In this document: piece after piece, positions 1 to 34,705 of the stretch | Numbering within the stretch: position 1 is the stretch's first letter | Layout: the number at the start of each line of letters is the position of its first letter | Source: a virus | IMG/VR virus record: IMGVR_UViG_3300032893_001296 | Location: 1-34,705 of that record | Reading direction: 5' to 3' (one strand) | Length of the DNA stretch: 34,705 bases | Translations under genes and position numbers: made by a program | The notes under the pieces: generated by a model | What the model was told of the DNA's origin: nothing | Database searches by the model: none | The model's input: only the letters and a program-made list of their open reading frames with translations

Positions 1-18
1 GGGGCCTTCGAGCCATAG
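1..18 (+). CDS. C-terminal end of an upstream gene (partial)
   Basis: Reading from base 1 gives Gly-Ala-Phe-Glu-Pro and then a TAG stop at 16-18, followed 23 bases later by a strong terminator. In this phage gene order the gene before the scaffold is usually the portal, so this may be its last codons. Five residues cannot identify a protein, and another frame stays open until about base 54, so both the frame and the identity are inference. Confidence 0.3.
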   Translation, partial: GAFEP

Positions 19-40
19 CGACACCAACAGAGACTGGCGA

Positions 41-71
41 GGGCCGCTCCGGTGAGGGGGCGGCCCTTTTT
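41..71 (+). terminator. Rho-independent terminator before the scaffold gene
   Basis: GGGCCGCTCC (41-50) pairs with the mirror arm at 57-66 around a six-base loop, giving a ten-pair, mostly GC stem with one GU pair. Five T residues follow directly at 67-71. This is a textbook intrinsic terminator for rightward transcription. It ends the upstream (portal or terminase side) transcript, so the scaffold and capsid genes need their own promoter or processive antitermination. Confidence 0.8.
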
Positions 72-409
72 GCGTGGGGACGGAAGATTAAGAGCAAGAG
101 CAAGGAGCAAGAGCAAGAGCAAGGAGCAAGGGCAAGAGCAAGGAGCAAGAGCAAGAGCAAGGAGCAAGAGCAAGAGCAAGAGCAAGGGCAAGAGCAAGAG
201 CAAGGAGCAAGAGCAAGGAGCAAGAGCAAGAGGGGATGGTAGGGGGGGGGTGAAAGGCATCAAATGGGGCGGATCTCGTATAAAGACGGGGTGAAACGGG
301 GAACTGTCTCTTCCAATCGCCGCACATAGAGGCTAAGAGCCGAGTCAACGCAGCGGCTTCACGGGAGTGAGCCCACTCGGCGGTTCCGGGGAATCACACC
401 GGTGAATAC
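72..409 (+). other. Non-coding leader with GAGCAA repeats upstream of the scaffold gene
   Basis: No convincing gene lies here. The first part is the GAGCAA array (92-232), then a run of nine G at 242-250. A TATAAA at 279-284 could be a -10 box, but no good -35 box stands 16-18 bases before it. The open frames over the array code only Arg/Ser/Lys/Gln or Leu/Ala runs and look like by-products of the repeat. A late promoter should lie here because a terminator sits just upstream, but I cannot place it. Confidence 0.5.
92..232 (+). repeat. GAGCAA hexanucleotide array, copy 1
   Basis: About 140 bases consist almost only of GAGCAA units, with occasional GGAGCAA or GGGCAA variants that break strict periodicity. 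The same repeat returns at 14111-14200, again between two structural genes. The strand is pure purine apart from one C per unit. I associate such GAGCAA runs with Verrucomicrobiota genomes, from memory only. Confidence 0.9.
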
Positions 410-1810
410 ATGCAACCAAAGAAAATCCAGGAGTCGGGCGCCGCGGGGAAGCCCGGAGAAACAAACGCGAGAGCCACTAGCGTGGCGGCCAAAGCGCCTG
501 GCGGCGCGGCGGAGCAGCAGAATTTAACGGCGGACGGGATGGCAGCCTTGCTAAAGGCTGAGTTCGCGTCCGAGCGCGAAGCAGGCGAGGGCGAAGGAGT
601 CCGGCCCAAGCCCGCAAAACCAATTACCCCGAAAGGGGAGTCGGAAAACGGAGAACAGAACGCACCGGAGGAAGGCGGCGAGCAGAACGCGAACGCCGGA
701 GCCGGTGAGGGAGAGGGTGAACACCAGGAAGGCGCCGGCGAGGGCGCCGAGTTGACGGCCGAGCAGGCCGCCGAAGCAGTGGCCACGGCCGCAGCCAGGG
801 TGCAGGAGTTGGAAGACTCTGGCGCCGACGCGGCCGAGGTGGAGGCGGCACGAGCAGAGCTGCAGACCGCACAAGAGGCAGTGGAGGCCCTGGCCGCGGC
901 CGGCGAGGCCGGCGGCGAGGCGGAGCTGCCGCCGGAGCTGCAGCAGGCGATCGAGCAGTGGGAAGAGGCGAGCGGCGGGGAATTGCCGCCAGTGCTTCAG
1001 ACGCTGGTCGAACGGCGGATCAACCGGGCCGTGGCGCAACGGGACGCGGAGAAGGAACGGGCAGACCAGGCGGAGCAGCGGGCGACCGCGGCCGAGGCAC
1101 GAATGCAGGAGCTCGAGTCGGCCGGAGGCGCGGCAGCGGCCCCGGTGGTCGGCACGATGACGGAGAAGCAGCTCGAGGAGGTAGCCGCGAATGCCGAACG
1201 GTTTTTGGCGGACGCGGAGGCTTATCTCGACGACACCGCAACCCCGCAGGAGCGGGAGCGGATCGAGCGTTACATGGAGCGGAACCAGGTCGACGCAACC
1301 GGGCTGAAGCGGTCGGTGCGCGAGATGAGCCGCTACGTGACGACGCAGCTGCCGCAGCAGCAGGAGCGGCTCCGACAGTTCCGGACCCAGGAGAAGGCGT
1401 TCGAGCCGGAGGCGAAGAAGTACTTCCCCTGGCTGGATAACAAGGCGGCGCCGGAATACGCCATGGCGCAAGAGGTGTTCAAGACCATTCCCGACCTGAA
1501 GCAGCGCACGCCGGCGCACAGGCTGGTGCTGGGCGTGTATGTGCTGGGGCTGAAGCAGTTCAACGCCATGAAGGCGGCGCAGAAGGCCGGCGGCAAAGCC
1601 GGCGCGGCCGCCACGGCAACGAATGGCCGGCTCAAGGTGAAGCTGCCGGTGAAGGCGCCGGTGAAGGCGCCGGTGGCCGGGGCAGCAGCGCCCGCAGCCC
1701 GGGTGAACGGGAAGCGAGCAGCCGAAGACCAGGTGCGTTCAGAGTTCAATAAGCGTCCGACGGCAGAGGGTGTCGCGCGGTTATTCAAAATGGGACTCCA
1801 CGAAGCATAG
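410..1810 (+). CDS. Capsid scaffolding protein-like, acidic coiled coil (466 aa)
   Basis: The gene lies directly before the major capsid gene, the standard place for a scaffold, which would guide procapsid assembly in the cytoplasm. The N-terminal third is disordered and acidic (Glu/Gly/Ala rich, residues about 55-120). Long Ala/Glu/Gln heptad-like helices follow at about 115-165 and 195-240. The only conserved-looking part is about 325-385, with the motif AKKYFPWLDNK. The C-terminus is Lys/Ala/Pro rich with VKAPVKAPVAG repeats, a likely basic capsid-binding end. The start is the ATG at 410; the Shine-Dalgarno signal is weak. Bases 494-512 hold a copy of the palindromic GCGCCTGGCGGCGC element, translated as KAPGGAA. 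The function is inferred from position and composition, not from a catalytic motif. Confidence 0.65.
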   Translation: MQPKKIQESGAAGKPGETNARATSVAAKAPGGAAEQQNLTADGMAALLKAEFASEREAGEGEGVRPKPAKPITPKGESENGEQNAPEEGGEQNANAGAGEGEGEHQEGAGEGAELTAEQAAEAVATAAARVQELEDSGADAAEVEAARAELQTAQEAVEALAAAGEAGGEAELPPELQQAIEQWEEASGGELPPVLQTLVERRINRAVAQRDAEKERADQAEQRATAAEARMQELESAGGAAAAPVVGTMTEKQLEEVAANAERFLADAEAYLDDTATPQERERIERYMERNQVDATGLKRSVREMSRYVTTQLPQQQERLRQFRTQEKAFEPEAKKYFPWLDNKAAPEYAMAQEVFKTIPDLKQRTPAHRLVLGVYVLGLKQFNAMKAAQKAGGKAGAAATATNGRLKVKLPVKAPVKAPVAGAAAPAARVNGKRAAEDQVRSEFNKRPTAEGVARLFKMGLHEA

Positions 1811-1849
1811 CCCGGCCCGAGTGGCCAGGGTGAGTGGAAAGAGAATCAA

Positions 1850-2860
1850 ATGTTACTGGAGAAAAATGTAGTCGGTAAGAAAACGGACTGGGCGAATTAC
1901 ATCACCCTGGCCGATGAGCACGAGACACCGATGCTCCGGGTCCTGCCGAAGGGCCCGAAACCGGTGAACGTGGTGAAGAACTACCAGGCGGATACGTACA
2001 ATTCGCCGGTGCAGAACGCGTGGCCGGACGGCAAGGATTGGGACACGTTCCAATCGGCCGGCCAGAACCGGGCGCAGTTGAGCGCGCGGGTGCAGTGGTT
2101 CGTGAAGACGGCGGCAGTGTCGAAGCTGGCCGAGGACGTGACGGACACGGCGGGGATCGAGGACGAGCTCGCGCATGAAATCCCCAAGAAGATGACGGAA
2201 ATGGCGCGCGAGATGGAGGCGACGGCCGGGAGCGACAACGCGTCGAGCGCGGATGACGGGAGCACGGGGCACAAGTTCCGGGCGGCCGGGGCGTGGATCA
2301 GCAACCCGATGACGGCAGACGCCGACGTGGCGCCGCCTTCGACGATCCTGACGCCGACGGCGAGCATCAGCACGGCGACGAAGGCGAACACAACGGAGGA
2401 CGCCATCAAGGTGATCCTGCAGAACATGTGGCAGAACACGGGCAGCAAGTCGCTGAAGGTGGGGTTTGTGGGGTCGAGCCTGAAGAAGCGGTTCGGCGAG
2501 TTCCAGTTCTACATTCCGACCTCGACGAGCACGCAGAGCACCTGGCGGCTGACGGAGCGGCCGGAGTCGGGGACGACGCTGGGGAACATGGTGGACCGGT
2601 ATGACTCGGACTGGGGTCCGCTGGAGCTGCACATGAGCCGGTGGCTGGCGCACGAGAATTTCGGCGGCAGCGTGACCAAGGCGCAGTGGCGCGGGTATTT
2701 CATGAACCCGTCGCGGTGGAGCTGGCTGTGGAACCAGAAGCCGACGGTGTACAAGCCGGAGTTCAAAGGCGGTTCCTACAAGGCGGCGATCGACGCGATC
2801 GTGATGTTCCTGTGCTGGAATCCTGTGGGCGAAGGAAAGGTCGCCCCGAGCGACGCGTAA
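1850..2860 (+). CDS. Major capsid protein, SU10/DUF5309-like HK97 fold (336 aa)
   Basis: This protein should form the icosahedral shell. The start, with DWANYITLADEHETPMLRVL at about 13-32, matches what I recall of the SU10-type capsid family (DUF5309), whose members open with a segment on ADE-TP-ML. The length, the acidic alpha-helical spine near 95-125 (EDVTDTAGIEDELAHEIPKK) and the C-terminal beta segment (YKAAIDAIVMFL) are also as expected. It follows the scaffold by 39 bases and is preceded by GGAAAGAG as a ribosome binding site. No protease gene is seen between portal end and capsid within the window. Alternative HK97-fold families are possible, but capsid identity is well supported by neighbours. 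Confidence 0.85.
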   Translation: MLLEKNVVGKKTDWANYITLADEHETPMLRVLPKGPKPVNVVKNYQADTYNSPVQNAWPDGKDWDTFQSAGQNRAQLSARVQWFVKTAAVSKLAEDVTDTAGIEDELAHEIPKKMTEMAREMEATAGSDNASSADDGSTGHKFRAAGAWISNPMTADADVAPPSTILTPTASISTATKANTTEDAIKVILQNMWQNTGSKSLKVGFVGSSLKKRFGEFQFYIPTSTSTQSTWRLTERPESGTTLGNMVDRYDSDWGPLELHMSRWLAHENFGGSVTKAQWRGYFMNPSRWSWLWNQKPTVYKPEFKGGSYKAAIDAIVMFLCWNPVGEGKVAPSDA

Positions 2861-2880
2861 GCACCTGGCGGTGCGGCCAA
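2861..2880 (+). repeat. CACCTRGCGGTG palindromic element after the capsid stop
   Basis: GCACCTGGCGGTGCGG begins directly after the TAA stop of the capsid gene. CACC and GGTG form a short palindrome around TGGC. Related copies lie at 3894-3914, 21627-21645 and 21647-21664, and inside the scaffold gene at 494-512. It could act as a small RNA hairpin at the messenger 3' end. Confidence 0.7.
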
Positions 2881-2929
2881 GGCGGCTGCGCCGCGGGAAC
2901 AACCAAAAGAGCAAAGAGAAAACGAAACT

Positions 2930-3433
2930 ATGAAAATCATTCCTTTAGGGACTGAAGCGCGGGCGAACCTTGGGTTTTCCCACAAGGTGATCATCACGTA
3001 CGCGGACCTGACGTCGGCGGCGGCCAACCAGACGCTGACGTTTTTGCCAGACGCGACGACGCCGGGGCAGTTGCCGGCCGGGTTCGCGGTGATGCGGTCG
3101 GGCTACCGGCTGATCACGCCGTTCACGGGGAGCACGATCAGCGCGGCGACGCTGGACCTGGGCGATAAGGCGAGCGCGTCGCGGTACATCGCGGCGAACG
3201 CGACGGACCTCTACACGGCGTCGGGCACGAACACGAAGGACAGCGTGGTGAGCACGACGAGTTACGCATTCAGCAGCAAGGACGTGGCGGACACAAACGC
3301 GCAGCTGACGGCGAAAATCTCGGCCACGGGCGCGAATGTGAACGCGGCGACGGCGGGGCGGCTGGAGATTTACCTGCTGCTGGGCTGGATGGCGGACGGC
3401 GACCCGATCACCGAGCCGGGTATCACGGGTTAG
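2930..3433 (+). CDS. Putative head decoration or head fibre protein (167 aa)
   Basis: The gene sits right after the major capsid gene, the usual place of a decoration (cement) protein. The sequence is rich in Thr, Ala, Ser and Asn with alternating hydrophobic residues, as in beta-sandwich proteins: TLDLGDKASASRYIAAN at about 75-91 and RLEIYLLLGWM near 145-155. It has no signal peptide, membrane segment or catalytic motif. The start is the ATG at 2930, preceded by a purine-rich AAAGAGAAAACGAAACT. No family was recognised with certainty; role by position. Confidence 0.6.
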   Translation: MKIIPLGTEARANLGFSHKVIITYADLTSAAANQTLTFLPDATTPGQLPAGFAVMRSGYRLITPFTGSTISAATLDLGDKASASRYIAANATDLYTASGTNTKDSVVSTTSYAFSSKDVADTNAQLTAKISATGANVNAATAGRLEIYLLLGWMADGDPITEPGITG

Positions 3434-3463
3434 TTGGAGTTGGTGTTGTTGTTGGTTCCTACA

Positions 3464-3499
3464 TGGGGTGCGGGGCTATGAGGGTGGCTCCGCACCCCA
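3464..3499 (+). other. Strong hairpin between head genes
   Basis: TGGGGTGCGG at 3464-3473 is repeated as its exact reverse complement at 3490-3499; including flanking bases the stem reaches 13 pairs with one GU pair and a loop of about ten bases. No T run follows on either strand, so it is not a standard intrinsic terminator. It lies just before the ATG at 3507 and could slow ribosomes, protect messenger ends or lower expression of downstream genes relative to the capsid. Confidence 0.6.
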
Positions 3500-3506
3500 C
3501 TTAAAA

Positions 3507-3878
3507 ATGGAAATTGATCTGAGCCAGTTAAGCCAGGGCACGCGAGCGAAGGTCGACGAGATTTTCCGGCGGGACTTCGACCTGAAGGTGCTGAAGGCGG
3601 TGCGGCGGCAGACGCGGGCCGCGGCGGTGAACCACTTGTGCCGGCCGCGGGCGAAGGAGGGGTTCGGGGAGCGGACGTTCGAGATTGACGCGTATATCGA
3701 CGCGCTGTGGCGGAATTTCTACGGGAAGTCATACACGGAGGACAAGGATTTGATGCGGTTCCTGGCGAAGCGCAACCCGGAGATCCGGGTGCGGAGTCTG
3801 GGGACGCGGATCCAGGTGGGATGGGCACCGGGGGAGAAGAGCCGGTGGCGCCGGAAATATGAAAGGGCTGAAGGCTGA
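3507..3878 (+). CDS. Hypothetical structural-region protein (123 aa)
   Basis: A small charged, mainly helical protein beginning MEIDLSQLSQGTRAKVDEIF. It is basic, with many Arg and Lys, and aromatic residues in the middle (YIDALWRNFYGKSY). It has no membrane segment. The ATG at 3507 is preferred over an in-frame GTG at 3468 because the upstream stretch is a strong hairpin with a poor coding look. No clear ribosome binding site is visible. The stop codon TGA (3876-3878) lies inside a GGCTGAA repeat run, so the C-terminal Arg-Ala-Glu-Gly appears to be set by the repeat. I do not recognise the family; position suggests a head completion or neck role. Confidence 0.6.
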   Translation: MEIDLSQLSQGTRAKVDEIFRRDFDLKVLKAVRRQTRAAAVNHLCRPRAKEGFGERTFEIDAYIDALWRNFYGKSYTEDKDLMRFLAKRNPEIRVRSLGTRIQVGWAPGEKSRWRRKYERAEG

Positions 3879-3944
3879 AGGCTGAAGGCTGAAGCACCTA
3901 GCGGTGCGGCCACCAATAAAAGCACAGATGAACACGGATAAACG
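3866..3944 (+). repeat. Composite of three host-type repeats
   Basis: Four exact GGCTGAA units (3866-3893) run into a CACCTAGCGGTGCGGCCACC palindrome (3894-3914), and after a short AATAAAAG link comes CACAGATGAACACGGATAA (from 3923). The first repeat supplies the stop codon of the upstream gene, and the last ends a few bases before the ribosome binding site of the next gene. I link all three motifs from memory to Verrucomicrobiota genomes. Having three side by side in a 79-base phage gap is unusual. Confidence 0.8.
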
Positions 3945-3956
3945 AAAGGCGAGACG

Positions 3957-4229
3957 ATGAAACAATGGATTGGGAAAGAGGTGCTGTTTGAAGTGTCCGG
4001 GGACCCGCAACGGGATGGGCTCGTGTTTGACGGGAGAGTGAAGGAGCTTTCGCCGAGTGGGAAATTTGTTCGCATTGGCGGGACCTGGTACCGGACGGAC
4101 CGGGTGTCGGTGCTGGAAGAGGTGTCGGACGGGGTGAAAGCGGAGTCGGTCGCTGTGTGCGCGCCGACGGTGGTCGAGGCGCCTCCACCGGGACCGCCGG
4201 CGGAGGCGGGCAACGACCAGGCGGCTTGA
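3957..4229 (+). CDS. Hypothetical small phage protein (90 aa)
   Basis: The first 55 residues alternate hydrophobic and charged residues as in a small beta-barrel: KEVLFEVSGD, LVFDGRVKEL, KFVRIGGTWYRTDRVSVLEE. The last 35 residues are a flexible Pro/Ala/Glu tail. The start is the ATG at 3957 with GAAAGGCGAG upstream. It ends seven bases before the connector gene and is likely made with it. An SH3-like fold is a guess from pattern only. I do not recognise the family. Confidence 0.6.
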   Translation: MKQWIGKEVLFEVSGDPQRDGLVFDGRVKELSPSGKFVRIGGTWYRTDRVSVLEEVSDGVKAESVAVCAPTVVEAPPPGPPAEAGNDQAA

Positions 4230-4236
4230 GCGCGCG

Positions 4237-5334
4237 ATGAGGACGGTGAACTATAGCGAGATTCTGACCGGGTCGGCGGCGCTGGCGGGACTGGGGCCGA
4301 ACGATATCGGGATGGGGGAGCTCGCGTTGTTCACTACGTTCCACGACCGGCGCCTGCAGCAGGCCTGGGAAATCCACCGCTGGCCGGACCTGTGTCCGGT
4401 GGAGCAGCGGACGTTCCGGACACCGTGGAGCGCCTCGACGACGTATGCGGGGCCTACGACGACGGCGGCGGTGGAGGTGTATGACCCGGCGTCGGGGCAG
4501 TATTTCCAAAGCCTGCAGGGAGGGAACCTGAACAACGCGCCGACGACGAACGGGGTGGTGAACCTGGCGTGGTGGGCGGCGTCGATGACGGGCTACTCGG
4601 CGGAGCCGTGGGTGAGCGGGGCGGTCTATAGCGTGGGGGACCAGGTGCAGAACCCGACGGACCTGAACTACTACCAGTGCATCACGGCGCACACGGCTGG
4701 GGGAAGTTTTGACGCGTCGAAGTTCGGGCTGCTGACGCCGTTCAACCGGTATGTCGCGTACCAGCAGACGGACGTGACCGGGGCGGCCCTGACGCCGATC
4801 GGGGAATTTTTGCGGGCGTTCGACAAGGACCCGCGGGTGACGACGAAGCTGGTGGATATCCCGTTCTGGATTTCGCAGATGGGGGCGCAGTTCACGCAGG
4901 TGCGGGCGAACCTGGGGTTTGTGTGGCTGTATTACCGGAAGCAGCGGCCGTCGCTGCTGGGGGCGGCCTGGGACTCGACGCTCGTCTATACGTCTGGACA
5001 GCAGGTCTACTACGTGGGGACGGGCGCGGGGGCGGCCCCGATCGCGCCGGGGGTGGCGAACCTATTCACGGCGAACCAGACCACGACGGCGGGGGACAGC
5101 CCGGAGACGGCGGCCGCCAAATGGACGGTGGTGCCGATCCCTTACATTTTCCGTTCGTTCCTGATAGCGGCCGGCCACGCGGACTGGCTGCTGGCGGACG
5201 GGCAGAACGACAAGGCGGCGGCGCTCGAGGGAGCGGCGATGGCCTACTTGGAATTGGAGGCGGACAAGCTGAACCGGCAGCAGGGCCAGGGCGGCCGCCT
5301 CATCGCGAAAGCAACGAACCTATGCACAATGTAA
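4237..5334 (+). CDS. Head-tail connector (tail tubular A-like) with sugar-binding-like inserts (365 aa)
   Basis: The two ends look like a podoviral gp11/tail tubular protein A: the N-terminal helix (about 10-50, with ALFTTFHDRRLQQAWEI) and a C-terminal helical bundle (about 310-350, SFLIAAGHADWLLADGQNDK). Such proteins form a ring between portal and nozzle. The middle is unusual: three segments near 63-115, 128-165 and 250-305 follow a W-x-Y-x-x-G-D-x-V pattern, for example EPWVSGAVYSVGDQVQ and AAWDSTLVYTSGQQVYYV, reminiscent of small carbohydrate-binding modules of the CBM5/12 type. The gene begins seven bases after its neighbour, and its last 13 bases overlap the next gene. The connector call is moderate; the module call is pattern-based. 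Confidence 0.55.
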   Translation: MRTVNYSEILTGSAALAGLGPNDIGMGELALFTTFHDRRLQQAWEIHRWPDLCPVEQRTFRTPWSASTTYAGPTTTAAVEVYDPASGQYFQSLQGGNLNNAPTTNGVVNLAWWAASMTGYSAEPWVSGAVYSVGDQVQNPTDLNYYQCITAHTAGGSFDASKFGLLTPFNRYVAYQQTDVTGAALTPIGEFLRAFDKDPRVTTKLVDIPFWISQMGAQFTQVRANLGFVWLYYRKQRPSLLGAAWDSTLVYTSGQQVYYVGTGAGAAPIAPGVANLFTANQTTTAGDSPETAAAKWTVVPIPYIFRSFLIAAGHADWLLADGQNDKAAALEGAAMAYLELEADKLNRQQGQGGRLIAKATNLCTM

Positions 5335-5669
5335 AAATCATCGGAGCAGACCAGGCGACGGACAGCGGGGCACCCGTCGCGAGCCTGGTGGTCGTCACGG
5401 GGCCGGCGAAGCTGTACTCGGTGATGATCTTCAACACGGGGCCCAGCCAGTATTACATGGTTTTCGACGCGGCAGCGCTGCCGGCGGACGGGACGGTGCC
5501 GAAGGTGCCGCCGATCAAGGTGCTGACGGATAGCCAGGGGTCGATCGATTTCGGCGACGGGCGGCAGTTCAACGCGGGAATCGTGGTGTGCAACTCGAGC
5601 GGGGCGACGAGCAAGGCGATCGGTGCGGCAGACTCGTTCCTGAGTGTGACGTACCGGAAAACTAGCTAG
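5322..5669 (+). CDS. Small beta-rich minor virion protein (115 aa)
   Basis: Starts at ATG 5322 inside the end of the connector gene and reads MHNVKIIGADQATDSGAP. The body resembles small phage beta-sandwich proteins that carry the phrase VFDAAALPADGTVP followed by F-x-G-x-x-F and IVVCNSSG (about 48-97). I recall similar sequences among minor structural or tail-associated proteins, with no defined role. The 13-base overlap suggests translational coupling. No signal peptide is present, in contrast to the three genes that follow. Confidence 0.6.
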   Translation: MHNVKIIGADQATDSGAPVASLVVVTGPAKLYSVMIFNTGPSQYYMVFDAAALPADGTVPKVPPIKVLTDSQGSIDFGDGRQFNAGIVVCNSSGATSKAIGAADSFLSVTYRKTS

Positions 5670-5673
5670 GGCT

Positions 5674-8646
5674 ATGGGATACACGAAGCGAACGGGATGG
5701 GCGTGGGTGGCTGGCCTGGTGCTGCTGGCGGCGACGGCGGCGTGGGGGGCCTCGAACACGGGACCGGGGACGGGCGGCGGGGGCGGCTCGGCGACGAATG
5801 TCTACCTATACAAGTACGACAACACGGTAACCATCATCACGAACGCGCCAGGGAATTGGTCGATTCGGGTTAATACCAACACGCCGATGCCCTTGAATGG
5901 GTCGTTCCTCGGAGATGGGTCTAACCTGACCAACCTTAATACGGCTAAAATCACACCGTCAGGCACCGTTCTGAGTCCGTCTGACTCCCAAGCCACAATC
6001 AATGCCGCGGTAGCGGCCGGTGGAACAATCTGGTGGAATCCCGGCGACTACAACTCTCTAAGCAACCTTTATCCCGTCAGCAACTCTCACTGGATTGGCT
6101 ACGGAGCAATCCTGCATCTCGGCTCGACCTATACGAATTTCATGGTGGACACGGGTAGCAACGTCAACCACTTCGTCATCGAGGGGATGAAGTTCACCGG
6201 GGACAAGTATCCGACTTACAGCACACCGGGTTACTTCTCTCCATACAACGGGCTTTACGAACCCTATTACAGCACCACATGGACCAACCGGCACGGCCTG
6301 AGATTGAACGGTGCGGTTGGCAACTCCGCGCACGATTGCGTTGCCTACGGCTTCGGCGGGTCGGGCTTCATGATCGCCAGCACGAACAACAGCGGGGCGC
6401 AGTATTACCCGACGGCCAATTTCTACAATAACATTGCATACTCGAACTACTGCGGGTTCATGGTTCTGGGTCCGAGCTATGAATATGCGGGCTGGCCAAA
6501 CTCAGGTATTGGCGGCACCGGCAAGGAACTCAGCGACGAGTACCAAATCATTTCGGGGTGCCAAGCGATTGAGAACGGAATTGGAATCGTGGCCTCGGCG
6601 GGCAATGCGAAGATAATTGGCAATCGGTTCACTGGAAACTTTATGGGCATCCTCGGGTCCACCGTGAACAACGCGATGCACGGAAGGGTGATTGGGAACT
6701 CCTTTAACCATTGCAACATTGGAATCCGGTGCGAGGGGCAGAATGATAACATCGTGGTGTCTCAGAATGAGTTTATCGGCGGCAGTCAGCTCGATGGGAC
6801 GAGCACGAACCAATTTGACGGGGTGCAGTACCTGGAGTTTTCAGGGAACTTCATCGGAGGGTCGCCGTTCTTTCTGAACGTCACCAATGACCAGAACGCC
6901 GTTACGACGCTGGCCTATATCTACGACAACCTTTACCCCGGCACCTGGGGGACAGACGTCATTCTTAATACGAATCTCGGGGCGGGGAAATTGGGCTATG
7001 TCTGGTATTGGGGGAATCACTCGGAGAGCGTCAGCAATAATACGGATGGGAGCGCATCGAGCGTGATTCATAATACCGGGATTGCTCCCCGAGCCTCAAA
7101 TTCTACCTATGCAACAAATTTAGCTCCCGGCTCCTTCGTCAGCTCTTCCTTCAGCGATGCGTCGTTGAACTCGGGGGCGGCGGTGCGGATAAGCGGGCCG
7201 AGCGGGAACCTGACACTTGATTCGGCGCCGACGTCGAACCCGGTGGTGCCGCGGATGACGTGGGACGGGGATATGGAGTTCACGCTGGGCAGCGCCACGA
7301 ATGACAACGGGGCATTCGTGTCAAAGGCGGTACCGGGGTTTGTCGGGGATGGGTCGAAGCTGACGGGGATCCCGACGAACGCGATCAGCGCGGGGTTCTT
7401 TGCATGGCTGCTGGCGAATTTTGGGACTGGCGGTGGTGGGTCGGCGACGAACGCGATAGGGAATTTGAATGGGATCGGGACGAATGCCACGGTCCTGGGG
7501 AGTGACGCAACACACACGGCGCTGACTCTGAGCAACCTGTCAACGGCGGCTACGGCGCCGATATTGAAGGCGCTGGGAACGAATGGCCAGGTGGCGACGA
7601 TAGATGCGGGGGCGAATGGGACGTTCAATAGCATATCAGCAAGCAACGGGGCAACATTCTATGGGTCTGGGCCGTGGGTCACCGGCAGCAACGCAGTCGG
7701 CTCTTTCTTCGCCTTTACCAACGGGAGCGGGTTTTTCAGCAACGTCTATTCAGGTGCTCTAATCTTCAAGTGGGACACGAATGGGAATATCACAGCTAAT
7801 GCTGGTGTTACTGCGAGTTCGTTTGCGGGTGGGAATCTTTCCGGGAACTCATCTGGCCTGGCCAATGGCACCTACACCTATGATGGGTCGGGAGGGGTGA
7901 CGGTTAATGCGAATACGGCTAAGAGTGCGACAGGCGCGACATACGCGACCAATGACCTCAACGGAGTGGCCGTCGTATCCTACAGCAAGACGAATGACAC
8001 TCGGGCGCTGACGTTGACCGGTCCGGTGAGTATGGGGAGCGGGGTTGTTTCCAACAACTTCTCCATCGGAACGACTGCGAGCTTCAACGTGTTTGCGAAA
8101 ACCAACCTAGTTGATATTCAGACGAACTCTGTCGTCGGTGCATTCTCAATGCTGACCACAACGAACATGACGTTCAGCAATTCGGTTGTGTTCTTTCAAT
8201 TGGACCTCAAGGCCGGGACGCTGCTGTTCACCAACTTGGGTGGCGCGGGTAGAAGCCTCAAGATTGATCCATCGGCTTCGGTGACTGCGGATACGAACGT
8301 TGTGTTTAATGGAAATGGCTATGGCCTGACTAACATCCAAAGCCTCAACGTCTATGCCGTCACAAACACCTATTATGGGACCGTGGTGGACTTCTCCAAG
8401 GGCACGGAGGTCACAACGAACCTTGCGGGCAATCTGACTTTCACGGGCGTCACCGCCTTCAACGCGACGAACTACAACTGGCAAATCATCCACTGTTATG
8501 CGAGCGGGGCTGACAGGACGATTGCTCCGTCTGCCGGATGGCGATCCCAAGGAACGTGTGTTTGCACGAACGGCACATCGAAGGACGTGCTGATTGAATG
8601 CCAGCTAAATGTCTTCACCAATATGTCATGGAAAAGCGAATACTAG
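5674..8646 (+). CDS. Tail spike-like right-handed beta-helix protein with signal peptide (990 aa)
   Basis: Probably a receptor-binding spike or fibre. It opens with what looks like a Sec signal peptide: basic MGYTKR, a hydrophobic stretch (WVAGLVLLAATAAWG) and a cleavage-like AAWGAS near residue 26. A Gly-rich linker follows. Residues about 105-400 show Asn/Gly-rich rungs of a right-handed beta-helix (ISGCQAIENGIGIVASAGNA, KIIGNRFTGNFMGI), as in pectate-lyase-like spikes. The motif G-D/N-G-x-x-LTN/G occurs near 78-88, 555-565 and 878-888 and probably marks stalk repeats. The C-terminal 60 residues, with several Cys, may be a trimerisation tip. GC looks lower than in neighbours, suggesting acquisition. 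Signal peptides are not usual in virion proteins assembled in the cytoplasm. Confidence 0.7.
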   Translation: MGYTKRTGWAWVAGLVLLAATAAWGASNTGPGTGGGGGSATNVYLYKYDNTVTIITNAPGNWSIRVNTNTPMPLNGSFLGDGSNLTNLNTAKITPSGTVLSPSDSQATINAAVAAGGTIWWNPGDYNSLSNLYPVSNSHWIGYGAILHLGSTYTNFMVDTGSNVNHFVIEGMKFTGDKYPTYSTPGYFSPYNGLYEPYYSTTWTNRHGLRLNGAVGNSAHDCVAYGFGGSGFMIASTNNSGAQYYPTANFYNNIAYSNYCGFMVLGPSYEYAGWPNSGIGGTGKELSDEYQIISGCQAIENGIGIVASAGNAKIIGNRFTGNFMGILGSTVNNAMHGRVIGNSFNHCNIGIRCEGQNDNIVVSQNEFIGGSQLDGTSTNQFDGVQYLEFSGNFIGGSPFFLNVTNDQNAVTTLAYIYDNLYPGTWGTDVILNTNLGAGKLGYVWYWGNHSESVSNNTDGSASSVIHNTGIAPRASNSTYATNLAPGSFVSSSFSDASLNSGAAVRISGPSGNLTLDSAPTSNPVVPRMTWDGDMEFTLGSATNDNGAFVSKAVPGFVGDGSKLTGIPTNAISAGFFAWLLANFGTGGGGSATNAIGNLNGIGTNATVLGSDATHTALTLSNLSTAATAPILKALGTNGQVATIDAGANGTFNSISASNGATFYGSGPWVTGSNAVGSFFAFTNGSGFFSNVYSGALIFKWDTNGNITANAGVTASSFAGGNLSGNSSGLANGTYTYDGSGGVTVNANTAKSATGATYATNDLNGVAVVSYSKTNDTRALTLTGPVSMGSGVVSNNFSIGTTASFNVFAKTNLVDIQTNSVVGAFSMLTTTNMTFSNSVVFFQLDLKAGTLLFTNLGGAGRSLKIDPSASVTADTNVVFNGNGYGLTNIQSLNVYAVTNTYYGTVVDFSKGTEVTTNLAGNLTFTGVTAFNATNYNWQIIHCYASGADRTIAPSAGWRSQGTCVCTNGTSKDVLIECQLNVFTNMSWKSEY

Positions 8647-9350
8647 TCTTTCTGCTATCGCTGGTCTGCTTCTGCTCGTTTGGGCAAAGAAACAGACGGG
8701 AATCATTTTTTCAGGCTCCGGTTGCATCGGGTGGTGGCGGTGGAGGTGATGCGTGCTCAGCCTTTACATGCGTCTACACTAACGACGCGTATCCGGGGAT
8801 TACCAACACATCCGTTGTTTACCCGGCGACCCAGCATGAGGCGGTCTTGGTGGAGTTCTGCAACGTCACCACGACGGCAAAGGCCGGTGATACTCTGGGC
8901 AACACCTATTACAGCGTCACAAACTTTCAGGTCGATGGGGACACCATTTGCGTCTTACTCGCTACCAACCTGACATCGGGATCGGGCACTGTCTACTTCA
9001 CAAACACCACGCCAGTGACAGACCTTGGAACGCTCATCATGGGCTACTGCGGAGTGCATTCAGTGAACGCAAAGAATGGAGCAGGATCTGGAAACAGTTT
9101 TAACATTACCAGCACCGCTACATGCATGTTCCTGCAAGTGTGGGCGGATGAGTCCTTCAGTAGCTCTGAGACTGACACCCTGACACCGGGGAGCATAGCT
9201 GGTAGTCAAATCAGCTACAACAGCGGCATGGCTAACGGATCATGCCAGTGGCTTGGGACATCCGGCGCTGGATTCGCAGCCAACACATATACCATCACTT
9301 GGAACAATAGTAGTTCCTCTAGGGCTAGAGTGGTACTGGCATTGCAATGA
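8628..9350 (+). CDS. Signal-peptide-bearing beta-rich protein of the tail cluster (240 aa)
   Basis: The ATG at 8628 lies within the end of the spike gene and gives MEKRILVFLLSLVCFCSFGQ, a convincing export signal. An ATG at 8598 would put an extra ten residues before it and hide the signal. The mature part has a Gly run, Cys pairs (DACSAFTCVY, VEFCN, CMFLQVW, SCQW) suited to disulphide bonds outside the cytoplasm, and a Thr/Ser/Asn-rich beta pattern. I recall similar domains as separate exported or fibre-tip proteins but do not recognise a named family. It overlaps the next gene by ATGA, so three exported-looking genes form one coupled unit. Confidence 0.6.
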   Translation: MEKRILVFLLSLVCFCSFGQRNRRESFFQAPVASGGGGGGDACSAFTCVYTNDAYPGITNTSVVYPATQHEAVLVEFCNVTTTAKAGDTLGNTYYSVTNFQVDGDTICVLLATNLTSGSGTVYFTNTTPVTDLGTLIMGYCGVHSVNAKNGAGSGNSFNITSTATCMFLQVWADESFSSSETDTLTPGSIAGSQISYNSGMANGSCQWLGTSGAGFAANTYTITWNNSSSSRARVVLALQ

Positions 9351-12300
9351 GAATACTCGCGCTATTCCTGTTGCTGGCCGCTGGAGATTTGTTCGCTGGA
9401 ACGTACACGACAAGCTTCCCGGTGGACGAAGTGCCGCTTTCTCAGGGTGGACTGTGGACGGATGGCAGTATCACGACGCGCAACAAAGGGGTTGGAGTCA
9501 CCAATACGGGAAGCATTCATTTTGCATTTGGACTTCAGCCGGGCACGAACAATCCGCCCTCCTACGATGATGCGCTTTCGTGCCTCTCTGGTTTTAATTG
9601 GGGGACGACGCAGGCGCTGGATTTCACGATCTGGTGTCCGAGTCCTCCGGCGCAGGGGCATTATTGGGAGGTTGAGTACGGGTTAAACTGCGTGTTGAGC
9701 AACGGATGGTTTACCGGCTATTTCGCGGACGGTGCGATTGCCAGCAACGATGGCTACATCGAGCTGGGCCTTTCCTACTGGGGAACAAACAATGTGGGTT
9801 TAGGGGCAAACAAATACGGCATTCAGTATGCAATAACCAATGGCTCGACGATCCACATGGGTCTGACGAACCAGCAGATCACAATCTTCCTGAACGGCAA
9901 CCTGGTGCTGATCACCAACGATTGGACAGGGACAAATATCCCAGCCGGCGGCCCCTTAATCGGGTTTTTCCAGCAGGGCTATGGCTCTCCTTTCATCAAC
10001 ACCAACTTTGGGATGAGCTATGTCAGCGCCACGGACTATATCAGGAACACCAACTGGTATGTGGCGTCGGAGGCTGCCGGCCACGGAAATGATGGGATGA
10101 GCTGGTACAACGCATGGACGAACTTCGACCAGATAGCCTGGGCATCGGTGCAGGCGGGGGACACGATTTGGGTAAGCGGCGGTCCTTCGGGGGGAACGAA
10201 TTTCTACGTTGCGAACCTATCGGACAATGGGGCATCCAGGAATGACGGCACGCGGGCGAAGCCAGTCACGATCAAAGTCGCGACAGACAGCTTGCACAAT
10301 GGGCTGGTGTTTCAGGTTGGGCGGATCGAGATCAACGCGCTTTACCGGGTGCTCGACGGAAGCAAGACGAGTTGGACGCCAGGCTCGGTGATGGACACCT
10401 ACCGAATCGGGACGAACTCGAACTGGCAGATTTACCAGACGAACAACGCGGACGGGATCGATATCAACGGGGCTACCGGGACGCGGGTGCTATGGCTGAC
10501 GGTGTGGCAGGACACGACTCCGGCCGGGAGCGATTATCAGGCGATTAACTTCACCGCGAGCGGATCGGGGTCGGCTGCTGGCGATGGATCGGAGGTGGCT
10601 TATTGCCATGTGACGAGCGCTTGCGGCTACGGCGTCCTGAGTGAGGGGGGTGGCTACTATCTCACGAACGGCTACGGGATGATCAATGTCCATCACAATT
10701 TAGTTGAAGGCTGCCGGGACAATTATACCCAAATTTTCCAGTGCGCGGATGTGCATGACAATATCGGGCGGTATCCGAAATACCCCAAAGTGGGGCACCC
10801 GGACACGGGCCAGGACCTGAGCGCGTGGATTCGGTGGTACAACAATATTTGGTATGACTGCGAGGGAACTGGGTTTTACGTGGAAGCGAACACGGTGTTG
10901 AGCCATGACGTGCTGGTGTACAACACCGTCTACTACTCCACGACCAATGCCTACCATGACGGGATCACGTTCACCGGGCACGATGGGGATGCGATCAACA
11001 ATCCGACAGGTAGCCCCACGGATTGGGCAACTTGCAATATCAGCAATTTTTGGTTTTTCAATAACACCTGGTACAACCTTGGTCCGGGCCAGAATACGAC
11101 GGTGCTTACGTGGAACCGTGGGTATCGGACCAACGGGCTGGCGACTCAAGTTCACTTTGTGAACAACGCGGTCATCCAGGTTTCGCCCTACAATACAGGT
11201 CCATGCATTCAGCTCTTTACGAACAAGGCGACGGAGAACGGCATCCGCGGGTTTGATTACTCGGTGAGCGATGTCCAGATTGATTTCAACAGCATCGGCG
11301 GCGGGTCGGGATATGGCCAGGGAATCATCTACGGGACCCATGGGGATGTCTTCGACAACGGATATTCGACGATGGCGGCCTTCGGGACGGACACAGGCTA
11401 TACCCACAACAATAATACCACGGCAACCTACGTCAGCCTGACGAATTACGATTTCCGCCCCGGCGCGGATGTCGCGCTGAAAGGCAACGGCACGAATCTG
11501 ACGAGCGCCCTATCGGCGATAGGCGCCAACTACACGAACGACATTCGCGGCTCTTCGCGGGGCAGCAGTTGGGACATTGGCGCTTACCAGTCGGATCCGT
11601 CTCTTGTCGTGTGGCTGTCGTTCAACAATTCGCAGGTTCTGGACGATAGCGGAAATGGCTATTTACCAAAGCAGTGGTCGACGAGCTGGGGGGACACCAA
11701 CCTCGTCTTCTACACGAACGGGGCGGATGGCCTTGGCTGCTACTTCCGGACGAACGGGGTGGCGGACCCGACCTACAGCCGGGTGGGCGGCACGTTCATC
11801 GGAATCACCAACATTGCCGGGGTGAAATGGACCAACTGCACCATTTCGTTCTTTTGGGCGAGATTCGACAATCAGGAGGAGCCGGAAAACTATGTGCTGG
11901 ACGCGGGCTATGACTGGCAATTCGCACCGGACCAGAACTCTTGTTCCAACTCCTTCCGCTTCGGGCATACCACGGACTATTATGGCAACGCGCAGCGGGT
12001 CAGCATGGAGATTTTCTACAACAATGCGGGTGACAGCCGGGGCTATACCAACCTGGCCCTGTGGCCGCAGGACGCATCCTCTGGCGTGTACGCGACCACG
12101 GTGGCGCATCTTTACACCGCAACCATTGACTGCTCGAACCACGTCGTCATCGGCTATTACGATGGAGTTTCAAACGCGACGAGTTCAATCAGCGCGAACA
12201 TCCCGTGGATTCGGGTCTATGACTACCTGTGCATTGGAGCGAGGCATCACGCCGGGGCATTGCCACCGGGAAGCGATGGCGTGCCCAATGACGCATGGTT

Positions 12301-12490
12301 TGTCGGATGGCTGGATGATGTGAGGATTTACAACCGCACCCTTGCCGCCTCGGACGTGGCCGCGCTTTATTCGGGAGCGGGGACATCCTCTCCCGCGCAA
12401 TCGAGCGGGGGCGGGGCAGCGTTAATCGGGGCGAGCATTTCGTTGGGCGCGGGGGTGATGGTTAGCTCGGGGGCGAAGGTGACGCAATGA
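9347..12490 (+). CDS. Large beta-helix plus LamG tail protein with signal peptide (1047 aa)
   Basis: Residues 1-18 (MRILALFLLLAAGDLFAG) look like a Sec signal. Residues about 20-230 look like a concanavalin-like lectin domain. About 235-745 is an Asn/Gly-rich right-handed beta-helix (INVHHNLVEGCRDNY, WFFNNTWYNLG, DIGAYQ near the end). About 752-1000 is a LamG-type domain, beginning VVWLSFNNSQVLDDSGNG and ending GWLDDVRIYNRTL, the usual closing motif of these sugar-binding domains. A Gly/Ala/Ser tail ends the protein. Likely role: glycan binding at the host surface, as a spike or a secreted protein. It starts by ATGA overlap with the gene before. Domain order is typical of secreted Verrucomicrobiota proteins, which suggests host origin. 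Confidence 0.65.
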   Translation: MRILALFLLLAAGDLFAGTYTTSFPVDEVPLSQGGLWTDGSITTRNKGVGVTNTGSIHFAFGLQPGTNNPPSYDDALSCLSGFNWGTTQALDFTIWCPSPPAQGHYWEVEYGLNCVLSNGWFTGYFADGAIASNDGYIELGLSYWGTNNVGLGANKYGIQYAITNGSTIHMGLTNQQITIFLNGNLVLITNDWTGTNIPAGGPLIGFFQQGYGSPFINTNFGMSYVSATDYIRNTNWYVASEAAGHGNDGMSWYNAWTNFDQIAWASVQAGDTIWVSGGPSGGTNFYVANLSDNGASRNDGTRAKPVTIKVATDSLHNGLVFQVGRIEINALYRVLDGSKTSWTPGSVMDTYRIGTNSNWQIYQTNNADGIDINGATGTRVLWLTVWQDTTPAGSDYQAINFTASGSGSAAGDGSEVAYCHVTSACGYGVLSEGGGYYLTNGYGMINVHHNLVEGCRDNYTQIFQCADVHDNIGRYPKYPKVGHPDTGQDLSAWIRWYNNIWYDCEGTGFYVEANTVLSHDVLVYNTVYYSTTNAYHDGITFTGHDGDAINNPTGSPTDWATCNISNFWFFNNTWYNLGPGQNTTVLTWNRGYRTNGLATQVHFVNNAVIQVSPYNTGPCIQLFTNKATENGIRGFDYSVSDVQIDFNSIGGGSGYGQGIIYGTHGDVFDNGYSTMAAFGTDTGYTHNNNTTATYVSLTNYDFRPGADVALKGNGTNLTSALSAIGANYTNDIRGSSRGSSWDIGAYQSDPSLVVWLSFNNSQVLDDSGNGYLPKQWSTSWGDTNLVFYTNGADGLGCYFRTNGVADPTYSRVGGTFIGITNIAGVKWTNCTISFFWARFDNQEEPENYVLDAGYDWQFAPDQNSCSNSFRFGHTTDYYGNAQRVSMEIFYNNAGDSRGYTNLALWPQDASSGVYATTVAHLYTATIDCSNHVVIGYYDGVSNATSSISANIPWIRVYDYLCIGARHHAGALPPGSDGVPNDAWFVGWLDDVRIYNRTLAASDVAALYSGAGTSSPAQSSGGGAALIGASISLGAGVMVSSGAKVTQ

Positions 12491-12609
12491 AATTACGGGC
12501 TGACAGCGAGGGGAGCGGGGTGCTGGGCCTGGGCGCGGAAGAACCTAAACGCGGGCACAGGGAAAGAACATGGAACCGGATAAAGCTGAAGCGGCGGATA
12601 AGTCGATGA
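12487..12609 (+). CDS. Possible small coupled gene (40 aa)
   Basis: An ATGA overlap with the end of the large tail gene opens a 40-residue frame (MKLRADSEGSGVLGLGAEEP, then a basic half with RIKLKRRISR). Its last 40 bases overlap the next gene in another frame. ATGA coupling is common in this window and is the only support. The composition is not distinctive, so it may be chance. Confidence 0.25.
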   Translation: MKLRADSEGSGVLGLGAEEPKRGHRERTWNRIKLKRRISR

Positions 12610-12935
12610 CTGAGAAACTGAAAGAGCTGCGGGAGTGGGGGACGTTCTTCCTTACGCTGCTGACGCTGGTCGCGGTGCCGGTCCTGGCGCTGGTGCTGCG
12701 GAATCAGCGGCTGGAGATGCAGCAGGAGGCGGATAAGAAGTATGTCACGCAGGAGGCGTTCCGGCTCGAGCAGGTGGATCGTCAAACGGCCGACAAGGCG
12801 ATCGAGGATAAGACCTGGCAGAAGATAGGTGAAACGAACGGGAAGCTGGACTCGGTGATCGTCCAGCAGGCGACCATGATGCAGACGCTGGTGGACCTGC
12901 GGGAGTTGATCAAGGGCAGGCCTCCGCAAAACTAA
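12570..12935 (+). CDS. Membrane-anchored coiled-coil protein, i-spanin-like (121 aa)
   Basis: A charged N-terminus is followed by one membrane segment at about 24-44 (WGTFFLTLLTLVAVPVLALVL), then a long charged helix with heptad character (LEMQQEADKKYVTQEAFRLE and onward). An N-terminal anchor plus a coiled coil is the layout of inner-membrane spanins, which span the periplasm to a partner lipoprotein and fuse the membranes in the last lysis step. The next gene carries a lipoprotein segment that could be that partner. A good GGGAAAG precedes the ATG. It could instead be a holin accessory; no sequence family was recognised. Confidence 0.5.
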   Translation: MEPDKAEAADKSMTEKLKELREWGTFFLTLLTLVAVPVLALVLRNQRLEMQQEADKKYVTQEAFRLEQVDRQTADKAIEDKTWQKIGETNGKLDSVIVQQATMMQTLVDLRELIKGRPPQN

Positions 12936-12950
12936 AACGAAAGGACAAGA

Positions 12951-13544
12951 ATGAATGATCAAGTGGCAAGTGCGATTCGGACCCTGCTGAAGATGGCCGG
13001 GGCGGCTTTCATCGTGAAACGCGGGTGGCTGGGAAGTGACCAGCTGGACATCGTCATCGGGGCGGTGATGGTGCTGGGAGGGGCGGGGTGGAGTTATTGG
13101 CATCACCAACAGAGCTCGAGCGCGGGACCTGAGACGGATGCGAAGCCGCCGATGAAGGGGACGGGGACGCTGCTGGTTATCGCGGCGGCCGTGGGCCTGG
13201 CGGCGGGGCTGCTGGGGTGCGCGAGCGCGTCGACCAATATCTGGCGGAGCGAGCAGACGGCGGTGAACCTCGTGTCGGGCGCTTACGCCGGCTGGACGAA
13301 TTATTACGTGGTGACCACGAACGCGGCGACGACGTCGGCGCAGCGGAAGGCGCAGCTCGACCAGGCGGAGACGCAACTGAAGGCGGCCCGGATGCACTTT
13401 GCGGCCTCGGTCGGGGTGGTGGAGGCCTGGAGGTCGGCCTATGAGACAAACTCGGCGGTGGAGGGGCAGCTGCAGGCAGCACTGCAGGCGGCGTTGGATG
13501 AGTCGTCGAATATCGTGTGGGTTATTAACTACTGGAGACAGTAA
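12951..13544 (+). CDS. Holin joined in frame to a lipoprotein (197 aa)
   Basis: Residues 1-67 look like a small phage holin of the kind annotated as Pam3-gp28-like: AIRTLLKMAGAAFIVKRGW followed by a hydrophobic segment (LDIVIGAVMVLGGAGWSYW, about 32-50). Without any stop the frame continues into MKGTGTLLVIAAAVGLAAGL (68-87) ending in the lipobox LLGC, then a 100-residue Ala/Gln/Glu-rich helical part, as in an outer-membrane lipoprotein or o-spanin. Usually these are two genes. An internal ATG at 13152 would start the lipoprotein alone, but I see no strong ribosome binding site before it. AAAGGACAAGA precedes the ATG at 12951. The stop TAA is the first part of a host-type repeat. Confidence 0.6.
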   Translation: MNDQVASAIRTLLKMAGAAFIVKRGWLGSDQLDIVIGAVMVLGGAGWSYWHHQQSSSAGPETDAKPPMKGTGTLLVIAAAVGLAAGLLGCASASTNIWRSEQTAVNLVSGAYAGWTNYYVVTTNAATTSAQRKAQLDQAETQLKAARMHFAASVGVVEAWRSAYETNSAVEGQLQAALQAALDESSNIVWVINYWRQ

Positions 13545-13600
13545 CCGCAAAGAACGCAAAGAACACAGAGAAGGCTGAAGGCTGAAGGCTGAGGGCTGAA
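13543..13600 (+). repeat. CCGCAAAGAACGCAAAG repeat followed by four GGCTGAA-type units
   Basis: Starts within the stop codon of the holin-lipoprotein gene (TAACCGCAAAGAACGC), continues as AAAGAACACAGAGAA and then four GGCTGAA-type units at 13573-13600, one ending in G. The next gene starts 17 bases later with a GAAAGGAAAAG binding site. Relatives of the first part are at 20989-21080, 33594-33634 and 33902-33942; of the second part at 3866-3893. Confidence 0.85.
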
Positions 13601-13616
13601 GAAAGGAAAAGAGATT

Positions 13617-13865
13617 ATGACGCAACAGGAATTGCAGGATTTGTTGAACACGATCGTGACCGACCTGAATACCGCGGCGACGTTTGCGGGGGTGATTGAC
13701 CCGGCGCTGGTGCCGTTCATCCAGATTGGGAAGGCGGTGGACAAGGCGATCCCAGGCCTGGCGGCGAGCGTAGCCGGCTGGATTGGCGGCCAGGCGCCGA
13801 CGGATGCCGAGAAGGCGGACTTCGCGGCGAAGCTGGCGGCACTGGGCAACCCGGACGGACTGTGA
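13617..13865 (+). CDS. Hypothetical small protein (82 aa)
   Basis: Begins MTQQELQDLLNTIVTDLNTA, acidic and helical. A moderately hydrophobic centre (PALVPFIQIGKAVDKAIPGLAASVAGWIGG, described in pieces: residues about 29-57) could be a single amphipathic or membrane helix, and an acidic-to-Ala-rich end follows. The strong GAAAGGAAAAGAG binding site supports expression. It lies just after the lysis genes, so a lysis or membrane role is possible, but no motif proves it. It overlaps the next gene by GTGA. Confidence 0.55.
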   Translation: MTQQELQDLLNTIVTDLNTAATFAGVIDPALVPFIQIGKAVDKAIPGLAASVAGWIGGQAPTDAEKADFAAKLAALGNPDGL

Positions 13866-14110
13866 ACCTCGAGGAAACGCAGCGAAAGCTGAGCGAGGTC
13901 GAGGTCGACCGCGAGCGGGCCTGGCAGGAAACGCGCCGGGCCCGACGCGCTTTGCACGAGGCGCAGGAGCTGGCCAAGGCGGCCCAGGAGGCACTGTTCG
14001 AGGTGGACCGGGAGTTGTCGCCGGAACATCGGGAGGAGAGGCTGTGCGGGCGGCTGAGCGTGGCGATGGTGGCGGTGCAGCAGATCACACAGGTGAAAGA
14101 GAAAGATTAA
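13862..14110 (+). CDS. Small coiled-coil protein (82 aa)
   Basis: GTG start overlapping the previous stop (GTGA). The sequence is almost entirely a charged helix: EETQRKLSEVEVDRERAWQE, Arg/Ala-rich RRARRALHEAQELAKAAQEA, then a short C-terminal part with one Cys. It has no membrane segment or signal, so it is not a classical spanin. It lies between the lysis cassette and the tail nozzle. The second GAGCAA array starts immediately after its TAA stop. The function is unknown. Confidence 0.5.
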   Translation: MNLEETQRKLSEVEVDRERAWQETRRARRALHEAQELAKAAQEALFEVDRELSPEHREERLCGRLSVAMVAVQQITQVKEKD

Positions 14111-14200
14111 GAGCAAGAGCAAGAGCAATAAGCAAGAGCCGGGAAAGGGAAAAGCAAGAGCAAGAGCAAGAGCAAGAAGCAAGAAGCAAGAAGCAAGAGG
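14111..14200 (+). repeat. GAGCAA/AAGCAA hexanucleotide array, copy 2
   Basis: Starts right after the TAA of the coiled-coil gene and runs GAGCAA units, a short interruption (CCGGGAAAGGGAAAAGC), more GAGCAA units, then AAGCAAGAAGCAAG variants. It ends in AAGAGG, which serves as ribosome binding site for the next gene (GTG at 14206). It is the same family as 92-232, so both copies lie before structural genes. Confidence 0.9.
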
Positions 14201-14205
14201 ATTGA

Positions 14206-16866
14206 GTGAGTGACTATCGGAAATTTGGGCCGGGGGATGAGGTCGAGCAGGACGACGGGGACACGAAGTTCACGGGCGTGAATAACCGCCTGGCGCCGGA
14301 TAAGCTGGGGCCGGGGATCCTGGCCGACGGGGAGAACCTCCGGATGCGGACCGGGGAGCCGGAGACGCGGCTCGGGGTGGTGAAGCCGGCCTGGCTGAAT
14401 GCCACGCGGCCAGGAGTGGATAGCACGATTAACCCGGTGGGGGATTTCTACGGGGTCGGCAATTTCAAGGACCCGAACGGGGAGGAGTGGGTGCTGGAGT
14501 GCAGTGATGGGAATATTTACCGGTGCAAGCCGGGGAATTGCCGGGAATCGCTGCCGCTGCCGACCGGGGTGCGGCTGCTGAGCCGGTGCGTGCCGGTGCC
14601 GGCATTTGACCAGGTGTTCCTGTTCCGGGGGAAATACCTGCAGCCGCTGGTGATGGCGTCGATTGACGCGGGGTTCCTGGATGTGGAACCGCGGTGGAGC
14701 GCGTCGACGGTGTACAAGGCGGCGGTGCTGGCGACGGGCCAGGTGGCACAGGAAATGGCTTACGGGCCGTTCATCGCGGTGTCGAGCCTGACGAGCGTGG
14801 GCGGGACGGCGACGGTGGTGACGACGAATGAGCACGGGTATGTGACCGGGGCGGACGTGGTGATCACGGGGGCGGCGACGGCGGCCTATAACGGGCGGTT
14901 CAACATCACGGTGCTGGATGTGAACACGTTCACGTATCAATTCGAGGGCGGGACGAGCCCGGACGCGGGGACGGTGAAGTGCTCAAACATGGCGTATTAC
15001 TGGCAGGCGCTGGGGAGCATGGCGACGGTGTCGAGCCTGACGCGGTCGGGGACAACGGCGACGCTGACGACGACGGGGTCGCACGGGTTCACGAGCGGGC
15101 AGTATGTGACGGTGGCAGGGGCGACGCCGGCGGCCTATAACGGGACCTGGCTGATCACGGTGACGGGGGCGAATACGTTCACGTATGCGCTGCCGGCGGA
15201 CCCGGGGTCGAACGCGAGCGGGGTGATCACGTGCCGGACGAGCGTGGTGCTGGCGGGGCAATCGCCGGACACGAACCCGGAGGCATGGGAGCAGCTTTAC
15301 GACGTGCTGCCGAACGCGGACGACGCGTTGTTCATCAACAATCAACTGCTGGTGCCGACGGCCTACACGCCAGGGGCGGTGAACTACGACTCGACGAGCG
15401 TTTACACGAAGAAGGACTTTATCGTCGCCATGAACATCGGCGACCTGGTGCACTTCCAGTTCACGAACGCGTTCCGGATTAACCAGGGGAGCGCGGACGA
15501 GATTGTGAACCTGGTGAAGTATAACCAGAACACGGCGCTGGTGATTAAGGGGGCGAGCTGGGGGATCCTGAGCAACGTGGGCGGGGACCTGAGCCAGGTG
15601 ACGCTGGACATGCACGGGGACCAGTACGGGTCGTGCGCGCTGAGCGCGGCGATCGTGGCGGGGAAGAACGTGATGTTCCCGGCGACGAAGCGGGGGATTT
15701 GCAGCCTGCAGCAGAATGAGCTGGGGCAGACGCGGAGCGTGGATATCCCGTTCAGCAACGATTTCGAGGCGGTGGTCGGGCGGATTAACTGGACGTATGC
15801 GAGCAAGATCCGGCTGGCGTGGTGGGACGATAAGCTGTACGTGGCGGTGCCGCTGGACAGCGCGATGGTGCCGGCGACGGGGCCGAACGTGAGCCCGACG
15901 GCCGTGGGGCCGTTTTTCTATTACACGGTGAGTGGGCTGGTGGTGGGGCAGCGCTACCAATACATCCCGGGGGACAGCTACGAGCTGACGACCGGGGTGA
16001 CGATCAGCGGCGGGGTGCCGCAGTTCCCGAGCCCGTCGGGGACGGTGATCGCGCCGGGATGGTTCACGGCGACGCAGACGACGTATTACCTGTGGCCGCC
16101 GAATATCTCGATCGCTTCGACGACGGGGACGGTGCGGGGCCTGGTGGGGGTGAACAACGCGATCCTGGTGTATGATTTCCGGGCGGGGACCTCGGGGGCG
16201 ACGTGGACCTTTGATTTCCAGTCGGGGCAGTGGCAGGGCTACGACACGGGGACGGCGCTGACGGTGAAGGAGTTTTTCACGGCGAACTACAACGGGAAGC
16301 TGCGGCTGTTTTTCATCGCGGAGGATGGCTACGCGAACCTGATGGAGGAGGCGCCGGGGCAGGACCAGGTGTTCGGGACCGGGCCGCAGGCGCTGGCGTG
16401 GGAGGACATCCAGACGTCTGGACTGACGCGGGGCTACCTGGCGGGGTCGAGCTGGCTGAAGCAGTTCAAGGCGACGATCCTGTCGCTGGGGGTGTGGAAC
16501 GCGGTGGTGTCGATTTCGGCGATGCTGGGGACGGTGGCGAGCGAGAAGGTGTATCGGAGCGGGCTGAGTTTTTCGCGGACGAAGTACCTGAAGCCGGCGG
16601 GCAAGCCGGACTACGTGGAGGGGAACGCGAACGGGGACTTCCTGACACCAGGCCGGGGGGACTACAGCGTGCGGCTGCTGCCGGGCGGGGTGACGCCGGG
16701 CTACTCGCTGGGGCAGTTCCAGGAGGTGCTGGTGAAGACGTCGCTGCGGCCGCTGAGCGGGCGGTATGTGCAATTTCGATTTTCGAGCACGCAGGGTCGG
16801 CTGCGGCTGAAGAGCGTGGGCCCCGAGGCCAGCGAGGGGATCCGGCGGTCGGGGGTGCTGGTATGA
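14206..16866 (+). CDS. Tail nozzle protein (tail tubular B-like) with duplicated insert domain (886 aa)
   Basis: The N-terminal motif GVNNRLAPDKLGPGILADGE, then N-x-R-x-R-x-G, is typical of podoviral tail nozzle/tubular B proteins, beta-propeller-like subunits that close the tail tube below the connector. The body (about 395-880) is a run of short beta-strands (ALVIKGASWGILSN, ILVYDFRAGTSGATWTF). Two similar 75-residue domains are inserted at about 190-262 and 275-345, each with S-L-T-x-x-GT-ATV then H-G-x-x-x-G and Y-N-G-x-F/W-x-I-T-V, ending FTY; these resemble repeats seen in other phage tail proteins. The GTG at 14206 is chosen because AAGAGG lies just before it and the frame starts MSDYRKFGPG. 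C-terminal residues may bind fibres. Confidence 0.65.
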   Translation: MSDYRKFGPGDEVEQDDGDTKFTGVNNRLAPDKLGPGILADGENLRMRTGEPETRLGVVKPAWLNATRPGVDSTINPVGDFYGVGNFKDPNGEEWVLECSDGNIYRCKPGNCRESLPLPTGVRLLSRCVPVPAFDQVFLFRGKYLQPLVMASIDAGFLDVEPRWSASTVYKAAVLATGQVAQEMAYGPFIAVSSLTSVGGTATVVTTNEHGYVTGADVVITGAATAAYNGRFNITVLDVNTFTYQFEGGTSPDAGTVKCSNMAYYWQALGSMATVSSLTRSGTTATLTTTGSHGFTSGQYVTVAGATPAAYNGTWLITVTGANTFTYALPADPGSNASGVITCRTSVVLAGQSPDTNPEAWEQLYDVLPNADDALFINNQLLVPTAYTPGAVNYDSTSVYTKKDFIVAMNIGDLVHFQFTNAFRINQGSADEIVNLVKYNQNTALVIKGASWGILSNVGGDLSQVTLDMHGDQYGSCALSAAIVAGKNVMFPATKRGICSLQQNELGQTRSVDIPFSNDFEAVVGRINWTYASKIRLAWWDDKLYVAVPLDSAMVPATGPNVSPTAVGPFFYYTVSGLVVGQRYQYIPGDSYELTTGVTISGGVPQFPSPSGTVIAPGWFTATQTTYYLWPPNISIASTTGTVRGLVGVNNAILVYDFRAGTSGATWTFDFQSGQWQGYDTGTALTVKEFFTANYNGKLRLFFIAEDGYANLMEEAPGQDQVFGTGPQALAWEDIQTSGLTRGYLAGSSWLKQFKATILSLGVWNAVVSISAMLGTVASEKVYRSGLSFSRTKYLKPAGKPDYVEGNANGDFLTPGRGDYSVRLLPGGVTPGYSLGQFQEVLVKTSLRPLSGRYVQFRFSSTQGRLRLKSVGPEASEGIRRSGVLV

Positions 16867-16876
16867 AGGAGCAATT

Positions 16877-17785
16877 ATGGCGCTGACATTAACTTTAATT
16901 CCCGGCTACACCTACCAGGACAACGAGCTGGATACGGCGGCGAAGCGGAACCTGGCGGCGAACCCGACGGTGAGCTTGTCGGGGAGCGTGGGGACGCTGT
17001 CGCTGGCGGATGGGAGCGTGACGACGCCGAAGCTGATTGACGGGGTGCTGAGCGCGGACGCGACGGGCCGGGCAAAGATGGCGGATGGGTTTATCACGAC
17101 GAGCAAGATCGGGGCGAACCAGGTGACGGCCGCCTGCCTGGACCTGAACACGCAGCTGGGGATCCAGCAGTATGGGAGCACGGCGACGGGCGGGCCGGCG
17201 GCGTATGCGATCACGCTGTCGCCGGCGCCGACAAGCTACGTGACCGGGATGGTGGTGCGGTTCCGGGTGAACACGGCGAACACGGGCGGAGCGACGCTGA
17301 ACGTGAATGGGCTGGGGGCGCAGACGATTTATTCGGCGGGGAGCTACACGACGCTGGCGGCCGGGCAGCTGCAGCCAAACTGCCAATACACGGCCGTCTA
17401 TGTGAGCGGGGGCGGGTTTTGCCTGATTGGGGTGCGGCCGTTTTTCATCACGGGTGAGAATGCGTTGTCGGGCTCGAACGGGGTGATCATTAACACGCCG
17501 CACGGGCTGGGCGGGGTGCCGACGCTGGTGCGGGGGATCCTGCGATGCAAGACTGGGGAGAACGGTTACAGCGCGGGCGACGAGATCGACTGCGGGACGA
17601 TGTGGACGAGCCAGCCGCTGCCGGCGTTTTATATCACGGCGACGGCGACGAACCTGATCCTGGTGCAGACGGGGGCGGTGAGTTTTATGCCGCGGGGCGC
17701 AGGGTCGGGGGCGAGCGCAGGGACCACGGGCGGGACGTCGATCACGACGGCGAACTGGAAGCTGGTGATGTACGCGATGCTATGA
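16877..17785 (+). CDS. Tail fibre-like protein (302 aa)
   Basis: AAGGAG five bases before the ATG gives a clear start. The N-terminal 105 residues (SLADGSVTTPKLIDGVLSAD, then similar GS-I/V-T-T-x-K segments) are the DGSVTTPKL repeats common in trimeric phage fibres. The middle, with AYAITLSPAPTSYVTGMVV and GATLNVNGLGAQTIY (about 110-150), matches a common fibre domain pattern. The C-terminal 100 residues are beta-rich with several Cys. No signal peptide, unlike the three spike genes. Probably a side fibre attached near the nozzle. It overlaps the next gene by ATGA. Confidence 0.65.
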   Translation: MALTLTLIPGYTYQDNELDTAAKRNLAANPTVSLSGSVGTLSLADGSVTTPKLIDGVLSADATGRAKMADGFITTSKIGANQVTAACLDLNTQLGIQQYGSTATGGPAAYAITLSPAPTSYVTGMVVRFRVNTANTGGATLNVNGLGAQTIYSAGSYTTLAAGQLQPNCQYTAVYVSGGGFCLIGVRPFFITGENALSGSNGVIINTPHGLGGVPTLVRGILRCKTGENGYSAGDEIDCGTMWTSQPLPAFYITATATNLILVQTGAVSFMPRGAGSGASAGTTGGTSITTANWKLVMYAML

Positions 17786-18195
17786 GCGACCCGGGTCAAG
17801 TGTGGCTGCGCCTGGTGCGCGACGAGGATATTCCGGCGCTGAAGGAAATGGCCGAGGCGGACAAGCACGCCGTGTTCATGCCGACCCACGTGTTCGTGCG
17901 GGTGAACGAGGAGGGGGGCGAGGAGCTGATTGGGTGCGCGAGCGTGGCGAGCGTGCCGCTGGTGCTGCCCTACTTCCACACGCAGCGCTGCAAGGCGCGG
18001 GACAGTCGCTACCTGATCAATGTGATGGAGGCCCTGGTGGGAAACCTGATGAACGAGCGCCAGGCCTACCTGTGCGTGCCGTTCGCCGAGGGGTCGCCGT
18101 TCGAGCCGCACATCGCGCGCCTGGGCTACGCCAGCGCCGGCAAGTTTCAGCTGACGTTTAAGAACCTCAAAGGCCCCAGACCAATCAAGGAATAA
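17782..18195 (+). CDS. GNAT-like virion-region protein (137 aa)
   Basis: The start is the ATG at 17782, overlapping the fibre stop (ATGA). The order LRLVRDEDIPALKEMAE (helix after a first strand), VFVRVNEEGGEELIGCASV (strand), then a helical part around NVMEALVGNLMNERQ and a final GYASAGKFQLTFKNL follows the topology of GNAT acetyltransferases. The acetyl-CoA loop Q/R-x-x-G-x-G/A is not clear, so activity is doubtful. Podoviruses such as T7 carry a GNAT-fold internal protein near their ejection proteins, which fits this place. It may be an internal or chaperone-like virion protein. Confidence 0.5.
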   Translation: MSDPGQVWLRLVRDEDIPALKEMAEADKHAVFMPTHVFVRVNEEGGEELIGCASVASVPLVLPYFHTQRCKARDSRYLINVMEALVGNLMNERQAYLCVPFAEGSPFEPHIARLGYASAGKFQLTFKNLKGPRPIKE

Positions 18196-18199
18196 AGCT

Positions 18200-18952
18200 A
18201 TGGGAATTGCCAGCACGATCGGACTCATTACAGGAGACACGAACGTCCAGACGCCGAGCCCGAGCTCGGTGGGCGGCGACTACATGTCGCTGCTGAATGC
18301 TTACCTGGCGTCGCAGCCGGCGGTGCTGGCGAGTGAGCAGAATTTCCAACCGCAATACACGCAACTGGGGCTGGCAAACCAGTCGATGGTCCGCGGGCAG
18401 AACGTGACGGACGCGACGAACCTGGGGCCGGCGATATTGGCGGCGCTGAAGTCGTATAACCCGGGGATGGCCGGGCTGCTGGATAGCTTGACGAGCCAGG
18501 CGCAGTCGCAACTGGGGCAGAACGGGGCGCTGGACCCGGCGATGATGACTCGGCTGCAGCAGAATGTGCGGTCGAGCCAGGCCGCGCGTGGGCTGGGCTA
18601 CGGGCCCGCGGACGCGGCACAGGAGAACTACTACGTGACGCAGACGCAGGAGCAGCGGCGCGCACAGAACCAGGCGCTGGCGAGCCAGGTGGCGGGGCTG
18701 AACCAGTCGGCCTACCGGGATCCGTTTTCGATTTTGCTGGGCTACTCGGGAGGGATTAGCCCGGGCCCGAGCATCACGAGCCCGAGCAGCATGTTCAGCT
18801 TGATGGGGCTGCCTTACCAGGGGGCGCTGAGCGCGTCGACCTCGAGCGCGGCGAACCGGGCGGGGTTGTATCGGAATATCGATGCGAGCAACAACATAAC
18901 TTCGCTGACCTCGATGGGTTCCGGTACCGGAATGGCGGGCTTTCTAATTTGA
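18200..18952 (+). CDS. Internal virion (ejection) protein, small (250 aa)
   Basis: Ala, Gln, Ser and Gly rich with a central helical part (about 80-170: LLDSLTSQAQSQLGQNGALD, MMTRLQQNVRSSQAARGLGY, QEQRRAQNQALASQVAGLNQ). It lies directly before two larger ejection-type genes. In podoviruses this place is taken by the smallest ejection protein (T7 gp14-like), which enters the cell envelope during DNA delivery. AAGGA precedes the ATG at a good distance. The start MGIASTIGLITG is mildly hydrophobic. No enzyme motif. The role is from composition and order. Confidence 0.6.
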   Translation: MGIASTIGLITGDTNVQTPSPSSVGGDYMSLLNAYLASQPAVLASEQNFQPQYTQLGLANQSMVRGQNVTDATNLGPAILAALKSYNPGMAGLLDSLTSQAQSQLGQNGALDPAMMTRLQQNVRSSQAARGLGYGPADAAQENYYVTQTQEQRRAQNQALASQVAGLNQSAYRDPFSILLGYSGGISPGPSITSPSSMFSLMGLPYQGALSASTSSAANRAGLYRNIDASNNITSLTSMGSGTGMAGFLI

Positions 18953-18964
18953 GAGGCAAAACCT

Positions 18965-20176
18965 ATGGGCCTATTAACCGATTGGATTTCGCGGTCGCGC
19001 CAGGCGACTCAAGACAGGACTGCGCTTGAGTCGCTGACTAACTACGGCAATGGCGGGTTCGACCCGACGAGCGGCTACCAGGGCGGCCAGGGCGCGGCCG
19101 GCGGGGACAACGGCGACGGCTCGGACCTGACTTCCTACGCGGTGCAACGGGGGCAGCAGGCGGATGCGCTACGGAAGCTGATCAAGGCGTATTCGCCGGA
19201 CTCGACGGACACGCACACGGCGCTGCAGGCGATGAGTGTGGACCAGCTCGAGGGGCTGCTGCGCGGTTACACAATGAAGAGCGCGTCGGATATGCAGGCG
19301 GCGCGGATGGCGGATTACCAGGCGCAGGCGGCGCAGCGGGCGCAGATGGCGCAGGATGATATGTCGATCGGGGCGGCGGTGAATCGCTACGCGAACGCGC
19401 CGGTGGTGGCGGCCGGCTATGACACGGAGCCGACGCCGGGCAGCACTGGGGGCGCCGGCACGGGCGCGAGCACGATGCGGGAGCCGACGGCGGATGAGCG
19501 GTTCCGGTATGCGCTGGCGACGCCGGGCCTGAGCGGGCGGGCGGTGCCGAAGCTGATTGAATCCCTGACGAGGTACGGTGAGGCGGGGGATGCTCCAATG
19601 GTAATAAAGGATAATCCCTATCCGGGCCTGAGCATTGTGACCTCGAGGACGGGGCGAGGAGGGATCCACGTGGTGGAAGACCCGAATGCCGCGGGGGCGT
19701 CTGACGCGCTGAAGCCTAACTATACGGAGGATCCGGTGACGGGGGCGCGGACGCTGCTGTACGGAAAGCAGGCTATCACGACGGGGTTTAATCCGGCGAA
19801 GTCTGGAGCCAGTCTGACAGCCCAGCATGATGAGGACGGGAACCTGGTGGGCTGGAGCCAAACGAATGCGAAGGGGCAAGCGGTTTGGATCCCAAACAAG
19901 ACGGGGGCAAAGCTGAAGCAGGCGACTGATGATAATGGCCAACCAGTATTGGGCTTTTACGTGGACAACGGCGGGAAGGTGATTGATGCGCGAAGCGCGA
20001 TGCAGAAGACCCTGGGCATAACTCCTGCGGCGCCGGCGAAGGCCTCGGCGGCCGGGGCGGCGAACAAGTACAAGACGACGGGGGATGTGGTGGCGGACTT
20101 TAAGAAGGGCGTTTTGACGCGAGCAGAGGCGGCGGGGATTTTGAACAGCAAATTCGGGGTGCCGATGGGCAAGTAG
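18965..20176 (+). CDS. Internal virion (ejection) protein, medium (403 aa)
   Basis: The first 130 residues are helical and Gln/Ala rich (YAVQRGQQADALRKLIKAYS, AARMADYQAQAAQRAQMAQD). The middle, about 200-330, is lower in GC and beta-like, with GNLVGWSQTNAKGQAVWIPN. The last 30 residues (TGDVVADFKKGVLTRAEAAG) resemble a short SHOCT-like helical pair often found at protein C-termini. There is no transmembrane segment. It stands between the small and large ejection proteins, like T7 gp15. GAGAGG precedes the ATG. The next gene begins one base after the stop, so the two are certainly co-translated. Confidence 0.6.
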   Translation: MGLLTDWISRSRQATQDRTALESLTNYGNGGFDPTSGYQGGQGAAGGDNGDGSDLTSYAVQRGQQADALRKLIKAYSPDSTDTHTALQAMSVDQLEGLLRGYTMKSASDMQAARMADYQAQAAQRAQMAQDDMSIGAAVNRYANAPVVAAGYDTEPTPGSTGGAGTGASTMREPTADERFRYALATPGLSGRAVPKLIESLTRYGEAGDAPMVIKDNPYPGLSIVTSRTGRGGIHVVEDPNAAGASDALKPNYTEDPVTGARTLLYGKQAITTGFNPAKSGASLTAQHDEDGNLVGWSQTNAKGQAVWIPNKTGAKLKQATDDNGQPVLGFYVDNGGKVIDARSAMQKTLGITPAAPAKASAAGAANKYKTTGDVVADFKKGVLTRAEAAGILNSKFGVPMGK

Positions 20177-20177
20177 C

Positions 20178-23100
20178 ATGGCGCAAACGGTCGAGGACCT
20201 GTTGGGCCCGGAGCAGACGGTAGACGACCTGCTAGGGCGGGAGATCCCACTCGGGACGGAGGTGAAGCTGAACCCGTATGACGCGGCGCGCTTGCAAACG
20301 GGCGGCCAACCGATGGGGCCGATGGGGCCGATTGACGCGGATGCGGGCCTGGGCGCGCTGGGCCAGGTGGTGGGGGCGCTGGCGGAGGTGCCGGGGAAGG
20401 TGGCGACGGCGGTGGCGGATATCCCCACGCGGCTGCATAACCTGGGGCTGGACCCGGAGTCGCCGGATTACGTGCCGACACTGGCGGAGCGGAGCAAGGC
20501 TGGACCGATTTTTCAATTTCCACGGATCCGGCTGAGCCCGGAGACGCAGGCGGCGCTGGAGTCGTCGCCAATTCCCCTGGCGAACGCGGTGCCGACGGCG
20601 GCGGGCGCGTTCAACGTGGTGAGCGAAATGGGGGAGTCGATGCTGGGGCGGCCGGAGACGGCGCTGACGCTGCCGTTTATGCTGGGGGAGGGGACGCTGG
20701 CGCGGATGATGCAGGCGGGGTTTGGCGCGGCACAGCTGGCGGCGCTGCCGGAGCAGGTGCAGGAGGCGGTGCGGGTGCTGCAGGACCCGAAGTCGACGCG
20801 GAGCGACCAGGTGGAGGCGCTGGGGCGGCCGGGGGTGTCGGCGGTGGTGGGGGCCGGGATGTTGCGGGCGGCGGCCGAGGCGCTGCCGCGGGCGGGCGCG
20901 GAGGGGCCGGAGCCGGGGAGCTGGAGCTGGGCGCCGGAGGCGGTGCGACGGCTGCAGGAGGGGTGGGAGTGGCTGAAGGGAGAGGGAGTAACCGCAGAGA
21001 ACGCAAAGAACGCAGAGACGGGGGAACGGGAGAAGGCGGGGGAGGGAGTAACCGCAGAGAACGCAGAGAACGCAAAGACTGGGGAAGAGCCGAAGGCGGG
21101 AGTGGGGCGGGCAGTCCAGACGTCTGAACGGCTGCCTAAGCCGACGGTACCCGAAGGGCCGACGGAGGAGGAGCGGCTGATTGCGGAGATTATGGCGCCG
21201 GAGCCGAAGCCGGCGAAGGAGATCCAGACGTGGGATGACGCGGTGCAGGCGCTGCGGGAGCGGGGCCAGGGGAATGAGACGCGCGCGGATATCCAGAATT
21301 TGTTTCCCGAGCTGGGCCTGAAGAGCGAGATCGCCGGGAAGCTGGCGCGGGAGGCGTTCGGGGACCAGTGGCGGCCCGGCGGGGCGGTGCCGCAACCGGG
21401 TCCCAAAGTCGCAGAAGTCACGGAGCAACCGAAAGGAGTAGAACATGCCAAGCAAAACATCGAAGCAGCACAACCTCATGGCGATGTGCTCAACCCCAGC
21501 GGGCCGAGCGAAGGCGCGGGGGCATTGCCCGCCGCTGAAGGTGGCGCTGGAGTTCCGCCACGCGGACAAGGGGAAACACTTCGTCCACCAGCACAAGGGA
21601 CACCGGAAGCGGACGTTCGGGGTGTAACACCTAGCGGTGTGGCCATGGCGCCTGGCGGCGCGGAGGCGGCGGAAGCGGGCGTGGTGCACCGGATGGCGAC
21701 GGGCGGGGCGGCTGCGAGCGGGGCGACGCTGAGGACGGCGCCGCCGGCGGTGACGAGGCCTGCGCCGGTTCGGGTACCGGCGCCGTCGCCAGTGCCACGG
21801 CCGGCGCCTGGGGCGATCGAGGCCTTGAGGTCGCACCTGACGGCCTGGCGCCAGGGGTTTCAGTCGGTCTTTTCGCCGCAGAACATTGACGCGACGGCGA
21901 AGCAGTTCGCGAACGTCTTGCGGCATTATAACGCGCAGGAGGCGGTGGACCTGACGCGCGCGGACGCGCACCTGGGCGAGCTGCGGGGCTACTTCGACAA
22001 GACGCCGGTGCCGAAGGATTGGGCGTATGACCCGGCGCAGCCGCTGCCGCACAACTACGCGGTGATGGATGCGCTGGAGCGGAACCGGTCGGCGCTGGAG
22101 CCGCGGCTGCAGGACTGGGCGCGGGCGATGGACCGGGAGTTTGCCTGGCGGATTGCCGAGGTGCGGCGGCTGAAGCCGGGAGCGATGGAGCAGTTGATTA
22201 CGAATTATTTCCCGCACATGTGGGAGAACCCGGACTCGGGAGCAGTGCGGAGCTGGGCGTCGGAGGTGGCAGCGCGGTCGCCGCTGCACGGGAGCAAGGC
22301 GTTCATGCAGCAGCGGACGCTGCCGCTGACAGTGGACGGCCTGGCGCGGGGCCTCCGGCCAATTTCGGATAACCCGGTAGACCTGGCGCTGGCGAAGCTG
22401 CACCAGATGGATAAGTTCCTGAAGGCGGCCAAAGTGATGGAGGAGGCGAAGGCGAACGGCACGCTGAAGTATTATCCGCTGGGGCGGCGGATCCCGGCGG
22501 GGCGGACGGTGGTGGATGACCCGGCGTTTACGGTTTACGCGCCGCCGGTGTTGTCGGTGCCGGAGGCGTATGACGCGGGGCTCCGCAAGGGGCTGATGGA
22601 TTTCATCGGGAAGATGGGGTTCCGGCATGAGCGGGTGGCGAAGCTGGGGGTGAACCAGTGGGGACAATACACGACGGGGACTGGGGAGATTAAGAGCCGG
22701 TTTGGCGGGCCTGACTTCGTCATCATGCACGAGATTGGGCACGGCCTCGAGGAGCGCTACGGGCTGAGCCGGTTTTTGTTCGCGAACGATACTTTGCGCC
22801 AGGAGATGAGCAACCTGGCCGCGCTGCGGACGCAGGGGATGAGCGCGTCGAAGCGGATGCGGACCTATGTGCAGTCGCCGGACGAGCAGGTGGCGAACGC
22901 GGTGCACGCGTATCTTTACGCGCCGGAGGCGATGGAGCGGGTGGCGCCGAACGCGCAGAAGGTCCTGGCAAATATCATCCGCGCGAACCCAGAGCTGGAG
23001 GACCTGAACGATATCAAGCCGGGGCTGGCGGTGGGGCAGTCGAACACGGAGCTGAAGCTGCCGGGGCCGGTGCTGGCGGGGCGGTGGACGCTGCCGAATG

Positions 23101-24896
23101 GGGCGGCGCAGGTGCTGAGCAATTATCTATCGCCCGGCCTGCAGAAGTGGGCGGCTTTCCGGACGTTGCGGGCGGGGAGCCATATTTTGAACGGGGCGCA
23201 GCTGGGGATGAGCGCGTTTCACGCAGGGTTCACGAGCCTGGACGCGGTGGTGTCGAGCGTGGCGACGGGGCTGGGCTACCTGCTGCAGGGGGATTTGCCG
23301 AAGGCGGCGCGGAGCGCGGTTTTTTCGACGGTGGCACCGGTGGCGAATTATTACCTGGGCAAGGCGGTGCAGGGGAAGATGGTCGACCCGACGATGACGA
23401 GCGTGCCGGTGCTGGATTTTCCGCGGCTGGGGATTAAGGGATTTCAGTTTCAATTTTCGCCGGCACGCGAGGCGGCGCTGCGGCAGATTGCCGACCTGGC
23501 TGTGAAGGGCGGCCTGCGCGCGGAGATGGACCCGTTCTGGAAGACGCGGATCACGCGGAACCTGGTGCGGGCGGTGAACGAGGGAGGACTGGCGAATTAC
23601 GCGAAGGCGGGGCTGGGGCTGCCGTTCGCGGCCGTGGAGCAGGCGATGCGGCCGATCGCCGAATACCTGGTGCCGCGGCAGAAGCTGGGGGTGTTCGCGC
23701 AGCTGGCGCGCCAGGAAATGGACCGGATGGGCCCGGGCGCGAGCCTGGACCAGGTGCGGGCCGGGATGGCGCGGGCGGCGGATGCGACCGAGGACCGCAT
23801 GGGGCAGATGACCTACGACAATCTGTTCTACAACAAGATGGTGAAGGACCTGGCGCTGCTGGGCTTCAGGGCCTACGGCTGGCAGTTGGGCAAGTACCGG
23901 CACCTGCTCGGAGCGGCTGGCGACGCCGGCGCCCTGGTGCGGAACGCGACCGAGAAGCTGGCCGCGGCGGCGGCCGGGCGGCCGTCGACGACGCCACCGC
24001 TGCAGATCACGAACCGGATGCTCTACCCGATCGCCCTGGCCATGGTCGCCGGCGGCGCCGGGGCGCTGACGCAAATGATTCTCGCCGGCAAACGGCCGGA
24101 GACGCTGCAGGACTATATGTTCCCGCAGAACGGGCAGACGGATGCGGACGGTCGGCCGCAGCGGTTGATGCTGCCGACTTACATGAAGGACCTGGCGTCG
24201 GATTGGAAGGACTTCCCGGACCTGCAGAAGATGGGGGCGAGCTTCTACCACAAGCTAAACCCGGGCATCGCGGCCGCGGTGGACATGTACCGCAACCAGG
24301 ACTACTACGGGGTGAATATCCGGAACCCGGATGACCCGGCGACCAAGCAGGCCGGCGAGCTGGCGGCGTTCGTGGCGAAGCAGTTTGTGCCATTCTCGAT
24401 CTCGGGCACGGCGCGGCTGGCGGAGGAGAAGTCGCCGGTCGCGCAGTTGGTGCTGCCATTTTTTGGGATTGTGCCGGCGAAGAAGGCATTGACGATGACG
24501 CCGGCGGAGAACCTGGCTGCGGAGATTGCCCGGGCCGGAATGCCGATCGGCGGGCGAACGACCGAGGCATTCGAGCACGGGCGCCTGGTGCGGCAGCTCG
24601 CCCAGGATATGCGGCGCGACCCGGCGGCCGGCGCGCAGGCGTTCACGGCGAACATCGGCAAGCTGAGGCCGGGTGACGAGAAGACGGTGCAGAGCATGTT
24701 GACGATGACGCCGCTGCAATACCAGGTGCACAAGATGCCGGCGAGCGACGCGATGCGGGTTTGGCGGGTGGCTAATCCGCAGGAGAAGGCGCTGCTGGGC
24801 GAGCAGCTGCAGATGAAGGTGGCGAACGCGCGGAGCCTGGACCCCGAGCGGCAGTCGGCCTACATGCTGGAGCTGGCTAAGGGGGTTCGGAAGTAG
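20178..24896 (+). CDS. Large ejection/polyvalent virion protein with zinc-peptidase motif (1572 aa)
   Basis: The largest gene here, at the end of the late region, like T7 gp16. The N-terminus repeats the phrase TVEDLLGPEQTVDDLLGREI. Residues about 140-250 are helical. A low-complexity linker (about 260-560) holds in-frame host-type repeats and the nested gene at 21445. Residues 851-855 are HEIGH, with E903 in DEQVANAVHAYL as a possible third zinc ligand, so a metallopeptidase domain that could cut peptide cross-links or process virion proteins at entry. A hydrophobic segment at about 1281-1303 (MLYPIALAMVAGGAGALTQM) could cross a membrane. The C-terminal 270 residues are helical. No lytic transglycosylase motif was seen. 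The start is the ATG one base after the previous stop. Confidence 0.65.
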   Translation: MAQTVEDLLGPEQTVDDLLGREIPLGTEVKLNPYDAARLQTGGQPMGPMGPIDADAGLGALGQVVGALAEVPGKVATAVADIPTRLHNLGLDPESPDYVPTLAERSKAGPIFQFPRIRLSPETQAALESSPIPLANAVPTAAGAFNVVSEMGESMLGRPETALTLPFMLGEGTLARMMQAGFGAAQLAALPEQVQEAVRVLQDPKSTRSDQVEALGRPGVSAVVGAGMLRAAAEALPRAGAEGPEPGSWSWAPEAVRRLQEGWEWLKGEGVTAENAKNAETGEREKAGEGVTAENAENAKTGEEPKAGVGRAVQTSERLPKPTVPEGPTEEERLIAEIMAPEPKPAKEIQTWDDAVQALRERGQGNETRADIQNLFPELGLKSEIAGKLAREAFGDQWRPGGAVPQPGPKVAEVTEQPKGVEHAKQNIEAAQPHGDVLNPSGPSEGAGALPAAEGGAGVPPRGQGETLRPPAQGTPEADVRGVTPSGVAMAPGGAEAAEAGVVHRMATGGAAASGATLRTAPPAVTRPAPVRVPAPSPVPRPAPGAIEALRSHLTAWRQGFQSVFSPQNIDATAKQFANVLRHYNAQEAVDLTRADAHLGELRGYFDKTPVPKDWAYDPAQPLPHNYAVMDALERNRSALEPRLQDWARAMDREFAWRIAEVRRLKPGAMEQLITNYFPHMWENPDSGAVRSWASEVAARSPLHGSKAFMQQRTLPLTVDGLARGLRPISDNPVDLALAKLHQMDKFLKAAKVMEEAKANGTLKYYPLGRRIPAGRTVVDDPAFTVYAPPVLSVPEAYDAGLRKGLMDFIGKMGFRHERVAKLGVNQWGQYTTGTGEIKSRFGGPDFVIMHEIGHGLEERYGLSRFLFANDTLRQEMSNLAALRTQGMSASKRMRTYVQSPDEQVANAVHAYLYAPEAMERVAPNAQKVLANIIRANPELEDLNDIKPGLAVGQSNTELKLPGPVLAGRWTLPNGAAQVLSNYLSPGLQKWAAFRTLRAGSHILNGAQLGMSAFHAGFTSLDAVVSSVATGLGYLLQGDLPKAARSAVFSTVAPVANYYLGKAVQGKMVDPTMTSVPVLDFPRLGIKGFQFQFSPAREAALRQIADLAVKGGLRAEMDPFWKTRITRNLVRAVNEGGLANYAKAGLGLPFAAVEQAMRPIAEYLVPRQKLGVFAQLARQEMDRMGPGASLDQVRAGMARAADATEDRMGQMTYDNLFYNKMVKDLALLGFRAYGWQLGKYRHLLGAAGDAGALVRNATEKLAAAAAGRPSTTPPLQITNRMLYPIALAMVAGGAGALTQMILAGKRPETLQDYMFPQNGQTDADGRPQRLMLPTYMKDLASDWKDFPDLQKMGASFYHKLNPGIAAAVDMYRNQDYYGVNIRNPDDPATKQAGELAAFVAKQFVPFSISGTARLAEEKSPVAQLVLPFFGIVPAKKALTMTPAENLAAEIARAGMPIGGRTTEAFEHGRLVRQLAQDMRRDPAAGAQAFTANIGKLRPGDEKTVQSMLTMTPLQYQVHKMPASDAMRVWRVANPQEKALLGEQLQMKVANARSLDPERQSAYMLELAKGVRK
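20989..21080 (+). repeat. Two in-frame copies of the CCGCAGAGAACGCAAAG repeat inside a gene
   Basis: AACCGCAGAGAACGCAAAGA and AACCGCAGAGAACGCAGAGA begin at about 20990 and 21050, about 60 bases apart, so the reading frame is kept. They are translated as TAENAKNAET and TAENAENAKT within the linker of the large ejection protein. The family otherwise lies at gene ends (13543, 33594, 33902). Confidence 0.85.
21111..21132 (+). repeat. AGACGTCT palindromic element inside the ejection gene
   Basis: CAGTCCAGACGTCTGAAC with flanking GC; a 22-base stretch identical to 29978-29999. Translated here as VQTSE. Further copies in the opposite orientation: 16410-16425 (tail nozzle gene) and 26541-26560 (start of integrase gene, one difference in the core, again translated VQTSE). 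Confidence 0.8.
21445..21627 (+). CDS. Nested small basic phage protein within the ejection gene (60 aa)
   Basis: A complete 60-codon gene lies in the +1 frame relative to the large gene around it. AAAGGAG at 21432-21438 stands six bases before the ATG. The protein is Lys/His/Arg rich and begins MPSKTSKQHNLMAM, later EFRHADKGKHF. I recall small phage proteins with the plan MPSKSKKQHN-L/F-MA ... P ... V-x-x-EF-x-x-ADKGK/R; this fits it from end to end, which would be very unlikely by chance in a shadow frame. The large gene's own frame over the same bases is Pro/Gly/Ala low-complexity linker. The TAA stop overlaps a CACCTAGCGGTGTGG element of the type that follows stops elsewhere. Function unknown. 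Confidence 0.7.
   Translation: MPSKTSKQHNLMAMCSTPAGRAKARGHCPPLKVALEFRHADKGKHFVHQHKGHRKRTFGV
21627..21664 (+). repeat. Two adjacent CACCTRGCGGTG-type palindromes
   Basis: ACACCTAGCGGTGTGGCCA begins at the last base of the nested gene's TAA stop; GCGCCTGGCGGCGCGG follows at 21647 as a GC-shifted copy. Both keep the palindrome by paired changes (CACC/GGTG to CGCC/GGCG). They are translated by the large gene as TPSGVAM and APGGAEA. Confidence 0.75.
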
Positions 24897-25111
24897 GTTC
24901 AGAGGTTTGGCTGTTGTGTAAATGGCTGGTTTGCATGTGGATGAGCATTGGGGAGGGATAAGAAGACATTAAAATGGCGGTTCTCCGGGGGGATGCGCGG
25001 GGGTGAGCAAATACCGGCTGTTTTTCAGGCCGTTTCCGCTGACTGACAGCGTCCTGCGTAAGTTAAAATTCGGCGGAGCGGCGGTGTGTGGTGGCAGTTT
25101 AGAGGAGGCTA

Positions 25112-25170
25112 GATGCAACTTGCGGAAGTACTGAGTTGCATCATAAGTTGCATCAGGAGTCCCGATGCAA
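25112..25170. other. Candidate attP or integrase arm-site cluster (four TTGCATC boxes)
   Basis: TTGCATC occurs directly at 25136-25142 and 25148-25154 and inverted (GATGCAA) at 25112-25118 and 25164-25170. The two inner boxes are exact repeats of AGTTGCATCA spaced 12 bases apart and the outer two mirror them. Such clusters of short direct and inverted boxes beside the integrase gene are typical of arm-type binding sites in attP. The core crossover site cannot be identified without the bacterial attachment site. Confidence 0.45.
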
Positions 25171-25190
25171 CCCGGCTCCGGGGGTACAAG

Positions 25191-25215
25191 CAAACGCCCG
25201 GCTCGAGGGCCGGGC
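25191..25215 (-). terminator. Terminator of the leftward integrase transcript
   Basis: GCCCGGC at 25196-25202 pairs with GCCGGGC at 25209-25215 around a six-base loop. Read on the minus strand the hairpin is followed by GTTTG at 25195-25191. It lies 28 bases after the integrase stop. The T run is short, so strength is uncertain. Confidence 0.6.
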
Positions 25216-25242
25216 ACGGGGCGGCGGAGGCGCGGATCCGCG

Positions 25243-26571
25243 TCAGTTGAGCGCGGCGGCGGAGGGGATAGTTTCAGTCGCGGGAGCGTCCAGGACGCGC
25301 AATAGAGGGGTTTGCGGCGCGGCGGTGGCCCATTTGGCGGGGATGGTCGAGACGTCGGCCGGACGGAAGCGCTTGATGAAGTAGCTGTAGTGCCGCTCGG
25401 TGACCTTGACGGTGCTGTGGCGGAGCCAGACCTGGGCTTCATAGATGCCGTAGCGCATCGCGACCTGGCTGCCGGAATAGGCGCGGAGGGCGTGGTTGGT
25501 CTTGCGGGTTTTCCAGCCGAATGCTTTGAGCCAGGCGCCAACGGCATCGAGGATCCCCTCGCAGCGGAAGGTCTTGTTCCCGGTGATGATGAAGTCGTCG
25601 GGCTGGCCGCGCCAGCCGCGGGCCTGGACTTTGGCTTGCATGGTCGAGAACCAGGGGTCGAGGGCGCGGACCTGGACCCAGCCGGTGCCGCTCTTGACGT
25701 TGGCGGTGCCGTCCAACACGGGATAGCCTTCGCGCTCAGCCCACCAGGACCAGCGCGCCTGGGAGAGCTCGCCGGCGCGGAGCCCGAACGCGAGCTCGTG
25801 GCCGATGGCCAGGAAGAGGTTCCGGTCTTCGAGGGCGGTCCAGGCCTCGAGGGTGGCGCGAATGACCTCTTCCGGGGGCGGGTTGTAGTGGTCCTTGGGC
25901 AGGCGGGTGAAGAGGTTCAGGGCGCCGACCTTCAGGAAGTCAGCGAAGGCGGGGTGGTCGACGCCGGCGGCCTGGTAGGCGGCTATGGCGCGGGGAGTGA
26001 AGAGGGAGGAGGCGTGGACGTAGCGGCTGTTGGCGCTCCGCTTGATGCTGGCCTCCGCGGTCTGGGACTGCGCGGCGGCGGCGCGGGCGGTGGCGGCGCT
26101 GAACCAGGCCCTGGCGAGGTCGCCATTGATGCGGCTGACGCTCAGGGCCCCGACGTCGGCGTCCTGGCCGGCGGCCACGCGGAGGAACTGGTGCAGGGCG
26201 TTGATGTACTGCTGGCGGCTGTCCGTGCTGGCGTCGCCAGGCGCGGTCCGGTAGACCTCGCAGAGCTGCGCGACGGTGGCGGTGGTGTCGGCGCGGTTTT
26301 TTGTGGCAGCGAGGCGCGCGTAGTCCTGGGTGACGGTGGAGTCTTTGATTTCGCGGGCTTTGGCGGCCGCGAATTTTTGGGCCTTGGCGGCGTCGTTGGT
26401 GTCGAGGCAGCGGGCATAGGACTTGCCGCGGAACTGGAAGCGGAAGTGATAGGGGCGCTCGCGGTAGCCGGGGGCATCGGGCTGCAGGATGCGGCCTTTG
26501 TCGTCGCGTTTGAAGAGGCGGTAGCCGCGGCGGGTTTTTGGTTCAGACGTTTGGACTGAATCGATGTTCAT
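25243..26571 (-). CDS. int: Tyrosine recombinase, phage integrase (442 aa)
   Basis: Integrates and excises the phage DNA by breaking and rejoining strands through a tyrosine. The N-terminal 60 residues (YHFRFQFRGKSYARCLDTND) look like an arm-binding beta domain, and about 95-215 a core-binding helical domain. The catalytic set can be read: R265 in GLRAGELSQ, K293 in NVKSGTG, H360 and R363 in TNHALRAYSGS, H385 in WLRHSTVKVT, and nucleophile Y395 in ERHYSYF. Length is normal for the family. The start ATG at 26571 overlaps the stop of the lipoprotein gene (ATGA), so both are translated together. The AGACGTCT palindrome lies at its fifth to tenth codons. A terminator follows the gene. Confidence 0.93.
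   Translation of the reverse strand: MNIDSVQTSEPKTRRGYRLFKRDDKGRILQPDAPGYRERPYHFRFQFRGKSYARCLDTNDAAKAQKFAAAKAREIKDSTVTQDYARLAATKNRADTTATVAQLCEVYRTAPGDASTDSRQQYINALHQFLRVAAGQDADVGALSVSRINGDLARAWFSAATARAAAAQSQTAEASIKRSANSRYVHASSLFTPRAIAAYQAAGVDHPAFADFLKVGALNLFTRLPKDHYNPPPEEVIRATLEAWTALEDRNLFLAIGHELAFGLRAGELSQARWSWWAEREGYPVLDGTANVKSGTGWVQVRALDPWFSTMQAKVQARGWRGQPDDFIITGNKTFRCEGILDAVGAWLKAFGWKTRKTNHALRAYSGSQVAMRYGIYEAQVWLRHSTVKVTERHYSYFIKRFRPADVSTIPAKWATAAPQTPLLRVLDAPATETIPSAAALN
26541..26560 (-). repeat. AGACGTCT-type palindromic element at the integrase start
   Basis: On the minus strand TTCAGTCCAAACGTCTGAAC, one core change from the copies at 21111 and 29978. It lies 12-31 bases inside the integrase gene, where it codes SVQTSE. 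A protein bound here could affect integrase translation or transcription, but this is speculation. Confidence 0.65.
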
Positions 26572-26840
26572 GGCGACTTGGAATTGGTGACGGCAGGTTC
26601 AGGGCCTAGAATGTCATCGACGGTTGGCTGGTTAGTACGCACTGGCCGCCAGTAAGACCATGGCGTGTCAACCATTGTCCATGCGGCATCTCCAGTGGAC
26701 TGGTCGAATCGCCAGATAACGCCGCCGTGCTCTGCCACGACGAATCGGAAGCGGAGTGGCGTGTGCGCCACTGGCGAGGCTGGGGGCGAACCAGGACTGC
26801 AGCCCACAAGAATCAAAATGAAAATGTAGGTCGGCCTCAT
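26568..26840 (-). CDS. Small lipoprotein coupled to the integrase (90 aa)
   Basis: MRPTYIFILILVGCSPGSPP is a short lipoprotein signal with lipobox LVGC, so the mature protein would begin at Cys14 and be anchored to a membrane. The mature part is about 75 residues with Trp-rich strands (GGVIWRFDQSTGDAAWTMV, PWSYWRPVRT) and ends with a charged tail. Its stop overlaps the integrase start by ATGA. Lipoproteins made from lysogeny-side operons often block receptors or DNA entry for related phages, so superinfection exclusion is a reasonable guess, but no family was recognised. Confidence 0.65.
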   Translation of the reverse strand: MRPTYIFILILVGCSPGSPPASPVAHTPLRFRFVVAEHGGVIWRFDQSTGDAAWTMVDTPWSYWRPVRTNQPTVDDILGPEPAVTNSKSP

Positions 26841-26860
26841 GAACGTGTACCGTGGCTGGT

Positions 26861-27103
26861 CTACCGATGCGGTTTGGTTTTGCGGTAGGTGGTGGCAACG
26901 CGCGGGGGAACGACAGTTGCAATTTGTGCTGGGGCATCGCGCAGCTCGTGGGCACTTACACCATGGGATTCCACATAGGCTAGAAGCGCTTCCCGGGCCA
27001 CATCGCTAATGCTCTTGAGGCGGGCGTCGGCAATGCGGGTGAGCGCGGCTTTCATAGTGCCCGGCACGCGAACCTTGATCTCTTCGTCCTTAAGAGTGGG
27101 CAT
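26861..27103 (-). CDS. Ribbon-helix-helix protein, Arc/CopG-like (80 aa)
   Basis: The segment IKVRVPGTMKAALTRIADAR followed by SISDVAREALLAYVESHG is a typical RHH fold: a DNA-contacting strand (K-V-R-V) and two helices, with S-D-V between them. RHH proteins bind as dimers in the major groove. The C-terminal 30 residues are an extra Thr/Pro/Arg-rich tail ending RKTKPHR. It overlaps the preceding leftward RHH gene by 14 bases. It is clearly related to the other two RHH proteins here. Probable role: repressor or co-repressor in the lysogeny region. Confidence 0.75.
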   Translation of the reverse strand: MPTLKDEEIKVRVPGTMKAALTRIADARLKSISDVAREALLAYVESHGVSAHELRDAPAQIATVVPPRVATTYRKTKPHR

Positions 27104-27266
27104 AATTGGGGCGACCGGGACGGGTGGTTTCCTTCCGGACGAAGTCGCGTAAGGCGCGCCGAACTATGTCCGACAGGTCCAACAGCTCCCGCTCGGCGAG
27201 CTGTTCCAGCGTGCTTTTCATTAGCGGAGGCACTCGGACTTTGATGTCGGCAGAGTTTCTCTGCAT
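27090..27266 (-). CDS. Ribbon-helix-helix protein, Arc/CopG-like (58 aa)
   Basis: MQRNSADIKVRVPPLMKSTL then EQLAERELLDLSDIVRRALR carries the RHH pattern K-V-R-V-P, helix, LSDIVRRAL helix. The ATG at 27266 is preferred over a TTG at 27287 because it places the strand at the same distance from the start as in the sister proteins; the TTG form would be 65 residues. The gene faces the plus-strand RHH gene across the AT-rich region, so it is well placed to control both directions. Confidence 0.75.
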   Translation of the reverse strand: MQRNSADIKVRVPPLMKSTLEQLAERELLDLSDIVRRALRDFVRKETTRPGRPNYAHS

Positions 27267-27297
27267 ACCGGGAACAATGGAGCACAACCGGCCACAG

Positions 27298-27361
27298 TGT
27301 CAATAAAATAGTTTGAAATAAGCTGTTGACATGAGTGCCCCATTGGTGCACACTCGTGCAC
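27298..27361. promoter_or_regulatory. Divergent control region with operator-like repeats
   Basis: TGTCAA at 27298-27303 and TTGACA at 27326-27331 are mirror images around a 22-base AT-rich centre that stands out from the GC-rich surroundings. Either could be a -35 box, but I find no good -10 box at the right distance. GTGCAC at 27346-27351 and again at 27356-27361 is repeated exactly ten bases apart, one helical turn, as RHH operators often are. The whole lies between divergent RHH genes. Confidence 0.55.
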
Positions 27362-27363
27362 AG

Positions 27364-27579
27364 ATGAGCACGGAAAGGCTAGAAGGCCAGGTGAAAACGA
27401 GGGTTCCGAAGCTGACGAAGGCAGCTTTGGAGCAGATTGCAACCGAGCGTCATTTGGACGTGTCAGACATCGTCCGAGAGGCCTTGAGGCAATACATAGC
27501 GCGCAATGGCTCGAAGCAGATGGAGCCGTCAGCCCTTTCAGAGAAGGTGGCGGATGCGGCCATGGGCAAGGCCGCGTAA
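27364..27579 (+). CDS. Ribbon-helix-helix protein, plus strand (71 aa)
   Basis: MSTERLEGQVKTRVPKLTKA, then ALEQIATERHLDVSDIVREA and LRQYIARNG: the RHH pattern V-K-T-R-V-P, helix, VSDIVREAL helix. It is close in sequence to both leftward RHH proteins. The ATG at 27364 is chosen over the one at 27331 because the latter lies in the operator-like region and would add 11 residues not present in the sisters. No Shine-Dalgarno is visible before either, so it may be leaderless or weakly translated. Likely the opposing regulator in the genetic switch. Confidence 0.75.
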   Translation: MSTERLEGQVKTRVPKLTKAALEQIATERHLDVSDIVREALRQYIARNGSKQMEPSALSEKVADAAMGKAA

Positions 27580-27592
27580 CCATGAAGACACC

Positions 27593-27790
27593 ATGAATGC
27601 AGACCAAATAATCAACGAGTATGTGCGGTTGGCGCCGGAGGAGCAGGTGAAGTTTGAGCAGCGATTTAAGCGGCTGCTGGGGTTTCGTCGGCGGTCGCGG
27701 CAGCTATTGAAGGAGATGCGCCGGGCTGGCGTGCCGGCTGTGCTGGGCCTGAACGGGTCAACAGGGAAGGTAAAGGCCCAGGCACGTTAG
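27593..27790 (+). CDS. Hypothetical small basic protein (65 aa)
   Basis: MNADQIINEYVRLAPEEQVK opens a helical protein that turns strongly basic (KRLLGFRRRSRQLLKEMRRA) and ends with LGLNGSTGKVKAQAR. It follows the plus-strand RHH gene by 13 bases and is probably in the same messenger. It could be a nucleic-acid-binding partner of the RHH protein. No family was recognised. A parS-like palindrome overlaps its stop codon. Confidence 0.5.
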   Translation: MNADQIINEYVRLAPEEQVKFEQRFKRLLGFRRRSRQLLKEMRRAGVPAVLGLNGSTGKVKAQAR

Positions 27791-27804
27791 TTCCACGTGG
27801 AACA
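27789..27804. promoter_or_regulatory. parS-like palindrome, site 1
   Basis: AGTTCCACGTGGAACA contains the perfect 14-base palindrome GTTCCACGTGGAAC. Chromosomal parS sites read TGTTYCACGTGRAACA, and the Pseudomonas form TGTTCCACGTGGAACA differs from this site at only the first base. ParB proteins load at such sites. It overlaps the stop codon of the small basic gene. No parA or parB is seen in the window. As a stem-loop it would be weak because there is no loop. Confidence 0.6.
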
Positions 27805-27816
27805 GGTGCGAAATGA

Positions 27817-28092
27817 CTAATCCAGATCGTAGCCGAACGGGTAATTGGCGCAGGAGTTGTCGATTAGCTCCTGGAGCCTGGCGGCGACTGCTGGGTGTGT
27901 GGTTTCGCAGCTTTCGAGCGCGGTTTGAACGGATTTACGGCGGAGGGTCAGGAACTGGCGGGCCAGGTCGGGCAGGTCGGGATGGCTCTGGCGCACGGCA
28001 GCGCCGAGTACCAGAACAAGTTCTAAGAGGGAAGATATGTCTGCTGCTTGGAGCAGGCTCAGAGCCTTCAGGCGGGTTAGTTCGTCGTTCAC
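27817..28092 (-). CDS. Hypothetical leftward protein between the parS-like sites (91 aa)
   Basis: MNDELTRLKALSLLQAADIS (GTG start at 28092) leads to a Leu/Ala-rich helical protein with SLLELVLVLGAAV, then LPDLARQFLTLRRKSVQTAL and a Cys-containing end. All helical with no membrane-length segment that is fully hydrophobic. No ribosome binding site is visible on this strand. The opposite strand over this stretch is open too but reads as a GC shadow rich in Arg and Gly. I do not recognise it. Confidence 0.45.
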   Translation of the reverse strand: MNDELTRLKALSLLQAADISSLLELVLVLGAAVRQSHPDLPDLARQFLTLRRKSVQTALESCETTHPAVAARLQELIDNSCANYPFGYDLD

Positions 28093-28105
28093 GGGAGGAG
28101 AGCTA

Positions 28106-28156
28106 ATGCCGAGGAGAGGTCAAAGCGAGCAATTTTCAGTCGGCCAAAACCCATGA
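28106..28156 (+). CDS. Possible leader peptide (16 aa)
   Basis: GGGAGGAG at 28093-28100, one of the strongest ribosome binding sites in the window, stands five bases before an ATG opening MPRRGQSEQFSVGQNP. Its TGA overlaps the ATG of the next gene (ATGA). Without it the next gene would have no binding site, so this mini-gene probably works as a translational coupler. Confidence 0.45.
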   Translation: MPRRGQSEQFSVGQNP

Positions 28157-28350
28157 AAACCCAGATTCAAATCGAGGTGCAGCACGCGGATGGGGAGCTG
28201 GTGGCGGAGTGCCGGGACGCGCTGCTGCGCGAGGCGCATCGGCAGGTGGATAAGCTGGTCGCGAAGATGAAGGGGAAGAACGTGCTGTTCACCACGCGGT
28301 CCTGCGCGGTGTTGCACGACGAGTTCAGTTACCCGCAGCGGCGGGATTGA
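28153..28350 (+). CDS. Hypothetical small protein (65 aa)
   Basis: MKTQIQIEVQHADGELVAEC begins with a beta-strand, then a charged helix (LLREAHRQVDKLVAKMKGKN) and a second strand VLFTTRSCAVLHDEFSY. This beta-helix-beta layout suits a compact nucleic-acid- or protein-binding domain. It starts by ATGA overlap with the leader peptide. No family was recognised. Confidence 0.5.
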   Translation: MKTQIQIEVQHADGELVAECRDALLREAHRQVDKLVAKMKGKNVLFTTRSCAVLHDEFSYPQRRD

Positions 28351-28376
28351 TTTTTGCCCGGGGCATTCAGCTCCGG

Positions 28377-28392
28377 AGTTCCACGTGGAACG
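28377..28392. promoter_or_regulatory. parS-like palindrome, site 2
   Basis: AGTTCCACGTGGAACG holds the same perfect 14-base palindrome GTTCCACGTGGAAC as the site at 27790, 588 bases away. It lies in a 99-base gap between genes, so coding constraint does not explain it. The two flank the leftward gene and the leader-peptide unit. Confidence 0.6.
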
Positions 28393-28449
28393 GCCCCACG
28401 GTGGAGCGGTGTAAACCGATCGGCCGGATCTATTGGCGTTTGGTGCGTT

Positions 28450-28728
28450 ATGCGTGACTCAGATGAACCTACTTGTATTGACGTCGGCCTGGCGTGGCTC
28501 GTGGTGCAATCGACGGCGGTCTACGTGACGGTCCGGCGCAAGATGGACCTGGCGTGGTTCTGGCTGACGTATTCGGTGGATTGCTGCGTGTGCGGCCGGC
28601 GGCTGCGCCAGGCCTGGTTGCCATGGCTCAAAGGGCCGGTGCCAGGCACGAAGCGGATATCGCATACGTATTGCCGCGATTGCTTCGAGTCGCAGTTCGT
28701 GAACCTGTCGGTCCGCGCGCGCCAATGA
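28450..28728 (+). CDS. Zinc-ribbon-like small protein (92 aa)
   Basis: The ATG at 28450 (MRDSDEPTCIDVGLAW) is the first methionine after the parS-like site; a TTG at 28354 would run the gene across that site and is less likely. After a hydrophobic stretch (MDLAWFWLTY) come CCVCGRRLRQAW and YCRDCFESQF, so two C-x2-C knuckles about 30 residues apart that could hold zinc. Function unknown; such proteins often bind nucleic acid. It overlaps the next gene by ATGA. Confidence 0.5.
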   Translation: MRDSDEPTCIDVGLAWLVVQSTAVYVTVRRKMDLAWFWLTYSVDCCVCGRRLRQAWLPWLKGPVPGTKRISHTYCRDCFESQFVNLSVRARQ

Positions 28729-28967
28729 ACGCGATGCTGCGGGCCCGGCTCGCGGCCGCGGACCGCTCGGAAACCGGCGGGTGGTTTTGTTACGGCTGCC
28801 GCTGCTGGACCGAGCTGGACCTGGACCGAGAGCAAAATGTGTGCGTGCTGTGCGGTCGGCCCACGGTGCGGCTGTTGCCGCCGAGAGGCACGGCGAGGCG
28901 GCCGGAGCCGGTGAAGGCGGAGCGGGCCCGGGAGTTGTTCGCGGCGATGAGGGAGGCGGTGGAGTGA
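28725..28967 (+). CDS. Zinc-ribbon-like small protein (80 aa)
   Basis: MNAMLRARLAAADRSETGGW starts by ATGA overlap. WFCYGCRCWTELDL and NVCVLCGRPTVRLL give a second protein with two C-x2-C pairs, about 16 residues apart, the classic zinc-ribbon spacing. A charged helical C-terminus (KAERARELFAAMREAVE) follows. It probably acts with its coupled neighbour. No exact family was recognised. Confidence 0.6.
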   Translation: MNAMLRARLAAADRSETGGWFCYGCRCWTELDLDREQNVCVLCGRPTVRLLPPRGTARRPEPVKAERARELFAAMREAVE

Positions 28968-29029
28968 ACGGGTGAATTTCTTTGGCGGTACCGAACCAAT
29001 AACAGAAACCAACAACAGAAAGGAAAGTC

Positions 29030-29271
29030 ATGGACAGCAAACTCCAAACGATGGGCCGGCAGATTGTGGTGCTGGACCGCGGATGGGTCTACGTGGGAGA
29101 CGTCAGCAAGACTGACGAGGTGGTCACGATCGCCAACGCCAAGAACGTTCGCCGATGGGGAACGCGGAAGGGATTGGGCGAGCTGGCGACCGAGGGCCCA
29201 AAACCGAACACGGTGCTGGATGAAGCCGGCACGGTGACCGCGCCAATGCGCGCGGTGATTCACTTCATCGC

Positions 29272-29290
<19 letters not shown>
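29030..29290 (+). CDS. DUF6948-like phage protein (86 aa)
   Basis: MDSKLQTMGRQIVVLDRGWV followed by VGDVSKTDEVVTI, NAKNVRRWGT and KGLGELATEGP matches a small phage protein family I recall with the constant phrase DRGWV-x-VGDV ... RRWGT-x-x-GLGEL-x-x-GP ... VLD-x-x-GTV; I believe it is DUF6948. Its function is unknown. AAAGGAAAG gives a good binding site. It overlaps the Gly-Tyr-Gly-Asp repeat gene by 19 bases. Confidence 0.65.
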
Positions 29291-29631
<341 letters not shown>

Positions 29632-29656
29632 GAGTTTTCCACACTTTGGCCAGGTC

Positions 29657-29673
29657 GGGGCGCTATTCGCCCC
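29657..29673 (+). other. Small GC hairpin after the repeat gene
   Basis: GGGGCG pairs with CGCCCC around a five-base loop (CTATT). GCCAGG at 29649 and CCTGGC at 29704 could form an outer stem. There is no T run. It may be a weak terminator or a structured leader in the 96-base gap before the HTH gene. Confidence 0.4.
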
Positions 29674-29727
29674 CGTGTAAAAGACATCCACGGGAGCGCA
29701 CCGGCCTGGCTGTTTTCTGAACCAACC

Positions 29728-29994
29728 ATGAAGGCAGTCGAAATGCACTACACGCCGGCCGAGGTGGCGCTGCTGCTGCGGCTATGCACCAAGACGGTCA
29801 TCCAGAAGATGAAGTCGAAGGAGTTCGGTGAGCGCATCGCGAACGTCGGCAGCGAAGAGCGGCCGGACTACCGGATTCCGGCGGAAGGTATCAATGCCTA
29901 CCTGGAGCGGCGGAAGGTTTTTACGGAGCCGGGCGTTGCTGCCAGGACGACGGGCGAGCTGCGCCGGAAGGTCGCCTGCAGTCCAGACGTCTGA
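29728..29994 (+). CDS. Excisionase/MerR-like helix-turn-helix protein (88 aa)
   Basis: YTPAEVALLLRLCTKTVIQK followed by a basic turn, a wing (RPDYRIPAEGINAYLERRKV) and a flexible end has the layout of small winged-helix proteins used as excisionases or regulators: first helix T-P-A-E-V-A, recognition helix after it, and RIPAEGINAYLE as the typical close. It stands at the head of the replication region, far from the integrase, so an early regulator is as likely as an Xis. The stop TGA lies inside the AGACGTCT palindrome. Confidence 0.6.
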   Translation: MKAVEMHYTPAEVALLLRLCTKTVIQKMKSKEFGERIANVGSEERPDYRIPAEGINAYLERRKVFTEPGVAARTTGELRRKVACSPDV

Positions 29995-29999
29995 ACGGC
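29978..29999 (+). repeat. AGACGTCT palindromic element at the HTH gene stop
   Basis: The 22 bases are identical to 21111-21132. Here the TGA in GTCTGAAC is the stop codon of the HTH gene, so the element sets its C-terminus (SPDV). Confidence 0.8.
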
Positions 30000-30002
30000 G
30001 CG

Positions 30003-30026
30003 GATTTTATTCCAGATTTTATTCCA
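30003..30026 (+). repeat. Exact tandem 12-mer touching a start codon
   Basis: GATTTTATTCCA at 30003-30014 is repeated exactly at 30015-30026, and the last A of the second copy is the A of the ATG start. It is AT-rich in a GC-rich region and replaces any Shine-Dalgarno. It may be an operator, a promoter duplication or a recent slip duplication. Confidence 0.8.
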
Positions 30027-30799
30027 TGGCGCGGAAGACCAAGAAGGAAATGTTGGCCCGGGCGCAAGACCCGGCGGCGCCGTATCTTTTCGACGAGGAG
30101 GACCTGCCAGTGCGTAACGACCTGGTGCAGGCCGTGCGCGAGCAGCGATACCAGCACACCGGTGCGCGACTGCTGGACAACGAGAAGATGGTGCTGCGCC
30201 TGGTCGAGCTGCTGATGGCGCGCTGGGGGCTGCGGAAGATTGCGCGGACCTTGCACGTCTCGAAGCATTCGGTGAAGGCGGCGCGGGACGCGCTGGTCGC
30301 CCAGGGCAAACTGGCACCCTTCAAGGAACGAGTGGTGGCGGTATTCGAGGAGATTGTCGAGGTCGGCGCCTCGAGCTACCTGCGCGACCTGGAGGATGGG
30401 CTGGTGGCTCCGGCCCAGAAACCCGTTGGGGCGGCGATATTCTGGGACAAAAGGGCCCTGGCCATGGGCGAACCGACGACCATCGGCGTGGCCGGCCAGG
30501 TGCAGCTCGACCAGAAGTCGCTGTCGGTGGAGGCGCTGAATGCCTGGCGGGAAAGCCTGCCGGCTGATTTACCATTAAGCGGTTCACCCACGAAACCCAA
30601 GAAAATCGAGGCGTTGTCGAGCGCTGAACCAAGTTCTGAGCGGCCGGACCGGGCTGGACCTGGTGCTGGAGAGCCGACCGGGCCGGCGGCCGGAGCGGGG
30701 TCGGAGGGTGACGGTCAGGTAGCGGCAGGGGGCCCGGGGGGGGGATCGGCGGCCTCGGCGGCCCTACCAGGGCCGACTAATTCGGGTTCCGGGACATAG
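30026..30799 (+). CDS. HTH protein of the early region (257 aa)
   Basis: MARKTKKEMLARAQDPAAPY begins a basic N-terminus. About 55-95 holds a clear helix-turn-helix: LVELLMARWGLRKIARTLHV then SKHSVKAARDALVAQGKL, a form seen in small phage DNA-binding proteins and in small terminase-like HTH domains. The middle has a short helix and strand part. The last 80 residues are a disordered Pro/Gly/Ser/Ala tail. The ATG at 30026 is chosen because the longer frame upstream crosses the HTH gene's end. No binding site is visible; a tandem 12-mer lies there instead. Confidence 0.55.
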   Translation: MARKTKKEMLARAQDPAAPYLFDEEDLPVRNDLVQAVREQRYQHTGARLLDNEKMVLRLVELLMARWGLRKIARTLHVSKHSVKAARDALVAQGKLAPFKERVVAVFEEIVEVGASSYLRDLEDGLVAPAQKPVGAAIFWDKRALAMGEPTTIGVAGQVQLDQKSLSVEALNAWRESLPADLPLSGSPTKPKKIEALSSAEPSSERPDRAGPGAGEPTGPAAGAGSEGDGQVAAGGPGGGSAASAALPGPTNSGSGT

Positions 30800-30813
30800 A
30801 CCTAAAAGAGACT

Positions 30814-31410
30814 ATGAAGTGGTTTGCCAAGAATAAACCGGGCGCGCCAGAAAGCGCGCCGGCGTCCACGACCGCCTCCGCGGCCGATGGCAATGGGGCT
30901 CAGTTCCACGTGCGGGAGTCGCACCTGTGCGCGGAGCTGAGGGTGAGCGAGGACGAGCTGCGCCGGCGTCGGCGTTACTTCCTGACGGAGGGCAAGCACT
31001 GGGACTACGTAAAAAAACGCGTCCTATTGAGCGATATCGGGGCCGAGATACTGCGCGGGACGCGCGGGTGCCTGGTGCCTGACGATTTCGAGAAAAACGC
31101 GCCAGCGACAGATTCTGCGCCGAGGAAAGCCGCTATAGCGCTTCTGCCGGAGAAGAACCCGCCGCCGGTGGAGTTCACGGGGGAGTTGGTCGCCTGGGCA
31201 GCGCCGACCAGGAACGAGCGGCTGCTGGTGGCTTACCTGCCAGGGACGGACCCGAACAACCCGCTGAACCTGGTGAGTGTGTTCGTGCGGTCGAACCGGA
31301 ATTTCCTGCGGGGGATGAAGGTGCCCGGGCCGGGCCGGTCGCTGAACCGGACGGGGGAGACGACTTACGAGCTGGTGGGGGAGTGTCCGCGGTGGCGCGG
31401 TCGCTGGTAG
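30814..31410 (+). CDS. Hypothetical early protein (198 aa)
   Basis: AAAAGAGACT precedes the ATG. After a 30-residue Ala/Ser-rich start, HVRESHLCAELRVSEDELRR and RRRYFLTEGKHWDYVKKRVL, then LSDIGAEIL (about 30-75), look like an HTH-type segment. A Pro-rich link leads to a beta-rich C-terminal half with LLVAYLPGTDPNNPLNLVSV and VFVRSNRNFLRGMKV, ending in a basic RWRGRW. I recall nothing with a known function. It stands between two DNA-binding genes and before the replisome-like gene, so a role in replication or regulation is likely. Confidence 0.5.
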   Translation: MKWFAKNKPGAPESAPASTTASAADGNGAQFHVRESHLCAELRVSEDELRRRRRYFLTEGKHWDYVKKRVLLSDIGAEILRGTRGCLVPDDFEKNAPATDSAPRKAAIALLPEKNPPPVEFTGELVAWAAPTRNERLLVAYLPGTDPNNPLNLVSVFVRSNRNFLRGMKVPGPGRSLNRTGETTYELVGECPRWRGRW

Positions 31411-31433
31411 GCGCCAGCAATCAGGAGGAACCT

Positions 31434-32273
31434 ATGGAGTGGATCAACATTGAGATTAAGACCCTCGAGCAGCCCGAATTTCGGAGGGTGAAACCGGCGA
31501 TTGGATGGACCTGGATTCGGCTTTTGGCGTACTGTCACCGGAACGAAAACGGTGGAAAAATCGTCGCGGCGAAGCACTGGCGGAAGCGCGATTGGATCAT
31601 TTGCGTAGGAATTTCGCAAAAATCGATCTCTTCGGGATCGCTACTGTGGCGCTGGGAGGGAGACGACCTCATCGTGAAAGGTTACCCGGTGCAGAAGGAA
31701 CGAGAGGTCATCGCCAAGCGTCTAGGAGGCGTAAAGGGTTCAAAATCAAGGTGGGGGCATTTAGCTGAGCCATTAACTAAGCCAATGAATGAGTCAGTCA
31801 CTGAGTCAGTTACTGACCCGGTGGCAGAGTCAAAGGCTGAGCTTATACGGAATAGGAAGGGAATAGGAATAGGAATAGGAAGGGAAGGGGAAGGGGACGC
31901 GCTCGCGGATTCTATTCCGAGTCTGGAGGAGGTACGGACCTGGGCCAGTGGCCCGGTTGGTGTGGATCCCGCTTACGCGGAGAAGAAATGGCACGACACG
32001 AACGAGCGGCATGGGTGGGTGGCGAACGGCCGGCTCATCGACTGGAAGCATCGCTGGAAGCGGTTTTGGGAGGAGGACCGGGGGGCGTGGTTTCATCAGA
32101 AAGCGAAAAATGGGACACCGCCGGCGGGGCACGGGTCGGACCCGGCGTGGTGGTGGACGGATGATTTAGAGACGCTGGAGCGGACGCTGATTGGGGCGAC
32201 GCTGGCGGGGAGGGCGGAGTTGGTGGAGCAGCTGCGAGCGGTGCTGGAGGCGCGGCGAGGAGGGGCGCGATGA
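31434..32273 (+). CDS. Replisome-organiser-like protein with internal iterons (279 aa)
   Basis: AGGAGGAA before the ATG at 31434 gives a very strong start (MEWINIEIKTLEQPEF). Residues about 15-100 (AIGWTWIRLLAYCHRNENGG, KIVAAKHWRKRDWIICVGIS, LIVKGYPVQKEREVIAKRLG) look like the winged-helix N-terminal domain of phage replication initiators. A linker with tetrapeptide repeats (EPLT, KPMN, ESVT, ESVT, DPVA, ESKA) and a GIGIGIG run follows, then a helical C-terminal half with several Trp (GVDPAYAEKKWHDTNERHGW) that may meet the helicase. It lies three genes before the primase. The initiator role is inferred. It overlaps the next gene by ATGA. Confidence 0.55.
   Translation: MEWINIEIKTLEQPEFRRVKPAIGWTWIRLLAYCHRNENGGKIVAAKHWRKRDWIICVGISQKSISSGSLLWRWEGDDLIVKGYPVQKEREVIAKRLGGVKGSKSRWGHLAEPLTKPMNESVTESVTDPVAESKAELIRNRKGIGIGIGREGEGDALADSIPSLEEVRTWASGPVGVDPAYAEKKWHDTNERHGWVANGRLIDWKHRWKRFWEEDRGAWFHQKAKNGTPPAGHGSDPAWWWTDDLETLERTLIGATLAGRAELVEQLRAVLEARRGGAR
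31767..31838 (+). repeat. Iteron-like 12-mers inside the initiator-like gene
   Basis: Six tandem 12-base units code a tetrapeptide each: GAGCCATTAACT, AAGCCAATGAAT, GAGTCAGTCACT, GAGTCAGTTACT, GACCCGGTGGCA, GAGTCAAAGGCT. The two central units differ by one base. A one-sided purine tract with several GGAATA units follows at about 31850-31895. Lambda places its origin iterons inside the O initiator gene in a similar way. Confidence 0.6.
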
Positions 32274-32542
32274 ACGCGACGAAAAAGCCGATGGAGACGC
32301 TGGAGGAATCGTTCCGGCTCTACTGGGCGAAGCTGCACGACGTGCACCCGGCAGGGTCGGCCTGCGTGGCGCACGAGGCGTTCATGATGGGGGCGGTGGC
32401 GTTTGAAATCATGGTGCGGGAGGCGCTGACGCGGGAGTCGGGCGATGTGCAGGCGGCATTGCGGCTGGCGATGAAGCTGCGCCGGGAAGCAAACCAGGCG
32501 CTGTGGATGCGGCGGCAACTGATGGATTCGGGAACCAACTGA
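32270..32542 (+). CDS. Hypothetical small helical protein (90 aa)
   Basis: MNATKKPMETLEESFRLYWA starts by ATGA overlap with the replisome-like gene. It is helical throughout (VAHEAFMMGAVAFEIMVREA, LRLAMKLRREANQALWMRRQ) and rich in Met and Ala. It lies between initiator-like and primase genes, so a helicase-loader or accessory role is possible, but it has no ATPase motif. No family was recognised. Confidence 0.55.
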   Translation: MNATKKPMETLEESFRLYWAKLHDVHPAGSACVAHEAFMMGAVAFEIMVREALTRESGDVQAALRLAMKLRREANQALWMRRQLMDSGTN

Positions 32543-32555
32543 CGAGTCTAAACGT

Positions 32556-33632
32556 ATGGACTGGCAGGACGTGGAAAAGAAACTGGTGGAGCGGGCGGAG
32601 GAAGTATGCCGTCACCTGCTGCCCAACGGGCGGCGCGAGGGGGCGGAGTGGGTGTGCGGCGATGTGGACGGGCACAAAGGGCGGTCGCTGAAGGTGAACC
32701 TGGAGGGGAAGGCGGGGGTGTGGGCGGATTTCGCGGGGGACGGCCGGGGCAAGACGCTGATGAGCTTGTGGTGTTCGGTGCGGAGCCGGCCGTTCCGGGA
32801 GTGCATCGTGGAGGCGAAGCGGTTTGTGGGGATCGTGGACGAGGGGCGGCGGCTGCGGTCGCCGAGCGCGGTGAATGGGGCGCCGGCGGAGAAGCCGGAG
32901 GACTCGAGCTGGCGGGCGGTGTCGGAGGTGTGGGGGCGGTGCCAGGAGCTGACGGAGGGCGGCCCGGTGTGGAATTACCTGACGGGGCGGCGGAAGATCG
33001 AGGGGCAGGTGCTGCGATGGTATGGAGTGCGGGAGATGATTTCGCACGGGGCCTGGGCGATGGTTTTTCCCTACTGGCCGACGAGCGTGCTGAGCGCGAG
33101 CGGGGAGCAGGACCTGGCGCGGGAGGTGGCCGGCCTGGGGCGAGTGCCACTGTGGCTGAAGTTCGAGCTGCTGGACCGGCCGGGAGGCAAGAAGCGGGAA
33201 TGGACGACGCGGTCGCCGGAGAAGTGCCTGTGGGCGCCGAGCGTGGAGGTGTGCGAGCGGCTGGAGCGGTCGCACGAGCTGCGGCACGTGCTGATTTGCG
33301 AAGGGGAAAAGGACGCGATGAGCTGGGCGAGCTATGGGGCGCTGGGATGGGGCCTGCTGCCGGTGAGCGTGCCGTTCGGGGCGAAGTGGCGGGCGGGTAC
33401 CGGGGAAAAATTCCAGGGGCTGCCGAGCCCGAACCGGGAGTGGCTGGACCGGTGCTGGGAATGGCTGCAGGGGTTCGAGACGATTTTCGTGGCGATGGAC
33501 AGCGACGAGGCCGGCCGGCGCGCGGCGGCGGATATCATCGCGGAGGTGGGGCCGAGGCGGTGCCGGCTGGTGGAGCTGCCGGAGAGGATGATAACCGCAA
33601 AGAACGCAGAGAACACAAAGGAGGGACGATGA
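32556..33632 (+). CDS. DNA primase with TOPRIM domain (358 aa)
   Basis: Makes RNA primers for lagging-strand synthesis. The N-terminal part (about 14-80) has the degenerate zinc-ribbon look of phage primases: CRHLLPNGRREGAEWVCG, then GRSLKVNLEGKAGVWADFAG, but lacks full C-x2-C pairs. The TOPRIM domain is clear: E249-G250-E251 in LICEGEKDA, and D315-S-D317 in FVAMDSDEAGRRAA, which bind the metal ions. A DnaB-type helicase gene follows after one small gene, as two parts of what is one protein in T7 gp4. The last 12 residues (TAKNAENTKEGR) are coded by a host-type repeat and are absent from the family as I know it. No binding site is seen before the ATG. Confidence 0.85.
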   Translation: MDWQDVEKKLVERAEEVCRHLLPNGRREGAEWVCGDVDGHKGRSLKVNLEGKAGVWADFAGDGRGKTLMSLWCSVRSRPFRECIVEAKRFVGIVDEGRRLRSPSAVNGAPAEKPEDSSWRAVSEVWGRCQELTEGGPVWNYLTGRRKIEGQVLRWYGVREMISHGAWAMVFPYWPTSVLSASGEQDLAREVAGLGRVPLWLKFELLDRPGGKKREWTTRSPEKCLWAPSVEVCERLERSHELRHVLICEGEKDAMSWASYGALGWGLLPVSVPFGAKWRAGTGEKFQGLPSPNREWLDRCWEWLQGFETIFVAMDSDEAGRRAAADIIAEVGPRRCRLVELPERMITAKNAENTKEGR

Positions 33633-33634
33633 GC
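33594..33634 (+). repeat. Repeat carrying C-terminus, binding site and next start, copy 1
   Basis: ACCGCAAAGAACGCAGAGAA continues to AAAGGAGGGACGATGAGC. It codes the last residues of the primase, contains AAAGGAGG as ribosome binding site, and includes the ATGA stop-start overlap. 35 bases are identical to 33902-33936, and the six after them differ only in the start codon (ATG against GTG). Confidence 0.95.
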
Positions 33635-33940
33635 CTGTTGATCAAGGACGGACCAGGGAAGCTGCCGGTGGCAGTGATGCGGCATTACTTCGAACTGGTG
33701 GTGAAGAACACGAGCACAGTGCAGAAGTATGCGCCACTGGTCGCAGAGCTGGACGGGGACGGGAATTTCAAGCGCTACCAGGATGCGACGGCGGACGCGA
33801 TTTGGATCGGGTTCGCGCTGGGGCTGCGAATGTGGGAGCGATATTTGATGGCCGGGCAGATCGTGGGAGATGACGCTGGTGGGCCACCGGAAGAGGGGAC
33901 GACCGCAAAGAACGCAGAGAACACAAAGGAGGGACGGTGA
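33629..33940 (+). CDS. Hypothetical protein between primase and helicase (103 aa)
   Basis: MSLLIKDGPGKLPVAVMRHY starts with the ATG inside the repeat. The body has a helix (YFELVVKNTSTVQKYAPLVA), a short strand-like part DGDGNFKRYQ, and a second helix (IWIGFALGLRMWERYLMAGQ). It ends in TTAKNAENTKEGR, again coded by the repeat, so it carries the same C-terminal tail as the primase. It may be a helicase loader or primase partner; no motif is visible. Confidence 0.6.
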   Translation: MSLLIKDGPGKLPVAVMRHYFELVVKNTSTVQKYAPLVAELDGDGNFKRYQDATADAIWIGFALGLRMWERYLMAGQIVGDDAGGPPEEGTTAKNAENTKEGR

Positions 33941-33942
33941 GC
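33902..33942 (+). repeat. Repeat carrying C-terminus, binding site and next start, copy 2
   Basis: Second copy, 308 bases after the first. It codes the tail TAKNAENTKEGR, supplies AAAGGAGG and ends in GTGA, where GTG is the start of the helicase gene and TGA the stop of the gene before. Confidence 0.95.
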
Positions 33943-34705
33943 GTCGCGCGGTACAAGGATGTGAACGAGTGCCTGGTGGAGGGGGTGGGGCTGCACGTGG
34001 TGAAGGGGTGCATCGACGGGGCAAGGGATTTTGCGCCGTCGAAGGTGAGGCGGGCGGGAGAGTACGAGGCGGAGTTCCTGGCGGAGTGGTTCGAGAAGGT
34101 GCTCGAGCCGGGACTCGAGCTGCCGTTCAACTTCCCGTGGCGGATCCGGCCGGCGGAGACAACGGTGTGGACCGGGATCGAGAAGTCGGGCAAGACGACG
34201 CTGCTGGGTTACGTGCTGATGGCGCTGCTGGCCCAGGGCGAGCGGGCGATGGTAGCGAGCTTCGAGTCGCGGGTGCGAAAGACGTTGATGAAGTATTCGC
34301 GCCAGGCCTATGGCGGCCTGCTCAATGACCGGCGGTTCTCCGAGCGGCTGGCGAGCCCGGAGGACCGGGAGTCGTACCGGCAGACGCAGATTGGGCACGC
34401 GAAGGAGGTGCTGCGGTGGCTGGACCGGGGGCTGTGGGTTTACGACCACACGGGGATCGCGCAGTGGCGCGAGGTGCTGGATGATATGCGCTGGGCGCGC
34501 CGGCGGCACGGGATCACGCAGTTCGTGTTGGATAATTTCATGCGGCTGGGAATCGTGAAGGACGATTACGTGCAGCAGGCGGAGTGCATGGCGGCGATCG
34601 CGAACCTGGCGCTGGAGCTGGACGTGCACGTGCACGTGGTGGTGCACCAGAACAAGCAGGAAGGGGTCAAGGGCGGGATGGGGAAACGGAGTGTGGCCGG
34701 CGCGT
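33937..34705 (+). CDS. Replicative DNA helicase, DnaB/RecA-like (partial, at least 256 aa)
   Basis: Unwinds DNA at the fork. The gene opens with GTG inside the repeat (MSVARYKDVNECLVEG) and runs off the window. Walker A is G80-x4-GKT in TGIEKSGKTTLL. The Walker B-like site is FVLDN with D199 at its end, and H237 in HVVVHQNKQEG fits the sensor strand of DnaB-family helicases. The N-terminal 60 residues are short, so the usual DnaB N-terminal helical domain seems to be missing, as in several phage helicases. Primase and helicase being separate but adjacent fits a split T7 gp4-like system. The C-terminus, which would hold the arginine finger and motif H4, is outside. Confidence 0.85.
   Translation, partial: MSVARYKDVNECLVEGVGLHVVKGCIDGARDFAPSKVRRAGEYEAEFLAEWFEKVLEPGLELPFNFPWRIRPAETTVWTGIEKSGKTTLLGYVLMALLAQGERAMVASFESRVRKTLMKYSRQAYGGLLNDRRFSERLASPEDRESYRQTQIGHAKEVLRWLDRGLWVYDHTGIAQWREVLDDMRWARRRHGITQFVLDNFMRLGIVKDDYVQQAECMAAIANLALELDVHVHVVVHQNKQEGVKGGMGKRSVAGA

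Follow-up and report, generated by a model that had tools for sequence, protein, structure and literature searches.

We propose that the lysis-lysogeny control of a temperate Verrucomicrobiota phage is probably exerted by two opposing sets of ribbon-helix-helix (RHH) repressors, proteins of the Arc/Mnt type which would play the parts of CI and Cro. The phage is represented by a 34,705-base IMG/VR virus record, IMGVR_UViG_3300032893_001296, classed as linear; the whole record is called here the window. Three RHH genes lie beside its integrase, two leftward (L1 and L2) and one rightward (R), as shown in Table 1. The genes, their paralogy and layout, their recurrence in other viruses and the shared, conserved operators can all be read directly in the DNA.

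Table 1. Location of the features of the window discussed in the text. Operators are predicted.
Feature	Position	Strand	Remarks
Tyrosine integrase	25243..26571	-	PHROG integrase, E 7e-11; homologues 44-52% identical
Small exported (lipoprotein-like) protein	26568..26840	-	Between L genes and integrase; similar exported ORFs in the same place in G008, G013 and G097, read by eye
L1, RHH protein, 80 aa	26861..27103	-	Second gene of putative integrase-ward transcript; RHH_1, E 0.0016
L2, RHH protein, 58 aa from ATG 27266	27090..27266	-	First gene of putative integrase-ward transcript; RHH_1, E 1.1e-4
Left operator (predicted)	27271..27300		About three tandem 10-bp repeats; 23-bp core 27275-27297
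-35 box TTGACA, leftward promoter	27298..27303	-	
-35 box TTGACA, rightward promoter	27326..27331	+	
Right operator (predicted)	27336..27375		Tandem 10-bp repeats GTGCACACTC GTGCACAGAT GAGCACGGAA between -35 box and R start codon; 23-bp core 27341-27363
R, RHH protein, 71 aa from ATG 27364	27364..27579	+	First gene of putative rightward transcript; RHH_1, E 3.5e-6
HTH_17 protein, excisionase-like	29728..29994	+	Rightward early region; HTH_17, E 6e-7; same place in relatives
HTH_23-like early-region protein	30026..30799	+	Kept in relatives; HTH_23, E 0.018; alignment

The original prediction described three small paralogous RHH proteins, found next to the integrase where a CI/Cro pair would be expected, with two overlapping leftward genes and one rightward gene. 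Our results agree with this description. All three ORFs are in place, the genes for L1 and L2 overlap by 14 nt, and the common pattern K-x-R-V-P ... SD-[IV]-x-R-x-AL is exact in every protein. Profile matches and fold place them in the RHH (MetJ/Arc/CopG) superfamily: R (27.2 bits) and L2 (22.5 bits) exceed the Pfam RHH_1 cut-off of 20.5 bits, and L1 (18.8 bits) is just under it, by 1.7 bits. Arc/CopG-like repressors are among the top PHROGs matches for the three proteins. When R is used as a query against the record, it finds L2 (42% identity, E 2.6e-10) and L1 (42%, E 5.1e-8), with no other match. Both RHH helices are present in the AlphaFold model of R. The matches of this model in the PDB are RHH proteins (ORF56, CopA-SO, CopG, Arc and antitoxins), with a best probability of 0.99 and E-values which are all above 0.03 because the RHH domain is tiny; the model is 16-24% identical to Arc over the aligned part. 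The best NCBIfam match of L1, L2 and R is ORF56, a weak one (35.1 bits for R, the cut-off being 50). The three proteins are too short to contain a CI-type cleavage domain.

The L and R genes face each other across back-to-back promoters, as had been suggested, with two outward TTGACA boxes in the -35 position. Outward TTGAC pairs separated by 18-50 bp are present in 8/8 of the intergenic regions first tested, compared with 0-1.5% in shuffled sequences. The -10 boxes are weak, and a promoter scan does not call them. The ORF of R is open as far as ATG 27331, previously taken as its start. This has to be corrected: a start there would fall in R's own -35 box, and homologues begin at an ATG matching 27364, which is also the start indicated by the placement of the operator. 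The L2 ORF is open to TTG 27287, its most likely start being ATG 27266.

Each promoter has one predicted operator. The left core, CAATGGAGCACAACCGGCCACAG, and the right core, CATTGGTGCACACTCGTGCACAG, are identical in 17 of 23 positions. The same feature is found in a related prophage (G138), with 20-bp copies on both sides which are 85% alike. When ten promoter arms from five viruses are compared, 23 of the 45 pairs have p <= 0.05, and about two would be expected. Of all positions in the record, the two sites of the window take the first and second ranks with a matrix built from three other viruses, and with held-out matrices the best site falls inside the intergenic region in G087, G138 and G011 as well (4/4 viruses with the window); these ranks are not fully independent, the training sites having been picked after viewing the alignments. 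A 10-bp period is clear in eight arms of four viruses: 65 matches are found against 36.7 +/- 4.1, a number reached at no lag in 500 shuffles. Such a period is what would be expected of RHH half-sites in a row, one helical turn apart. It is weak in the pooled loci of G008, G004, G013, G014, G097, G082 and G127. The right arm is 66-81% identical among the window, G087 and G011, compared with 33-39% for the third codon positions of R, and therefore it appears to be under selection. The original prediction placed the regulatory DNA at 27298-27361. This interval was too narrow, the extent predicted now being about 27271-27375. Divergent promoters, predicted operators common to both and an adjoining integrase, the layout expected of a lysis-lysogeny switch, are found together in this region.

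Arrays of RHH genes next to an integrase are not confined to the window. Relatives were found with the capsid, the integrase or an RHH profile as bait: the capsid protein fetched relatives first, integrases were then identified and an integrase alignment was built. IMG/VR gave no match when it was scanned with R, L2 or the integrase singly, and in a phage collection neither R (best E 0.4) nor the integrase nor the DNA of the region has a relative. We infer that the host is a Verrucomicrobiota bacterium, because a MAG contig titled Verrucomicrobia subdivision 3 (G014) has a related integrase, 52% identical, and the same early genes.

The layout of the window, with one RHH gene outward and two adjacent genes toward the integrase, is repeated in the prophage G138, carried by a genome of the same order, and the integrase of G138 abuts tRNA-Pro. 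Divergent pairs with a single gene on each side are found in G011, G008, G082 and G087. The order in G008 is integrase, exported protein and leftward RHH gene, followed by rightward RHH gene, excisionase-like HTH_17 protein and HTH_23-like protein; G011 has the same order, with L1-like and R-like RHH genes. An RHH-profile search of 320 genomes of the order of G138, in which the integrase was not a bait, ranked G138 first and also returned G087 and G082, each with a divergent RHH pair and then a Pfam-confirmed phage integrase. One RHH ORF of G087 is apparently truncated or frame-shifted. Weaker cases are G014, where one member of the divergent pair is a weak RHH_1 match, G127, with a further multi-RHH divergent locus, and G013 and G097. 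The last two have the layout of the window, and the RHH identity of their pairs is suggested by their position, by the pattern and by a fold match, a weak one, to the RHH domain of NikR; an independent profile gave no proof of it. A single RHH-like ORF in G031 was discarded as a firm case, as it matched no RHH family. Some relatives differ: G002 and G003 have an integrase in common with the window and no RHH pair was found beside it, and in G004/G012 only R is kept, facing an unrelated small ORF.

Several other features of these loci may be mentioned. The G127 locus (L072, 474-2119), beside the end of an integrase-like ORF, contains at least three, perhaps five, RHH-like ORFs, one of which faces two others. 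A small basic protein with the pattern A-x-x-LGR-x-GG-x-x-K ... NG-x-LGGRPRK is encoded directly before the integrase in relatives without an RHH pair (L024:1487-1681, L023:2149-2289). Three relatives have a tRNA-Met(CAT) gene downstream of R (L021:7871-7945, L028:4789-4863, L035:1995-2069), which adjoins a small Cys-rich zinc-ribbon-like ORF; the window has no tRNA gene. Between R and the integrase of G004 (L022:10620-12100) there are small genes, each behind a near-identical promoter-like repeat of about 150 bp; two ORFs in the same stretch contain segments weakly resembling NikA/RHH. In the G138 prophage (L050:5600-6079), a RelE-like ORF with its own upstream partner, read by eye, lies between the RHH trio and the integrase. 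In the window (26568-26840) and at L021:6871-7158, L049:2680-2991 and L033:2168-2521, the L RHH gene is followed by a gene for a small exported protein, which in most cases precedes the integrase. These proteins loosely share the pattern R-F-x-I ... K-L-D-T-x-T-G-x-x-W, and are possible superinfection-exclusion or lysogenic-conversion genes. An ORF in the early region of the window (29272-29631) consists almost wholly of GYGYGD-type repeats (a hexanucleotide-like tract), and G011 has a similar low-complexity tract (L028:1821-2123).

The RHH set does not appear to have been formed in this phage. In a 43-column core, the R proteins of the window, G011 and G138 are mutually 42-53% identical and the L1 proteins 49-53% identical across viruses, compared with 40-49% among the window's own L1, L2 and R. 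The core of R in the window is 51-53% identical to those of G138_R and G011_R, and that of L1 is 51-53% identical to those of G138_L1 and G011_L; G138 also has a counterpart of L2. When the three proteins of the window are forced into one clade, the tree is 17 lnL worse (p-AU 0.048), and a tree with R, L2 and L1 as separate clades is not rejected; support values are low because the RHH domain is short. A recent duplication private to the window's phage has been discarded on these grounds, R grouping with R and L1 with L1. The idea of a switch made by duplication within this phage is not supported: the paralogue lineages appear to predate the phages that were compared. They are best regarded as ancient paralogues, each tied to its position, L2 having been lost or gained in certain lineages. 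R/L heterodimers would be possible, since the paralogues share most core residues.

These data suggest the following mechanism. Two back-to-back promoters would fire outward. The leftward (lysogeny) transcript would include L2, L1, the small exported protein and the integrase, and the rightward (lytic) transcript would include R, followed by the excisionase-like protein and replication genes. At each promoter, 10-bp half-sites in tandem would form an operator in the interval from the -35 box to the start codon, and RHH dimers of the L and R sets would recognize the same kind of half-site. In a lysogen, L1/L2 would keep the rightward promoter off; after infection or induction, R would shut the leftward promoter, as CI and Cro do. 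The roles of the transcripts and the mutual repression are suggested by analogy with phage logic. Which protein binds which site, the sign of each effect, the role in lysogeny and any heterodimer we infer from the arrangement of genes and operators.

A secondary immunity region beside an unrecognized repressor is the main remaining alternative, although we consider it unlikely. Like immI of P22, it would tune an antirepressor or a side function, the main repressor being located elsewhere. The HTH_23-like protein, which is kept in the rightward early region of relatives, is a possible candidate for an alternative regulator. The record is also incomplete: the longest relatives exceed the window by about 10 kb, a part of the phage that may be missing here and could contain a repressor gene. 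There is a precedent in P22, where c2 is the repressor and the RHH pair of immI, Mnt and Arc, operates alongside it (PMC7549136, PMC8022706). On the other hand, the array lies between the integrase and the early genes, a location unlike that of immI in the late region of P22, and no antirepressor domain is found in the ORFs neighbouring the array. A CI-like gene elsewhere would have spoken against an RHH-only switch, as the original prediction pointed out: no CI/Cro-type HTH_3 protein is found in the main ORFs of the window, nor in two relatives of about 44.5 kb each (G008 and G004).

The original prediction also named toxin partners as a test. RHH is a common antitoxin fold, and several of the best structure matches are antitoxins (VapB26, CopA-SO, ParD); NCBIfam gives weak RelB matches, far under the cut-off. 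The RHH genes might be type II antitoxins which stabilize the prophage and also autoregulate their promoters. We have rejected this explanation as improbable: neither Pfam nor NCBIfam gives a toxin-family match for the ORF following R (27593-27790) or for the one following L1 (26568-26840), the downstream ORFs vary among relatives while the RHH pair stays, and a toxin-antitoxin module would leave two facing RHH genes and a shared operator unexplained. More improbable still is plasmid-like copy control or partition (CopG, ORF56 or ParG type), or control of integration and excision only: the plasmid copy-control protein ORF56 is the best weak NCBIfam match of the three proteins and the RHH genes border the integrase, but no ParA or Rep partner is recognized next to them, the virus encodes an SU10-type major capsid protein, a holin, an integrase and an excisionase-like protein, and a switch is indicated by the divergence of the early transcript from that of the integrase.

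An RHH switch may be extended, with about even confidence, from the window to a lineage of Verrucomicrobiota temperate phages. Their primary decision would be left wholly to RHH paralogues, with a single R opposed by one or two L proteins, the same 10-bp tandem half-sites and no CI/Cro-type protein, and the outcome would be decided by competition, perhaps with R/L heterodimers. If this is true, an RHH-versus-RHH switch kept in diverged viruses would be a case of the same logic achieved with a different DNA-binding fold, and it would offer a first approach to the way in which lysogeny is controlled in Verrucomicrobiota phages. The homologous sides and common half-sites make competition and heterodimer control testable with three proteins of 80 aa or less and about 110 bp of DNA. 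Such switches may be missed in prophage surveys, because an RHH gene next to an integrase is readily labelled a CopG-family antitoxin.

Studied bacterial phage switches mostly oppose HTH repressors. The region resembles lambda-type CI/Cro and P2-type C/Cox in having divergent promoters beside the integrase, shared operators and opposing repressors, but those are HTH proteins, and no HTH_3 protein has been found in the main ORFs here. Plasmid copy-control proteins of the ORF56/CopG type have the same fold and include the best NCBIfam match, but the proteins of the window are under the curated cut-off and have no plasmid replication context. The literature we have searched contains no RHH-only divergent switch in a bacterial phage, and papers beyond that search may exist.

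The closest precedents are Mnt/Arc of P22 immI and F55 of the archaeal virus SSV1. In P22, mnt and arc are divergently transcribed from adjacent promoters. Mnt and Arc are two short homologous RHH repressors, about 40% alike, the former acting in lysogeny and the latter in lytic growth (PMC7549136). They control ant, in the late region, beside the main c2/Cro switch (PMC8022706). The window also has divergent RHH repressor genes, but its array is located between the integrase and the early genes and includes a second L gene, and neither ant nor a c2-like gene is found in the neighbouring and main ORFs of this incomplete record. F55 of SSV1, a fusellovirus, is an RHH protein; it binds to tandem repeats, both in early promoters and in its own promoter, and thereby maintains the provirus in a silent state (PMC5569661). 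SSV1 differs in having one protein and archaeal promoters, with no facing RHH partner described in that paper. The likeness, an RHH protein with tandem-repeat operators, is a functional one.

Follow-up and report, generated by a model that had tools for sequence, protein, structure and literature searches.

In T4-like phages, an inserted ORF for a homing endonuclease, or an intercistronic sequence, can divide a gene, and the split enzymes of Aeh1 (nrdA/mobE) and phage 25 have been reported to be active (PMC2988022). A second kind of system, the Start Associated Sequences (SAS) of Cluster K mycobacteriophages and Cluster EF Microbacterium phages (PMC3203893, PMC7302621), consists of 13 bp repeats with a Shine–Dalgarno (SD) core, described within phage clusters, while the Rickettsia palindromic elements are dispersed in-frame coding repeats (PMC10969869).

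The locus described here resembles each of these in part. As in the split genes of the T4-like phages, a conserved replication or nucleotide gene that is contiguous in relatives is divided here by an insert; in contrast to the cases given in that account, the inserted ORF resembles no endonuclease and its borders are formed by a dispersed repeat giving tail, SD and start. The SAS are asymmetric, lie directly 5′ of starts at the position of the ribosome-binding site at several sites of one genome, and in some cases also hold the upstream stop; the repeat may resemble them in this, two of its five window copies lying directly before starts. Compared with the SAS as presented in those reports, it is longer, common to many bacterial phyla and mostly without an SD, and it codes a protein tail; an SD core (AGGAG) within the copies is not a feature of its family. 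With the Rickettsia elements it shares being a dispersed repeat that adds, in frame, a conserved peptide to unrelated proteins, and translation in a preferred frame was also found here, i.e. among 20 translated copies, 16 are read in the TA[KE]N frame, four in another frame and none in the frame with TAA. Those elements are, in the account cited, around 150 bp long, palindromic and located inside genes, whereas the present repeat is short, purine-rich and direct, and forms the end of one gene and the start of another. Judged by these features, the case joins properties of split genes, SAS and Rickettsia coding repeats and is a member of none of them. A literature search found no paper with the strings of the repeat core and recognised no such repeat or split.

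The window (i.e. the whole stretch of DNA analysed, an entire, linear IMG/VR record of 34,705 nt), which belongs to a phage of Verrucomicrobiota-type bacteria, contains a 41-base repeat, ACCGCAAAGAACGCAGAGAACACAAAGGAGGGACG[A/G]TGAGC, on the plus strand at 33594–33634 and 33902–33942, 308 nt apart from start to start. The copies differ by a single mismatch at 33629/33937 (ATG versus GTG) and share an identical run of 35 nt, and 100 shuffles of the window gave no match at up to three mismatches. Each copy codes the last 12 residues of the gene upstream, TAKNAENTKEGR in both cases, carries AAAGGAGG (33617–33624 and 33925–33932, plus strand, 4 nt 5′ of the ATG and the GTG, respectively) and ends in a stop/start overlap from which the next gene begins, i.e. 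ATGA at 33629–33632 in copy 1 and GTGA at 33937–33940 in copy 2. The initial annotation had claimed exactly these points, namely the two copies with their spacing and one difference, the common tail, the SD and the overlapping starts, and all of them were confirmed. Four-base overlaps are usual in this phage (seven adjacent gene pairs), and a perfect AGGAGG was found upstream of 3 of the 30 window genes examined, two of which are the genes at the repeat junctions. Predicted folding of the 121 nt surrounding each junction leaves the starts mostly and the SDs partly unpaired.

Three cistrons, occupying three different frames, meet at these junctions. The first (32556–33632, plus strand) encodes the primase half of 358 aa, a TOPRIM protein (Pfam Toprim_2, 1.3e-4; phrog_239 primase/helicase, 7e-25) with 51.7 % identity to residues 1–332 of P0005, its nearest fused relative. 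The last (33937–34705, plus strand) encodes the RecA/DnaB-like helicase half (phrog_239, 1.5e-36; 53.2 % to P0005 residues 333–586), of which 256 aa are present up to the truncation by the contig end, beginning with VSVAR followed by YKDVNECL. Between them lies a small ORF of 103 aa (P0002; 33629–33940, plus strand) with the repeat-coded 12-residue tail. While phrog_239 describes a TOPRIM and a RecA-like helicase in one polypeptide, and the window halves match its consecutive parts (positions 194–287 for the primase and 288–523 for the helicase), the window has them as two cistrons with a third in between.

The primase and helicase form one gene in all seven aligned relatives (642–708 aa), i.e. 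two environmental phages at 49–54 % identity, L366 and L367, which were found by a scan with the window primase, and five Verrucomicrobiota genomes at around 30 %. A single primase-helicase frame runs from the homologous ATG in both L367 (704 aa) and L366 (708 aa), and on the L367 contig (G423) the primase and helicase matches abut at 19546/19547. A profile built from these two sequences gave matches in 5 of 387 sampled Verrucomicrobiota genomes, each being one open frame of 642–678 aa. By tblastn against a collection of 50,697 phage records, the fused P0005 matched 289; in 76 records, a single locus accounts for 80 % or more of its length, and these are candidates for a single frame. At the DNA level, the phage collection held no near relatives of 32556–34705, and with the helicase half as a single query against viral_contigs, ten stretches fitted a pattern, none of which was confirmed.

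Comparison with P0005 locates the difference precisely. The window reads ..RRCRLVELP ERMITAKNAENTKEGR* [103-aa ORF] VSVAR YKDVNECL.., and the nearest relative reads ..RRCRLVTLP APC KDANECL.. at the same place. The whole inserted stretch (33582–33954, plus strand; 373 nt) separates the ..VELP codons from those of KDVNE, where P0005 has 9 nt, so that the window shows a net gain of 364 nt composed of repeat, 103-aa orphan ORF and repeat. No residues are missing: the primase (P0001) corresponds to P0005 residues 1–332 and the helicase (P0003) to residues 333–586. The insert is situated in the short variable linker between TOPRIM and helicase, just 5′ of the KDxNE motif. In the maximum-likelihood tree, the window groups with P0005 (97/98) within a three-row clade (100/100) and P0004 just outside, all relatives being fused; since the split form is nested within fused forms, the split is derived. 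A chimera of two phages is disfavoured because both halves are about equally near P0005.

Assemblers err at copies of one repeat, and the contig is metagenomic, so the two copies could have led the assembler to insert an unrelated piece; yet the exact shared stretch is merely 35 nt, the reading frames continue on either side with nothing lost and the halves match the same relative equally, which makes such an artefact extremely improbable. The split form was seen in one genome alone, i.e. the window contig, and an intermediate with one repeat and without the small ORF was not found among the relatives searched. Neither were relatives with the same junctions made of unrelated sequence, a case named beforehand as speaking against the junction cassette; the relatives lack a junction at this place altogether, their primase and helicase being one gene. 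That the repeats probably split an ancestral gene is a point absent from the initial annotation.

By alignment, the conserved motifs EGEKDA, DSDEAG, KDVNE, GIEKSGKTT and LDNFMR are intact on both sides of the split. In the split form, the KDxNE motif, which is conserved at the end of TOPRIM, has come to lie on the helicase polypeptide, and primase activity may be impaired because of its separation from the TOPRIM core. This severed motif and the orphan nature of the inserted ORF would also be expected if the primase-helicase had been broken recently and the phage or provirus were decaying, but open frames, motifs, SD and starts are kept in both halves, the other window genes are dense and co-directional, and the codon use of the small ORF is phage-like. 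Mere damage is very unlikely on these grounds.

For the small ORF itself, the codon log-odds are 0.53 in its frame and negative in the other five, i.e. it is coding-like in that frame only, and it has no credible homologue. Searches of Pfam (threshold E 0.001) and PHROG (0.1) assigned it to no family, phages yielded no homologue at E values of up to 1 and G422/G423 none even at 10, and its AlphaFold model was unusable (pLDDT 49). Matches in 2 of the 387 Verrucomicrobiota genomes (around 5e-4 to 1e-3) lie inside frames of 1628–1962 aa and were judged to be due to chance, and a candidate homologue in L394 turned out to be an off-frame match within a 605-aa ORF.

We consider it highly probable from this comparison that an ancestral primase-helicase gene was divided by a repeat-bordered module carrying the 103-aa ORF, the repeat copies supplying tail, stop, SD and start. 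The ancestor of the window phage would have had a single primase-helicase gene, as its relatives do, and the module, i.e. the ORF between two repeat-based junctions, would have come to occupy the short linker that joins ..RRCRLVELP, where the TOPRIM core ends, to the KDxNECL motif. Each 41-base copy extends the upstream frame by the 12-residue tail, ends it at TGA and provides a strong SD and an overlapping next start, which would have turned one polypeptide into three cistrons, most likely through termination-reinitiation together with SD-assisted initiation. After ending the primase at the TGA within ATGA, ribosomes would begin on the small ORF from the ATG that overlaps it, aided by the SD 4 nt upstream, and the same step at GTGA would start the helicase. 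Primase and helicase would then act as separate subunits, and the split enzyme may have retained activity. The duplication of the junction is most simply dated to the arrival or bracketing of the small ORF. Restoration of the fusion by frameshifting or readthrough was considered and rejected, the three cistrons being in three frames; if the copies recombined, the ORF would be lost but a single functional junction would stay behind, so that no fused gene would result.

The initial annotation had the binding site as part of the repeat as such, and this was not supported. Among 101 viral copies (21 virus records with the repeat, minus the duplicates G011, G015, G017, G018 and G020, giving 16 plus the window), GGAGGGACG follows the repeat in two, both in the window; an SD plus start lies behind 10 of the 101, compared with 4.4 % of random positions, and repeat, SD and start together occurred in none of 15 bacterial genomes. 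The strong SD is local to the two copies of the window phage and does not characterise the repeat family. Both junctions go back to a common origin, one probably having been copied from the other, because the bases between core and start are common to both window copies and occur in no other copy. A search of viral_contigs for the SD-bearing repeat gave none with a repeat upstream among the best 40 of at least 119 stretches, the best agreeing at 9 of 16 positions. The sole stretch found there, besides the window, with this repeat type and AAAGGAGG is L220, which holds a sibling repeat (GCAAAGGCGCAAAGAACGCAAAGGAGG) on the minus strand at around 1050–1080 with an ATG shortly behind.

The window contains three further copies of the repeat core, at 13544, 20991 and 21051. 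The first is intergenic (13544–13573, plus strand), its first A completing the TAA stop of the gene at 12951–13544, and the next start is at 13617. The other two are in tandem with a 60-nt unit (20991–21080, plus strand) and are read in frame as TAENAKNAE and TAENAENAK in the N-terminal part of a 1572-aa gene (20178–24896), outside the stretch of that gene conserved in the relative G423. The description of the repeat as non-coding elsewhere therefore stands for the copy at 13544 and fails for those at 20991 and 21051, which are translated. Of the five window copies, two lie directly before starts and another 43 nt before one, and AGGAGG is present in just two. All are direct repeats, absent from the 25 inverted pairs shown of the 27 in the window.

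Other repetitive sequence was noticed in the same DNA. The heptamer GGCTGAA/GAAGGCT is repeated at 3866–3894 and at 13570–13601, the latter immediately following one of the junction repeat copies, and two AAGAGC-type hexamer arrays lie on the plus strand (90–232 and 14097–14199), a similar in-frame stretch (EHDQDQGARARREA) being found within the helicase of L366. At 29272–29631, a 50-copy array of a CGGCTA-like hexamer gives a 119-aa ORF of almost entirely GYG/GDG repeats.

Beyond the window, the repeat core ACCGCARAGAACGCARAGAACRCARAG was found in 31 stretches of viral_contigs and in at least 112 bacterial stretches, from Verrucomicrobia, cyanobacteria, Planctomycetes and others. A repeat of this kind is widespread across several bacterial phyla, in support of the initial annotation, and its origin from a host is plausible. 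Viral copies favour gene gaps: of the 101, 45 lie within 25 nt after a called stop (random positions, 2.9 %), 22 within 40 nt before a called start (3.6 %) and 11 at both (0.4 %), and only nine are gene-internal (52 %). Eight code a C-terminal tail, not clearly above the random 5.2 %, and four an N-terminus (3.6 %). Independently of the gene caller, 49 of the 101 come after the stop of an open frame 50 codons or longer (9.4 %), 33 precede an ATG (21.7 %) and 22 do both (2.1 %); the enrichment for ATG alone is modest, and for any of ATG, GTG or TTG it is absent (50 of 101 compared with 53 % at random). Much of this preference is that of any insert avoiding coding sequence.

On bacterial chromosomes, 88 copies were scored after 29 of 117 near locus ends had been left out. 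These are not start-associated, an ATG of an 80-codon frame lying within 40 nt in 11 of the 88 versus 12.1 % expected at random, and 25 of the 88 have an inverted partner within 150 nt. Repeat plus ATG was found at up to two mismatches in 12 of the 387 Verrucomicrobiota genomes; since just 3 of the 24 places listed end in ATG, start association is not general in hosts. Such figures would also suit a different order of events, in which the split arose first or otherwise and the repeat settled later in the new junctions, as in gaps generally, supplying nothing needed: both the gap preference of the viral copies and the indifference of the bacterial ones to starts point that way. In the window, however, there is no gap, the repeat itself being the last codons, SD and start, and the copies are alike beyond the core. 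We regard late settling as unlikely, and return to division of the gene by the module as the preferred reading.

The repeat was also found at gene junctions of other phages, as the initial annotation had proposed to look for, including one with the same anatomy of tail and ATGA in a related phage. This phage, G001, opens with an ORF for the C-terminal portion of the same helicase (53 % to P0005), and its ParB gene (L301 1039–2631; Pfam ParB_N and HTH_ParB) lies between two direct repeat copies. The downstream copy codes the last 13 residues of ParB (AAKNTKSAKGAKK*), carries AAAGGGGG and overlaps by ATGA with a 68-aa ORF. A sibling repeat (..GAACGCAAAGGCGCAAAGGCGCAGAG..) likewise provides the ParB tail in L366. 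The G423 contig has two copies on the coding strand, one just 5′ of an ATG and the other reading VNLTAENAKNA.. at the front of a frame that, by eye, is lipoprotein-like. A helicase on G002, a contig without linkage to these, takes its ending, ..NLTAENA*, from a copy, and the following ATG comes 2 nt after the repeat. A phrog_239-like helicase match was present in 3 of the 17 repeat-bearing virus records; the helicases examined in such records are of other kinds and not split copies of the primase-helicase gene.

The junction pattern is stronger than that of the window in G010 (L310/L311), with 24 merged copies in 25 kb on both strands, many of which take up the interval between a TAA stop and the ATG that follows (..TTTAACCGCAGAGAACGCAGAGAACACAAAGATG..). 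Copies follow the main coding strand by 27 to 2 in contigs with one coding strand and by 76 to 25 over all 17 contigs. Many copies in G010 and G008 span the TAA-to-ATG gap in sense orientation without a strong SD, and this, like the 27 to 2 bias, would agree with the repeat being a putative site at which some factor of host or phage binds, its place at starts then being regulatory rather than a supply of SDs. The window copies are translated, though, and purine-rich coding strands explain the sense orientation as well, so that this role appears unlikely.

Returning to a module that divided the gene, it is tempting to speculate, albeit tentatively, that a dispersed bacterial repeat may serve as a portable cistron boundary in phages of Verrucomicrobiota. 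Landing within or behind a gene in the TA[KE]N frame, it could give the upstream protein a short charged tail, an end and a restart, and the repeat may repeatedly have set gene ends in one replication module, i.e. at the window junctions and at ParB of G001, letting genes split or extra ORFs slot in without loss. Division of the window gene by such a module would represent a clean case of repeat DNA dividing a gene within 41 bases, without a visible transposase, intron or endonuclease, and would offer a concrete route for gene fission and the capture of small ORFs in phage operons. It would also mean that the same tail on adjacent proteins need not imply a common function.
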